DNA from: an uncultured Anaerolineae bacterium
GTDB lineage: Bacteria > Chloroflexota > Anaerolineae > Aggregatilineales > Phototrophicaceae
Length of the DNA: 64,000 bases
Assembly (NCBI GenBank): GCA_937922795.1
Contig: CALAJK010000026.1
Coordinates: 44,227 to 108,226, forward strand
Direction: 5' to 3'
The stretch's first letter is position 1. Every line of letters begins with the position of its first letter. Of the stretch, positions 1 to 64,000 are shown in pieces. The position numbers and the translations under genes are program-made. The notes under the pieces are model-generated. The model worked only from the letters and a program-made list of their open reading frames with translations, did not search any database and was not told the origin of the DNA.

Positions 1-227
1 GAAGCTCGTGTCGTTGATCACGCCCCACAGCGGTTGAGCTTGACGCCGCGTTGGTGCAGTTTCACTGCCTTTTCTCATCAGACTTTAGGATAATTTTCAC
101 AGTCACTAGTTGACTTCGCCAGCCTGTCAGGTGTAAAATGAATTTGACCATTGAAGATAATTCAAATGGTCTACGCAAATCAAAAGTCAATCAACGGGAC
201 GCATCCCGTGCTGTAAGGAGGACGACG

Positions 228-359
228 ATGTACATCACCTACCTGCTGGCGAAAACCCTTCAGGACGATTATCTGCGCGAGGCCAACCGCGACCGCCTGG
301 CGCGCAAACTACAGGCAGAGCGCAAGCGGGCGGCCAGCCAGGGCAAAAAGAAATCATAG
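228..359 (+). CDS. small basic hypothetical protein (43 aa)
   Basis: ORF track 138..359; internal ATG at 228 preceded by AAGGAGG gives MYITYLLAKTLQDDYLREANRDRLARKLQAERKRAASQGKKKS. Confidence 0.55.
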   Translation: MYITYLLAKTLQDDYLREANRDRLARKLQAERKRAASQGKKKS

Positions 360-454
360 CCGGAAGCCTTCCTCCGCTTTCTTTCTCCGAGCACCCGCGC
401 GGCTGGACTGGAACGCCAAGCCGCGCGGTGCTTTTCGCCCCGGCGCTCTGCTAT

Positions 455-1630
455 TCAGACGTCCAGCCGCGCCTGGACGACGCCGTAGCGGCCGATCGAA
501 CGCCAACGCGGATTGGCGGCGGCCAATCGCTCCGCCAGCCCTTCGGCCAGGCCGCACACCGCATCGCTCTTGAGCGCCCGCAGCGCCACCACCGGCGCGG
601 GGAAATAGCGCACGACCTCGTTGAAAGGGGTGGTTGGGGACCACAGCGCATCCCCGACCATGCGCCGGTAGTTGGCGTCGCCCTTGACGATCACCAGCCG
701 AGCGCCGTCGAAGCTCTCGCGCAGCCGCGGCGGCAGCTCCCACAGGTAGCGGCTGCTGTTCCAGAACAGGTCAGGAGCCAGCCGCAGCCGGCCGGCCTCG
801 AACGCCGCCTGAAGCTGCCGGCCTAATCGTCCGGCGTCCGCGCCGCGCGCCCCGCCCGCCAGCTCGTTCATCAGCCACAGCACATCCGCCGGCACCGCGT
901 CGCTGATGTACGTTGGATGCAGTTTGACGTGCAGGATCACCCGCTCGGCCAGACCGTCTAGCAGCGCCCCAGCCAGCGCCAGATCGTGGATCAGCTCGCT
1001 GCCGGTGTTGTCGTTGATGAAATGCACATCGCCGCCGGGGGCGCGCAGCAGGTGTTCGATCACGGCGGCGCGGTCGTCCACCAGCCAGTCGTCCGCCGCC
1101 ACCGACTCGCTGCCGTGCGCCATGGACTCCACCATGGACAGGTCAATCCGGTTGCCCCACAGCGCGCCGGCAAACAGCGCCAGCAGCCGGTCTTCGCGCC
1201 CGCCAGGGGCGGCCAGCGTTTTCTCCAGCAGCCGCCAGGGCGCGTCGCTCTGGTACTCGTCGGCTTTCATCGGGGCGAAGGGATCGCGCCCCGTCTCCCA
1301 CCACCGCACCGCTTGGATCACCCGGCGGTAGGCGTAGGTTTCGGCGAAGAACCAGATGGTATTCTGCCAAGTGTCGCCGGCGTGCGGCTCCCAGGCGGCG
1401 CGCCAGTCGTCGTAATCCGGCGCTGGCCAGTCGAGCATCGGGATCGGTTGATCGCTCTCCAGGTCGCAGGCCAGATGCTCCAGCGCGTCGCGGATGGCCG
1501 GCGCGTAGTCTGGGTTGCGAGCGGCCGTATCCCGGAAGATGCCGGGCAGCCGCCGCAGCATGGTGTCGTGGCCGAAGTCATTGCTGGTGTCGGTGCGAAT
1601 GGGCTGTGGGCGCGGCAGAGACGCAGACAT
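455..1630 (-). CDS. DUF89 / ARMT1-like damage-control phosphatase family protein
   Basis: 391 aa; FINDNTGSELIHDLALA, ILHVKLHPTYISD, LVIVKGDANYRRMVGD motifs typical of DUF89. Confidence 0.8.
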   Translation of the reverse strand: MSASLPRPQPIRTDTSNDFGHDTMLRRLPGIFRDTAARNPDYAPAIRDALEHLACDLESDQPIPMLDWPAPDYDDWRAAWEPHAGDTWQNTIWFFAETYAYRRVIQAVRWWETGRDPFAPMKADEYQSDAPWRLLEKTLAAPGGREDRLLALFAGALWGNRIDLSMVESMAHGSESVAADDWLVDDRAAVIEHLLRAPGGDVHFINDNTGSELIHDLALAGALLDGLAERVILHVKLHPTYISDAVPADVLWLMNELAGGARGADAGRLGRQLQAAFEAGRLRLAPDLFWNSSRYLWELPPRLRESFDGARLVIVKGDANYRRMVGDALWSPTTPFNEVVRYFPAPVVALRALKSDAVCGLAEGLAERLAAANPRWRSIGRYGVVQARLDV

Positions 1631-1712
1631 GAAGAACCCCCATCAGGTGAAGACACGGGTCAAGTATACCTAATCCCGCGTCGATCCACCCGTCCCGGAT
1701 CGGTCCGCCGTC

Positions 1713-2666
1713 TCACCCCGTCCAGAAGGACTCGCTCAGGTACTTGTAGGCGTTGTCCGGGAACAAGGTGACGATCACGCCCGGCTCGCCGCGCGCCGCC
1801 AGCTCCTCGGCCACCTGCAGCGCTGCCACCATGGCCGCCGCCGCGCTGATGCCCACCAGGTAGCCCTCCTCCCGCGCCAGCCGCCGCGCCATGGCATACG
1901 TCGCTTCGGTGCTGACGCCCAGGTTGCGATCAGCGAACCCTTCGTCGTAAATGCCCGGCTTGATGGCGGTGGGCATGTGCTTGAGGCCTTCCAACCCATG
2001 AAAGGGCGAGTCCGGCTGGATCGAGATGACCTGGATGCGCGGGTTATAGTGCTTCAGCCGGCGGCCAGTGCCCATCAGCGTGCCGCTCGTGCCCAGCCCG
2101 GCCAGGAAGTGGGTGACGCGGCCGCGCGTCTGCTCCCAGATTTCGACGCCGGTGGTCAGGTAGTGCGCGTTCCAGTTGGCCGGGTTGTTGTACTGGTTGG
2201 CGTAGAAGCTGCGCTCTGGGTGGGCCGCCACCCAGGCGCGGGCGGCCAAGATCGCCCCATCTGAGCCTTCCAGTGGATCGGTCAGCTCCAGGTCAGCGCC
2301 GTAGGCGCGCAGGATGGCCAAGCGTTCCGGGCTGGCGTTGGCCGGCACGAACAGCTTGACGCGGTAGCCGCGCGCCGCCCCCAGCATGGCGTAGGCGATG
2401 CCGGTGTTGCCGCTGGTGCTGTCCACCAGAATTTTGTCGCGCGTCAGTTCGCCGCTCAGCTCAGCTTGGCGGATGATGTTGAAGGCCGCACGGTCCTTGA
2501 CGCTGCCGCCGGGGTTCGTCCACTCGGCTTTGGCGTAGATGGCCACGTTGGCCGGCAGATGGGCTGTGATGCGCCGGAAGGCCAGCAGCGGCGTGCCGCC
2601 GATCTGGTGCTCTAGAAATTCGGCGATGATCGGGTCTACTTCGTAGTTAGGCAGCGCCATCATCAT
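1713..2666 (-). CDS. cysM: PLP-dependent cysteine synthase (CysK/CysM family)
   Basis: NPGGSVKDRAAFNII PLP-Lys motif, STSGNTGIAYAMLGAARGY, GTSGTLMGTGRRLK; start may be the third ATG at 2660. Confidence 0.85.
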   Translation of the reverse strand: MMMALPNYEVDPIIAEFLEHQIGGTPLLAFRRITAHLPANVAIYAKAEWTNPGGSVKDRAAFNIIRQAELSGELTRDKILVDSTSGNTGIAYAMLGAARGYRVKLFVPANASPERLAILRAYGADLELTDPLEGSDGAILAARAWVAAHPERSFYANQYNNPANWNAHYLTTGVEIWEQTRGRVTHFLAGLGTSGTLMGTGRRLKHYNPRIQVISIQPDSPFHGLEGLKHMPTAIKPGIYDEGFADRNLGVSTEATYAMARRLAREEGYLVGISAAAAMVAALQVAEELAARGEPGVIVTLFPDNAYKYLSESFWTG

Positions 2667-2739
2667 TCCTCGTCAGCGCCGGGGCATCCCCGGCCGGTCA
2701 CGTCACAACATTTCAAACAGCAAGGCCGGCGCGCGAAAC

Positions 2740-2759
2740 AAAAAAGCGTGAGCACGCTT
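2740..2759 (-). terminator. intrinsic terminator-like hairpin in the 5' leader of the cysteine synthase gene
   Basis: minus strand AAGCGTG-CT-CACGCTT followed by TTTT. Confidence 0.6.
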
Positions 2760-2907
2760 CCCTGGTGGGACGCGCCACGCTTCGTTCGCTGCCGGCCTTT
2801 GCAGGCTAGTGTCGTTCAGTCAGTCGTCTGAAGCCTGGTCAACGCCCCCGCTTCAGACAACAACACACGCAAAAGGTCATGATCACTTCGCCCGTGTTGA
2901 TCGAACG

Positions 2908-2913
2908 ATTATA
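2908..2913 (-). promoter_or_regulatory. putative -10 box (TATAAT) for the cysteine synthase leader transcript
   Basis: exact TATAAT on minus strand; no well-spaced -35. Confidence 0.45.
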
Positions 2914-3134
2914 GTTTAACAAGGCCGCCTGAGCCTGTCAACAGCCGCGCTCAGCCTCTCTCCAGACGCTCATCTGGGGGCGCGGCCCGCGTGCGCTGCC
3001 GCGCCATTCTGCTGCCCAGAACCCTGGCGGCGGGTATAATACCCCCGGCCAGCTATGCGTCTATGGACGTCAACCGCCGCACGGCTCGCCCTGGGCTCTG
3101 TGGCTGCCCTTCACCCCAATACTAGGAGGATTTT

Positions 3135-4205
3135 ATGGATCGCCTGCAAGAAATTAACCTCAAACACGACCGCCTGCGCGCTCTGCTGGAACGGCGCGGG
3201 GCGTCGGCGCTGTGGCTGCGCCGCACGCGCAACCTGGCTTGGTTCACCGCCGGCGCGGACGCCAGCATCCCGGTGGACAGCGAGTCGGGCATGTACAGCA
3301 TCCTGGTGACACCGGAGAAGCGCGTCGTCTACACCAGCAACATCGAGGCCACCCGGCTGCGCGGCGAAGAATTGTTCCAAGACCTGGGCTTTGAATACGC
3401 GGAGTTCCCCTGGCACGTCGGCGATGCCCCCAGCGCGTCCGGTTTGATCACCGACGATGGCGAGGTCGAGGCCGATCTGCAAGCACTGCGCTGGGTGCTG
3501 ACGGAGGGCGAGCAGGAACGCTTCCGCGCCCTGGGCCGCGACTGCGCCGATGCGCTCGATGAGGCCATCCGCGCCGTCCGCCCCGGCGACACCGAATTTG
3601 AGCTGGCGGCGCGGCTGGACGCGGCCTGCCGCCGCCGCGAAGGGCTGGCGATCGTCAACCTGGTCGCCACCGATGAGCGCATCTCGCGCTATCGTCACCC
3701 GCTGCCCACCCGTAAACGCCTGGAACGCTACGCCATGATCGTGGTGTGTATGCGCCGCGGCGGCCTGATCGTGGCGGGCACGCGGCTGGCCTACATCGGC
3801 CGAGCGCCGGCAGAGCTGCACGAGAAGAACCGGCGCGTCGCGGCGGTGGACGCCGCTGCCATCGCCGCCACGCGGCCGGGGCGCACGCTGGGCGAGGTCT
3901 TCGCCGATATCCAAGCGGCCTACGCCGCTCAGGGCGAGGACGGCCAGTGGCAGCACCACCACCAGGGCGGGCTGATCGCCTACATCGCCCGCGAGCGCGT
4001 GGCGACGCCTGGCGATGCCACGCCGATCGTCGAGGGCCAGGCGTTCGCCTGGAACCCGTCCATCGTCGGCTGCAAATCCGAAGACACGCTGCTGCTGACT
4101 CGCAGCGGGTTCGAGATCGTCACCGCGGCGTCCCCTAACTTCCCGGTCGTCGAAGTCGAGGTCGGCGGGCAGGTCATCCGCCGCCCCGGCATCCTAGAGC
4201 TGTGA
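3135..4205 (+). CDS. M24 family (Xaa-Pro peptidase-like) metallopeptidase
   Basis: 356 aa, aminopeptidase P-like creatinase N-domain and M24 fold; AGGAGG upstream of ATG. Confidence 0.75.
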   Translation: MDRLQEINLKHDRLRALLERRGASALWLRRTRNLAWFTAGADASIPVDSESGMYSILVTPEKRVVYTSNIEATRLRGEELFQDLGFEYAEFPWHVGDAPSASGLITDDGEVEADLQALRWVLTEGEQERFRALGRDCADALDEAIRAVRPGDTEFELAARLDAACRRREGLAIVNLVATDERISRYRHPLPTRKRLERYAMIVVCMRRGGLIVAGTRLAYIGRAPAELHEKNRRVAAVDAAAIAATRPGRTLGEVFADIQAAYAAQGEDGQWQHHHQGGLIAYIARERVATPGDATPIVEGQAFAWNPSIVGCKSEDTLLLTRSGFEIVTAASPNFPVVEVEVGGQVIRRPGILEL

Positions 4206-4213
4206 ACCGATCG

Positions 4214-4258
4214 TCAGGGGCTGAAGGCGGCGCCGAAGCGCGGCCGCTCAGCCCCTGA
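4214..4258. terminator. long hairpin downstream of M24 peptidase (no strong T tract)
   Basis: TCAGGGGCTGA ... TCAGCCCCTGA, 11-bp perfect stem. Confidence 0.4.
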
Positions 4259-4344
4259 ATCTCGTCTGACCAATCTCTGGCGCTGGTGTTACAAGTTGTG
4301 TATACTCGTTACAAAATATTGCGACACTTTGCCGGAGAGAACGC

Positions 4345-5082
4345 ATGAACAAAACTAAAGTTCTGGTCGTCGAAGACGAGACCAACATCGCTAAGCTGAT
4401 CAGCGAGTATCTGTCGGCGCATGGTTACGACGCCGCGGCGGTTGGCGACGGCCCAGAAGCGCTGGACTACGTCAAGGAGCGCGGGCTGCCGCACATCGCC
4501 TTGATTGACCTGGCGCTGCCCACCATGCACGGGTTCGAGCTGAGCAGCAAGTTGAAGGCCATGGCCGACGTGCCGATCATCTTCGTCACCTCGACCAGCG
4601 ACACTGAGACCATCGTCCAAGGGCTCAAGCGCTACGCCGAGGATTTCATCGTCAAACCGTTTGAGCTGCGCGAGCTGGAGGCGCGCATCCAAGCAGTGCT
4701 GGCGCGCATGCCCAGCCTGGATTACGCCAGCGAGCCGATCGTCAAAGTGGATGAGCATCTGCAGGTGGATTTCGCCCACAACCGGCTGCTCATCAGCGGC
4801 AAGGTCTACGGCCTGACGCCGACCGAGTCGATCCTGCTGCACGTGCTGCTGCGCAACGCTGGCCGGGTGGTCGAGAACCGGATGCTCATCGCCCGCGTGT
4901 GGCCGTCGGAGGATGTGGGCGAGGACACGCTGCGCGTGCACATGCACCGGCTGCGCCGCAAGCTGGAGTCGGACTCGCACCATCCACACTACATTCGCAC
5001 AGAACGCGGCGTGGGCTATATGTTCACCGTGCGACCGCCCGATCATAGCTCAGCCAAGGATGAGGACGAGTCCGGCCGATGA
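4345..5082 (+). CDS. response regulator transcription factor, OmpR/PhoB type (REC + winged helix)
   Basis: VLVVEDETNIAKLI, HIALIDLALPTMHGFEL, IVKPFELRELEARI, C-terminal trans_reg_C with RTERGVGYMF. Confidence 0.92.
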   Translation: MNKTKVLVVEDETNIAKLISEYLSAHGYDAAAVGDGPEALDYVKERGLPHIALIDLALPTMHGFELSSKLKAMADVPIIFVTSTSDTETIVQGLKRYAEDFIVKPFELRELEARIQAVLARMPSLDYASEPIVKVDEHLQVDFAHNRLLISGKVYGLTPTESILLHVLLRNAGRVVENRMLIARVWPSEDVGEDTLRVHMHRLRRKLESDSHHPHYIRTERGVGYMFTVRPPDHSSAKDEDESGR

Positions 5083-7169
5083 CCGCTCTGGCGCCGCCAG
5101 CAGCGCAGGCGCAACACATCTTGGAAGCGATGATCGCCGAGGGGACAGGCCAGTATGCCGCCGCCTGTGTGTACTACGCTGCGCTGCGCCAGATCGAACC
5201 CATAGCCGAGGCCGGCGTCCTGGCCGACGCCGCGCTGCGGTCAGCGCTGTGGTCGCTGCTGGAAGCCCTGGCGGCGGAGCCGCTGGCCGCGCCGCGCCGC
5301 ATCACGCTGGCCAGCGCTGTGCCCTGGGCCGGCGTCGTCTTCCCGTTCTTCACGCTGGGCGAGCTGGTCGGGATGGCGGCCGTCCTGGACGAAACCGCCG
5401 ACGGTTTCAGCGCCGCGCGCGCCCAGCAGTGGGCGGCCGTCGTCCACACCATCCTGGAGAATCTGCGCCTGCACCATCACCAGCGGGCGGCACATGCCAT
5501 CCAATACGCCGCGCAGATCGTCGGCAAGAACCCTGCGCCGCAAGATTTGGTGGATGTGCTGCATGACCGGATCTGCGGGCCGCACGTGACGCTGTGCGCC
5601 CTGCTGTTTTACGGGCCGGTGCGCGAAGATCGGCCGCACGGCCCGTTCGACTATCTGGAGGTGCAGGGTTCGTGGACGCGGCGCTTCGGCGGCGGGGTCG
5701 GCCTGGGCATGCGGCTGTACCTGGACGATTATGTGACTTGGCTGGCCGACCTGAGCGATCGCAAGGTGCTGACCTTCAGCGACGCCAGCCAGTTTTACCG
5801 CTGGCTTGACCCGCTGGCGCGCGCCTTCCTGCGGGCGGAACGCGCCCAAGCGCTGGCCATCATCGAGCTGGCGACGTCGCAGCGCCGGGTGGGCATCATG
5901 GCGATCGCGACCCACCGTCCGCATCGTTTCGACCCGCACGAGCTGAACAGCTACTACGCCGTCGGCGAATTTCTGGCGATGAGCGTCGTAGCCCAGGGGC
6001 TGCAGCAGCGCCATGACCTGGTGCAGCGCGGGCGGGCGGCGCTGCTGGATGCGGTGACCGACGGCGTGCTGATGGTGCTGCCGCACCCGGTGGATGGGGC
6101 GACGACGCTGACGGTCAACGAATGCTTCACCGAGATGTTCGGCGTCTCCCAGGCGGCGGCGGAAGGCGTGGCGCTGGACAGCCTGCTCGACCGGCTGCAA
6201 ATCCCGGACGATGCCCGGCAGGAGCTGCGCCGCCAGTGGTTCAGCGTGCCGGTGCGCGCGCCGACCACCCAGCGCGGCGAATTCTCGATGGTGCGCCCCG
6301 GCGGGGCGGCGGCGACCATCGAGTGGTACAGCGCCCCCGTCTACCAGAGCGGCCGGGTGATGGGGCGCATCTATACTTTTCATGATGTGTCCGCCGAGCG
6401 CGCCGCCGCTAAACTGCGCGCCGACTTCATCTCCTGGATTTCGCACGAGCTGCGCACGCCCCTCACCTCGATTCGCGGTTTCGCCGAGTTCATCCTGGAG
6501 GCCTGCCGCGACGACCTGCCCGATCTGGCGCGAGAGTACACCGAGATCATCCTCAGCAGCGCCAAACACCTCAACCGCGTCTTCACCGACATCATCGAGA
6601 TCGCCCGCGCCGATACCGGCCAAATCCAGTTGAACCTGGAGCAGGCGCATCTGTCAGATCTGATCATTGAAGCGGCGGCGCTGCTGGAGCCGCAGAGCCG
6701 CGAGCGCGGGCAGATGATCCTGATGGCGCTGGACGATGAGCTGCCGCCGGTCGAGGTGGACGCGATTCGCATCAAGCAGGCGCTGGTCAATGTCATCGGC
6801 AATGCCATCCAGCACGCGCCGGCCGGCTCGCGGATACGCATCAGCACCCAGTACGTAGAGGCCGCTCAGGCGCTGCCGGCTGGCGCGCCGCGCGATGTGC
6901 TGCTGCCGGGCATCCTCATCAGCGTGCAGGATGATGGGCCGGGGCTGACGCCGGAAGATGCCGAGAAGGTCTTCCTGCCCTTCTACCGCGCGCGGCAGGC
7001 GAGCGGCAGCAAGATCGAAGGCACGGGGCTGGGGCTGACCATCGCCCGCAGCCTGGTGGAGCTGCATCAGGGCAAGGTCTGGGCGGAGCCGCGGCGGCGC
7101 GGGCGGCGCGGCGGGCGCTTCCTGCTGGCGCTGCCTGTGGCCGCGCGGTTGGCTCCGACCAGGGTCTGA
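5079..7169 (+). CDS. sensor histidine kinase (GAF-like/PAS + HisKA + HATPase_c)
   Basis: FISWISHELRTPLTSIRGFAEFI H-box, VQDDGPGLTPEDAEKVF, GTGLGLTIARSLVELHQGKVWAE; 4-nt overlap with upstream response regulator. Confidence 0.92.
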   Translation: MTALAPPAAQAQHILEAMIAEGTGQYAAACVYYAALRQIEPIAEAGVLADAALRSALWSLLEALAAEPLAAPRRITLASAVPWAGVVFPFFTLGELVGMAAVLDETADGFSAARAQQWAAVVHTILENLRLHHHQRAAHAIQYAAQIVGKNPAPQDLVDVLHDRICGPHVTLCALLFYGPVREDRPHGPFDYLEVQGSWTRRFGGGVGLGMRLYLDDYVTWLADLSDRKVLTFSDASQFYRWLDPLARAFLRAERAQALAIIELATSQRRVGIMAIATHRPHRFDPHELNSYYAVGEFLAMSVVAQGLQQRHDLVQRGRAALLDAVTDGVLMVLPHPVDGATTLTVNECFTEMFGVSQAAAEGVALDSLLDRLQIPDDARQELRRQWFSVPVRAPTTQRGEFSMVRPGGAAATIEWYSAPVYQSGRVMGRIYTFHDVSAERAAAKLRADFISWISHELRTPLTSIRGFAEFILEACRDDLPDLAREYTEIILSSAKHLNRVFTDIIEIARADTGQIQLNLEQAHLSDLIIEAAALLEPQSRERGQMILMALDDELPPVEVDAIRIKQALVNVIGNAIQHAPAGSRIRISTQYVEAAQALPAGAPRDVLLPGILISVQDDGPGLTPEDAEKVFLPFYRARQASGSKIEGTGLGLTIARSLVELHQGKVWAEPRRRGRRGGRFLLALPVAARLAPTRV

Positions 7170-7241
7170 CAGCCCGCGCGCTGGTTTCTAGATGATAATA
7201 GGCGATCTTACTCAACGCCCTGCCCCCAAGATGAGTATCAG

Positions 7242-7269
7242 TTGCGCGGCGCTGTGTAAGTGTTATAAT
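7242..7269 (+). promoter_or_regulatory. putative sigma70-type promoter of sdh operon (TTGCGC - 16 nt - TATAAT)
   Basis: -35 TTGCGC at 7242-7247, -10 TATAAT at 7264-7269. Confidence 0.5.
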
Positions 7270-7351
7270 CACCGTTAACCCGTCATCCGCGCACTGCGAG
7301 CTGTCGCTTGTTTCTCATGCCCCGCTAGACTCGTTGCAGGAGGTACAACCA

Positions 7352-8365
7352 TTGACTTCCCTGGTCCTCACGCTCACCGAAACTCTGCGCTATCGCGGCG
7401 CCATCGGCCAATGGGCCTGGGTGCTGCACCGCATCAGCGGCATCGGCGTGGTGCTGTTCGTCACGCTGCACATCATTGATACGTCATGGGCGGTGTTCTA
7501 TCCCGATCTATACGTCAAAGCCATCGCCGTCTACCAGACGCCGCTGTTCACCATCGGCGAATTCATCCTGGTCGCCTGCGTGGTGTACCATGCCATCAAC
7601 GGCGTGCGCATCGGCATCCTGGATAACAACCCGCGCTGGTGGCGGTACCAGCAGCGCGCGGCCTGGATCGTGCTGGCGATCACCGCCGTCATCCTGGTGC
7701 CGGTGTTCATCTTGATGTTCGGCCACGTAGTGAACTTCTATAACGACCCCGAACGCCAGATTCTGCCGCTGGCCTTCGTGATCGAGTCTCAGCTTCCGTT
7801 CGCGGTGGGCATCGTGCTGGCGTTCGTGGCCGGCATTCTGGTGTCCGGCATTCACGGCGTGATCGCCCCCGCCAGCGCCCAACCGGCGGGCGGCCGCCCG
7901 CACGGCAGCCGGCTGGAGCGCTTCTGGTGGTCGTACATGCGCCTCAGCGGCCTGCTGATCGTGCCGCTGGTGTTCGGCCACCTGGCGATGATGCACGTCA
8001 TCCAGGGCGTGTTCGACATCACCGCCCGCGATTACGTCACCGTGGGCACGACGCTGGTCAACCAGTCGGGGACGGCGGTCGAGTTCGTGGCTAACCGCTG
8101 GAATCTGCTGATCGGCGGCGTGGCCGTCTGGCGGCTGTATGACTTCGCGCTGCTGGCGCTGGTGGTCATCCACGGCTTCAACGGGCTGCGCTACGTGCTG
8201 ACCGACTACACCGCCCAGAACGCGCTGCTGCGCCGCGGCATGATGTACACCTGCGTGTTGGGCGCGGTGGTGCTGCTGGTGGTCGGCTCGCTGGCGCTGA
8301 TCGGCACAATTGACCAGACCGCCATCGAGATGGCGCAGGAGGCCATGGCCAAACTGCATCCCTAA
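7352..8365 (+). CDS. sdhC: succinate dehydrogenase membrane anchor, SdhC-SdhD-like fusion
   Basis: about 7 predicted TM segments; LHRISGIGVVLFVTLHIIDTSW (SdhC-like) and later RLSGLLIVPLVFGHLAMMHVIQGVFD ... VVIHGFNGLRYVLTDY (SdhD-like); TTG start at 7352 is 8 nt after AGGAGG (ORF track start is 7334). Confidence 0.85.
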   Translation: MTSLVLTLTETLRYRGAIGQWAWVLHRISGIGVVLFVTLHIIDTSWAVFYPDLYVKAIAVYQTPLFTIGEFILVACVVYHAINGVRIGILDNNPRWWRYQQRAAWIVLAITAVILVPVFILMFGHVVNFYNDPERQILPLAFVIESQLPFAVGIVLAFVAGILVSGIHGVIAPASAQPAGGRPHGSRLERFWWSYMRLSGLLIVPLVFGHLAMMHVIQGVFDITARDYVTVGTTLVNQSGTAVEFVANRWNLLIGGVAVWRLYDFALLALVVIHGFNGLRYVLTDYTAQNALLRRGMMYTCVLGAVVLLVVGSLALIGTIDQTAIEMAQEAMAKLHP

Positions 8366-8446
8366 TCGTCCTGAGTTGCGCGCGCTCAGCGCCGGCTGCC
8401 GGCCGTCAGCGCGTTACCTAGCCCAATCTGAGGAGACTGTATCGTT

Positions 8447-10270
8447 ATGCAGACGCACCAATTTGATGCCATTATCGTCGGAGCCGGTGGTGCAGGGTTG
8501 ATGGCGGCGCTGTACGCCAGCAAGGGCGGCGCCAACGTGGCCGTCGTGAGCAAGCTCTACCCCACCCGCAGCCATACGGGGACGGCGCAGGGCGGCATCG
8601 GCGCCGCGCTGGGCAACCACGAGGAAGACAGCCCGCTGTGGCACGCCTACGACACCGTCAAGGGTGGCGACTATCTGGCCGACCAGAATGCGGCCAAAGT
8701 GCTGGCGGAAGAGGCCATCGACGCGGTGATCGAGCTGGAGCACATGGGGCTGCCGTTCGACCGCACGCCGGAAGGGCGCATCAGCCAGCGGCGTTTTGGC
8801 GGCCATACCAGCAACTTCGGCGAGAAGCCGGTGCGCCGCGCCTGCCATGCGGCTGACCGCACCGGCCACATGATCCTGCAGACGCTCTACCAGCAGTGCA
8901 TCAAGCATGAAGTTAAGTTCTTCGACGAGTTTCATGTGGTAGATCTGCTGGTGAATAACGGCGCCGCCTGCGGCGTGGTGGCGGTGCAGTTGGGCACGGG
9001 CGAGCTGCACGTGTTCCACGGCAAGGCCGTCCTGTTCGCCACCGGCGGCTGGGGCAAGGTCTGGCAGGTGACCAGCAACGCCCACAGCCTGACCGGCGAC
9101 GGCGCGGCCATCGCTTTCCGGCGCGGCATCCCCATGCAGGACATGGAGTTCTTCCAGTTCCACCCCACTGGCATCTACAAGATGGGCATCCTCATCACCG
9201 AGGGCGTGCGCGGCGAAGGCGGCGTACTCATCAACCGCCACGGCGAACGCTTCATGGAGAAGTACGCGCCGCGCATCAAAGACCTGGCCAGCCGCGACGT
9301 GATCAGCCGCTCCATCTACCTGGAAATCCGCGATGGCAACGGCATCGGCGGCAAGGACTACGTCTACCTGGATGTTCGCCCGGAGACGGTCAACCGCTAT
9401 CTGGCCGAGGCCGGCGAGTCCCGCCGCGTCACGGCGGCGGACATCGAAAAGAAGCTGCCGGACATCCTGGACTTCTGCCGGGTCTACCTGGGCATTGACC
9501 CGGTCAAAGAGCCGATGCCCATCCAGCCGACCGCCCACTACGCCATGGGCGGCATCCCGACCAATGTGGACGCCGAAGTGGTCATTGACGAGAACTGGAC
9601 GGTCATGCCCGGCCTGTACGCCGCTGGCGAGTGCGCCTGCGTGAGCTGCCACGGTGCTAACCGCCTGGGCACGAATTCGCTGGTCGATCTGGTGGTGTTC
9701 GGGCGGCGCGGCGGCATGGCCATCGCTGAGTTCGTCAAGCACGCTGATTTCGTGCCGCTGCCGGCCAACCCAGCCGCCGAGGCCGAGGCCGCCCTCAAGC
9801 GCATCCGCCAGAGCAAGGGCAAGACTCGGCCGTACGAGCTGCGCCAGCAGATGCAGAAGGTGATGATGGACTATGTGGGCGTGTTCCGCGAGGCCAGCGG
9901 CATCAACACCGCCATCGCCGCCGTCAACGAGCTGCGCCACCGCTACCACACTGACCTGGTGATCGACGACGCCGGCCACAAGTTCAACACCGATCTGATG
10001 GAAGCCTGGGAGCTGGGCTGCCTGCTCGATCTGGCGCTGATCACGGCCTACAGCGCCGCCGCCCGCACCGAGAGTCGGGGCGCTCACAGCCGCGAGGACT
10101 ACCAGCAGCGGGATGACGCCAACTGGCTGGTGCACACGCTGGCGTTCCCCAAAGATTTCACCATCAGCAGCACTGGGGAACTGCACGTTGACCTGAACTT
10201 CAACAAGAAAGTGGATCTGTCGCTGGCCGAAGTGGACCCGCGCTTCGCCCCCAAGGAGCGCGTGTACTAG
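8447..10270 (+). CDS. sdhA: succinate dehydrogenase/fumarate reductase flavoprotein subunit
   Basis: [86 protein letters not shown]. Confidence 0.95.
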
Positions 10271-10315
10271 TGATGCGCGGGGCGCTGATCGCAGCGCCTG
10301 CATTGGAGATGAGAC

Positions 10316-11065
<750 letters not shown>

Positions 11066-11104
11066 AGCCCGTCCTGGCGCAGCCGCAAACGTTTGCTGCT
11101 ATGT

Positions 11105-11129
11105 GGGGCGCTCCACGCCGGAGCGCCCC
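11105..11129. terminator. GC-rich hairpin after sdhB
   Basis: GGGGCGCTCC-acgcc-GGAGCGCCCC, 10-bp perfect stem, no T tract. Confidence 0.4.
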
Positions 11130-11245
11130 GATTGCTGCTCCAGGCACAAAGCTCGCCCCCGCGCCGCTTGCTGGCTTCTAAGGCTGGTCTAACGCGGGGG
11201 TGCTATGCTCATCGCAGCGAACCGACATGAGCAGGAGACCGCAGC

Positions 11246-11467
11246 GTGGCTGTCTGGAGAGATGATGAGGGGGATTGGGGTTACGGCCTCGGCGCTGTGC
11301 CCCTGCAGGACGACGTCCCTGAGCCTTACTGGACGCTGCGGCGGGTGATCTTTCTGGCGCTGGTGCTGCTGACGCTCATCGCCTTCCTAGTCTACACGCT
11401 GTGGTTTTTGTTCGAGCCCGCCGCGCCGCCGCCGACCCCCACGCTGCCGCCGCTGCGCATCGTTTAG
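11246..11467 (+). CDS. small single-TM hypothetical protein with Pro/Thr-rich tail
   Basis: 73 aa, GTG start, one TM segment VIFLALVLLTLIAFLVYTLWFLF. Confidence 0.6.
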   Translation: MAVWRDDEGDWGYGLGAVPLQDDVPEPYWTLRRVIFLALVLLTLIAFLVYTLWFLFEPAAPPPTPTLPPLRIV

Positions 11468-11528
11468 CCAGCCGCTGGAGCTGGCGGTATAATCGCGTTG
11501 GCGCTATCATTCGCGGCTGGAGTGCCTT

Positions 11529-12053
11529 ATGTCTAATGAGCCGAGCGCGATCACCATCCGGCGGGCTGAGCCGGGCGACGGCGAAGCCCTGCAGCGCCTC
11601 TTCGCCGCTCCTAGGGTCATTTGGGGGACGATTCAGCTTCCGTACCCGTCGGTCGAGATGTGGCGCAAGCGCCTGGCCGAGCCGCCGGAAGACCTGTTCC
11701 ATCTGGTCGCGTGCGCTGGGCAGGAGGTGGTCGGCCAGCTCGGCTTGCACACCTTCCCCCAGTCGCCGCGGCGGCGTCATGTCGGCGTCGTCGGCATGGC
11801 CGTGCGCGACGACTGGCAGGGCAGGGGCGTGGGCACAGCGCTCATGCGCGCGGCCATTGACCTGGCCGACAACTGGCTGAACCTGCGGCGGCTGGAACTG
11901 GAGGTGTATACCGATAACGAGCCGGCCATCCGGCTGTACCAGAAGTGCGGTTTCACCATCGAGGGCACGCTGGCGCAGTACGCATTTCGGGGCGGCCAGT
12001 ACGTGGATACGTACATAATGGCCCGCCTGTGGCCGCCGTCCGGCGACCGCTGA
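11529..12053 (+). CDS. GNAT family N-acetyltransferase
   Basis: VVGMAVRDDWQGRGVGTALMRAAIDLAD, RLELEVYTDNEPAIRLYQKCGFTIEGTL. Confidence 0.93.
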   Translation: MSNEPSAITIRRAEPGDGEALQRLFAAPRVIWGTIQLPYPSVEMWRKRLAEPPEDLFHLVACAGQEVVGQLGLHTFPQSPRRRHVGVVGMAVRDDWQGRGVGTALMRAAIDLADNWLNLRRLELEVYTDNEPAIRLYQKCGFTIEGTLAQYAFRGGQYVDTYIMARLWPPSGDR

Positions 12054-12062
12054 CAGCCCGCC

Positions 12063-13487
12063 TCAGCCGAAGCGCCGATTGCTGCGCACGCGGGCGGCCA
12101 GCAGGTCGCTGACGTACTGCAAGTCGCCGTTGGCCAGCACCAGGTCGAACAGCACGTTCGGCCAGCGCCGCTGAATCTGGTCGGTCAGGATGTGGGCGCT
12201 TTCCGGCGGGGTGATGGCCGTCACCGCCAGGCTCTGGCTGTAGGGGATGTGCTCGATGAAGTCCCAGCGGGTGGTGACGATCGGCCGGAAAAGGTTCCAA
12301 TAGGCGCGGGCGGTGTCGAAGAACCAGCGCGTGTCCAGCCCTGGCCCCAGCACGACCGCGTGATGCGTCGGCTCGCCGTGCACCGGCCCCGGCCCGCGCC
12401 CAGCTAGGTTCACGCCCGGCGGGTAAGCACCGTAGGCCAACTGCGGCGTCTGGGTCATCCGCCCCACCGCCGGAAGCTGGTGGTTGAAGTACTCATCCTC
12501 TTTCCACAGACACACGCCGAACAACCAGGTCGGGCCGGTCGTAGCGATCCAGTTGAACATGCCTACCGTCGCCTCGCCGTGGCTGGTGCGGGTGTAGGGC
12601 GGGTAATGCGGGTCGGGCTGATGTGCTTCGTGGATAGGCAGCGGGTAGATGCCGCCTTCCGTGCCCAACGCCGGCAGCGGGTCAATATCGAACCACTGCT
12701 TCATCCGCTGATTGAAGGCGTAGCCCATGGCCGTCAGCCCGTTGGGGTCGCCGTTGGGGGCCGCGGGCGTCGGGAATACATCCCGCCCAGGGTGCACTGC
12801 CTGGGCGATCGGGTCGAACGGGTACTCGAAGTGCCAGCCGCCCTCGTCGCCTCGCTGAAGCTCCGGCGGGCGCGGCACGCTGGGCTGGCCGGGCATCTCT
12901 TGGTAGAAGTGGTTGAGCGTGTAGGGATGCACTGACGCCCACAGGCCGCGCTGGGCGATGGCGCGAAAGCGCTCGCGGTGGTTGTCGCGCAGGTAGCTCA
13001 GCAGCGCGTCCAGCCACAGCACGGCCGTGTCGGTCTCGGCCAGCGCCGGGAAGCCGGGATAGGCGTTCAGCCCGATGATGATCTCGGCGAAGTGCAGCCA
13101 GTTTTCGCACAGCGGGCGGATGACCTCGTCAATGTTGCGGTAGTCCACCCGCGCCCGCTGCTCGCCCGGCCATTCGGGGTCGGGCAGGTTCGGCTCGTTG
13201 TAGAACTCGAACCACAGCGCCCCGGCGGCGCGGTAGCGTTCCCAGAGCTGGCGCACGCCTTCGTCGACTGGCTCGGCGCCCGGCGCGGCGCGGTACACGC
13301 GGATGACCGGCGTGATGCCGCTGGCCAGCAGGCGCGGGCAGTCGGGAATGAATTCGCCGCCGCCGCACACCAGCTTCAGCCAGCCGAGCTGCATCGGCGT
13401 GTAGTATTCGTAGCGCAGGGGCTTATAAGCCCCCTCGTTGTGCAGGCCGCGCGGGTTGCGCGACCACTGATACTCGGTGAGTCTCAC
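12063..13487 (-). CDS. uncharacterised GH-A-like (beta/alpha)8 protein with conserved C-terminal domain
   Basis: 474 aa; WFEFYNEPNLP (NEP, acid/base-like) and ALGTEGGIYPL (nucleophile-like); C-terminal HHAVVLGPGLDTRWFFDTARAYWNLFRPIV...ARVRSNRRFG; no signal peptide. Confidence 0.7.
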   Translation of the reverse strand: MRLTEYQWSRNPRGLHNEGAYKPLRYEYYTPMQLGWLKLVCGGGEFIPDCPRLLASGITPVIRVYRAAPGAEPVDEGVRQLWERYRAAGALWFEFYNEPNLPDPEWPGEQRARVDYRNIDEVIRPLCENWLHFAEIIIGLNAYPGFPALAETDTAVLWLDALLSYLRDNHRERFRAIAQRGLWASVHPYTLNHFYQEMPGQPSVPRPPELQRGDEGGWHFEYPFDPIAQAVHPGRDVFPTPAAPNGDPNGLTAMGYAFNQRMKQWFDIDPLPALGTEGGIYPLPIHEAHQPDPHYPPYTRTSHGEATVGMFNWIATTGPTWLFGVCLWKEDEYFNHQLPAVGRMTQTPQLAYGAYPPGVNLAGRGPGPVHGEPTHHAVVLGPGLDTRWFFDTARAYWNLFRPIVTTRWDFIEHIPYSQSLAVTAITPPESAHILTDQIQRRWPNVLFDLVLANGDLQYVSDLLAARVRSNRRFG

Positions 13488-13517
13488 GCGGCCTCCTTCC
13501 GGCGGGCTGACCTGACC

Positions 13518-14981
13518 TCAGCCAAAGCGGCGGTTGCTGCGCACGCGGGCGTTCAGGACGTCGGCGACCTGGCCGGGGCTGTCCACGGCCAGGATCAGAT
13601 CGAACAGGACATTGGGGTATTTCTGCTGGATGGACTGGCGCAGCGCGTCGGCCATATCGGGCGGGGCGATGACGGTCACCGCCAGGCTGCGGCTGGGCGG
13701 GATGTGCTCGATGAAATTCCAGGCGGTGGTCACCATCGGCCGGAACTGGTTCCAGTAGGCGCGGGCGGTGTCGAAGAACCAGCGCGTATCCAGCCCCGGC
13801 GCCAGCACGATGGCATGGAAGCTCGGCTCGCCCTGCAGCGGCCCCGGCCCGGTCATCGGGCCGAAGTACTGGCCGCCGCCGAACACGTCCAGCGGCGGTA
13901 CGCTGCACAGGATCGGCGGCGTCTCCTGCAGGCGGGCGATGGCGCGCACCGGCCCGGTCTTGTAGTATTCGTCCTCTTTCCACAGGCACACGCCGAAGAA
14001 CCAGGGCGGCGCTTGGCGGGCGATCCACTCGAACATGGCCACCGTGCCCTCGGCCTGGCTGTAGCTGGTGTAGGGCGGGTAGCGGTTGTCCTGCTGGTAG
14101 AATGGCACGTCGGCGTCGTCGAACGGGAAGATGCCGCCTTCCGTGCCCAGCACCGGCACGGCCTGCGTCCCCCAGATCTGCTGGCAGCGCTCGTTGAACA
14201 TGCGCCCCATGGCTGTCAGTCCAACCGGGTCGCCGTTGGGCGTCAGCGGCGTGCCGCCGAACACAGTGCGGCCGGGGTCGCGGAACTGGCAGATCGGGTC
14301 GTAGGGGTATTCAAAGTGCCAGCCGGGTTCGCGGGCGTTCTGAGCTTCGGGTGGGCGGGCGCTCAGCGGGCCGCCGCCCGGCATCTGCTGGTAGTAATGG
14401 TTGAGGATGTATGGGTGGGTGGCGACGTACAGCCCGTTGGCCAGCAGATTGCGGAAGCGGTTGTAATGCGCGCGCGCTAGATAGTTCAAGAAGGCGTCCA
14501 TCCAGCGCACCGCCGCCGAGTCGGGGGCGTCGCTCTCCGCCAGCGCCGGGAAGCCGGGGTACGCCCCCTGGCTGACGACGAACTCAGCCCAAGCCAGCCA
14601 GTTGTCCATCAGCGGGCGGATGATGCCGTCGTAGTTGCGCCAGTCGATCCAGGTGCCGGGCGGCCACTCGATGGGCAGGTTGGGCTCGTTGTAGAACTCG
14701 AACCACTTCACGCCAGCGCGGATGTAGGCCAGCGTGCGGTCGCGGATGTCCTGGGTGAACGGATACGCGCCCGGCCGTTCGACGTAGTGGCGCACCACCG
14801 GCGTGATGCCCAACGACAGGAACGTCTGGGCATCGTCCACGTATTCGTACTGGGCTTCGACCAGCTTCACCCAACCGAAGCGCGGCGCTGTCCAGCGGGC
14901 GAAATCCAGCGGGGTGACCAGCACTTGGCGCACATGCAGGCCGCGCGGGTTGCGCGACCACTGGTATTCATCCAGACGCAT
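13518..14981 (-). CDS. uncharacterised GH-A-like (beta/alpha)8 protein, tandem paralogue of 12063..13487
   Basis: ORF track 13518..15065; internal ATG at 14981 gives MRLDEYQWSRNPRGLH, aligning with the paralogue start; KWFEFYNEPNLPIEWP, VLGTEGGIFPF, same C-terminal domain. Confidence 0.7.
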   Translation of the reverse strand: MRLDEYQWSRNPRGLHVRQVLVTPLDFARWTAPRFGWVKLVEAQYEYVDDAQTFLSLGITPVVRHYVERPGAYPFTQDIRDRTLAYIRAGVKWFEFYNEPNLPIEWPPGTWIDWRNYDGIIRPLMDNWLAWAEFVVSQGAYPGFPALAESDAPDSAAVRWMDAFLNYLARAHYNRFRNLLANGLYVATHPYILNHYYQQMPGGGPLSARPPEAQNAREPGWHFEYPYDPICQFRDPGRTVFGGTPLTPNGDPVGLTAMGRMFNERCQQIWGTQAVPVLGTEGGIFPFDDADVPFYQQDNRYPPYTSYSQAEGTVAMFEWIARQAPPWFFGVCLWKEDEYYKTGPVRAIARLQETPPILCSVPPLDVFGGGQYFGPMTGPGPLQGEPSFHAIVLAPGLDTRWFFDTARAYWNQFRPMVTTAWNFIEHIPPSRSLAVTVIAPPDMADALRQSIQQKYPNVLFDLILAVDSPGQVADVLNARVRSNRRFG

Positions 14982-14988
14982 GACGGTT

Positions 14989-15528
14989 TCAATCCCCGCC
15001 GCCGGTGATCGGTCCGGGGGTGGGATAGAGCGGTTGCTGCGGCGTCGGCGGGACGGCCGGGTCAAACGGCGCGGGCGGCGTGGCCGTCACGAAGCCGGCC
15101 GGGGCGCGGGTGGGCGCCGGCCCGCCGATGATCAGCGGCCCCGGCGTCGGGCTGATCGGCGTCGGCGGCAGGGGCGAGGGGATCAGCGGCACGCCGAACG
15201 GCTGGTTGAGCTGCGCGCGGGCGTTGAGCATCGCTTTCATGTCGTCGAACAGATCCTGAACGACAGGGTCGAACAGCGCCTGCGGCGCGACCTGCGCCAT
15301 GGCGACGCCCCACTGCGGGATGGTGTCGCGCCGGGCGACCACGGTGACGATCACCGCATAGTTGGGGGCCAGCAGCCGCACCAGTTCCAAGTCGCTGGCG
15401 ACGATCGGCCGGAAGCGTTCCCAGTACTGGCGGGCGGCGTCGAACAGCCATTCCGCACCCAGGTTGGGCGCGATGATCAAGAAATGATAGTTGGGTAGGG
15501 TATCCGGCGATGGTGGCATAGCCGTCAT
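14989..15528 (-). CDS. standalone version of the C-terminal domain found in the two downstream GH-A-like proteins, with Pro-rich tail
   Basis: HFLIIAPNLGAEWLFDAARQYWERFRPIV...LNARAQLNQPFG aligns with AIVLAPGLDTRWFFDTARAYWNQFRPMV...LNARVRSNRRFG; ATG at 15528 chosen (ORF track 15576). Confidence 0.65.
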   Translation of the reverse strand: MTAMPPSPDTLPNYHFLIIAPNLGAEWLFDAARQYWERFRPIVASDLELVRLLAPNYAVIVTVVARRDTIPQWGVAMAQVAPQALFDPVVQDLFDDMKAMLNARAQLNQPFGVPLIPSPLPPTPISPTPGPLIIGGPAPTRAPAGFVTATPPAPFDPAVPPTPQQPLYPTPGPITGGGD

Positions 15529-15619
15529 TATAGTGGACTCTGGCGCAGTTGAAAACCGCCGCTTCCTGGGCGACAATCAGCGCCTGCGCCTCGCATCACC
15601 GCGGGAAGGGGGATAGCTC

Positions 15620-16432
15620 ATGCCCGGTCAATGGTTGGTCTTGCTGCTGGTGGGGCTGATCGCCGGCGTCGCGTCGGGCATGTTCGGCATCGGCGGCGGC
15701 GTGGTGATCGTGCCGCTGTTGGTCATCTTGGGGTTCGGGCTGCTGCCGGCCATCGGCACATCGCTGGGCGCGCTGCTGATGCCGGTGGGCATCTTCGCCG
15801 TCATCGAGTACTACCGCGCCGGCAAGGTCAAGTTTGGCATCGCCGCCCCGATCGCTGCCGGCTTGGTGGGCGGCATCCTGGTCGGCGCTGAGATCGCCCA
15901 GAGCCTGCCGCAGAGCACCCTTCAGCGGTTGTACGGCGCGTTCTTGCTGTGGATCGGCTGGCGCTTCGCCGAGCCGCGCAAGCTGTGGGTGCGCTGGCGT
16001 TCTCATCAGCCAGCGCCGCGCCCGCCGGAGGAGACGCAGGTGACGACCGCCTGGGGCTGGCTGCTGCTGTTAGGGCTGGGCGCGGGCGTGTTGGCCGGCA
16101 TGTTCGGCATCGGCGGCGGCGCGATCATCGTGCCGGCGCTGGTCGGGCTGCTGAAGTTCGATCAGAAGCTGGCCAACGGCACGTCATTAGCCGCGCTGCT
16201 GCTGCCCGTCGGCCTGGGCGGAGTCATCACGTACTACCGGGAAGGTTATCTCGATCCGGCGGCGGCGGTGGTGGTGGCAGTCGGGCTGGCGGTGGGCGCG
16301 CTGGGCGGGGCGCGGCTGGCGCTGGGGCTGCCGTCGTACCGCGTCAAGCAGTTCTACGGTTTCTTCCTGATCGCGCTCAGCCTGCGCTTCTTGTTCTTCG
16401 ATTGGCTGGTGGCGCTGCTCGGCCGGGGCTGA
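15620..16432 (+). CDS. TSUP/TauE-SafE family sulfite exporter-like permease
   Basis: two homologous halves with GMFGIGGGVVIVPLLV and GMFGIGGGAIIVPALV. Confidence 0.88.
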   Translation: MPGQWLVLLLVGLIAGVASGMFGIGGGVVIVPLLVILGFGLLPAIGTSLGALLMPVGIFAVIEYYRAGKVKFGIAAPIAAGLVGGILVGAEIAQSLPQSTLQRLYGAFLLWIGWRFAEPRKLWVRWRSHQPAPRPPEETQVTTAWGWLLLLGLGAGVLAGMFGIGGGAIIVPALVGLLKFDQKLANGTSLAALLLPVGLGGVITYYREGYLDPAAAVVVAVGLAVGALGGARLALGLPSYRVKQFYGFFLIALSLRFLFFDWLVALLGRG

Positions 16433-16690
16433 ACGCCAGCTTTTCCGCCGGCGCCCTGGCGTTTTGAGCGCCGCCGCTGCGCAGATGCCCTGCGGGGCGC
16501 ATCTATCGGCGTGCCCAGCGGGGCGTGCATATGTCGCGGGTAAAGGCGTCGGTCTGCCCCGGCAAAATCGTATGGAGAGGGAGGTTTAAGAACCTTGCTG
16601 CGCCCCTCGCCTTCCGGGAAAGAGTCGTCTGCAGTCTCTTCGACCGGCGGGGACGGCTAGACCAGCGCCGCCCCCGCCGTCTGAATGAGC

Positions 16691-19426
16691 CTACAGTTCG
16701 AGCATCACCCGCATCATGCCGTCTTTGGGGACGCCCTGGAGCTTGAAGCCGACCCGTTCGCACACCCGCAGCATATCGCTGTTATCGGTCAAGATGGTGC
16801 CGAAGATGCGCCGCACGCCCTCATCGCGCCCGATCTGCACCAGTCGGTTGAGCATCTCCGTGCCGTAGCCGCTGCGCTGGTATTCGTCCGCCACCAGGAT
16901 GGTGAACTCGGCGTCGGTCGTGCCGTACAATTTGATCAGGCGGCCGGCAGCGACGATGGACGGCTCGCCGGTGGCCGGGTCTTTCACCTCCGCCACCAGC
17001 GCCATCTCGCGGTCGTAGTCCACGAAGCAGATGCGCGACAGCCGCTCGTGTTCGATGCGCTGGCTGAGCTTCATCGGGTAGAAGTAGCGCAGGTAGACGG
17101 TGCGTTCGGACAGCCGTTCGTGGAAGCGCGCCATCATCGGCTCATCCTCCGGGCGAATCGGCCGGATCATCACCTGCGCGCCCGTCCGCGACACCCACGG
17201 CCGCGCGTACTGCGACGGGTACGGGCGGATCGCCAGCCGCGGGAGCTGGTCCTCGCGCACTTCCGGGCCGTACAGCACCACCCGCGCGTCCAGCGCCAAG
17301 ATGTGCTCGTGCGACGCCAGCAGCGGGTTGATGTCAATCTCTCTGATCCACCGCTGTTCGGCCACCAACTGGCTGAAGCGCACCATCAACTGTTCCAGCT
17401 CAGCCAGGTTGACCGGCGGCCGCCCGCGCACGCCTTGCAGCGCCTTGTAGATCGTGGTCTGTTCCATCATGCGCCGGGCCAGCGTCGTGTTCAGCGGCGG
17501 CAGCGCCAGTGCCCGGTCCTTGAACACTTCGACCAGCACGCCGCCCATGCCGAACAGCAGCACCGGCCCAAACTGAGGATCTGGGCTGCTGCCGACGATC
17601 AGCTCGTAGCCGTCCAGCTTGATCATAGGCTGCACGGAGACGCCCAGGAAGTGCTCAGCACCGGCCTTCTCCGTCACCGAGGCCCGGATGGCGCGGAAGG
17701 CGGCGCGCACCGCGTCGGCGTTGGGCAGGTTCAGCTTCACGCCGCCGACGTCGGTCTTATGGGTGATGGTCTCAGAGTGCAGCTTGAGCACCACCGGGAA
17801 CCCCAGCGCCTCGGCGGCCTGCGCCGCCTCGTCCTCGGTCGCCGCGATGTGCATCGGCACGGTGGGGATGCCGTAAGCCGCCAGCACCTGCTTCGACTCG
17901 GCCTCGGTGAGGATCGCGCGCCCCTGCGCCCGCGCGTCGGCGATCAGGCGTTCGATCCGCGCCAGTTCGGCGTCGCGTTCGGGCGTGGCGGGGGGCAGCA
18001 TCGGCGTCTCATAGATGCCGCGCAGGTTGTAAGTCAGCCGCCACATGTAGTTGAACAGCCGGGTGGCGGTATCTGGATACGGGAAAGTGGGGATCTTAGC
18101 CTGGTTGAGGATGCGCTCGCCTTCGGCCACGTCTTTCCCGCCCATCCAGCTCGCCAGCACCGGCTTCGACAGGCCGGCGGTGCAGCCTTTCAGCGCCTCG
18201 GCGGTGGCGGTGGGATCGGTCATGGCTTGAGGCGTCAGGATCACGAGCAGGCCGTCGCTGTTCGGGTCCTGCGCGGCAATCTCCAGCGCTTTGGCGTAGC
18301 GCTCTGGGCTGGCGTCTCCCAGGATATCAATCGGGTTGCCGTGGCTCCATGGGCCGGGCAGGAATTCGTTCAGGCGCTGCATCGTCTCCGGCGAGATCTC
18401 GGCCAGTTCGCCGCCGTCGCTGATGAGCGCATCAGTGGCCAGCACGCCGGGGCCGCCGGCGTTGGTGAGGATGGTGAGGCGTTTGCCCGCCGGGCGCGGC
18501 TGCTTGGCCAGCACCTCGACTGTGTGGAAGATGTCCGAGATATGGTTCACCCGCAGCACGCCTACACGGCGGAAGGCGGCCTCCAGCACTTCATCGCTGC
18601 CGGTGAGCGCCCCGGTGTGCGAGGCGGCGGCCTGGGCGGCGGCCTCAGTGCGGCCGGCCTTGATGACGATGATCGGCTTGGTCAGCGCCACTTCGCGGGC
18701 GGCGGACAGGAATGACCGCGCATCGCCGATCGACTCCATGTAGAGGACGATGCTGTGCGTCTCCGGGTCGTCGCCCAGGTAGTAGATCAGGTCGCCCCAG
18801 TTGACGTCCAGCATTGAGCCGATGGAGATGAAAGCGCTGAAGCCGACGTTTTCGGTGAAGCTCCAATCCAGCACCGACGTGCACAGCGCGCCGCTCTGGC
18901 TGATGAAGCCGACGTTGCCGGGGTAGGCCATGGCGGCGGCAAAAGTGGCGTTGATCCCGCCGCGCGGCATCATCACGCCCAGGCAGTTCGGGCCGATGAT
19001 GCGCATCTTGCCGCGGGCGATCTCCATGATCTGGCGTTCCAGTTCCGCCCCTTCCGGCCCGATTTCCTTGAAGCCTGCCGAGATGATGATCGCGCCTTTG
19101 ATGCCCAGCTCGACGCAGTCTTTGATCAGGCCGGGCACGCTCCGGGCTGGCGTGACGATCACCGCCAAGTCAACCGGGTCTGGCACGGACTGGATGTCCG
19201 GGTAGGCTTTGATGCCCAGCACGCTGGGACGCTTCGGGTTCACCGGGAACACAGCCCCGCCGAACGGGCTGGAGATCAGGTTCCACATGATGGTGCGGCC
19301 AACTGTGCCCGGCGTCTCGGTGGCGCCGATCACGGCGACGTTTTTGGGGTGAAAGATCGAGTCCAGCAGTTGGTGATAGGCGGTTCGGGTCTCATCGCCG
19401 ATCACAGGCAGGTCTAGATGTGGCAT
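16691..19426 (-). CDS. ADP-forming acyl-CoA synthetase (CoA-binding + succinyl-CoA ligase-like + ATP-grasp) fused to C-terminal GNAT domain
   Basis: [68 protein letters not shown]-terminal [34 protein letters not shown] at 19426 (ORF 19453). Confidence 0.9.
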
Positions 19427-19489
19427 GCGAAAACATCCTTTGTCATCAGACAAGGTGAAACGACACGCGGAATGAAATTCTTAAGATAG

Positions 19490-19495
19490 ATTATA
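19490..19495 (-). promoter_or_regulatory. putative -10 box for the acyl-CoA synthetase-GNAT gene
   Basis: TATAAT on minus strand 64 nt upstream of the ATG. Confidence 0.4.
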
Positions 19496-19596
19496 CCTGG
19501 TCTGGCGGGTTTGAATGTCACCACCTGGTGATGACATCCGTCAACACTTGCGACGGGCAGCCGGCGGGCGCGCGGCGGACAGGACGGCCGCCGCGC

Positions 19597-20931
19597 CTAC
19601 GGGTTGTACACCTGGATGCGCCGGTCGGGCTGGCGCTGCGCCAGCCGTTCCATACTGGTTTTCACCTGCGCCACAATCTCGGCTTCGTCGAGCGTCAGCA
19701 GTTGGCGATCGCGCATCAGTACCTGCCCGTCGCAGATGACGGTGCGCACGTCGCTGGCCGCCGTGTTGTACACCAGGCTGGCGCTGACGCTGTGCAGCGG
19801 CTGGTGATGCACGCCGCGCAAATCCACCAGGATGAGGTCAGCCAGCGCGCCCGGCTCCAGCGCGCCCAGGTCGGCGGGCAGGCCGAACACTTTGGCGCTT
19901 TCGCGGGTGGCCAGGTACAGCGCCTGCGGGATGGTCATCACTTCCGGCGAGCCGGCCTCCTGCTTCTGCGTCATGGCCATCAGCCGCAGCGACTCCCAGA
20001 TGTCGAGCGTGTTGTTGCTCACCGCGCCGTCGGTCGCCAGGCCGACCGGGATGCCGTGCCCCAGGAAGGCGCGCACCGGGGCCGTCCCCATCGCCAGCTT
20101 GAGGTACGTCTTAGGGGCGTGGGCGATGCCCGTCGGTTTGCGCGCCAGCACCGCCATATCGCCCGGCATCGCGCCGATGACGTGCGCCAGGATGGTCGGC
20201 ACTTCGAGCACGCCAGTCTGCTCCAGCACCTGGATCGGCGTCAGCCCGCGCTTCGTCAGGCTGGCCTCGGTCTGGCCCATGGTCTCCGACACGTGGATGT
20301 GAATGCCGACGCCCAGCGCCTCCGCCTGGCGGACGCAGGCGCGCAGGAAATCGTCATCGCAGGTGTAAGGCGCGTGGGGCGCCATCCAGGTGCGGATGCG
20401 GCCGCCGGCGGCCCCCTGGTAGTCGCGGACGAAGGCGGCCGTCTTCTCGACCGCCTCCAGGCCGTCGCTGCCGAAGATCGCCCAGCCCAGCAGCGCCCGC
20501 GTCCCGGCCTTGTCCACCGCCTGCGCGGCGCGGTCCATGTAGAAGTAGTGATCGGCCACGGCGGTGACGCCGCCGCGGATCATCTCCGCCAGCCCCAGCA
20601 GCATGCCCCAGTAGACGTCCTCCGGCTGGAGGTTGCTCTCCAGCGGCCACATGTAATCGTTGAACCATTTTTCGATGGACACGTCCTCGGCCAGACCGCG
20701 AAAGATGACCATCGGCACATGGGCATGGGTGTTGATGAGGCCGGGCATGGCCAGCAGGCCGCCGGCGTCGATCACCTGTCGAAAGTGCGACTGATCGGCC
20801 ATGCCGGCCGGCTGCACCGACTCGATGCGCCCGCCGCCGATCAGGATGTCGTGGTCGCGCAGCACCAGCACCTGCGACGCATCAGCGGCGACCTGGAGCA
20901 CGTTCGCGCTGCGGATGAGCAGATCGGACAT
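19597..20931 (-). CDS. amidohydrolase family protein (MtaD/SAH deaminase-like)
   Basis: GLINTHAHVPMVIFRG, MAPHAPYTCDDDFLR, GIHIHVSETMGQ, GLATDGAVSNNTLDIWESLRLM. Confidence 0.88.
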   Translation of the reverse strand: MSDLLIRSANVLQVAADASQVLVLRDHDILIGGGRIESVQPAGMADQSHFRQVIDAGGLLAMPGLINTHAHVPMVIFRGLAEDVSIEKWFNDYMWPLESNLQPEDVYWGMLLGLAEMIRGGVTAVADHYFYMDRAAQAVDKAGTRALLGWAIFGSDGLEAVEKTAAFVRDYQGAAGGRIRTWMAPHAPYTCDDDFLRACVRQAEALGVGIHIHVSETMGQTEASLTKRGLTPIQVLEQTGVLEVPTILAHVIGAMPGDMAVLARKPTGIAHAPKTYLKLAMGTAPVRAFLGHGIPVGLATDGAVSNNTLDIWESLRLMAMTQKQEAGSPEVMTIPQALYLATRESAKVFGLPADLGALEPGALADLILVDLRGVHHQPLHSVSASLVYNTAASDVRTVICDGQVLMRDRQLLTLDEAEIVAQVKTSMERLAQRQPDRRIQVYNP

Positions 20932-21002
20932 CGCTTTGATCCTTCTGGACAGTCAGTCTTGATGGCGGGCGCGGCCGTCGCCAGCCGCGCCCCAAACGAG
21001 CG

Positions 21003-21500
21003 TCAGCTCTCGATGATCGTCACCGACAGGATGTTATCGCCCTGCTCGATGGCGTTCACCACCGTCTGGCCATCGCCGATGACCCGGCCGAACACCGCAT
21101 GTTTGCCGTCCAGCCAGGGGGTGGCGACGTGGGTGATGAAGAACTGCGAGCCGTTGGTGTTGGGGCCGGCGTTGGCCATGCTCAGGATGCCGGGGCCGTC
21201 ATGTTTCAACTTCAGCGCTGACGGCTCGTCAGCCCACTTGTAGCCGGGGCCGCCGCGCCCGGAGCCTTCAGGGCAGCCGCCCTGGATCATGAACGGCGGG
21301 TTCTTGATGACGCGGTGAAAATTCAGGCCGTCGTAGAAGCCTTCCCGCGCCAGAAAGACGAAATTATTGACGGTGATGGGCGCTTCCTGGGCGAAAAGCT
21401 GCACTTCGAACTGGCCGCGGCTGGTCTTGAAACGCGCGATGTACTGCTTTTTGGGGTCAATCTGCATCGGCGGCGGACTGGTGTAGCGCTGGGGGGGCAT
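21003..21500 (-). CDS. cyclophilin-type peptidylprolyl isomerase
   Basis: [59 protein letters not shown] at 21500 with AAAGGA upstream. Confidence 0.92.
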
Positions 21501-21584
21501 GAGGTATCCTTTCCATTCAGGTGAACCGCCCGCAAGCATAGCAAAAAACGCCCGCCGTGACGACCCTGAGCGCGGGGCTGCTGC

Positions 21585-21914
21585 CTACTCATCCTCATCA
21601 GCGCCGGCGATCGCGGCCGCCAGCTCGTCGAGCGTGAGCATCTCCGCCAGGGCGCGCGCGTCCGCCAGCACGCGCGGGCACAGCTCGGCTTCCAGCTCCA
21701 GCAGCAGCGCCTCCGCCCGCCCGCGTGAGGTTGGGCGCAGTGGGTACTGCATGACGAAGATCAAGATTTCGACGGCGCGTTCCTTTTCATTCTGGCGGAT
21801 CAGCAGCTCTGCCAGTTTGATGAGCGTATCTAGCACGACCAGCAGGGCGTCGCTGCGCAAGGCGATGCGCAGCGTCTTGTGAAAGCGGGCGATGGCGTCG
21901 TCATTGGCGTTCAT
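21585..21914 (-). CDS. hypothetical protein (109 aa, helical)
   Basis: ORF with ATG; no recognised family. Confidence 0.5.
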   Translation of the reverse strand: MNANDDAIARFHKTLRIALRSDALLVVLDTLIKLAELLIRQNEKERAVEILIFVMQYPLRPTSRGRAEALLLELEAELCPRVLADARALAEMLTLDELAAAIAGADEDE

Positions 21915-22071
21915 GGGCGGTTGTCCTGGCAGCGCGAAAGACTGTGTATGAGTGTATCCCAGCCACCTTGCGAAAACCTGTTATGACGAGGCGACATCAT
22001 CACTGTGGGCGCGCCGGCGGCGCACCTATCGGCGGGACGGCGAGGGCGGGGCTGTGTTCAGGGACTAAATT

Positions 22072-22102
22072 AAAAAATGAGGGCGACCTCAGCCGCCCTC
22101 AT
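22072..22102 (-). terminator. intrinsic terminator downstream of Flp pilin gene
   Basis: minus strand ATGAGGGCG-gctgaggt-CGCCCTCAT TTTTTA, 9-bp perfect stem plus T tract. Confidence 0.85.
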
Positions 22103-22116
22103 CTTCGTCCTTCCGG

Positions 22117-22263
22117 TCAGATCAACCGGACGACGTTGGAGAAGGTATTGCCAATCTGCGGGCCGAGCAGCATCAGAATGACGATGACGACCAGCGCCAC
22201 CATCATCAAGATCAGCGCATACTCCACCAGCCCCTGGCCCTCCTCGCGTGGTTGGTATAACAT
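22117..22263 (-). CDS. Flp family type IVb pilin (48 aa)
   Basis: hand translation MLYQPREEGQGLVEYALILMMVALVVIVILMLLGPQIGNTFSNVVRLI; EEGQGLVEYALIL prepilin-type motif; CTCCGG..upstream; not in ORF track because of length cut-off. Confidence 0.88.
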   Translation of the reverse strand: MLYQPREEGQGLVEYALILMMVALVVIVILMLLGPQIGNTFSNVVRLI

Positions 22264-22346
22264 GATAATACCCTCCGGAGATGAAGGACGGCAAGGATAA
22301 ATAAATCCCTACGATCAACTTATCACTGTATTGATTCTGCGTCAAG

Positions 22347-22823
22347 TCAAGATTCATTGACACTGACGCGGCTGCCGGCGGGTTCCAGCGGCGGGATGGC
22401 GTCGAGGTGGGCGCTCAGCCGCTCTAGCGCAGTCCGCAGCGCCGGCGCGGCTTGCAGTTCGGGCAGCGCCTGGAACTGCTTCACCCAGTAGCGGTGGTTG
22501 AAATTAGCGGCGTGGACGCCGGCGCGGTTGAACGGGGCGCCGCTTCGCAGCAGCGTTGGGTACTCGCGGCGGGCATGGTGCTGGATGGTCGCCAGCGCTG
22601 TCTCTAGGCTCAGCAGCCGTCCGTCCAGCCGCAGTTTCAGGTTTTGACGTTCGACATAGCCCAACCGGCTGACCTCGGCGGCGGCGTAGACTGCGTCCAC
22701 CAGCCGGCTGACCTGCTGCGACCAGTCGAGCAGATCGGCGTGCGGCCGCGGGGGCGGCTGTTCGCCGCGCAGGGTCATGCGCGCCGCGATCACCAGGGCG
22801 CGCAGATATCGTTCGATTCTCAT
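22347..22823 (-). CDS. hypothetical protein (158 aa)
   Basis: intact ORF; no recognised family. Confidence 0.55.
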   Translation of the reverse strand: MRIERYLRALVIAARMTLRGEQPPPRPHADLLDWSQQVSRLVDAVYAAAEVSRLGYVERQNLKLRLDGRLLSLETALATIQHHARREYPTLLRSGAPFNRAGVHAANFNHRYWVKQFQALPELQAAPALRTALERLSAHLDAIPPLEPAGSRVSVNES

Positions 22824-22869
22824 AGGGTCACCTCATGCGTCTGCATCGTCGTCGGTGGTCTGCGTCGGT

Positions 22870-23955
22870 TCAGCGCCGCCGCGCCCGCCGCAGCCACTCC
22901 AGCCCGGCCGCCGCCAGCACCAGCACTTGAACCCCCAACCCGACCAGCAGCCAGGGCGTGGGCCGGTCATCGGGGATGATGACGCCGGCGGTCGGGGCGG
23001 TGGATCGGGCCGGCGTCCCCGCCGCCGCGACGACGACTGGCGTCGGGCTAGGCGACGCGGGCGGGCTGGCGATCAGGAGCGCCACCGCCTGGGGCACGGC
23101 CGCCGCAGTAACGACGGCGGGCGGCGTCGGGCTGGGGGGCGCGGTCGGCGTGGGCGGGGGCGCGGTCGGCGTCGCGGCTGACGTCGGCGCGGCGGTCGCC
23201 GTGGGCGGTTCGCCGCCTGGCGTAGGCGTGTAGGTGCCGTCCTTGGGCGGCACCAGGAAAATAGAGCCGATTTCCAACTGGCGGATATCGTCCCAGGTCA
23301 AGTCGTTGAGCGCCAGCATCGCCGGGATGTCTGCCCAGGTGTAGCCGTAGATGAGCGCGATGTCGCCGGCGGTATCGCCCGGCTGGATTTCGTGCATGAT
23401 GTTCCCGTGCGCGTCCAGGCCGACCACATAGGACGGCTGAGACCGGGCGCCGCCGCCCCGGCTCCCGCCCGCGCTGGCCGCCGGCGGCACGTAAGCCGGC
23501 CCGCCGGGGTTGCCGAATACCAGCACGTAGGCGGTGCCCCAGGCGCTGCGCGCCACGCCGATGCCCACTTCCTTGTAGCGGGCGTTGGTCAGGCCGGCGT
23601 AATGGATGCGCGAATTGATCCAGAAATTCCAGGCATCGCCGATGGTGGCGTTGGTGCCGGCGTAGATGTTCTCGCTGACTTCGGTGGTCGGGTAGCCGGC
23701 CGCCTGGGCGCGCAGGCGGGGCGTCGAGCCGTCCGGACGAGTATGCGAGACCACGCCGGTCTCGACGATCCACTGCGCCTGGCTCTGCGCCGCCGCCGAC
23801 AGCGTGCCGCTCAGGGTATAGCCGGGCAGGCCGAGCGACGCCCGCAGATTGTTGATGCGTCCCAACAAGTCGCCGGCCTCGCCCTGGGCGCGCGCCGCGC
23901 CGAGGGCCGCCAGCGTCAGCCAACCGATCAGACCGATGCGAACTAGCGTTTTCAT
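22870..23955 (-). CDS. secreted CAP/SCP domain protein with LysM, Pro/Thr-rich linker and C-terminal TM anchor
   Basis: signal peptide MKTLVRIGLIGWLTLAALGAARAQ; CAP motifs SHTRPDGSTPRLRAQAAGY, ENIYAG; LysM-like HEIQPGDTAGDIALIYGYTWADIPAMLALN; C-terminal TM + RRARRR. Confidence 0.85.
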   Translation of the reverse strand: MKTLVRIGLIGWLTLAALGAARAQGEAGDLLGRINNLRASLGLPGYTLSGTLSAAAQSQAQWIVETGVVSHTRPDGSTPRLRAQAAGYPTTEVSENIYAGTNATIGDAWNFWINSRIHYAGLTNARYKEVGIGVARSAWGTAYVLVFGNPGGPAYVPPAASAGGSRGGGARSQPSYVVGLDAHGNIMHEIQPGDTAGDIALIYGYTWADIPAMLALNDLTWDDIRQLEIGSIFLVPPKDGTYTPTPGGEPPTATAAPTSAATPTAPPPTPTAPPSPTPPAVVTAAAVPQAVALLIASPPASPSPTPVVVAAAGTPARSTAPTAGVIIPDDRPTPWLLVGLGVQVLVLAAAGLEWLRRARRR

Positions 23956-24082
23956 GCGCCCGATTGTAGCATAACAAGTCAGCCGGCTCGACGCGACTTT
24001 TGGCGGCATTAAGTGTTGTTTAAAATGCCGCTCATGATTTTATGCTATGTTAAAAACGGCGTACCAGTTCGACTGACGCAGA

Positions 24083-24733
24083 GTGAGCATCATGACACCC
24101 GACTCCATCTTCTCCGCCCTGGCCATCATCATCCCCAGCTACCTGCTGGGGTCCATCCCTACCGCCTACCTGGTGGCCCGCCTGCGCGGCGTGAACATTT
24201 TCGAGGTGGGCAGCGGCAACATGGGCGCGACCAACGTCATCCGGGCGCTGGGGCTGGGCTGGGGGCTGCTGGTGTGGTTGTGCGACAGTTTGAAAGGCAT
24301 CCTGGCGATCCTGCTGGCCACGCTGCTCATGCCGGCCGACGCGACCCTGGCGACGGTCATCGCGGCCACATCCGCCGTCATCGGGCACAACTGGTCGGTG
24401 TTTGCCGCGCTGGTCACCGGCACGCTGCGCGGCGGCAAGGGCGCCGCCACCTGGTTCGGGACGATGCTGGTCATCGCGCCGCTGCAAGTCGTGGTCGGCA
24501 TGACAGTGCTGGGCGGTTTCATCATCGCCGCCACGCGCTACGTGTCGCTGGCCGTGCTGGGGATGTTCAGCCTGTCCGGGCTGTGGATGCTGGTGCTCAT
24601 CAGCCAGAGCAAGCTGCCCTACGAATACACCATCTACACCCTGCTGGTGACCGCCATGATGCTGTACCGCTTCCGCGAGAACATCCAGCGCCTGCTGGCG
24701 GGCACTGAACGGCGGTTGGGCGAGCGCGCTTGA
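24083..24733 (+). CDS. plsY: glycerol-3-phosphate acyltransferase PlsY
   Basis: IIPSYLLGSIPTAYLVARLRGVNIFEVGSGNMGATNVIRALG, IGHNWSVFA, RGGKGAATWFG. Confidence 0.92.
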   Translation: MSIMTPDSIFSALAIIIPSYLLGSIPTAYLVARLRGVNIFEVGSGNMGATNVIRALGLGWGLLVWLCDSLKGILAILLATLLMPADATLATVIAATSAVIGHNWSVFAALVTGTLRGGKGAATWFGTMLVIAPLQVVVGMTVLGGFIIAATRYVSLAVLGMFSLSGLWMLVLISQSKLPYEYTIYTLLVTAMMLYRFRENIQRLLAGTERRLGERA

Positions 24734-25296
24734 CGCCGGCGCGTCTGGCCGTCCTCGCCGCGGCCGCCCTGCTGGCCGCGTGTGCGCCGCCGGGGGGCGG
24801 GCTGCCGCCGGCGCGCCCCGCCGCCACCTCCACGCCGCTGATCAGGCCGACGCTGCCGCCCACCTGGACGCCCACCCACACGGCCACCGCCGCCCCGCCT
24901 ACGGCCACGGCCACACCTTCGCCCGCGCCCACGCTCACGCCGACGCTCAGCGCCGCCCGCCTGTGTGCCAGTCTGTGGCTGGTCACCAACCTGCGCGATG
25001 GCGCGATCTACGCCTCGGACGCCCGGCTGACGCTGCTGGCCTATCTGCCGGCGGCAGATGCTCGGCTGCGCTTTGCGGCGACACACCGGCAGACCGGCGG
25101 CGGCCGCGGCGTCGAACTGCCCGGCGGCCGGCTGGTCGGCTGGCAGTATGCGGTGGCCAGGCTGGGCGATCCTGGTCGCTACGTCTGGACGCTGAGCGTG
25201 CGCAGCGACCGGTACGGCGACATCTGCCAGCAGCAGGGCAGCTTCTGGGTGCAGCGCCGCCCGCTCGGCCGCCCCGACCGGATGCGCCCGCGCTGA
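24730..25296 (+). CDS. putative lipoprotein with Pro/Thr-rich linker
   Basis: TTG start overlapping plsY stop (TTGA); lipobox LLAACAPPG. Confidence 0.6.
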   Translation: MTPARLAVLAAAALLAACAPPGGGLPPARPAATSTPLIRPTLPPTWTPTHTATAAPPTATATPSPAPTLTPTLSAARLCASLWLVTNLRDGAIYASDARLTLLAYLPAADARLRFAATHRQTGGGRGVELPGGRLVGWQYAVARLGDPGRYVWTLSVRSDRYGDICQQQGSFWVQRRPLGRPDRMRPR

Positions 25297-25369
25297 GCGA
25301 TCGCGCCTGTCCCGATGGCGAGACAGCCGTATAATCGTCGGCAGTGTTCGCTGGATTGAATGGGGCTGT

Positions 25370-26956
25370 GTGATGCCTATGTTGATCCTGGTGCTCCTGC
25401 TGCTGCTGGTCGCTCCCGTGGGCGCTCAATCGGTCTCCGCGCCGTGCGGCGTAGTGGACGCGATCGACTACCCGATTGATGGGCTGGTGAAAGGGTATGA
25501 CGACTTCGCCCTGTACCGCGCCCGTTTCGGCGGCAACCATACCGGCATTGACATCGGCTTCGACCGCTGGGGCGACCCGGTGCGCGCTGCCGCCCGCGGC
25601 CGCGTGACCTACGCCGACATCGAGGGTTGGGACACCGAGAAGGGCGTGGTCATCGTCGAGCACACTTTCCCCGACGGCAGCATCGCCTACAGCCTGTACG
25701 GGCACATGGAGCAGACCGATACTATTCGCTTCCCCACGGTGGGCCGGTGCGTGGAGCGCGGCGACGTGCTGGGAGCCATCGGCTGGCCGTCGCGCGGGCG
25801 GCCGCACCTGCACTATGAAATCCGCGACTTCCTGCCCAACGACGGCGGGCCAGGCTATGTGACCGGCAATCCGCTGGCTGAGGGCTGGTACAACCCGCTG
25901 GACTTCACCGCGCTGTGGCGGGCGCGGCTGACGCCCGCCTTCGTCAGCTTCGCCACGTTTGAACTCATCCCGGCGCTGCCGCCCGTCAGGCTTGACAGCG
26001 GGCTGGTGGTCATCGCCGCCGGCGACCTGCTGGAGGGCGTCCTGCCGCCCCGGCAGACGCTGTGGCGCGTCCAGACCGACGGCATGGTGATCGGGCTAGC
26101 GGCGCTGCCCGGCGATCGGGTCGTCGCCCACACGCGCACCGGCCAGGTCATCGTGCTGCAGGGCGGGCGCTATGCCGCCCTGTGGACGGTCAAAAGCGCG
26201 GACGCGCCGTTCCTGGCGCTGGGCGAAACCCTGGTCTTCCTGATGCCCGATGGCGGGCTGGCCGCCTACGACGCCGCCGGGGCGCTGCTGTGGTCGCTGC
26301 CGGGGACTGAAGACCGTGTGACACAGTTCGCCGGCCATGGCGACCAAGTCGCGGTATCCAGCCGCGCCGGGGACGGCGGCCGCTGGCGGCTGGTCGCGGC
26401 GGATGGGCAAACGATCGCCGACGAACGGCTGGAGACGCCGCCGCTGGCCGCGCCGTCAGGCAGCGGCTGGCTGCTGCTGGCGGGCGGCCAGTTGTGGCAG
26501 TATGCGGACGGCCGGCTGTCGGCGCTGGCCCCGACCGGCCGGCCAGCCGGCCGATCGGCGGCGCTGGCCGGCGACTTCCTGGGCGGCGGCTACCTGTATC
26601 TGGGCGACGCCGAGTCAACGCTGCTGGCGGTCGGGGCTGAAGGTCAACTGCGCTGGCGCAGCGCCTACCCCGGAGCCCCCGGCCTGCTGCCGCCGCTGCT
26701 GGCGACCGGGGGCGGCTGCCTGCTCTACGGCCTGGATGCCGACGGGATGCTCAACGTTTTCGACGCGGCGACCGGCGACCTAGCGGCGCAGCTTCAGCTT
26801 TACGCCGGTGGCGCTGAACGCGCCAGCCCCGGCGCTCGTCTGCTGCAAGCCGACGCCGCCGACCGGCTGACGGTCGCCGCCGGCTTCCTGACCGTGCTCA
26901 CGCTCGACGGCCGGCGGCTGGCCCCGGCGGTGATGGACGCCTGTCGGTTGGGATGA
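25370..26956 (+). CDS. M23-like peptidase (LytM) domain fused to PQQ-like beta-propeller
   Basis: HTGIDIGFDRWGDPVRAAARGRVTYADIEGW, RPHLHYEIRDF; repeated blades with LLWSLPG, LRWRSAYPG. Confidence 0.78.
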   Translation: MMPMLILVLLLLLVAPVGAQSVSAPCGVVDAIDYPIDGLVKGYDDFALYRARFGGNHTGIDIGFDRWGDPVRAAARGRVTYADIEGWDTEKGVVIVEHTFPDGSIAYSLYGHMEQTDTIRFPTVGRCVERGDVLGAIGWPSRGRPHLHYEIRDFLPNDGGPGYVTGNPLAEGWYNPLDFTALWRARLTPAFVSFATFELIPALPPVRLDSGLVVIAAGDLLEGVLPPRQTLWRVQTDGMVIGLAALPGDRVVAHTRTGQVIVLQGGRYAALWTVKSADAPFLALGETLVFLMPDGGLAAYDAAGALLWSLPGTEDRVTQFAGHGDQVAVSSRAGDGGRWRLVAADGQTIADERLETPPLAAPSGSGWLLLAGGQLWQYADGRLSALAPTGRPAGRSAALAGDFLGGGYLYLGDAESTLLAVGAEGQLRWRSAYPGAPGLLPPLLATGGGCLLYGLDADGMLNVFDAATGDLAAQLQLYAGGAERASPGARLLQADAADRLTVAAGFLTVLTLDGRRLAPAVMDACRLG

Positions 26957-26968
26957 CGGCGCGTCCGC

Positions 26969-27952
26969 TCATTCGGCGGCTGGCGCTGGCGGCGGCTCCG
27001 GTCGCCGCGTCAGGCGCGCCAGATCCTCTTGAGCGCGCCGCCGCAGATCGCTGAACTGCTGGCTGATCTGGTCGAGGCGGGCGACCATCTCCGGGTTGGG
27101 CGTCAGCCCAGCGGTCTCGCGGTGGTACGTAGCGATGATGGCGGCCATGGCGAATGAGTCGCCGACGGCCACTTTGAGCAGCCAGGCGAGCGCGATGATG
27201 GCGATGATAGACCAGCCGGCGAGCTCCGCGTTGATGGCGGCCAGCAGGAAGCCGACTGGCGCGGAGAAGATGAGCACCGCCAGGATGAACGGGATGTAGC
27301 TGAGGATCATCAGTGCGATGGCGTTGGTCAGGATCGGTTTCCAGGCCATGGCGTACAGCACCACGCCGTCGCGGGCGTTGGCGAACGGCGACTCGCTGCG
27401 GGTATAGAAGCCGCGCGCCAGCACCGCCTCATCGATATAGCTCAGCGACAGCATGATGATGCGGTTGATGATGTTCACCAGCGTGCGCACCGTGTCGCCC
27501 GGTATCCAGGCGGTGAGCCGGTACACCGTGCCGGTGAACGCCCGCAGCACGCCCGTCACCAGCTCGTCGATCACGAACATCACATTCATCTCGGTGAATC
27601 GTTCCTGCACCCGCCGCCGGCCGTAGTCGAGCTGGCCTGTCCCCGCCGGCAGCGGTTTGTCGGTCAGCGCGTCGCTGATGAGGGCGATATGCGCCGCTTT
27701 GATCATGTAGAACACATAGCGATAAGCCAGGTGATACAGCCCGCCCAGCCCGCCGATAGCCACGATGAACAGGATCACCCCCAGCAGCGGCACGGCGTTG
27801 CCGACTAAAAACGCCAGGCCGCCCACGACCACGAGGTAGATGATGGCCACCAGCCAGAACAGGATGTTGGCTCCCAGGCGGATGAGCAGCAGCGGCGCTG
27901 TCAGACGCAAGAGGCGCAGCGCCTGCCCAAGCTGCAGCGACTGTAGATTCAT
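26969..27952 (-). CDS. hypothetical multi-pass membrane protein
   Basis: 327 aa with several strongly hydrophobic segments. Confidence 0.6.
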   Translation of the reverse strand: MNLQSLQLGQALRLLRLTAPLLLIRLGANILFWLVAIIYLVVVGGLAFLVGNAVPLLGVILFIVAIGGLGGLYHLAYRYVFYMIKAAHIALISDALTDKPLPAGTGQLDYGRRRVQERFTEMNVMFVIDELVTGVLRAFTGTVYRLTAWIPGDTVRTLVNIINRIIMLSLSYIDEAVLARGFYTRSESPFANARDGVVLYAMAWKPILTNAIALMILSYIPFILAVLIFSAPVGFLLAAINAELAGWSIIAIIALAWLLKVAVGDSFAMAAIIATYHRETAGLTPNPEMVARLDQISQQFSDLRRRAQEDLARLTRRPEPPPAPAAE

Positions 27953-28112
27953 AGTTCAAACGCTCCTTTCGAGTTTTCTACACTAAACCGTTCGAGCCTT
28001 CTTCAGTCATGACATACAGCTTGCAGGCGGCAGCCGCCGCGCCGCCTCGACGCTGCAACCACAGGTTTCAGTATAGTACAGATTCGGATGATCAACTGAG
28101 CGAGGACGCGCC

Positions 28113-29591
28113 TCAGCCAGGTGCGTTCGGTTCGATCTGCGCCTGGCATATCTGGCGCACCTGCTGCTGCATGTCCTCGGTCGCCAGCACCAGCAGCACG
28201 TCTTCGGCCTGCAGCACCGTGCCGCCGCTGGGCACGATCAGATCGCCCTGCCGGCCGATCAGCACGATCAGCACGCCAGACGGCAGGTTGAGGTCGAGGA
28301 TCTGTTTGCCGATGACCGGCGACCCCGGCGCGACGGTGATCTCGCACAGGTTGTTGGCGATCATGCCATCCTGCATGACGAACGCCAGCGGCGACAGGTG
28401 CGGCCGTTCCTGGCTGTAGACCCGCAGCAGCCGAGCCGCCGGCACGATCAGCGTGCCCTGCAGCAGCACCGACGTCAGCACGATGAAGAATACCAGGTGA
28501 AAGATGAGGTCGGCTTTGGTCACGCCCGCCAGCAGCGGGAAAGTGGCCAGCACGATCGGGGCAGCGCCGCGCAGCCCTACCCAAGCGATGAACAGCTTCT
28601 CGCGCAGGGTGAAGCGGGCCAAAGCCAGCGTCGCCAGCACCGCCAGCGGCCGCGCCGCCAGGATGAGGAACAGCGCCGTCAGCAGCCCAGCCTCGACCAC
28701 CGACGGCAGCCGCGACGGGTACACCTGCAGCCCCAGCGTGACGAACATGGCGATCTGCATCAGCCAGGCCAGGCCGTCATGAAACTGCGTCAAGCTGCGC
28801 CGGTGGATGAAATCCTGCTGGGCCATCACCAGCCCGGCCAAGTAGACCGCCAGGAAGCCGTTGCCGCCCAGCCCCGCCGCCACGCCATACGTCAGCAGCA
28901 CGCCGGCGGTGGTCACGACCGGGTACAGCCCGTCATACTCCAGCCGCAGCCGGTTCAGACTGATCACTAGCAGGCGGCCAACGGTGTACCCTACCGCCGC
29001 GCCGATGCCCATCTGCACGACGAATAAGGGGATCAGCGCCGTGACGGACAGCGCCGGGTCTAAGATGAGCTGGATCATGCCTAGCGTCAGGAAGACGGCC
29101 ACCGGGTCGTTGCTGCCGGACTCCAGCTCCAGCAGCGGTTTCAACCGCCCCCGCAAATTCACCGCCTGCCCGCGCAGCAGCGCAAACACCGCCGCGGCGT
29201 CGGTCGAGGAGATGATCGCGCCCAGCAGGATGCCTTCCAGCCATGAGAAGCCCAGGAAAGTCGCGGCGAACCAGCCCACCGCCAGCGCCGTGAGCGTCAC
29301 GCCGACCGTGGACAGCGCCAGGCCAGACCACAGCGCCGGGCGAATGTCCGGCCAATGCGTGTCCAGCCCGCCGGAAAACAGGATGAACGCCAGCGCCACT
29401 ACTCCCACCGACTGTGCCAGCCACGGGCTGTCGAAGTAGATGCCGCCCGGCCCGTCGGAGCCGGCCAGCATCCCCAGCAGCAGGAACAGCAGCAGCGCCG
29501 GGATGCCCGCCCGCGCCGCCACCTTGCTGGCCAGGATGCTCAGGCTCAGGAACAGGGCGATCACTAGAAGCACCAGCTCGATTCGGATCAT
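28113..29591 (-). CDS. CPA1-type K+/H+ antiporter with C-terminal TrkA-C (RCK) domain
   Basis: LLLFLLLGMLAGSDGPGGIYF, GAIISSTDAAAVFALLRG, LESGSNDPVAVFLT, TrkA_C-like GSPVIGKQILDLNLPSGVLIVLIGRQGDLIVPSGGTVLQAEDVLLVLA. Confidence 0.88.
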   Translation of the reverse strand: MIRIELVLLVIALFLSLSILASKVAARAGIPALLLFLLLGMLAGSDGPGGIYFDSPWLAQSVGVVALAFILFSGGLDTHWPDIRPALWSGLALSTVGVTLTALAVGWFAATFLGFSWLEGILLGAIISSTDAAAVFALLRGQAVNLRGRLKPLLELESGSNDPVAVFLTLGMIQLILDPALSVTALIPLFVVQMGIGAAVGYTVGRLLVISLNRLRLEYDGLYPVVTTAGVLLTYGVAAGLGGNGFLAVYLAGLVMAQQDFIHRRSLTQFHDGLAWLMQIAMFVTLGLQVYPSRLPSVVEAGLLTALFLILAARPLAVLATLALARFTLREKLFIAWVGLRGAAPIVLATFPLLAGVTKADLIFHLVFFIVLTSVLLQGTLIVPAARLLRVYSQERPHLSPLAFVMQDGMIANNLCEITVAPGSPVIGKQILDLNLPSGVLIVLIGRQGDLIVPSGGTVLQAEDVLLVLATEDMQQQVRQICQAQIEPNAPG

Positions 29592-29824
29592 CGAACGTTT
29601 CGCCGCATAGCCAATTTTTCCCAAATCATACCGCCGCCGGCGCGTACACTGTATAATATCATGGGGGCGATGTGAGCAACATCACTACCCGGCGTAGTGT
29701 CCAACGCGATAGGATGAAAGCGTCGGGCTTCGTCAGCAAGTTGCAGCATCATCACGCTCGAACGGCTGGGAGCGCGATCACGACGATGCAGCTTCTGGCC
29801 GTCAATCATGGAGGATATCGTCTA

Positions 29825-31108
29825 ATGCGTCGTGCCATCGTATGTTGTGTCTTGATCTTCGCGGTCACCCTGCTGGCAGTGGGCGCGGTGAGCGCTCAAA
29901 CTCGGCAAACTCGGACGCCAGAAGCGGTGGCGCTAGGTCGAATCCAAGCGGCAGCGGCCAGCGGAGCGATCACGCTCGATCTGTCGCGTCTGGGTTTGAG
30001 CAGCTTGCCGCCGGAGATCGGGGAACTGACCAACCTGCGAACGCTCAACCTCGTGAATAACAAACTGACAGCTTTGCCGTCGGAGATCGGTCAACTGACC
30101 AATCTACAGGAACTGGATGTCTCCATCAACCAACTGACCAGCTTGCCGCCGGAGATCGGTCAACTGACCAACCTGCAAACGCTCACGCTGTTGGGAAACC
30201 AGCTCACGAGCTTGCCGGCAGCGGTCGGCCAGTTGACCAGCCTGCAAACGCTCGATCTGAAAACGAACCGGCTTGAGCTGCTGCCGCCGGAGATCGGCCA
30301 GCTCACCGCCTTGCAGACGCTGGAACTGTCGAACAATCGGCTGAAGGCGCTGCCGCCGGAAATCGGGGAACTGACCAACCTGCAAACACTCACGCTGTTG
30401 GGAAACCGGCTCGCGGCCTTACCGGCGGCGATCGGCCAGTTGACCAATCTGCAGACGCTCGATCTGTCAAGCAACGATCTCACCACCCTGCCGGCGGCGA
30501 TCGGGCAGCTTGCCGCCTTGCAGACGCTGAACCTAAGAGGCAACAAACTTGAGGCGCTGCCGGCAGCGATCGGCCGGCTCACAGCGCTGGAGACGCTCGA
30601 TCTGAGCGGCAATAGTCTCGGCAAATATCTCGATGCCCTGCCGGCAGAGATCGGCCAGCTCACGGCGCTGGAGACGCTCGATCTGAGCAGCAATGATCTC
30701 ATCGCGCTGCCGCCCGAAATTGGGGCGTTGACCAGTTTGCGGGCGCTGGAACTCGCGTTCAACGATTTGACCATGCTGCCGGCGGAGATTGGCGGACTGG
30801 TCAAGCTTGAAGCGTTGAAACTGGCGTATAACCAACTGATGTTGCTGCCGCCGGAGATCGGGCAGTTGACTAACCTGCGCAGGCTGAGTCTGATCGGCAA
30901 TCAACTGGTGGCGCTGCCGCCGGAGATCGGGCAGTTGACCAACCTGCGGCTGCTCGACCTAACTGACAACCAACTGACGGCGCTGCCGCCGACGCTGGGC
31001 AGCCTCCAGAACCTGCGCACCCTAAGCGTCTCCGGCAACCCGCTGCCGCCAGAATACCCGCAGCAGACCGAGGCGCTGCTGGAGTACCTGCGCAAACAGC
31101 AGCAGTAA
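29825..31108 (+). CDS. secreted leucine-rich repeat protein (about 15 x 23-aa repeats)
   Basis: signal peptide MRRAIVCCVLIFAVTLLAVGAVSAQ; repeats of LPPEIGQLTNLQTLDLSSNxLTA; ATG at 29825 with GGAGG upstream (ORF track 29672). Confidence 0.9.
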   Translation: MRRAIVCCVLIFAVTLLAVGAVSAQTRQTRTPEAVALGRIQAAAASGAITLDLSRLGLSSLPPEIGELTNLRTLNLVNNKLTALPSEIGQLTNLQELDVSINQLTSLPPEIGQLTNLQTLTLLGNQLTSLPAAVGQLTSLQTLDLKTNRLELLPPEIGQLTALQTLELSNNRLKALPPEIGELTNLQTLTLLGNRLAALPAAIGQLTNLQTLDLSSNDLTTLPAAIGQLAALQTLNLRGNKLEALPAAIGRLTALETLDLSGNSLGKYLDALPAEIGQLTALETLDLSSNDLIALPPEIGALTSLRALELAFNDLTMLPAEIGGLVKLEALKLAYNQLMLLPPEIGQLTNLRRLSLIGNQLVALPPEIGQLTNLRLLDLTDNQLTALPPTLGSLQNLRTLSVSGNPLPPEYPQQTEALLEYLRKQQQ

Positions 31109-31223
31109 AAACGGCGGAAGGCGCGGGCGGGCACACGGACAGCCGTCGGGGCGAGGCTGTGTCCTCGCCCGCCGGGCTGGCGCGCAGGCCAGCCCCTGCC
31201 TTAGCAGATCCTGATCGAACACA

Positions 31224-31249
31224 AGAGGCCGGAGCGATATCCGGCCTCT
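31224..31249. terminator. hairpin between convergent LRR and fasciclin genes
   Basis: AGAGGCCGGA-gcgata-TCCGGCCTCT, 10-bp perfect stem. Confidence 0.5.
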
Positions 31250-31279
31250 GTGCGTTCGTGATGGATGGTGAGCGACGAA

Positions 31280-32401
31280 TTACGGCACTAGCACGCCGTC
31301 AATCACGTGGATGACGCCGTTGTTGGCCTGGATATCCGTCAGGATGATTTGAACGCTGTCGTTCAGGAATACCTTGCCGTCGCGCACCTCAACCCGGACG
31401 CTGCCGCCATCCAGCGGGTTGAACGAGGTCAGCCCAACCACATCCGAGGCCAGCGCCTTGCCGCCCAGCACATGATACTTGAGGATGGTCGTCAGCAGGT
31501 TCTTGTCGGCCAGGACGGCCTGCAGCGTGCCGGCGGGCAGCTTGGCGAAGGCCGCGTTGGTCGGGGCGAACACGGTGAAGCTGCCGGGGCCGGCCAGGAC
31601 GTCCACTAGGTCAGCCGCCTGGAGCGCCGTCACCAGCGTGCTGAAGCGCCCATCGCTCGCCGCGATCTCGGCGATGCTGCGGGTGCTGGCGAACTTGTCG
31701 ATCAGCGGGCTGATCTGGCTCAGCGACACGACCGACAGGGCGACCTGCGGGGCGGCCAGACGGTTGGAAGCGGCCACGAAGTAGAACTTCTGGGCGTCCA
31801 GCGTCGTGCCAGCCAAGTTGATGACGACGGGCGACGCAGTGCCAGCCGGGACGACCTGCAGGTCATACGTGCCGGCCGGGACGGTGATGGTGCGGCCCTG
31901 GCCGAACGCCAGATTGCGGACCAGCTTGGTGCCGTCGGCCAGCATCACGTCCACTGCCGGGGCGTCCTCGATGCCGTGGAACACGGTCACACGGGCCTGG
32001 TCGGCGGCCAGACGGCTGACATCCTCGCGGTAGACGGCCGGGCGCAGCGAGCCGCTGGCGAGCGAGCCGATGGCGGCCACGGTCGTCCAGCCGTTGGCGG
32101 GCAGGTTCAGGCTCACCGGGCCGATGGCAGCCTGGTCAATGGGCGCGCCCGCCGGGACGACGGCCACGCGGTAAGTGCCGGCCGGCAGCTCAACCCAGCC
32201 GGAGATGTCCCCGAAAGCGAGCGTCTGAATGCCGCTGGCGGCGCCGTTCACGTAGATGTCCACAGCCGGGGCGTCGGTCGACAGGTGCGCGATGCGGATG
32301 CGGGACAGGTTGGGTGCCTGAGCGCTGGCGGCGGGCAGCAGGCCGATCAGCAGCGCCAGCAGCATCCCCGTCAGGACGAACTTGGTCAGTTTACGCGTCA
32401 T
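31280..32401 (-). CDS. secreted DUF4397 + fasciclin (FAS1) domain protein
   Basis: RIAHLSTDAPAVDIYVNG and RVTVFHGIEDAPAVDVML (DUF4397 repeats); GPGSFTVFAPTNAAFAKLPAGTLQAVLADKNLLTTILKYHVLGG (FAS1). Confidence 0.92.
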   Translation of the reverse strand: MTRKLTKFVLTGMLLALLIGLLPAASAQAPNLSRIRIAHLSTDAPAVDIYVNGAASGIQTLAFGDISGWVELPAGTYRVAVVPAGAPIDQAAIGPVSLNLPANGWTTVAAIGSLASGSLRPAVYREDVSRLAADQARVTVFHGIEDAPAVDVMLADGTKLVRNLAFGQGRTITVPAGTYDLQVVPAGTASPVVINLAGTTLDAQKFYFVAASNRLAAPQVALSVVSLSQISPLIDKFASTRSIAEIAASDGRFSTLVTALQAADLVDVLAGPGSFTVFAPTNAAFAKLPAGTLQAVLADKNLLTTILKYHVLGGKALASDVVGLTSFNPLDGGSVRVEVRDGKVFLNDSVQIILTDIQANNGVIHVIDGVLVP

Positions 32402-32737
32402 TTTCGATCTCCTCACTTACGCTGGTACTTCTATATCCTGTGGACAAGACCGCCACACCCTCTTTCAGCCTAGCGGTTAAAAATGTGAAAATCATGTTAT
32501 AACAATTAATCAGAGATTAATAATCTCTACTAATGCCCTACGGCTTCCCTACGCTTGCGCGCCGCCGCCGGTTTTGGCGCTGGCGTAGTTTCAGGACAAG
32601 CGCGCAGAGACGGGGGTGTGAGTGTGAGGAAGCCAGCAGCGCCAGCATGCTGGCGGCTGCCCCGTAATATCTGGGGATTGAGCATCGACTATATGGGTAG
32701 ATATGATTTGGCGAGTCGAACAGGTGAGGCTTCTCCT

Positions 32738-32944
32738 ATGACGATCATCTTGCAGTCTGTCTTGACCTGCCCCCAGTGTGGCCACCGCAAAGCTGAGACG
32801 ATGCCGACCGATAGCTGCCAGTTTTTATACCAGTGTGAGCAGTGTCAGACAGTGCTGCGGCCGGCGGCTGGCGACTGCTGCGTTTTCTGCTCGTATGGCA
32901 GTGTGCCTTGTCCACCCAAGCAGGCTGAGCACCAGGGCGAGTGA
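32738..32944 (+). CDS. GDCCVxC-motif Cys-rich small protein
   Basis: MTIILQSVLTCPQCGHRKAETMPTDSCQFLYQCEQCQTVLRPAAGDCCVFCSYGSVPCPPKQ; matches the GDCCVxC (seleno)protein family. Confidence 0.82.
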   Translation: MTIILQSVLTCPQCGHRKAETMPTDSCQFLYQCEQCQTVLRPAAGDCCVFCSYGSVPCPPKQAEHQGE

Positions 32945-33173
32945 ACGCGCCGCTGGTCGTCGCCAGCTCTGCCAATACCCCCTCGATTCCGTGTATACTG
33001 GTGAATGGCGCGCAGATGACTGCCCGGTTCGGTCGGAGCCGCCGCATCGCGTTTTGACCGAACGCCTCGCGTCGCAAGCGGCAGGTCATCAGCCATCGTC
33101 TTTTGCTCCGGCGGCCTGCCAGTCAGGATAGGCCGCGATATTGCCAGAGACAACTGCACAGGGGAGACTCGTA

Positions 33174-36041
33174 ATGACCAGCAATCCACCGGTTGAGGTG
33201 CAGCAGCACGGCCAGAGCATCTGGCTGGATTTCATCAGCCGCCGCGCGCTGGAGAGCGGCGAACTCCAGCGCTATATCGATGAGTACGGCGTCGTCGGCG
33301 TCACGTCCAACCCCACCATCTTCCAGAAGGCGATCGGCGACAGCGCCGACTATGACGCGGCCATCACCCAGCTCCTGGAGCTGGACGCCTACGCCATCTA
33401 CGAGCAGTTGGCGATCGCCGATATCCACCAGGCGCTGGACCGGCTGCAGCCGGTGTACGAGCGCACCGACGGCCTGGATGGCTACGTCAGCTTGGAGGTG
33501 TCGCCGTTGATCGCCAACGACACGCAGACGACGATCGCCGAGGCCAAGCGGCTGTTCCAGACCATCAACCGCCCCAACCTGATGATCAAAATCCCGGCCA
33601 CGCCCGCTGGCATCCCGGCGATCGAGGAAGTCATCGCCGCCGGCGTGAACGTCAACGTGACGCTGATCTTCGCCGTCGCCAACTACGAAGAAGTCGCCCG
33701 CGCCTACATGCGCGGCCTGGAGCGGCGGCTGGCCGCCGGCCAGGACGTCCGCCGCATCGCCTCGGTGGCCAGCTTCTTCGTCAGCCGGATTGACGCCCTG
33801 GTCGATCGGCTGCTGGACGACATCATCCGCGCCGCCGAAACCGGCGACCCGGCGCGCGCCGCCGCCGCCCGCGAACTGCGCGGCAAGGCGGCCATCGCCA
33901 ACGCCAAAGTGGCCTACAAGCGCTTCCTCGATCTATTCTACGGGGACAGCTTCGCCCGACTGCGCCAAGCGGGGGCGCGGGTGCAGCGCCCGCTGTGGGC
34001 TTCCACCGGCGTCAAGAACCCGGCCTATCCCGATACGCTGTACGTGGATGCGCTCATCGGCCGGGATACGGTCAACACCGTGCCGCCGGCCACGCTCCAG
34101 GCCTTCAAGGATCACGGCACGGTCGCGGACACGCTGGCCGAGGGGTTGGACGCCGCCGAGGATGTGCTCGACCGGCTGGCCGAGGTGGGGATTGATTTTG
34201 ACCAGGTCACGCGCCAGCTTCAGGTGGACGGCGTAGCGGCCTTCGTCGAGTCGTTCGAGAACCTGCTGGCGCAGGTGAGCGCCAAGCGCGACGTGCTGCT
34301 CACCGGCGTGTTCGCGCGGCAGCAGTTGGCGTTGGGGGCTTATGAGCAGGCTGCCCGGTCGGCGCTGGCCGGCCTGGAGGCGGCGCGGGCCAACCCCCGC
34401 CTGTGGGATCATGACGGCAGCCTGTGGAGGGATGACCCGGCCGCCATCGCCAAGATCAAGAACCGGCTGGGCTGGCTGGATACCCTCCACACGATCGATC
34501 TGGAGCGCCTGAAGAACCTGCAGCGCAGCGTGCGCGGCGGCGCGTTCACCCATGTGGTGCTGCTGGGCATGGGCGGCAGCAGCCTGGCCCCGGAAGTGCT
34601 GTACCAGACGTTCGGCCAGCAGCCGGGCTTCCCGGCTTTTCTCATGCTGGACAGCACCGACCCGGCGCGGGTGAAGGCGGTGGAGCAGGCGGTCGACCTC
34701 AAGCGCACCCTGTTCATCGTCGCCAGCAAGTCCGGCGGCACGATTGAGACCTCCGCTTTCTTCAACTACTTCTACGAGCGCGCCGGGCGCAACGGCGACC
34801 AGTTCATCGCCATCACCGACCCGAACACTGTGCTGGAGAAGCTGGCGCGGGAGCGCCGCTTCCGCGACATCTTCCTGAACCCGGCGGACATCGGCGGGCG
34901 TTACAGCGCCCTCAGTTACTTCGGCCTGGTGCCGGCGGCGCTGATGGGCCTCGACCTGGAGCGCATCTGGGCGGAAGCCAAGCGCATGATGACCGCCTGC
35001 GGCCGGTTGATCCCGGCGCAGCGCCACCCCGGCCTGTGGCTGGGCGCCATCATGGGGGCGCTGGGGTTGCAGGGGCGCGACAAGGTCGTCATCCTCAGCT
35101 CGCCGTCCATCGCCACCTTCGGCAACTGGATCGAGCAGCTCATCGCGGAGAGCACCGGCAAAGAGGGCAAGGGGCTGCTGCCGGTGGTCGGCGCGGTGGT
35201 GGACGCCGCCGACCGCCCGGCCGCCGACCGGCTGTTCATCTACCTGCGCGTGGATGGTGACCCCGGCAGCGCCGGTTTGGACGCCGCCTGCGCGGCGTTC
35301 CAGGCCGCCGGCCACCCATGCGTGACGCTGCGCCTGCCGGACGCTTACGGGCTGGCGGGCGAGTTCTTCCGCTGGGAATACGCCACTGCCATCGCTGGCC
35401 ATTTGCTGGGCATCAACCCGTTCGATGAGCCGAACGTGACCGAGAGCAAAGAGAACACGGCGCGGCTGCTGGCCTATCACCGCGATCATGGCAGCCTGCC
35501 GCCGACCGAGCCGGCGCTGCGCGAGGCCGATGTCGCCCTGTACGCCGCCCCAGACCTGCTGACGATGTTGGGCGAGATCTGCGCTCAGCACCGGTACAAC
35601 TGCGGCGACCTGACCGGCCTGCTGGCGGCGCTGCTCAGTTCGGGGCGGGCGGGCGACTACGTGGCGGTGCTGGCCTACCTGCCGCCCACGGCCGAGCTGG
35701 ACGCCCGGCTGGAGGCGGCGCGGCAGCAGATCGCGCGGGCTACCGGCCTGGCGGTGACCCTCGGCTACGGTCCGCGTTTCCAGCACAGCACCGGCCAACT
35801 GCACAAGGGCGGCGCCAACAACGGCATCTTCATTCAGCTCACGCGGGCCGTGCAGGATGACCTGCCCGTCCCCGGCGAGTCGTACAGCTTCGGCGTGCTG
35901 GAGGCGGCGCAGGCCGCCGGCGACCTGGAGGCGCTGCAGAACAAAGGCCGCCGCGCTGTGCGCCTGCACCTGGAAGGCGACTGGCTGAAAGGGATAGACG
36001 CCCTGGCCGCCGCCGCCGCGCTGGCGGCGCAGCCGTCGTAA
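33174..36041 (+). CDS. bifunctional transaldolase / glucose-6-phosphate isomerase
   Basis: N-terminal transaldolase (GVTSNPTIFQKAI, LMIKIPATPAGIPAIEEVIAAGVNVNVTLIFAV, SVASFFVSRIDALVD) and C-terminal PGI (VVLLGMGGSSLAPEVL, FIVASKSGGTIETSAFF, TDPNTVLEKLA). Confidence 0.95.
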   Translation: MTSNPPVEVQQHGQSIWLDFISRRALESGELQRYIDEYGVVGVTSNPTIFQKAIGDSADYDAAITQLLELDAYAIYEQLAIADIHQALDRLQPVYERTDGLDGYVSLEVSPLIANDTQTTIAEAKRLFQTINRPNLMIKIPATPAGIPAIEEVIAAGVNVNVTLIFAVANYEEVARAYMRGLERRLAAGQDVRRIASVASFFVSRIDALVDRLLDDIIRAAETGDPARAAAARELRGKAAIANAKVAYKRFLDLFYGDSFARLRQAGARVQRPLWASTGVKNPAYPDTLYVDALIGRDTVNTVPPATLQAFKDHGTVADTLAEGLDAAEDVLDRLAEVGIDFDQVTRQLQVDGVAAFVESFENLLAQVSAKRDVLLTGVFARQQLALGAYEQAARSALAGLEAARANPRLWDHDGSLWRDDPAAIAKIKNRLGWLDTLHTIDLERLKNLQRSVRGGAFTHVVLLGMGGSSLAPEVLYQTFGQQPGFPAFLMLDSTDPARVKAVEQAVDLKRTLFIVASKSGGTIETSAFFNYFYERAGRNGDQFIAITDPNTVLEKLARERRFRDIFLNPADIGGRYSALSYFGLVPAALMGLDLERIWAEAKRMMTACGRLIPAQRHPGLWLGAIMGALGLQGRDKVVILSSPSIATFGNWIEQLIAESTGKEGKGLLPVVGAVVDAADRPAADRLFIYLRVDGDPGSAGLDAACAAFQAAGHPCVTLRLPDAYGLAGEFFRWEYATAIAGHLLGINPFDEPNVTESKENTARLLAYHRDHGSLPPTEPALREADVALYAAPDLLTMLGEICAQHRYNCGDLTGLLAALLSSGRAGDYVAVLAYLPPTAELDARLEAARQQIARATGLAVTLGYGPRFQHSTGQLHKGGANNGIFIQLTRAVQDDLPVPGESYSFGVLEAAQAAGDLEALQNKGRRAVRLHLEGDWLKGIDALAAAAALAAQPS

Positions 36042-36076
36042 GATGCTTGTTCGTGACGCTGAAGGGAGCCGGCAGC

Positions 36077-36706
36077 ATGGATGATGTTGGACGCGACGAC
36101 CTGGACGATCTGCTGGATGACGACGACATCGAGGCTTACTGCGTCCGCTGCCGTCACACGGTCGTGATGGAAGACCCGCAGCCGGTGTGGACGCGCCAGG
36201 GGCTGCCCGCCATGCGCGGCGACTGCCCTGACTGCGGCGGCGCGGTCTTTCGCCTGGGGCGGACGGCGGCGCACAGCCGCGAGGCGCGCCCGGCGGCGGT
36301 GCAGGTGGCGGCGCGCACCCGCGCCCGGCTGGCGCAGGACACCGCTTACATCGCCTTTGCAGACACTGACGCGGTGCACGCCGAACAGCTAGCCGATGAC
36401 CTGCAGAAGGCGGGCATCGCCGCCTGGCTGCACGAAGCCGCGACGTCGTCGGTGCACTGGGCCGGCGGCGTCCACCCGGCGCTGACTGAATGCGCCCGGC
36501 TGGTGCTGCTGCTGTCGCCGGCGGCGCTGGCGGACGCCGGCGTGACCGGAGCCTGGCAGTTCTTCAAAGCCAAGGGCAAGCCGGTGATCATCGCCCAGCT
36601 AGAGGCGGTCGAGCCGCCGGACGCCCTGCGGCGCAGCCCGCGCTTCGATCTGGCCGGGGATTACAAGACGGCCTTCCGCCAGTTGGTCGGGGCGCTGGCG
36701 GGGTAG
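36077..36706 (+). CDS. zinc-ribbon (DUF5679-like) + TIR domain protein
   Basis: EAYCVRCRHTVVMEDPQPVWTRQGLPAMRGDCPDCGGAVFRLG ribbon; TIR-like AYIAFADTDAVHAEQLADDLQKAGIAAWLHE ... ALTECARLVLLLSPAALADAGVTGAWQFFKAKGKPVIIAQL. Confidence 0.7.
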   Translation: MDDVGRDDLDDLLDDDDIEAYCVRCRHTVVMEDPQPVWTRQGLPAMRGDCPDCGGAVFRLGRTAAHSREARPAAVQVAARTRARLAQDTAYIAFADTDAVHAEQLADDLQKAGIAAWLHEAATSSVHWAGGVHPALTECARLVLLLSPAALADAGVTGAWQFFKAKGKPVIIAQLEAVEPPDALRRSPRFDLAGDYKTAFRQLVGALAG

Positions 36707-36713
36707 CGGCGCG

Positions 36714-38525
36714 TCAGAGGTTCAGCGACTCCAGGTGGACCGGGCCGGTGCGCTTGCGGTGCTTGACCACCCGGTACATCAGGTTGAAGTCCGTCCGTCC
36801 GCGCGTCTTGCGCGGCGGCAGCGGTTCACATTCGTAGAAGGCCTCGACGCGCTCGAACGTGGCCGGGCTGATGAGGACTTCGCCGGGCTGAGCGTTCTCC
36901 TGCAGCAGCTTGCTCAGCTCCATCGCGTCCCCCAGGGCGGTGAACTCGCGCCGGTCGTGGCTGCCGACGTTGCCCAGCACCGCCATGCCGGTGTGCACGC
37001 CGATGCCGTAGAACAGCCGCTGCTCCGGCGGCAGGATCTCGTGCAGGGCGAACAGGTCGTACATCATGCTCATGGCGGCGCGCACTGCCCGCACCGGATG
37101 GTCGTCCTGGGGATTGAACTGGGTGTTGAACAGGCCGGTCGCGGCGTCGCCCATGTACTTGTCCACCACGCCGTCGTATAGGTTGATCGCGTCGCTCGAC
37201 AGGCTCATGTAGCGGTTGATGATCTCCATCAACAGCTCGGGGTCGAGCCGTTCGCTGAAGCTGGTGAAGCCGCGCACGTCGCAGTGCAGCACGCTGATCT
37301 CGCGCTCCTCGCCGGTGATGTCGAACACGTCGGCGCTGCGGATGTTCTCCACCAGGGCGGTCGGCAGGTAGCGGCTGGCCAAGCCGAGCTGGGCTTCGCG
37401 CCGCCGCACCTCGGTTTTGTCGTCCAGCACGATGACCACGCTCTGGCCGGCGCTGTCGCGGTCGCGCAGCGGGCTGAGCATCAGGTTCCAGTAGAACTCC
37501 CACAGGCCGCCCGGGGGCGGCTCGACCTCTAACCGCCGCGGCGCGCCATCCCGCCGCACCTGCTGCAGGGCTTCATCGAAGGCGGGATCAAGGGGCGGCA
37601 GCACGTCGGCCAGCGGTTGGCCGGTTATCTGTTCAGCCGGCAGGCCGATCATGTGGGCGGCGGCGGCGTTGCACAGCGTCACCACATCGTCATGGTTGAG
37701 GGTGATGACGCCGCTGGCGATGGACGAGAAGATGTTGTCCATCAGGTCGCGGACTTCGGTCACCTGGGCGAGCTGCGCTTTGACCGAATCGAACAGACGG
37801 GCGTTCTCGATGGCCACCGCCGCCTGGTGGGCGAAAGCGGTCAGCAGGTTCAGCTCGTGCTGCTTGAACACGCCCACCATGATGCGGTTGTCGCAGTACA
37901 CCACGCCGATAGTCTCGCCGCGGACGTTCAGCGGCACAGCCAGGATGCTGCGCAGCTGCATGCCGGCGATGCTCTGCTGCCCCTGAAAACGCGCGTCCTG
38001 GCTGGCGTTGTCGGTCAGGACGGCTTCGCCGGTGCTGGCGACCTGGTTGACGATGGTGCGGCTGACGGTGAATTCGCTCCGGCTGAGCTGTTCGCGGTCC
38101 AGGCCGCGCGCCACCCGGTACTCAAACTCGCCGGTGTCGCGGTTTTTCAGCACGATATAGCCGCGTTCAGCGCCGGTTAGGTGGATGACGGTGTCCATCA
38201 CCTGGTTCAGCACTTCCGCCGGGTCGAGCGAGGAGTTGATCAGCCCGGCGGTTTCGGCCAGCGCCCGCAGCTGTCCCAGTTCGATCAGCATGCCGCCGAG
38301 CGCGTTGGCCAGCTTATCGAGGTCGGTTTTAAGCTGCCACAGCCCCTCCAGCGCGCCGGTGGGCAGGTTCATGCCGCGCTGACGCAGCACGTCGCGCTGA
38401 GCCCGCAGCACTTCCACCAGGTCATTGATGCGCTGGCTGATCTGCCGCATCTGCACATGGGCGGCGGCCTGCGGCGCGCGCATGCGGGCTGTACTCTCCT
38501 CGTTGAAATTCGTTCCGTCGCTCAT
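36714..38525 (-). CDS. GAF-PAS-class III adenylate/guanylate cyclase domain protein (metal-binding half)
   Basis: GAF ...LTGAERGYIVLKN..., PAS, cyclase ISVLHCDVRGFTSFSERLDP, VVDKYMGDAATGLFN, EFTALGDAMELSKLLQE; ATGA overlap with upstream gene. Confidence 0.88.
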   Translation of the reverse strand: MSDGTNFNEESTARMRAPQAAAHVQMRQISQRINDLVEVLRAQRDVLRQRGMNLPTGALEGLWQLKTDLDKLANALGGMLIELGQLRALAETAGLINSSLDPAEVLNQVMDTVIHLTGAERGYIVLKNRDTGEFEYRVARGLDREQLSRSEFTVSRTIVNQVASTGEAVLTDNASQDARFQGQQSIAGMQLRSILAVPLNVRGETIGVVYCDNRIMVGVFKQHELNLLTAFAHQAAVAIENARLFDSVKAQLAQVTEVRDLMDNIFSSIASGVITLNHDDVVTLCNAAAAHMIGLPAEQITGQPLADVLPPLDPAFDEALQQVRRDGAPRRLEVEPPPGGLWEFYWNLMLSPLRDRDSAGQSVVIVLDDKTEVRRREAQLGLASRYLPTALVENIRSADVFDITGEEREISVLHCDVRGFTSFSERLDPELLMEIINRYMSLSSDAINLYDGVVDKYMGDAATGLFNTQFNPQDDHPVRAVRAAMSMMYDLFALHEILPPEQRLFYGIGVHTGMAVLGNVGSHDRREFTALGDAMELSKLLQENAQPGEVLISPATFERVEAFYECEPLPPRKTRGRTDFNLMYRVVKHRKRTGPVHLESLNL

Positions 38526-40294
38526 GCCGATTTGAACACCTCGTAGATCGGCGTCGCCTGCTGGCGGCCTTTGGCTTTGATCGGCTCACGCGGCTCGCAG
38601 ACGATGCCCGCCGGCCAGCCGCCCAGCCCGGACTGGAGATGCTGACCGGCGGCGTCGCTGATGATGATCTGGCCGGGTTGGGCGTTCTCCAGCAGGCGGT
38701 GCGCCAGGTTGATCGTATCGCCCAGGGCGGTGAAGTCGCGGCGCAGCGGACTGCCGACGTTGCCCAGCGTGGCCACGCCGGTGTGGATGCCGACGCGGTA
38801 AAGGTGGGTATCCGGCGGCAGCCCCTGCTGCGCGTAGAAGGCGGCGAACGCCTCGCGCAGCGCCAGCGCCGCCCGCACCGCCATCAGGGCATGGTTGGCC
38901 ATCGGGTTCAGCTGGCTGTTGAACAATGCCATCAGCTCCGTGCCCATGTACTTGTCGATCACGCCGTTGTGGTCATGGATGCAGTCGGTCGCCACTGTGA
39001 AATGGGCGTTGAGCACCTCCATGATCTGGCCGGGGCGCAGATCGGGCGGGAAGGTCGCCAGCGGGCGCACATCCACGAACATGCAGGTGACCTCGCGGCG
39101 TTCGCCGCCCAGCGCCAGTTGGGCGATCTGGTGGATGTTCTCGACCAGCGCCGGCGGCAGATAGCGGCGCAGGATGTTCAGCTTGTGCTCGCGCTCCCGC
39201 TGTTCGGTTAGGTCGTCCAGCACGATGGCGACGCCCTGCGTCCGCCCTTGTGAATCCTTCAACGGGCTGAGGTTGAAGCTGAGCACCCGCCGTCCGCGCT
39301 CCGGCACGTCCAGTTCGGTCTCGAGCTTCTCGCTCTGACTGCGCTCCCGCACCCGGTGCAGATGGTCGGTGAAGTCTGGACTGAGGCGCGGCAGCGCCGC
39401 CGCCAGCGGCTGGCCGATGGCAGCCTCCGGGGCGATCCCCAGGATGTCGCCCGCGGCCGGGTTGAAGGTCGTCACCCGGTCGGCGGCATCGGCGGTGATG
39501 ACGCCGCTGCCGATCGAGTCGAAAACGTTCGCCATCAGCTCTTTGATCGCGGTCGTCTCCGCCAGGATGGCCTGCACGCGGGCGAACAACCGGGCGTTTT
39601 CGATGGCGACCGCCGCCTGGTTGGCGAAGGATACCAGCAGCTTCTCCTCGCGGGCGGTGAAGACGCCGGAGCGCAGGCGGTTGTCCACGTACAGCGCGCC
39701 GATCACCGTGCCCTTGTAGGTCAGCGGCACGCACACTACCGACCGCAGCGACAGCTGCGCGATGCTCGTCTGATTTTGTATCCGCGGATCTTTGTAGGCG
39801 TTGTCAGTCCGCAGCGGCCGGCCAGTCGTCAGCACTTCTTGCAAGATGGTGGTGCTGCCCTGGAACCCTAGGCCGGCGTCGGGGTTCTCCGGATCGCGCA
39901 CCACCCGCACCGCCAGCGATTGGTCGGTTGGGTTGAGCAGGATGAGGTAACCGCGTTCGGCGCCCGTCAGCCGGATGACCTCGTCCATAGCGCGCGCCAG
40001 GACGACTTCAAGGTCAAGCGATGAGTTGATGAGAGCCGTGGTCTCGGTCAGGGCGCGGAGCTGGCTCAGTTCGGTCTGCTCGCCCTGAAGCTGCTGCCTC
40101 AGGCTGGACAGGTCAGCTTCGACCTGGGCCACGCTCTGAAGCGCGCCCGGCGGCAGCCCCATGCCGCGTATGCGCAGCAGTTCTTGCTGCCGCTGCAGCG
40201 CGGCGGTGACCTCTTGCGCCGAGGCGCACAAGCGTTCTAGCTCCGCCATCGGGTTGAACTCAGACATCGATGAATGTGATCTCGTATGCGCCAA
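38522..40294 (-). CDS. GAF-PAS-class III adenylate/guanylate cyclase domain protein (substrate/transition-state half)
   Basis: GAF LTGAERGYLILLN, PAS, cyclase VTCMFVDVRPLATFPPDL, VIDKYMGTELMALFN, DFTALGDTINLAHRLLE. Confidence 0.88.
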   Translation of the reverse strand: MAHTRSHSSMSEFNPMAELERLCASAQEVTAALQRQQELLRIRGMGLPPGALQSVAQVEADLSSLRQQLQGEQTELSQLRALTETTALINSSLDLEVVLARAMDEVIRLTGAERGYLILLNPTDQSLAVRVVRDPENPDAGLGFQGSTTILQEVLTTGRPLRTDNAYKDPRIQNQTSIAQLSLRSVVCVPLTYKGTVIGALYVDNRLRSGVFTAREEKLLVSFANQAAVAIENARLFARVQAILAETTAIKELMANVFDSIGSGVITADAADRVTTFNPAAGDILGIAPEAAIGQPLAAALPRLSPDFTDHLHRVRERSQSEKLETELDVPERGRRVLSFNLSPLKDSQGRTQGVAIVLDDLTEQREREHKLNILRRYLPPALVENIHQIAQLALGGERREVTCMFVDVRPLATFPPDLRPGQIMEVLNAHFTVATDCIHDHNGVIDKYMGTELMALFNSQLNPMANHALMAVRAALALREAFAAFYAQQGLPPDTHLYRVGIHTGVATLGNVGSPLRRDFTALGDTINLAHRLLENAQPGQIIISDAAGQHLQSGLGGWPAGIVCEPREPIKAKGRQQATPIYEVFKSA

Positions 40295-40483
40295 ACCGAA
40301 CGCAAATTATACTGCAAACTTCAGCAGTTCGCCCTGAATGTGACAGGGGGTGTGCAGGGCTATCGCTTCAAAATCGGCTTTGAACCATTTTTCGGCCTCT
40401 GACCCTCAACCCCCAGCCCTTTCTCCTTGGGGAGAAGGGGCGTAAGTGCGATATTCACCGCTCGCCCTGAGGGCTGTGCGTGA

Positions 40484-40545
40484 CCTTTATGACCTGTTTA
40501 ACGCCTTCTTGAACCTCACGATGATGGTTCTCGCAGGATTATGAT
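40484..40545. repeat. 62-bp intergenic direct repeat, copy 1
   Basis: cctttatgacctgtttaacgccttcttgaacctcacgatgatggttctcgcaggattatgat; near-identical to 40729..40790. Confidence 0.9.
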
Positions 40546-40728
40546 AGTTCACTACAGACTTGTGGATCATGTTTAGCCCTGAGGGCGAGGCGGGGCGCTC
40601 CCTTCCCCCATCGCATGGGGGAAGGGCTGGGGCTGGGGGATGATTATCCCCTCCCCCGACCCCTCCCCGTAAACAGAGAGGGGAGCATCCCTTCTCCAGT
40701 GCCTGCAGGCTGTGCATAACTCACATCG

Positions 40729-40790
40729 CCTTTATGATCTGTTTAACGCCTTCTTGAACCTCACGATGATGGTTCTCGCAGAATTATAAT
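40729..40790. repeat. 62-bp intergenic direct repeat, copy 2
   Basis: cctttatgatctgtttaacgccttcttgaacctcacgatgatggttctcgcagaattataat; three mismatches to copy 1. Confidence 0.9.
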
Positions 40791-41058
40791 TTCATTAGAA
40801 CAACGCGGTGGATGCTTGTGCCCTCACGCTAAATCTCCCCCTCAGGAAGAGGGGCTTTTAAGAACCTGTCCGCACCCCCGTCGCCCTGGGGGACAAGAGC
40901 TGGGGTGCTGAGGACGTTCTGGAGTCTCTTCCGCGCTGTTGTGTAGGGCTGCCGCGTTTAGCGTTCGTCTGCAAAACGTCAGGTTTGTTAGGCAGCCGCC
41001 AGCGGGCTGGGGTTATAATGCATGTGTTCAGCCGGCTCATGATTTCGAGGGCATCAGA

Positions 41059-43734
41059 GTGCGTATCGGTTTCTATCTGCTGTATGCGGCGCGCACGCTG
41101 CGGCGCAGCGGCCACTGGACGACGTTCGCCGTCTTCTGCGTGGCGACCGGCGTGGCCACCGTGGTCGCGCTGCGCAGCTTGGGGCTGGCAATCAGCGACT
41201 CGCTGCTGACCAACGTGCGCCAGTTCAACCACGGCGACATCAACATCAGCCAGATCTACAACTTCGGCCCGTTCGCTTTCACCATCCACCGCGGAGGCGA
41301 CGAACGGTCAGTCTACACGCCCGGCCAGGTGGAGCGGGTGCGCCAGTGGATCACGGCGCGCGGCGGCCGCATGACCGCCTATACCGCCCTCAACAACATC
41401 CAGATCATCCCGGCCGGGCAGGAGTTCACGCCGCGCCCGCAGTTCGCCACTTCGTTCCTGATCGACCCGCAGACGTTCGCCATCGCCGCCGACATCCGGG
41501 CGATCGACCCGCCGGGCGCGCCGCTGGCTGATCTGTTCCACGGCGGGCGCGAGGTGGTCATCAGCTGGAACCTGGCCGAGGCCAACGGGCTGAAAGTGGG
41601 CGATCAGGTGCTGGCCAGCGGCGCGGCCGAGCCGTTCACCGTGACCGGCATCGTGCCCACCGAAGCTGAGGCCAGCATCAACAACATCTTCGCCTCGTTC
41701 TTCGGCTTCGCCTATTTCGACGCGGCTCAAGCTGGGGCGCTGCAGCTCAGCCCGCTGCCGAACACCATCGGGATCGTGCTGCCCGACGGCGCTTCCGCCG
41801 AGGCGATCGAGGCCGCGGCGCAGGAGGTGAGCCGGCTCGTGCCCGTCCGCGAGCTGACCGCCACGCCGTCGCTCATCAACCGCAACCGCGAGCTGGCCGA
41901 CATGATCGGCCGCTTCATCGTCACGCTGGGGTTGGGCGCCATGCTGATCGGCGGCGTGGGCATCATGAATACCATGCTGGTGCTGGTGCGCCGGCGGACG
42001 GTCGAGATCGCCGCCCTCAAGACGTTCGGCCTCAAGGGCGGCCAGGTGGCGGCGCTGTTCGCCGCTGAGGCGCTGCTGCTGGCGCTGGCCGGCGCGGCGC
42101 TGGGCATCGCGGTGGGCGTGCTGCTCAGCCGGGCGGTGAACGCTTACGGCGAGGCGTTCTTGCAGCAGCGGCTGCCCTGGCGAGTGTACCCGGAGGCCAT
42201 CGTCTACGGGCTGGTGTTGGGGCTGGTGGTGACGCTGGTGTTCGGCGTGCTGCCGGCGCTGACGGCGGCGCGGGTGCGGCCGGGGATCATCCTGCGGCCG
42301 AACGAGGCGGCTGCCGCCCGCGCCGGTCTGCTGCCCGGCCTGCTGGCCATCGTCGTCGTAGTGCTGTCGCTGGGGGTCATCGCCGGCCAGATCCTGGGGC
42401 CGGTCGTGGTGCAGGCGCTGGACGAGCGCGCGCCCAACCCCCTGCTGCTGGGGATCGCCGGCGTGGCGGCGGCGCTGCTCATCCTGGCAGCGCTCAACGG
42501 CCTGCTGTGGCTGCTGGTGTGGGCCATCGGCAAGCTGCCGGCACTGGGCAGCGTGGATCTGCGGCTGGCGCTGGCCAACCTGACCACCCGACGGGCGCGC
42601 ACCGCCACCACCCTGCTGGCGCTGACGGCCGGCATGTTCGCGCTCAGCAGCATCACCTTCTTCGGGTTGGGCGCGCGGGAGATCGTGCGCTTCCAGTTCG
42701 CCGAGACGCTGGGCGGCAACATCGTCGCTGTGCCGCTGCTGCCGGAGGAGATCGGCAACCCACTGCTCGACTTGCAGCTCGATGGCCTGGAAGGCGTCGA
42801 ATCGCGCACGCGGCTGCGCTTCGTCACCGGCCGCCTGATGACCGTGGATGACCAGCCGGTCGAAATTGAAGATCGAGCGCCGGGCGTGCCGCTGATCATC
42901 CTGTCCCGCGACACAACCAACCCTGACCTGCGCAGCGGCCCGCTGCTGGCCGGGCGCGACCTGACGCCCGAAGACCGGGGGCGCAACGTGATCGTGCTGT
43001 CCGAACAGACGGCGCTGGAGAGCGCCATCGAGGGCTTCTCCAGCCTGGACGAGCTGGGGATCGGCGTCGGCTCGACGGTGGGCGTGCGGATCGCCGGCCG
43101 GGTGCTGCCGTTCGAGGTGGTGGGCATCGTCGGCAACGCCAACGGCTTCACGCCCAACCCGGCCAGCGCCTATCTGCCGCCCGACGTGCCCGGCGTGATG
43201 GCCACGCGCACCGTCACCGTGGCGCAGGTGCGATCCGACCAGGTGGACGACGTGCTGCGCTTCCTATCGCGCGTGCCGCTGGTGTTCGCCGTGGATGTGG
43301 CCTTCGCCGACGGCCTGATGGAGCGCCTGATCGCCCAGCTCAGCGCCATCCCGACGGTGGTCGGGCTGCTGTCGCTGCTGGCGGCGGCGGTCATCATGGC
43401 CAATTCGGTGGCGCTGGCCACCCTGGAACGCCGCCAGCAGATCGGCGTGCTGAAGGCGGTCGGTCTGAAGCGCCGGCGCGTGCTGGGCGTGATGCTGCTG
43501 GAGAACACGCTCATCGGCCTGCTCGGCTCGGCGCTGGGCATCGCCATCAGCGTGGCGGGCGTCTCGCTGATGACGACCATCGGCACCGGCATCACCATCC
43601 CCATCCCGTCGAACGCCGCCGGCATCGCCCTGCTGCTGGTGGCGGCGTCGGTGGTCATCGCCTGGGCGGCCACGTTCCTCAGCGCCCGGACGGCGATCAG
43701 CGAGCGCGTGGCCGCGGTGCTGCACTACGAATGA
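41059..43734 (+). CDS. ABC transporter permease, FtsX/MacB type (two FtsX modules)
   Basis: VRIGFYLLYAARTLRRSG; GLGAMLIGGVGIMNTMLVLVRRRTVEIAALKTFGLKGGQ and MANSVALATLERRQQIGVLKAVGLKRRRVLGVMLLENTLIGLLG; GTG start at 41059 (ORF 40939). Confidence 0.9.
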   Translation: MRIGFYLLYAARTLRRSGHWTTFAVFCVATGVATVVALRSLGLAISDSLLTNVRQFNHGDINISQIYNFGPFAFTIHRGGDERSVYTPGQVERVRQWITARGGRMTAYTALNNIQIIPAGQEFTPRPQFATSFLIDPQTFAIAADIRAIDPPGAPLADLFHGGREVVISWNLAEANGLKVGDQVLASGAAEPFTVTGIVPTEAEASINNIFASFFGFAYFDAAQAGALQLSPLPNTIGIVLPDGASAEAIEAAAQEVSRLVPVRELTATPSLINRNRELADMIGRFIVTLGLGAMLIGGVGIMNTMLVLVRRRTVEIAALKTFGLKGGQVAALFAAEALLLALAGAALGIAVGVLLSRAVNAYGEAFLQQRLPWRVYPEAIVYGLVLGLVVTLVFGVLPALTAARVRPGIILRPNEAAAARAGLLPGLLAIVVVVLSLGVIAGQILGPVVVQALDERAPNPLLLGIAGVAAALLILAALNGLLWLLVWAIGKLPALGSVDLRLALANLTTRRARTATTLLALTAGMFALSSITFFGLGAREIVRFQFAETLGGNIVAVPLLPEEIGNPLLDLQLDGLEGVESRTRLRFVTGRLMTVDDQPVEIEDRAPGVPLIILSRDTTNPDLRSGPLLAGRDLTPEDRGRNVIVLSEQTALESAIEGFSSLDELGIGVGSTVGVRIAGRVLPFEVVGIVGNANGFTPNPASAYLPPDVPGVMATRTVTVAQVRSDQVDDVLRFLSRVPLVFAVDVAFADGLMERLIAQLSAIPTVVGLLSLLAAAVIMANSVALATLERRQQIGVLKAVGLKRRRVLGVMLLENTLIGLLGSALGIAISVAGVSLMTTIGTGITIPIPSNAAGIALLLVAASVVIAWAATFLSARTAISERVAAVLHYE

Positions 43735-43858
43735 CCGGCCAGCGCCGGCGCAACCTGCCCGCCCAGAACTGCGTACAGGGTACAATGAAGCAGGCTAGGC
43801 GGCATCATCGCGTCGGCTGATCATCGCGCATCTGTCTTGCAACTGGTAGGTTCTGAGC

Positions 43859-46612
43859 ATGAATCTGCTGTACTACTTACGCTACGCCGCCCGCAATCTG
43901 TGGCGCAGTCGGCGCTGGTCAACTTTCGCCATCTTCTCGGTGGCGGCGGGCGTGGCGACCGTGGTCGCGCTGCGCAGCCTGGGCTTGGCCATCGGCGACG
44001 CGCTCACCAGCAACGTGCGCGGCAGCAACCGCGGCGACATCACGCTGGTCTTGGAGAGCAATATCTTCTTCAGCTTCGGCGATCCCGACGCCCGCGCCGC
44101 CTTCACGCCGGCACAGATCGATCGCGTCCGCCGCTGGGCGCAGGAGCGCGGTGGACGGGCGACCGCTTACACCACCACCGGCAACATTCAGATCAGCTCG
44201 CAGGATTACGTGACCGCCGGCCGGCCGCAGTTCATCACCTCCATCTTCATCGACCCGCGTACCTTCCCACCGACGGATGACCTGTTCACGCTCGACCCGC
44301 CGGGCGCGCGCCTGGGCGATCTGTTCACCGGCGGCAACGAGGTGGTCATCAGCCAGAACCTGGCCGCCTCGCAGAACATCCGCGTGGGCGACCGGGTGCG
44401 GGTCAGCGGCACGACCGAGGAATTCACCGTCAAGGGCATCATCGCCACCGATGTGCAGGCCGGGCTGCGCGACATGATCGCCGCCTTCTTCGGCTTCGCC
44501 TTCTTCAGCCTGGACTCGGCGGCCGTCCTGCCCGCGCCGGAAAACCCGAACACCATCAGCCTGACGCTGGCCGACAACACGCCGCCGGAGACAGTCACCC
44601 AGCTCGCCAGACAGCTGAGCGCGCTGGTCGCCGACGCCGATGGGCCGGCGCCGCGCTTCGTGCGCACCGTGCCCGACCTGCTGCGTGAGAACCAGAACCT
44701 GACCGACGTGTTGGGCAGCTTCATCGTGGTGCTGGGGCTGGGCGCGCTGCTGCTTGGGGGCGTGGGCATCATCAATACCATGCTGGTAATGGTGGGCCGG
44801 CGCACCGAGGAGATCGCCGCGCTCAAGACCTTCGGCCTGAAAGCCCGCCAGATCGCGGCCATGTTCCTGGCGGAGGCCTTCTTGATGGGGCTGGCCGGCA
44901 GCCTGCTGGGCAGCGTCTTCGGCGTGCTGCTCAGCAGCCTAGCCAACGCCTACGGCCAGATGCTCATCCAGCAGCCGCTGGTCTGGCGCGTCTACCCGGA
45001 AGCCATCCTGTTCGGCCTGGCGCTGGGCATGGTGGTGACGCTGGTGTTCGGTGTGCTGCCGGTGCTGACGGCCGTGCGCGTGCGCCCCAACATCATCCTG
45101 CGCCCCAACGAAACCCACATCCCGCGCGCCGGCTGTTTGTCGTCGCTGTTCGCGCTGCTGTTCGTGGTGCTGGCGGTCGGGCTGATCGCCGGGCAGATGC
45201 TGGCGCCCGCCTTCCGGGTGGCGCGCGGGCAGCTCATCAACGCCTACATCACCGGCATCATCGGCGTGGCCGTCACCCTGCTCATCCTGGGGCTGCTGAT
45301 CGGGCTGCTGTGGGTGGTAGTGTGGCTGATCGGTAAGCTGCCCTCCTTCGGCAGCGTGGATCTGCGGCTGGCGCTGCGCAACCTGGCCACCCGCCGCACG
45401 CGCACCGCCACCACGCTGCTGGCGCTCAGCGCCGGCATGTTCGCGCTCAGCAGCATCTCGTTCTTCGGCGCTGGCATGCGCGAAATCGTCCAGTTCACGC
45501 TCAGCGAGGCCTTCGGCGGCAACGTGCTGATCTTCCCGGTGCTGCCGCCCATCCTGGCCAACCCGCTGATCGACAGCAAGCTGAATAGCCTCGAAGGAGT
45601 GGAGTACCGCACGCGCTTCATGCAGTTCCAGGGGGAGATCAAATGGGTGGACGGCGTCTCGCTGGCCGACCGCGGCGCGCTCAGTCAAGCCGAGGTCGAA
45701 CGCCAGATCCGCGAGGCCGGCCGCCAGCGCGACTTCGAGCGCGTGCAGCGGTTGGCCGCCGAGTTCGACCTGCGGCCGTATGTGCAGGTGGTCATCCGCG
45801 ATACCAACAATCCCAATCTGACCAGCGGCGAGCTGACCGCCGGGCGCGACATCACCCCGGCCGACCGCGGCCAGCGGGTGGCGGTGGTCAAGCTCAAACC
45901 GGCGGTTCAGCGGCTGAACCTCGCCGTCGGCTCGACCATCGGCGTCCAGATCAACGACCAGGTCTACGATTTTGAAGTGGTCGGGTTGATGCCCGATGTC
46001 GAGGACACCGGCAGCATCCAGTCGTCGATCGTGTTCGGCGATGTGATCATCCCGGCTGGCTCGCTGGAGCGCGTGACGCCCAACTTCCAGATCACGGTCG
46101 CCCAGATCCAGCCAGAGCACCTCAACCGCGGGTTGGTCGAACTGTCGGCGCTGCCGCTGGTCTTCTCGTTCGACATCAGCTTCATCGACGGGATGCTCAG
46201 CCGCTTCATCAGCCAGATGAGCGCCATCCCCATCCTGGTCGGGCTGCTGTCGCTGCTGGCGGCGGCGGTCATCATGACCAACACGGTCGCGCTGTCCATG
46301 CTGGAGCGGCGGCGGCAGATCGGCATCCTGAAGGCCGTCGGGCTGAAAGGGCGGCGCGTGCTGAGCGTGATGCTGCTGGAGAACACGCTCGTCAGCCTGC
46401 TGGGCGGGCTGCTGGGCATCGGCCTCAGTTCGCTGGGCGTGGCGTTGATGACCCGCTTCGGCCTGAATGTGACCATGCTCGTCCCGACCGACGCGCTGCC
46501 GATCGCCATCGCGCTGGTCATTGCGGCCATCGTCATCGCCTGGTTGGCCACGCTGCTCAGCGCCCGCGCCATCCTGGGCGAGCGCGTGACCAACGTGCTG
46601 CGCTACGAATGA
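43859..46612 (+). CDS. ABC transporter permease, FtsX/MacB type, tandem paralogue
   Basis: GLGALLLGGVGIINTMLVMVGRRTEEIAALKTFGLKARQ; MTNTVALSMLERRRQIGILKAVGLKGRRVLSVMLLENTLVSLLG. Confidence 0.92.
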   Translation: MNLLYYLRYAARNLWRSRRWSTFAIFSVAAGVATVVALRSLGLAIGDALTSNVRGSNRGDITLVLESNIFFSFGDPDARAAFTPAQIDRVRRWAQERGGRATAYTTTGNIQISSQDYVTAGRPQFITSIFIDPRTFPPTDDLFTLDPPGARLGDLFTGGNEVVISQNLAASQNIRVGDRVRVSGTTEEFTVKGIIATDVQAGLRDMIAAFFGFAFFSLDSAAVLPAPENPNTISLTLADNTPPETVTQLARQLSALVADADGPAPRFVRTVPDLLRENQNLTDVLGSFIVVLGLGALLLGGVGIINTMLVMVGRRTEEIAALKTFGLKARQIAAMFLAEAFLMGLAGSLLGSVFGVLLSSLANAYGQMLIQQPLVWRVYPEAILFGLALGMVVTLVFGVLPVLTAVRVRPNIILRPNETHIPRAGCLSSLFALLFVVLAVGLIAGQMLAPAFRVARGQLINAYITGIIGVAVTLLILGLLIGLLWVVVWLIGKLPSFGSVDLRLALRNLATRRTRTATTLLALSAGMFALSSISFFGAGMREIVQFTLSEAFGGNVLIFPVLPPILANPLIDSKLNSLEGVEYRTRFMQFQGEIKWVDGVSLADRGALSQAEVERQIREAGRQRDFERVQRLAAEFDLRPYVQVVIRDTNNPNLTSGELTAGRDITPADRGQRVAVVKLKPAVQRLNLAVGSTIGVQINDQVYDFEVVGLMPDVEDTGSIQSSIVFGDVIIPAGSLERVTPNFQITVAQIQPEHLNRGLVELSALPLVFSFDISFIDGMLSRFISQMSAIPILVGLLSLLAAAVIMTNTVALSMLERRRQIGILKAVGLKGRRVLSVMLLENTLVSLLGGLLGIGLSSLGVALMTRFGLNVTMLVPTDALPIAIALVIAAIVIAWLATLLSARAILGERVTNVLRYE

Positions 46613-46793
46613 CGCCGCGGCGTCCACCTCCATCCTTGAATCGGCCGGGCAGCCATGCTACAATGCCGCCCGGTCGTCCCCCTGGGAACGGCCACTTTCA
46701 CACGCCTGGACTCGGAGGTGTTGTCCCCGCCAGGGATTGCGTCTGGGGTTGAAGGGCGTGATCGCCTAAACACGTAACCTCAGGAGATCAGTT

Positions 46794-47654
46794 ATGTCCG
46801 CCTCTGTCTCGATAAAGGAGCTTCTCGAAACGGGCGTCCACTTTGGCCACCGTACGCCCAAGTGGAACCCGCGCATGGCCCCTTACATCTTCACCGAACG
46901 CAACGGCATTCACATCATTGATTTGCAGCAGACGCTGGCCAACCTGCGCACTTACTACGACATGGTGCGCGATCTGGTGGCGAAGGGCGGCACGGTGCTG
47001 TTCGTGGGCACGAAGCGCCAGGCGCAGGAAGCCATCGCCGCTGAGGCCACGCGCTGCGGCATGCCCTACGTCAATACGCGCTGGCTGGGCGGCACGCTCA
47101 CCAACTGGCGCACCATCCGCGAGCGCATCGAGACGCTCAAACGACTGGAAGCCGACCGCGACGCTGGTCGATTCGAGCTGCTGACCAAGAAAGAGCGCCT
47201 GATGCTGGAGCGCAAGATCGAGAAGCTCCAGCTTCGCCTAGGCGGCATCCGCAATCTGAAGCGCGTGCCCGATCTGCTGTTCGTAGTAGATACCATCCGC
47301 GAGGCCACCGCCGTCAAGGAGGCCAACACGCTGGGCATCCCGGTGCTGGCGCTGGCGGACACCAACAGCGACCCCGATCTGATCGATTACATCCTGCCCG
47401 CCAACGACGACGCCGTGCGCGCCATCAAGCTGCTGGTCAAGACGATCGCCGACGCCGTCATCGAAGGGGTGAACATGCGCAAGGGCGATCTGGAAGAAAT
47501 TGAGGCGGTCGAAGAACCGGCGTATGCGGAATACGACGACGATGAGGAGGAGGCCGGCAACGAGGCTTACCTGGGCGCGTCCACCATCGCTCGCCTGCGC
47601 GACGCCTCGCTGTTCGATGATGAACTCGAAGATCTGGATGATGAAGGGCGTTGA
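46794..47654 (+). CDS. rpsB: 30S ribosomal protein S2
   Basis: [55 protein letters not shown]. Confidence 0.98.
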
Positions 47655-47742
47655 GCGCGGCGTGATCGCCGGCCGGATCGCGCGGCTCAACCTGCGCCAG
47701 TGCGCTGACAATCTGCAAACCGTAGCCTAGGACAGGAGACCG

Positions 47743-48369
47743 ATGGAAATCACAGCCAAGATGGTGAAAGACCTGCGTGAGGCCACTGGCGCCGGCCCGC
47801 TGGATTGCAAGAAGGCGCTCGAAACCACCGGCGGCGACGTGCAGAAGGCGATCGAGTTCCTGCGCGAGAAGGGGCTGGCGCGCGCCGCCAAGAAGCTGAG
47901 CGCTGGCCGCGCAATGAACGAGGGGCTGATCGTCACCTACTCCCACCACAACAAACGGTTGGGGGTGATGGTCGAAGTCAACTGCGAGACCGACTTCGTC
48001 GCCAAGACGGAGCGCTTCCAGCAGTTTGCGCACGACATCGCGCTGCACATCGCCAACCTAGCACCTGAATACGTGCGCCGCGAGGACGTGCCCGAAGCGG
48101 TGGTGCAGGCCGAGCGCGAGATCCAGCGGCGGCGCGTGCTGGACGAAGGCAAGCCGGAAGCGGTCGCCGACAAGATCGTGGACGGCCGCATGAACAAGTT
48201 CTTCGAGGAAATCGTGCTGATGGAGCAGACCTTCATCAAGGACGATGCGAAGACCATCAGCCAGCTCCTGGCCGAGGTCGTGGCCGAGGTCGGCGAGAGC
48301 ATTCAGGTGCGCCGCTTCGCCCGCTTTGCCCTGGGCGAAGGGGGCAGCGACCAGGAAGATGGTGCGTGA
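47743..48369 (+). CDS. tsf: elongation factor Ts
   Basis: MEITAKMVKDLREATGAGPLDCKKALETTGGDVQKAIEFLREKG, VEVNCETDFVAKTERF. Confidence 0.97.
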   Translation: MEITAKMVKDLREATGAGPLDCKKALETTGGDVQKAIEFLREKGLARAAKKLSAGRAMNEGLIVTYSHHNKRLGVMVEVNCETDFVAKTERFQQFAHDIALHIANLAPEYVRREDVPEAVVQAEREIQRRRVLDEGKPEAVADKIVDGRMNKFFEEIVLMEQTFIKDDAKTISQLLAEVVAEVGESIQVRRFARFALGEGGSDQEDGA

Positions 48370-48420
48370 GCTTCCGATCTGCCGCTCAACCAGGCAGTTG
48401 GGACGTAGTCTATGGTTTTA

Positions 48421-48450
48421 GGGGATTAGCCGCTGCTAGTCCCCTTTTTT
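48421..48450 (+). terminator. intrinsic terminator between tsf and pyrH
   Basis: GGGGATTAG-ccgctg-CTAGTCCCC (one wobble) followed by TTTTTT. Confidence 0.85.
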
Positions 48451-48495
48451 GTCGCCCGGCGCGGCGCGGGCTGCCAACCACTGAGGAGATGACCT

Positions 48496-49227
48496 ATGAT
48501 TTCGACCGATCAGACGCCGGTTTACAAACGCATTGTCCTCAAGCTCAGCGGCGAGGCGCTGGCCGGGCCGCAGGGCTACGGCATTGACCCCGCCAGCGCG
48601 GAGGTGATCGCCCGGCGCATCCGGGCGCTGCACGAGCGAGGGGTGCAGGTCGCCGTGGTCATCGGCGCGGGCAACCTGTGGCGCGGCAGCCTGGGCGTCA
48701 GCCGCGGCATGGAACAGAGCACGGCCGATCACATGGGCATGATCGGCACCGTCATGAACGGCCTGGCGCTGCAAGATGCGCTCCAGCGCGAGGGCGTCAC
48801 CACCCGTGTGCAGACGGCCATCCAGATGAACGCGGTCGCCGAGCCTTACATCCGGCTGCGCGCCATCCGGCATCTGGAGAAGGGGCGGGTGGTCATCATC
48901 GCCGGCGGCACCGGCAACCCGTACTTCACCACCGATACGGCGGCAGCGCTGCGCGCGATGGAGATCAACGCCGACATCGTCATCAAGGCCACCAAAGTCA
49001 ACGGCGTCTACTCCGCCGACCCGAACAAAGACCCCAGCGCCGTCCGCTTCGACCGGCTGACTTACGAGCAGGTGCTGGCGAATAAGTATGAAGTGATGGA
49101 CATGACGGCCTTCACGCTGTGCCGTGAACACAAAATGCCGATCCTGGTGCTGGACTTCTGGGCGGAAGACGATCTGATGCTGGCCGTGCTGGGGCATCAT
49201 CACGTCGGCACGCTCATCACCGAGTGA
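48496..49227 (+). CDS. pyrH: UMP kinase
   Basis: [66 protein letters not shown]. Confidence 0.97.
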
Positions 49228-49234
49228 GCGCGCT

Positions 49235-50200
49235 TCAAGCCCCGGCCTGCGCCTCGACGTACAGCCGGTAGCGCGCTACCTGCGCCGGCAGCGGCGGCCG
49301 GATGATCACCTCTAGCGGGAGTCGCTCGCCGGCAGCCAGGTGGGCATCCGCCTCGACGACCCGGTAGCCGGTCAGCCGGTCGGTGGCGTCCCACAAGGTG
49401 ACGACCGCCCGCCGCACCCGCACCGGCTGCTGGCCGGCGTTGTGGAGCTGCGCCGTCACCACGAAATCTTCCGCTTCCCAGCGCCCCTGGTCCTGCTCGA
49501 ACGTGATCGGGATGAACGGGCTGGCAGCTCGCTCCGCGCTGCGCAGGTCGGCGACCGCGCCGGCGACGGCGCGCCAGTCCGCCCGGAGCAGCACACGGTA
49601 GGGCGCGACCTGGCCGGGCGGGATGACCCCCTGCTCTACGCTGGTTTCGCCCTGCGCCAGCACCTGGCCGTCGGCGCTCACCAGCCGCACGCGCACCCCC
49701 ACCCGTTCGACCGCGTAGTCCAGTTCATTGGCGACGAAGCCGATGCACATCACCTGGTCAGTCGGCAAATCGCGGCACGCGGGCGACGCCAGCGCCAGCG
49801 CCAGCGGCGTGGCGGTGGGCAGCGCCGGCTGGCCGGCGGCGTCGAACAGAGGGTTAGGGATGGCTAGTATCTGGCCGATGGGCAGCCGCAGCGGGTCCAG
49901 GCCAGGGTTGGCCGATTCGAGGGCGGCCAGCGGCACGCCGAACTGCAGGGCGATGCCGGACAGCGTGTCGCCCGACTGAACCGCATAGGTGACGGGCGTC
50001 GGCGACGGCCGGCGCTCAGCGGCACGAACCGCCGGCGCGGCGGGCGGCGGCGTCGCCAGTTGGGGGGAACGCACCGTCAGGGTGATGTACGGCCGCGGCG
50101 TCGGCGAGATGACCGGCGCGGTGTAGGATGTCGCGCTGCACCCAGCCACCCAGACGCTGACAAATGCCGTCAGCAGCCGCCGCCAACCCCAGTAGCCCAT
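49235..50200 (-). CDS. LysM domain lipoprotein
   Basis: lipobox-like VWVAGCS; TYAVQSGDTLSGIALQFGVPLAALESANPGLDPLRLPIGQILAIP. Confidence 0.8.
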   Translation of the reverse strand: MGYWGWRRLLTAFVSVWVAGCSATSYTAPVISPTPRPYITLTVRSPQLATPPPAAPAVRAAERRPSPTPVTYAVQSGDTLSGIALQFGVPLAALESANPGLDPLRLPIGQILAIPNPLFDAAGQPALPTATPLALALASPACRDLPTDQVMCIGFVANELDYAVERVGVRVRLVSADGQVLAQGETSVEQGVIPPGQVAPYRVLLRADWRAVAGAVADLRSAERAASPFIPITFEQDQGRWEAEDFVVTAQLHNAGQQPVRVRRAVVTLWDATDRLTGYRVVEADAHLAAGERLPLEVIIRPPLPAQVARYRLYVEAQAGA

Positions 50201-50311
50201 CCCCCAGAATATCCCTCATTATCCAGCGCACCGGCGTGTTATCCCACATTATACTCATATCCTGGGCGGATGGGCACTAGGAAATCAGCCCAACTTGGGT
50301 TGTACAAGTCG

Positions 50312-50716
50312 CTAGGACTGGGATGGCTGCTTCGCCTCCAGCCGCGCCAGAAAACGCGCCGCCTCCACCACGACGCGGGTGTGCATCGCCTCGCCGATCA
50401 ATTCGTGTTCATCCCACGCCTGGATGCGAAAAGTGACGCGCCGCTCGTCTACGCTGGTCACCTCGGCGCGGGCGCGCACGACCATGCCGGTCGGCGTGGC
50501 GGCCACGTGGCGCAGCTCCAGCGCCGTGCCGACGCTGGTCTGGCCGGCCGGCAGCAGCGGATCGAGTGCGGCCACCGCCGCCGCTTCCATCAGCGCCGCC
50601 AGCGCCGGCGTGGCGTAGACGTCCAGGCTGCCGCTGCCTAGGCTGCGCGCCGTCAGCGCCGGCGTCACCTGAACCTGCCGTTCACCGATCAAACCGGGTT
50701 GGATCGTTTCCAGCAT
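50312..50716 (-). CDS. hotdog-fold thioesterase (fluoroacetyl-CoA thioesterase-like)
   Basis: LDVYATPALAALMEAAAVAALDPLLPAGQTSVGTALELRHVAATPTGM. Confidence 0.82.
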   Translation of the reverse strand: MLETIQPGLIGERQVQVTPALTARSLGSGSLDVYATPALAALMEAAAVAALDPLLPAGQTSVGTALELRHVAATPTGMVVRARAEVTSVDERRVTFRIQAWDEHELIGEAMHTRVVVEAARFLARLEAKQPSQS

Positions 50717-50818
50717 TGCCCCTCCTCGCTGCGCTGGGCCAGTAGCCTTGAATCGGATGCAGTGTTATAACCTGTCTCGCCAGACTGCGCGAACATCAAC
50801 GGTAGGCGAGGAGCACTC

Positions 50819-51301
50819 ATGACCGACGTCCCCCTCGAGGTTCTGGTTGGCGAACGGCTGCGCGGCCGGGGCTGGACGATCTGCACCGCCGAATCCTGTA
50901 CCGGCGGCTTGATCGCACACCGGCTGACCAATGTCCCTGGCAGTTCAGCCTATATGATCGGCGGCGTGGTGGCGTATTCGAATATGTCCAAGCAGCGGGT
51001 GCTGGGGGTGCGCCAGGGCACGCTCATCGCCTACGGCGCGGTCAGCGAGCCGACCGCCGCCGAGATGGCCGTCCGCGCGCGCGCCCTGTTCGAGGCGCAT
51101 CTGGCGCTGAGCGTCACCGGCATCGCCGGGCCCGGCGGGGCGACGCCGGAGAAGCCGGTCGGCCTGACGTTCGTCGGCCTGGCCGGCCCGGATGACCTGC
51201 TGATCGTGCGGCAGTACCAGTGGGATGGCGACCGCGAGGCGAACAAGGCCGCCAGCGCCGACGCTGCGCTCGCCCTGGCGCTGGAGATCCTCGACCGCTG
51301 A
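50819..51301 (+). CDS. CinA C-terminal-type nicotinamide-nucleotide amidohydrolase
   Basis: TICTAESCTGGLIAHRLTNVPGSSAYMIGGVVAYSNMSKQRVLGV, SVTGIAGPGGATPEKPVGLTFVGLA. Confidence 0.93.
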   Translation: MTDVPLEVLVGERLRGRGWTICTAESCTGGLIAHRLTNVPGSSAYMIGGVVAYSNMSKQRVLGVRQGTLIAYGAVSEPTAAEMAVRARALFEAHLALSVTGIAGPGGATPEKPVGLTFVGLAGPDDLLIVRQYQWDGDREANKAASADAALALALEILDR

Positions 51302-51421
51302 GCGCCTGCGCTCGCGGGCAGACCGCGCCCGCTCACCGCGGCTCTTGACGGATGGCGGACATCCGACTACGCTGTAAGTCACGCGGGTCGGGCAGCTTAG
51401 ACGGACAGCTCATCTCTACTC

Positions 51422-52144
51422 ATGCGTTTTGAAACGATCAAAGCGAGCGCCTACCTGGTGGGTTGGCTCCAGTATGCGGGTCTGAAGATCCATCAGGACG
51501 GCGGCGACATTGTGCTGGTCGGGCTGCCGTCGGGCGAGACGGTCAGCATCCATCTGATCGAAAGTCCGCTGCCGCTGTACGAGATCCGCAGCATCCTGGA
51601 GTACAACGCCGCCCGCAGCTATTACACCTTGTTCGTGCTATGGTGCGACCTGCTGCTGCCGCCCGAAGGCCATCTGATCGAGACGCAGGATTGGGAAGAG
51701 GCGCTGCTGCTCCTCTACGAGGATCGCATCTACGCCTTCGAGATCTTCGGCAGCGAGGTGTTCATCTTCGCCGTCCACTTCGACCGCGAAGGCCGCTACC
51801 GCCACATCCGCTACGGCGATACGCTGCGCCTTGACCGGCTAAGCGTGCGGATCGCCGAGACCACGCTGGGCGCGTTCACCGGCGCGTGGCGGGTCGCCCA
51901 CGTGGGTGGAGCGGCCGCCGGGGCGCGGCCGTCCGCCTCGCGCCAGGCGTCGGCGCTGCGCGTCTATTACGACGTGCTCGACCTGGCCGAGGATGTGGGG
52001 CAGGAGGCGGTCAAGCTGGCGTACCGGCGGCTGGCGCGCCTGTATCACCCGGATGTCAACCCGGCGCCGGACGCGACCGCCCGCATGCAGGCGATCAACG
52101 AGGCTTACGAGAAGATCATGCAGCAGTTTGAGGATGAACGATGA
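51422..52144 (+). CDS. C-terminal J-domain protein with uncharacterised N-terminal domain
   Basis: C-terminal YDVLDLAEDVGQEAVKLAYRRLARLYHPDVNPAPDATARMQAINEAYEKI (HPD motif). Confidence 0.85.
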   Translation: MRFETIKASAYLVGWLQYAGLKIHQDGGDIVLVGLPSGETVSIHLIESPLPLYEIRSILEYNAARSYYTLFVLWCDLLLPPEGHLIETQDWEEALLLLYEDRIYAFEIFGSEVFIFAVHFDREGRYRHIRYGDTLRLDRLSVRIAETTLGAFTGAWRVAHVGGAAAGARPSASRQASALRVYYDVLDLAEDVGQEAVKLAYRRLARLYHPDVNPAPDATARMQAINEAYEKIMQQFEDER

Positions 52145-53442
52145 ACCTGCCGAGCAAACCGGTGTTCTGGGCGGTCAGCCTGGGGCATATGGCCAACGAC
52201 ATCTTCATGAGCATGCGCTCGGTGGTGCTGACGTTCATCAGCGCCTATGTGCTGCCGATCACCAACGCCCAAATCGGGCTGGCCATCAGCCTGGGCGAAC
52301 TGCTGGGGGCGCTCAGCCAGCCGTTCTTCGGCCTGCTGGCCGACCGCACCGGCGGGCGTTGGGTGGGCGCGCTCGGCGTGGCCTGGACGGTGTCCGGCAT
52401 TCTGATCGCCATGCTGGTGGTGATGGCCGGCGGCGGCTTCTGGCTGATGCTCATTCCGCTGTCGCTGGCGGCGCTGGGCAGCGGCGCTTTTCACCCGGTC
52501 GGCTCGATGCACGCCGCCGACGCGGAGAAGTTCCGCGCCGCCAGCAACACCGCCCTGTTCTTCATGTTCGGGCAGCTCGGCCTGGGGCTAGGCCCGGCGC
52601 TGGCCGGGCTGGCGCTGAACAACGCCCATACTAACTACAACGCCCTGTTCGCCACCCCGCTGGGCCCGGCTTTCAAAGGCATCTTCATCGAGAATGGCAC
52701 GGTAGCGCCGGTGCTGCTGCTGGGGCTGCTGGCTGTTCCAGCGGTGGCGCTAATGGCCATCTTCATCCCCGACCGCGCCGCCCACACGGCCGCCCGTCCC
52801 ATCCCCGCGCCCGCCGCTGCCGCCGCTGGCGGGCGTCGGCTGCCGCTGCCGTTGGGGATGCTGGGCATCCTGGTGGCCGCCGTCATCTTCCGCAGCTTCG
52901 CCAACCCGGCCACCGTCAGCTTCATCCCGCGTATGTTCCAGGCGAAAGGCTGGACGCCGGCGGAGTACGGGCTGCTGGCGAGTTCATTCTGGATCGCGTC
53001 TGGCCTGGCGGGGGTCGTCTTCGGCTACGTGGCCAACCGGATTGACGTGCGCTATGTCATCGCTGGCGCGCTGCTGGCGGCCGCCCCGGCCATCTTCCTG
53101 CTGCCCGGCCTGGACGGCGGGCTGGCGTTTGTGCTGGCGATCGCCGCCGGCGGGCTCAGCGGCGGCTCGCACAGCCTGATCGTAGTGCTGGCGCAGGGGC
53201 TGCTACCGGGGCGCAAGGGGTTCGCGTCCGGCGCCATCCTGGGGTTGATCTTCGCCACCGGCGCTGTCGGCAACCTGGTCATCGGCTGGCTGGCTGATCG
53301 GGTCGGGGTGGCGGCGGCCTTCCACATCGTGGCGGCGGTGCTGGTGCTCACCTGCGGGCTGTGGCTGCTGCTGCCGTCCCCCAAGCGCGAGCGCCCGCCG
53401 GCCGCGCCGCTGCCAGAGCCCGCGCCCAGCCGGGCGGCGTGA
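52141..53442 (+). CDS. MFS transporter (fosmidomycin-resistance-like)
   Basis: 12-TM-like; SLGHMANDIFMSMRSVVLTFI, ADRTGGRWVGALGVAW; ATGA overlap with J-domain gene. Confidence 0.85.
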   Translation: MNLPSKPVFWAVSLGHMANDIFMSMRSVVLTFISAYVLPITNAQIGLAISLGELLGALSQPFFGLLADRTGGRWVGALGVAWTVSGILIAMLVVMAGGGFWLMLIPLSLAALGSGAFHPVGSMHAADAEKFRAASNTALFFMFGQLGLGLGPALAGLALNNAHTNYNALFATPLGPAFKGIFIENGTVAPVLLLGLLAVPAVALMAIFIPDRAAHTAARPIPAPAAAAAGGRRLPLPLGMLGILVAAVIFRSFANPATVSFIPRMFQAKGWTPAEYGLLASSFWIASGLAGVVFGYVANRIDVRYVIAGALLAAAPAIFLLPGLDGGLAFVLAIAAGGLSGGSHSLIVVLAQGLLPGRKGFASGAILGLIFATGAVGNLVIGWLADRVGVAAAFHIVAAVLVLTCGLWLLLPSPKRERPPAAPLPEPAPSRAA

Positions 53443-53448
53443 GGGCGG

Positions 53449-53994
53449 TCAGCGGGCGGACCAGGTGTCTTCAGGCACGCCTGCTTGGAGGTTTTCCCAG
53501 CGGGCGAGCACGAACAGAAAATCGGACAGGCGGTTGAGATAAGCTAGGGCGTGGCCGCCCAGCGCCTCATGCTGCTGGAGCAGCACCACCACGCGTTCGG
53601 CGCGGCGGCACACCGTCCGCGCCACGTGAATCTGCGCCGCCGCCGGCGTCCCGCCCGGCAGGATGAAATTGGTCAGCGGGGGCAGCGCGGCAGTCATGTC
53701 GTCAATCTGCGTCTCCAGCCAGGCGATGGTGTCGGCATCCATCCGCACCACCCAACGGCTCTGGGCTTCCGGCGGCGTCGCCAGGTCGGCGCCCAGATGG
53801 AACAACTGGCGCTGCACCTGCGCCAGCCAGTCATCGGTGCGCGGCGAAGGCTTCAACGCCCGCGCCAGCCCCAGGCACGAATTCAGCTCATCCACCGTGC
53901 CATAAGCCTCTACCCGCAGGTGGGACTTGTAGACGCGCCCGCTCGAAAACAGGCTGGTCGTGCCATCGTCGCCGGTTTTGGTGTATATTTTCAT
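53449..53994 (-). CDS. PduO-type cob(I)alamin adenosyltransferase
   Basis: MKIYTKTGDDGTTSLFSSGRVYKSHLRVEAYGTVDELNS, NFILPGGTPAAAQIHVARTVCRRAERV. Confidence 0.96.
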   Translation of the reverse strand: MKIYTKTGDDGTTSLFSSGRVYKSHLRVEAYGTVDELNSCLGLARALKPSPRTDDWLAQVQRQLFHLGADLATPPEAQSRWVVRMDADTIAWLETQIDDMTAALPPLTNFILPGGTPAAAQIHVARTVCRRAERVVVLLQQHEALGGHALAYLNRLSDFLFVLARWENLQAGVPEDTWSAR

Positions 53995-54022
53995 ATGGAG
54001 TAGGACGCTTTCGGGATTGACG

Positions 54023-54044
54023 AATTAGAACGCCTGTGCTAATT
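54023..54044. promoter_or_regulatory. LexA-like operator dyad upstream of recA
   Basis: AATTAGAAC-gcct-GTGCTAATT; 9-nt arms with one mismatch; core GAAC-N4-GTGC resembles GAAC-N4-GTTC. Confidence 0.6.
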
Positions 54045-54090
54045 TGGGCATTGTTCATCCGCGCACGATCATAAACAGGAAGCTGAAAAA

Positions 54091-55254
<1,164 letters not shown>

Positions 55255-55279
55255 ACTGCGGGGCGCACCCTCGCGCCGA

Positions 55280-55888
55280 TCAACCCCTACGGCGCGCGTC
55301 GACGCGCCGCGCTTCGGCCAGGATGAAGTCCACCGCCGCCTGGACGGTCGGGTCGGGCAGCGTCGCGGCGGGCAGCGCGCCGATGGCCGCGTCGAGCAGC
55401 GTCGGCGGCTCCAGCAGCAGCCGCGCCCGGCCCACCTGCCCGCCGTGGACGGCCTGCAGATGCAGCCGGCGTCCGTCCAGCCGGGTGGCAGGGGCAGGAG
55501 CCAGCACGATGGTCAGCGCCGCATCGGGGGCGCTCTCGTCGGCGCTGGCGACGGCGGCCAGCCGGCCCTGCCGCCAAGGCCGGCCAGGCTCCACCAGCGC
55601 CATGCCCAGAAAGTTGGCGTCCAGCTTGAGGCGAGCGTCCGCCGCCAGGCCGCCGGCGACCCGCGCCGCGTGGCAGCCGAGGGCGTCCAGGGCGATCAGC
55701 GCTGAGCGCCCGCCGGTGGCGGCGCAGTGCCAAACCTCCGGGGCGCAAGCGTCGCCCAGATCGAACAGATAATGAGGGGTGGGCTGGCCGCCCATCCCCC
55801 AGGTTCTGATGAAGGTGTACAGGCGGGGCAGCAGGCTCAGGTCGCCGCGCAGCCCGCCGGTGTACACGATGGTCAGCGGTGCTTCCAC
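55280..55888 (-). CDS. hypothetical protein, metallophosphatase/5'-nucleotidase-like fold suspected
   Basis: GTG start; IVYTGGLRGDLSLLPRLYTFIR, LFDLGDACAPEVW; overlaps end of enoyl-CoA hydratase gene by 16 nt. Confidence 0.5.
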   Translation of the reverse strand: MEAPLTIVYTGGLRGDLSLLPRLYTFIRTWGMGGQPTPHYLFDLGDACAPEVWHCAATGGRSALIALDALGCHAARVAGGLAADARLKLDANFLGMALVEPGRPWRQGRLAAVASADESAPDAALTIVLAPAPATRLDGRRLHLQAVHGGQVGRARLLLEPPTLLDAAIGALPAATLPDPTVQAAVDFILAEARRVDARRRG

Positions 55889-56649
55889 TGCGGCGCGCGT
55901 TTGGCGACGAAAGCCTGCATCCCTTCCGCTTTGTCCTCAGTGCCGAACAGCAGGTAGAAGCTCTGCTTCTCGTAATCCAGCCCCTCGGACAAGCTGAGTT
56001 CAAAGGCTTTGTTGACGGCTGCCTTGATCATCTGCGCCGCCACCCCCGGCATGCCGGCGATCTTCTCGGCCAGTTGGATGGCCTCGGTTAGGTAGCTGTC
56101 GACCGGCGCGACGCGGTTGACCAGCCCGTAGTGCAGGGCTTCTTGGGCGGTCAAGTGGCGGTTAGCCAGCATGATCTCCATGGCCAGCGCTTTGCCGACG
56201 GCCCGCGTCAGCCGCTGCGTGCCGCCCGCCCCCGGCATGATGCCGATGGTGATCTCCGGCTGGCCGAACTTGGCCGTCTCGGAGGCCACGATCATGTCGC
56301 ACAGCATGGCCAGCTCGCAGCCGCCCCCCAGCGCCCAGCCGGAGACCGCCGCGATCAGCGGTTTGCGCAGCCGGCTGAGGCGCGACCAGTCGGTGAAGTC
56401 ATCGCCACTCAGCATCTCTACCTGGCCAGCCGCCTCCATCTGCTTGATGTCAGCGCCGGCGGCGAAGGCTTTGTCGCTCCCGGTCAGCACCAGGCAGCGC
56501 ACTTCGGGGTCGCGGTCGAACGCTTCGAGCGCGTCGAATACCTCGCGCATCAGCGGCCCGCTGAGCGCATTCAGCGCCTGCGGTCGGTTCAGCCGCACCA
56601 GGCCGACGCCCGGCGCGGGCGTCTCGGTGAGGATATATTCATAAGTCAT
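55873..56649 (-). CDS. enoyl-CoA hydratase/isomerase
   Basis: VRLNRPQALNALSGPLMREV, FAAGADIKQM, AVSGWALGGGCELAMLCDMIVAS, FGQPEITIGIMPGAGGTQRLTRAVG. Confidence 0.95.
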   Translation of the reverse strand: MTYEYILTETPAPGVGLVRLNRPQALNALSGPLMREVFDALEAFDRDPEVRCLVLTGSDKAFAAGADIKQMEAAGQVEMLSGDDFTDWSRLSRLRKPLIAAVSGWALGGGCELAMLCDMIVASETAKFGQPEITIGIMPGAGGTQRLTRAVGKALAMEIMLANRHLTAQEALHYGLVNRVAPVDSYLTEAIQLAEKIAGMPGVAAQMIKAAVNKAFELSLSEGLDYEKQSFYLLFGTEDKAEGMQAFVAKRAPQWKHR

Positions 56650-56692
56650 GGTCTGCGCTCCCTGGCCGGCTCCTCCTAAGCGTGAACGACGC

Positions 56693-57973
<1,281 letters not shown>

Positions 57974-58117
57974 GTCTCCATTGTGGTGAGACTGGCAGAC
58001 GCCGGGTCAGCAGGGCGCGCCGGCGGCTGTCAGGTACAGAACGATTAACTTTGACTGAGTATAACGCGAATTGATAACAGTTGTAATCTTCTCACCGGAC
58101 GTTTAAGACCATTAGAC

Positions 58118-58441
58118 TCAGGCGGGGTGGCCGTCATCGCCGGACGCCTGGCGCTCGTGGCGTTCGCGCCGGGCATACTGGATGGCGAAGCCCACGCGCT
58201 TCAGGCTGCCCACTTCGCACTGCAGCACGTAGCCTTCTGGCCGGTTCGGGTCAGGGCCGGCGCTGTGGCTGTATTCCACGAAATCCACGCCTTTCGCCAG
58301 CCGGGTGATCTCGCCCGGCCCCCAGATCTCGGTCATCACTTCCTGGACGGCTTCCTCAACCGGCTGCGGCTCACCATCCACCAGGATGATGAAGTCGCGA
58401 TTATCGCGGAACCGGACGACGCCCACATACACTTTCAGCAT
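58118..58441 (-). CDS. hypothetical protein (107 aa)
   Basis: intact ORF MLKVYVGVVRFRDNRDFIILVDGEPQPVEEAV; GAGGAGGCAG upstream. Confidence 0.6.
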   Translation of the reverse strand: MLKVYVGVVRFRDNRDFIILVDGEPQPVEEAVQEVMTEIWGPGEITRLAKGVDFVEYSHSAGPDPNRPEGYVLQCEVGSLKRVGFAIQYARRERHERQASGDDGHPA

Positions 58442-58624
58442 CGCTGCCTCCTCCTGCCTACAGACCGTCCATTATGCCCGCCCGCGCCGCCGTCTCGCAA
58501 CCGACCTGCCGTTCGGCACGTTTGCGCCCTGAAGAATGTCCATTTCTACGTATTTCATACGCCCGGCCGGATACAATAGTGTTTGTAAGGTGCGCTCATC
58601 GGGCCTCCTTATGAAAGGTCCTCC

Positions 58625-59317
58625 ATGCCTACCCAGCCATCCAAGCAAATGCTCACAATTGACAGCCGGGTGCCGTTCGCCGACGCGATTGCCGCCTGGC
58701 ATCAGATTCACGGCATCCCATTGGGGACGCTGATCCACGACAGCCGACGCTACGAACCGGCTTACCTGGCGTGGGAGACGGTGCGGCGCGCGCGCAACCC
58801 CTTCTTCCGGCAGGGCACGGGCTTCGAAGGGTATTTCGTCGGGCACTGCCGCTCGCCTGAGGAAGCGCTGGAGCGCATTCTCGGCACGAGCAAAGACATC
58901 CTGGCCAGCATCGCTCGGTATCATCCTCACGACTATGCTCATCGCTCGCGCTTGATGAAGGCGCTCACCGAGGAACACACCGATCCGCGCGTCATGGCCG
59001 AGTGGTCGGCGATCCTGGGGGCGACGCTGGCGCGTCTGCGCGCCAATGTGCGGCGCTCGCCCCAGGCCGAGACGTTCCAAGGCCACACCTACAAGATCGT
59101 CAGCCAGCTCCCTTCGATGGTGTACGTGCCGCAGCACTACCAGATCGAACAGATCTACCGCATCGGCAGCGATGACGTCCCTGGCCCCAAGCTCGACGTC
59201 AGCCTGAACAGCTTGAAGCCGTCAGACCAGGACGCCTGGCTGGTGGCGGCCTTCATCGGCAAGTTTGGCCACCCGCTGGTGAGAGAATTCTTACGGTTGG
59301 CCTCTGAACGCCGTTGA
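58625..59317 (+). CDS. hypothetical protein (230 aa)
   Basis: intact ORF, GAAAGGTCCTCC upstream; no recognised family. Confidence 0.65.
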   Translation: MPTQPSKQMLTIDSRVPFADAIAAWHQIHGIPLGTLIHDSRRYEPAYLAWETVRRARNPFFRQGTGFEGYFVGHCRSPEEALERILGTSKDILASIARYHPHDYAHRSRLMKALTEEHTDPRVMAEWSAILGATLARLRANVRRSPQAETFQGHTYKIVSQLPSMVYVPQHYQIEQIYRIGSDDVPGPKLDVSLNSLKPSDQDAWLVAAFIGKFGHPLVREFLRLASERR

Positions 59318-59416
59318 GCGCTTGACGGGCTGCGCCGCCTGCTGCCATAATAGGCATCATACCGATACAGCTCAGGCTGTGTCGTCCCCTTCCTGACCAG
59401 ACAGACGGCGGGTCTC

Positions 59417-59779
59417 ATGGCCAAAAAGCGTGCGCTGCTCGTCGAAGATGATATCGATCATCTGCATATTTTCAGTCATGTAGTGCAAAAAGCTGGGTAC
59501 GAGGTTGATCAGGCCGCCACGATGAGCCAAGCGCAGGCACTGCTGGAGGGCGGCCAGTATGACCTGTTCATCTGTGATATGCGCCTGCCGGACGGCCGGG
59601 GGTTCGACCTGCTGCGCGATCGGCATGCGCAGCTCCGGGCTGCTGGCACGGTGATCGTGATCATGTCGGCGGAAGATCACTACCGTCAGGCGAGCGAAGC
59701 GCTGGGCATCGACTATTTCCTGCTCAAACCGGTGCTGCCCAGCATGTTCACAAACCTGCTCCAGCGCATCAGCGGCTGA
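59417..59779 (+). CDS. single-domain response regulator (REC only)
   Basis: ALLVEDDIDHLHIFSHVVQKAGY, DLFICDMRLPDGRGFDLL, FLLKPVLPSMF. Confidence 0.9.
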   Translation: MAKKRALLVEDDIDHLHIFSHVVQKAGYEVDQAATMSQAQALLEGGQYDLFICDMRLPDGRGFDLLRDRHAQLRAAGTVIVIMSAEDHYRQASEALGIDYFLLKPVLPSMFTNLLQRISG

Positions 59780-59785
59780 CCGGCT

Positions 59786-60781
59786 TCACGCCGGCCAGAA
59801 ACGCCAGACGGCGTCTTCCTCGCGCCGGACGCGCCCGCGCTGCTCCAGATACTCCAGGTGCGCCAGCGTCTCGGCCATGGCGAAGCGCCATTCGTGCGTC
59901 GAAAATGCGTCGCCGCCGTCGAATATCTGCTGCCCGGCTTCATACACTGTCGCCCCGCCGCGGACTGCCGCCAGCGTTCGTTCCAACCGGGCGGCGTGGT
60001 GCGCTTGCAGCTCGTTCACCCGCCCGCGCCAGTCGGTGATGAGCGCCTTGTGTCCTGGCAGCGCCAGCCGCACCTCCAGCATCTCTAGTTGGCGCAGCGA
60101 CTCCAGAAAGCGCCCCAGCGGGTCGGGCTGGAAGTCCGGCCAGCGCCCGATGTTCGGCGTGATCTTCAGCAGCACCTGGTCGCCGCACAGCAGCAGCTGG
60201 TCGTCGGGATCGTAGAATATGAGCTGGCCGTCGCTGTGGCCGGGGGCGTGGATGGCCTGGAAGCGCCGCCGGCCAATGCGCAGTTCGTCGCCCGCCTGGA
60301 TCAGCTCGCGCCGCAGCGGGTGCGGCAGCGTCATCGCGCCGGTGGTCACCACGCCCTGCGCCACCTCCGCCGCCATCGCCGGGGGCATGCCGCACGCCAG
60401 CAGCAGCCGTTCGCTGGCGGCGCCGCTCCGGGGCAGATCATCCCAGACTTGGTGCGCCTGCCGGTCTTCCTGCGGCGACAGCCGCACCGGGGGCGGCTCA
60501 GCGCCGGCTTGGTCCTGCAGCCAGCCGGCCAGGCCGAAGTGATCGGGGTGGCTGTGCGTCAGCACGATCTGGCGCACGTCGCGCAGGGTGATGCCGAGCG
60601 CGGCCAGCGCCGCCGTCCAGACGTCGCGGGCGGCGCGCGTGTTCAGGCCGGTATCGAAGATCGTCCAGCCGTCATCGCCGCGCGCCAGATAGACGTTCAC
60701 GCGGTTGAGGGCGAACGGCAGCGGCAGGTGCAGTTGGAACAGGTCGTCGGCGACCGGAGAGAGGACAGGGGCGGAGGTCAT
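59786..60781 (-). CDS. MBL-fold metallo-hydrolase
   Basis: IVLTHSHPDHFGLAGWLQD, IHAPGHSDGQLIFYDPDDQLLLCGDQVL. Confidence 0.93.
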   Translation of the reverse strand: MTSAPVLSPVADDLFQLHLPLPFALNRVNVYLARGDDGWTIFDTGLNTRAARDVWTAALAALGITLRDVRQIVLTHSHPDHFGLAGWLQDQAGAEPPPVRLSPQEDRQAHQVWDDLPRSGAASERLLLACGMPPAMAAEVAQGVVTTGAMTLPHPLRRELIQAGDELRIGRRRFQAIHAPGHSDGQLIFYDPDDQLLLCGDQVLLKITPNIGRWPDFQPDPLGRFLESLRQLEMLEVRLALPGHKALITDWRGRVNELQAHHAARLERTLAAVRGGATVYEAGQQIFDGGDAFSTHEWRFAMAETLAHLEYLEQRGRVRREEDAVWRFWPA

Positions 60782-60832
60782 GCGATGCCTTTCAGGTGGA
60801 ACAGCGGATGACCGCTAGGACGCAAACCGCGT

Positions 60833-62056
60833 CTATGAATCCGACGCTGTGATATTCGGATCTTCTAGGAAATAAATGTACATCCGGAGCTGGCCTAAGC
60901 GGATCTCATCGCCGTTCGCGATTAGGATGCGCTCGCTCGGCTTGATCGGATCGCCGTTGATGAATGTGCCGTTGATGCTGTCCAGATCCTGGACGTAGAA
61001 CTTGCCATCCTGATTATGCAGCATCATGTGCAGCCGCGACACGCCGAAGTTGATCGCGTCGTAGCGCGACAGGTCAACATGCGTTTTGGCGCTGCCGCCG
61101 CTGACCGCCCGCCCGAATGATACCGGTTGTTTGACGTTCAGCGTGATCGGCGTCTCGCTGTGGCCGGCGATGAACAGGACGGCGGCGTCGCGGCGGCTCT
61201 CCGGCGGCACCGCGCCGCTGAGCGCGGTGCCGACCAGATGTTTGGTGTAGATGGGCGCGCCGCCCGGCTTGTGCTGGCTGATCATCGACGAGATCACATG
61301 CCGCAGCTCTTTGGCGCTCACCGGCCGGTCCAGGAAGATATCAGCCCCGGCCTGCATCACTTCCGACACGGTCGAGATGGGGCGCGACGCGCTGATGACC
61401 ATGATCGGCAGGGCGTTGCCGTGGACATCCCGCCGGACGTAGCGGCAGAACTCCAGCCCGTTGATGTCCGGCAGGAGCTGTTCGATGATGATGGCCGACG
61501 GCGTCTTCTGATTGTACGCCCGGATGGCGCCGACCACCTCGTGACACAGCTTGGTGGTGTAGCCGGCCTGCTCCACCACCGCCGCCAGGGCGCGCGCAAT
61601 TTCCAGGTCGTCCTCGACGATCATCACCAGTTGACCGCTGCCCGGCTGGGTCTGGTCATGGATCTGCAAACTGGCCTGCTTGCGGATGCTGCTGCCGTAA
61701 GTCGGCGAGATGATGATCTGGACGTCCAGCCGCAGCCGCCCCAACTGGAGCTGGTCGCCGTGCCCTAAAGAGTGCGCCTCGCCCGGCTTCAGCCGGTGGC
61801 CGTTGATAAATGTGCCGTTGCCGCTGTTCAGGTCGGTCACCATCAGGCGATTGTGTTCGTGGGCGATGACCAGGTGCTGGCGCGAGACGCCGTACGCCTC
61901 AGCGCCATACGGTGACAGATCCACGTCTAGCTGTTGGGTTTCGCCGGCGACATTGCGCCCCAGGATCAAACGGTCTTCCAGGTGCAGTTTCAGCGGCTTG
62001 GCCATCTGTGGCGCATTAAGTTCCAGAACCCACAGCGGGGACGATGTGTTCGACAT
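60833..62056 (-). CDS. FHA - receiver-like - FHA protein
   Basis: FHA1 LILGRN...GVSRQHLVI...DLNSGNGTFING; REC-like LVMIVEDDLEIARALAAVVEQAGY...AIIIEQLLPDINGLEF...FLDRPVSAKEL; FHA2 VSFGRA...GVSRLHMML...DLDSINGTFING. Confidence 0.92.
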   Translation of the reverse strand: MSNTSSPLWVLELNAPQMAKPLKLHLEDRLILGRNVAGETQQLDVDLSPYGAEAYGVSRQHLVIAHEHNRLMVTDLNSGNGTFINGHRLKPGEAHSLGHGDQLQLGRLRLDVQIIISPTYGSSIRKQASLQIHDQTQPGSGQLVMIVEDDLEIARALAAVVEQAGYTTKLCHEVVGAIRAYNQKTPSAIIIEQLLPDINGLEFCRYVRRDVHGNALPIMVISASRPISTVSEVMQAGADIFLDRPVSAKELRHVISSMISQHKPGGAPIYTKHLVGTALSGAVPPESRRDAAVLFIAGHSETPITLNVKQPVSFGRAVSGGSAKTHVDLSRYDAINFGVSRLHMMLHNQDGKFYVQDLDSINGTFINGDPIKPSERILIANGDEIRLGQLRMYIYFLEDPNITASDS

Positions 62057-62356
62057 GTTCGGCTGTGCTCAAGCTGCCCAATTCTCAGTTCCAAATGAAG
62101 TGCATAGCGCTATTATAGACGCAAACCGTTCGCTAAGAAAGCCACCCCTTAATGTTATTCGGCGTTTCTAAAGGGGCAGCGCTGCGCAACAGCGTGGGCG
62201 AGGAAAGCCCTCATCCTGCTGGCTCCCTTCTCCCTGAGGATGAATGGATGCGCAAGCTCGGCATTGCCCCGAATATCCCCTACTCGATCGTTCACCGGTG
62301 ATGTTAGACTTATAGGGCGTCCAGATCGAGGCTGGATCGGTATGAGGGATTGCAGT

Positions 62357-63193
62357 ATGGCATTACGAATAGGCCTGCTGGCGACGCTGCTGCTGGCCGG
62401 CGTGGCCGCCGCCCAGGACGATACGGTGCTGGCGACGGCCTACGGCACGCTCAACGTGCGGAGCGGCCCAGGGGCGCAGTTTGCAGTCATCGATCAACTG
62501 ATCGCCGGCGAGCAACTGCCGGTGGACGGCCGCACCGCCGACGGCGCCTGGCTGCGGGTGCGGCTGCCGGACGGCCAGATCGGCTGGCTGCCGGTGTTCG
62601 CCGTCATCATAGACGGCGCGCCAGAGACGCTGCCGCCCGTGACGACTCCGGATCAGACAGAGGCGAACGGCGTGGTGGTCGTCGCCGCCTACGGCGTCGT
62701 CAACGTGCGCGGCGGCCCCGGCATGGACTATCCGATCATTGGCCAGATGGATGCTGGCCTCAGCGCCGCCGCCGTCGGCCGTGACAGCCCGCATAACGAC
62801 TGGCTGCTCGTCGAATACAACGGTCTGATGGGTTGGGTCGCCTATTTCGCGGTGGCCGTGACCGGCAGCCCGGATACGCTGCCGGTGCTGGCGGTGGACG
62901 GCAGCGGCGAGGCCATCGTGCCGCCCGAGGATGTCGCGCTGGCCTACTTCAACATTCGCCTGCGCGCATCCCCGACCCGCGACGCGCCGGAGCTGTTGGT
63001 CGTGCCCTATGGCAGCCGGGTGACGTTGGTCGGCCGCTCGGCGGCGAGCGATTGGCTGTACGTGATCTATCAGGACACCGTCGGTTGGGGCTGGGGCGCT
63101 TTCTTCGATGTGACGCCGGAGCGTCTGCAAACTCTGCCGGTGTATGACTCGGCGGTGGTTGAGACGACCCCGGAACCGACGCCGGCGGGCTGA
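62357..63193 (+). CDS. secreted protein with three SH3b repeats
   Basis: signal peptide MALRIGLLATLLLAGVAAAQ; TAYGTLNVRSGPGAQFAVIDQL, AAYGVVNVRGGPGMDYPIIGQM, LAYFNIRLRASPTRDAPELLVV. Confidence 0.88.
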   Translation: MALRIGLLATLLLAGVAAAQDDTVLATAYGTLNVRSGPGAQFAVIDQLIAGEQLPVDGRTADGAWLRVRLPDGQIGWLPVFAVIIDGAPETLPPVTTPDQTEANGVVVVAAYGVVNVRGGPGMDYPIIGQMDAGLSAAAVGRDSPHNDWLLVEYNGLMGWVAYFAVAVTGSPDTLPVLAVDGSGEAIVPPEDVALAYFNIRLRASPTRDAPELLVVPYGSRVTLVGRSAASDWLYVIYQDTVGWGWGAFFDVTPERLQTLPVYDSAVVETTPEPTPAG

Positions 63194-63197
63194 ACAT

Positions 63198-64000
63198 ATG
63201 ACAGAAGCGCCGTTCGCTGGGCTGACCGTCTGCTGGATCAGCGGCACGCGCTACGCCTGCCCGCTGGACGCCACCGGCGCGCGCAAGTGGCGGGCGCTGG
63301 CCGCGTTGGGCGCCTCCATGATCGTCATCGGCTTCGCCTCGGGGGTGCGCCCGCGCGTCTTCACCCAGGACGCCCGCTTCTACACGCTGCCCAATCTACC
63401 GTCGTCGCTCCTGCGCTATCTGGAGATGTTCATCCTGGGGACGGCGCTGACGCTGTGGGCGGTGTGGCGCGACGGCGCCCAGGTCATCGTGGCGCAAAGC
63501 CCGTACCAGGGCGCGATGGGGGCGTTCGTCAAGCAGGCGGCACAGCTGGCCAGCCGGCGGGTGATCTTGATCGTCGAGAACCACGGCGATTTTGAGGCGG
63601 ATGTGTTCCAGCAGCGGGCTGTCGTCCTGGAGGGTGGGCAGCGCAGACTGATGCGCCGCGCCGCCGGCTACGCGCTGCGCCGCGCCGACCTGCTGCGGGC
63701 CATCTCCTCGTCCACGCGCCGGCAGATCCAGGCGCTGGCGCCCGGCCTGCCGCTGGTCGAATTCATGACCTGGACGGACGTCAGCGCTTTCACCGCCGGA
63801 CGGGCGGTTCCGCTGGCGCAAACGCGCGACCTGGTCTACGCCGGCGTGCTAATCCCGCGCAAGGGAGTCCACTTCCTGATAGACGCCTTCGCCCGATTGG
63901 CGGACGATTACCCGGATGCCCGACTGTGGCTGGTTGGAAAACCGGAAAACCTGGATTACGCCGCCGATTTGCGCCGCCAGGTGGAGCGGCTGGGGCTGAG
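63198..64000 (+). CDS. glycosyltransferase (GT4-like), truncated by window end
   Basis: hand translation from ATG at 63198: MTEAPFAGLTVCWISGTRYACPLD...DLVYAGVLIPRKGVHFLIDAFARLADDYPDARLWLVGKPENLDYAADLRRQVERLGL; open to window end. Confidence 0.85.
   Translation, partial: MTEAPFAGLTVCWISGTRYACPLDATGARKWRALAALGASMIVIGFASGVRPRVFTQDARFYTLPNLPSSLLRYLEMFILGTALTLWAVWRDGAQVIVAQSPYQGAMGAFVKQAAQLASRRVILIVENHGDFEADVFQQRAVVLEGGQRRLMRRAAGYALRRADLLRAISSSTRRQIQALAPGLPLVEFMTWTDVSAFTAGRAVPLAQTRDLVYAGVLIPRKGVHFLIDAFARLADDYPDARLWLVGKPENLDYAADLRRQVERLGL

Follow-up and report, generated by a model that had tools for sequence, protein, structure and literature searches.

The locus described here raises the question of how two adjacent cyclase genes are to be understood when neither of them encodes a complete active site. 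Both lie on the minus strand of a 64,000-nucleotide stretch of DNA from an uncultured Anaerolineae bacterium, referred to here as the window. The first gene, at 38522..40294, encodes P1, a protein of 590 residues counted from a TTG codon. The true start may lie nine codons downstream, at an in-frame ATG (MSEFNPMAEL...), which would shorten the product to about 581 residues. The second, at 36714..38525, encodes P2 (603 residues), and its start codon lies on the P1 stop codon in an ATGA overlap at 38522..38525. When the sequence was rechecked, the open reading frame coordinates, the overlap and all of the motifs quoted in the initial annotation were found to be correct, and its description of the genes as two GAF-PAS-cyclase paralogues is borne out by Pfam, which places GAF, PAS and Guanylate_cyc domains in each protein. 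Both P1 and P2 score above the curated cut-off for the class III cyclase domain (Guanylate_cyc, PF00211). Pfam finds only these three domains, and no H-NOX haem domain, in P1 and P2, so they do not qualify as a soluble guanylyl cyclase; nor do they qualify as a mammalian transmembrane adenylyl cyclase, which carries two cyclase domains and transmembrane bundles in one polypeptide, since they are the products of separate genes and have GAF-PAS N-termini.

The ATGA overlap is read here as translational coupling of P1 and P2. The 4-base overlap (with an ATG, GTG or TTG start) is exact in 44 of 85 P1-P2 loci, and the two genes stay adjacent although the flanking genes vary across 83 loci. The commonest neighbouring gene cluster is present in 18 of these 83; there is no conserved neighbourhood beyond the pair, and consequently no functional partner can be proposed from it. 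A promoter and terminator scan at the P1-P2 locus gave nothing convincing. (Elsewhere in the window, the plus-strand gene at 36047-36706, directly after a fused transaldolase/phosphoglucose isomerase gene, codes for a small protein whose N-terminus matches DUF5679 and whose C-terminus matches TIR_2; at 40939-46612, also on the plus strand and divergent from the cyclase pair, MacB/FtsX-type permeases of about 920-930 residues are encoded by two genes in tandem, each with two FtsX matches.)

Structures of class III cyclases have indicated that both metal-binding Asp residues of a site come from one chain, while the Asn, the Arg and the phosphate Lys come from the other (PMC2576301, PMC3591389, PMC4174876). 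The positions compared here, D1, K, D2, T, N and R, correspond to D256, K296, D300, D365, N372 and R376 of Rv1625c. The residues at these positions are D K T T N R in P1 and D K D T E L in P2, compared with D K D T N R in CyaC, an active adenylyl cyclase. In P1, the second metal Asp is replaced by Thr and the K, T, N and R are kept; in P2, both metal Asp residues are kept, Asn is replaced by Glu, and Arg by Leu. These reciprocal losses are exactly those that the initial annotation described. A homodimeric bacterial class III cyclase needs all of its site residues in one chain; neither chain is complete, and P1 plus P2 provide one complete set. Taken with the published partition of the site between chains, this residue pattern predicts that a P1-P2 dimer would contain exactly one complete site.

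In Foldseek, each chain matches the catalytic domains of the class III cyclases CyaC, CyaB, Cya2 and Rv1625c, with TM-scores of about 0.75-0.87 depending on the target. The AlphaFold models of P1 and P2, each folded as a single chain, are of good confidence across most of the cyclase domain; the arrangement of the domains is not interpreted, because the whole-chain pTM is low (0.37-0.38).

The pair is not peculiar to the window. Of 40 related genomes, 36 carry both genes, intact and adjacent in 31; in the rest of the 36 the pair is cut by contig ends or, in one genome (G035), fragmented. In this last case (L074:3902-7422) both genes are broken into overlapping ORFs, which suggests frameshifts arising by assembly error or recent decay. 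A single gene is present in three of the 40, which belong to family f2 of the same order, and one genome (G017) has neither gene at full length. When GTDB contigs were scanned, 80 loci were recovered, some of them already known from the related genomes; all are titled Chloroflexota/Anaerolineae except one labelled Pleurocapsa. (This locus, L130 on JAHHHY010000002.1, is titled Pleurocapsa minor, a cyanobacterium; it carries the pair and is an apparent match to G095:C5, from a genome of the window's family, and the label looks wrong.) Outside the order, searches of the class and phylum gave mainly single-copy homologues. After removal of duplicates there are 84 distinct Anaerolineae (Chloroflexota) loci with one P1 and one P2, together with 48 singletons; sampling for pairs was confined to Chloroflexota. 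(A further locus, L048, is counted apart because of a false third match: L048:979-2835, a GAF-PAS protein without cyclase motifs, was rejected as a P2 and left out of the P2 counts.) All 84 loci are split in the same way, with a metal Asp lost in one chain and Asn/Arg in the other, as required of a heterodimeric class III cyclase. Adjacent pairs in relatives in which both chains are complete would have refuted the heterodimer proposed in the initial annotation; they were looked for, and none was found.

If P1 and P2 form one intact and one dead site, the residues of the former should be fixed and their counterparts in the latter should drift, and this is the pattern seen in the 84 loci. Among P1 proteins (n=89), K, N and R are invariant (89/89) and T or S is always present (89/89), so that the Lys plus Thr base-selecting pair of a class IIIb adenylyl cyclase is in place; D2 is found in none (N in 48, T in 26, S in 14, E in 1). 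Among P2 proteins (n=87, one false match excluded), D1 and D2 are present in 87/87 and R in 0/87, its replacements being L, F, Y, K, I and others (the similar Lys in 8/87). Ten P2 proteins (11%) keep the Asn, so only the loss of Arg is universal in P2. The T of P2 is kept in about 35 of 87, the position varying among A, S, G and T. Decay is not seen at every dead-site position: P1 retains D1 in 49/89 (55%) and P2 retains K in 74/87 (84%). The P2 Lys is replaced by Gln in 13 loci (L118, L128, L129, L134-L136, L138, L139, L144, L149-L151, L155), a further decay step confined to the inactive site.

Singletons outside the pair clade (n=48) have D1, D2, N and R in 48/48, T or S always, and K in 42/48. 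(The six exceptions, the phylum-level singletons L188, L189, L191, L192, L194 and L195, have M or A for the base-selecting Lys, with both Asp residues and the Thr, Asn and Arg still in place, and may use a different substrate.) Two additional positions follow the partition of the site: the K1065-equivalent is K or R in 89/89 P1 and mixed in P2, and the R484-equivalent (Gly in this cyclase family) varies in P1 and is almost invariant in both P2 and singletons. By parsimony within the clades, there are 6 changes at the eight intact-site positions, all conservative (T/S and K/R only), and about 60 at dead-site positions (the sum of per-position counts).

The origin of the pair can be followed in a tree made by a quick search, with the site columns removed. 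P1 and P2 form sister clades (SH-aLRT support 100 for P1, 98 for P2 and 100 for P1+P2), and complete singletons of families f2, from the same order, and f42 fall just outside the P1+P2 clade. One duplication followed by complementary loss accounts for all of these data: the gene for a complete, homodimeric GAF-PAS cyclase would have been duplicated in tandem at the root of the lineages that carry the pair, within one order of Anaerolineae. The next-best P1 matches in pair-bearing genomes are partial and far weaker, so the ancestral gene seems to have given way to the pair. Distances among P1 proteins correlate with those among P2 proteins (Mantel r 0.84, 0/2000 permutations). In close orthologues of both genes dN/dS is about 0.03-0.18 (only close pairs were used; pairwise values are saturated at high divergence), and both cyclase domains are under purifying selection. 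This selection and the recurrence in 84 loci rule out chance, sequencing error or a pseudogene.

Taken together, these results argue that P1 and P2 very probably constitute an obligate heterodimeric adenylyl cyclase of class III (IIIb-type) in which one site is active and the other dead, although dimerisation and activity are inferred and "obligate" is a deduction from the residues alone. Within a head-to-tail cyclase dimer, P2 would contribute both metal-binding Asp residues, and P1 would contribute the adenine-selecting Lys/Thr together with the Asn/Arg for ribose binding and transition-state stabilisation; the one competent site so formed would convert ATP to cAMP, a product inferred because of the Lys/Thr signature. 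The mirror site, without the P1 metal Asp and without the P2 Asn/Arg, would be dead, like the pocket that binds forskolin in mammalian C1/C2. Equal amounts of P1 and P2 would be maintained by ATGA coupling and permanent adjacency, and the two GAF-PAS modules are inferred to provide signal input. That the heterodimer has exactly one complete site, as first proposed from the window, is supported by the 84-locus conservation, by the published partition and by complementation in Rv1625c, where D300A and R376A, inactive point mutants, restore activity when co-expressed (PMC4821796, citing Guo et al. 2001); it remains a prediction, with no binding or activity data. The genome has five cNMP-binding domain matches, and these proteins are possible effectors. 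(Losses of a similar kind in the genome's other cyclases were considered and rejected, as all three look complete.)

Could P1 and P2 instead both be dead pseudo-cyclases that serve only as GAF-PAS signalling scaffolds? Each chain alone does lack essential residues, and the three other cyclases, being apparently complete, could supply cAMP. However, the intact-site residues are fixed across the 84 loci while their dead-site counterparts drift, and dead enzymes would have no reason to keep exactly one composite site, which makes this explanation very improbable. A heterodimer that is real but not obligate, in which one chain, most likely P2, is weakly active as a homodimer, has in its favour that P2 keeps both Asp residues and usually the Lys. 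Some class III cyclases function with non-canonical residues, and residual homodimer activity of P1 or P2 is therefore not excluded. Against it, P2 Arg and P1 D2 are gone from every sequence, residues that complete singletons never lose, and in Rv1625c the D300A and R376A point mutants are both reported inactive, the D300A construct having no activity by itself (PMC4821796); such activity is considered quite unlikely.

Little credence can be given to a heterodimer that is catalytic with another product (e.g. cGMP) or that is controlled mainly by a dead-site ligand. The variation of the base-selecting Thr of P2 may mean that the dead site has acquired another ligand, but the intact site has P1 Lys and Thr (rarely Ser) at all loci, as in CyaC, whereas in the alignments this Lys position is occupied by Glu in the guanylyl cyclase Cya2 (2w01). 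If the obligate P1-P2 heterodimer is accepted, it is possible, though only as a tentative extension, that two different GAF-PAS sensors feed one shared site as a two-input cAMP switch, with the dead mirror site serving, as its mammalian counterpart does, as an allosteric pocket, and that this holds order-wide.

Bacterial class III cyclases have been described in review as homodimerising (PMC9552081), and a literature search limited to open-licence papers found no description of a natural bacterial heterodimeric one, nor a published example of a bacterial operon split in this way, in agreement with the initial annotation. Eukaryotes are known to have heterodimeric class III cyclases; a natural bacterial one appears to be new, as far as this incomplete literature allows. 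Because a complete, unduplicated homologue persists in close relatives, the pair offers a tractable model of the transition from a homodimeric cyclase to an obligate heterodimer, and of the roles of the dead site and of asymmetric sensory input. These single-copy GAF-PAS cyclases of other Anaerolineae/Chloroflexota (L069-L071, L156-L195) are the closest relatives of P1 and P2 and share their domain order, but have the complete site set in one gene and presumably form a homodimer with two sites.

Among characterized systems, the engineered Rv1625c pair has lost the same two positions, one per chain, and co-expression restores activity (PMC4821796); however, these are laboratory mutants of a natural homodimer, whereas the P1/P2 losses are natural and fixed across the order. 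The fungal rhodopsin cyclases NeoR/RGC1 are likewise obligate heterodimers of separate gene products, but RGC1 and RGC2 retain all cyclisation residues, and their obligate pairing is attributed to other features (PMC8815786). Soluble guanylyl cyclase is an obligate heterodimer from two genes, in which alpha provides the metal Asp residues and beta the Arg and Lys, and its homodimers are inactive because the residues are split between subunits (PMC3591389). Unlike P1/P2, with their GAF-PAS domains and Lys/Thr (ATP-type) signature, it is eukaryotic, H-NOX/NO-regulated and uses GTP. In mammalian transmembrane adenylyl cyclase, C1 provides the metal Asp residues and C2 the substrate-specifying and transition-state residues, leaving one active site and one pseudo-site (PMC4174876); P2 corresponds to C1 and P1 to C2. 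The mammalian domains reside in one membrane polypeptide, whereas P1 and P2 are two separate GAF-PAS proteins of a two-gene operon that arose by an independent duplication. Convergence is the best reading of this likeness as judged from the residues: the C1/C2 arrangement appears to have evolved independently in a bacterial lineage, as two unfused genes that have lost the same residues on the same sides.
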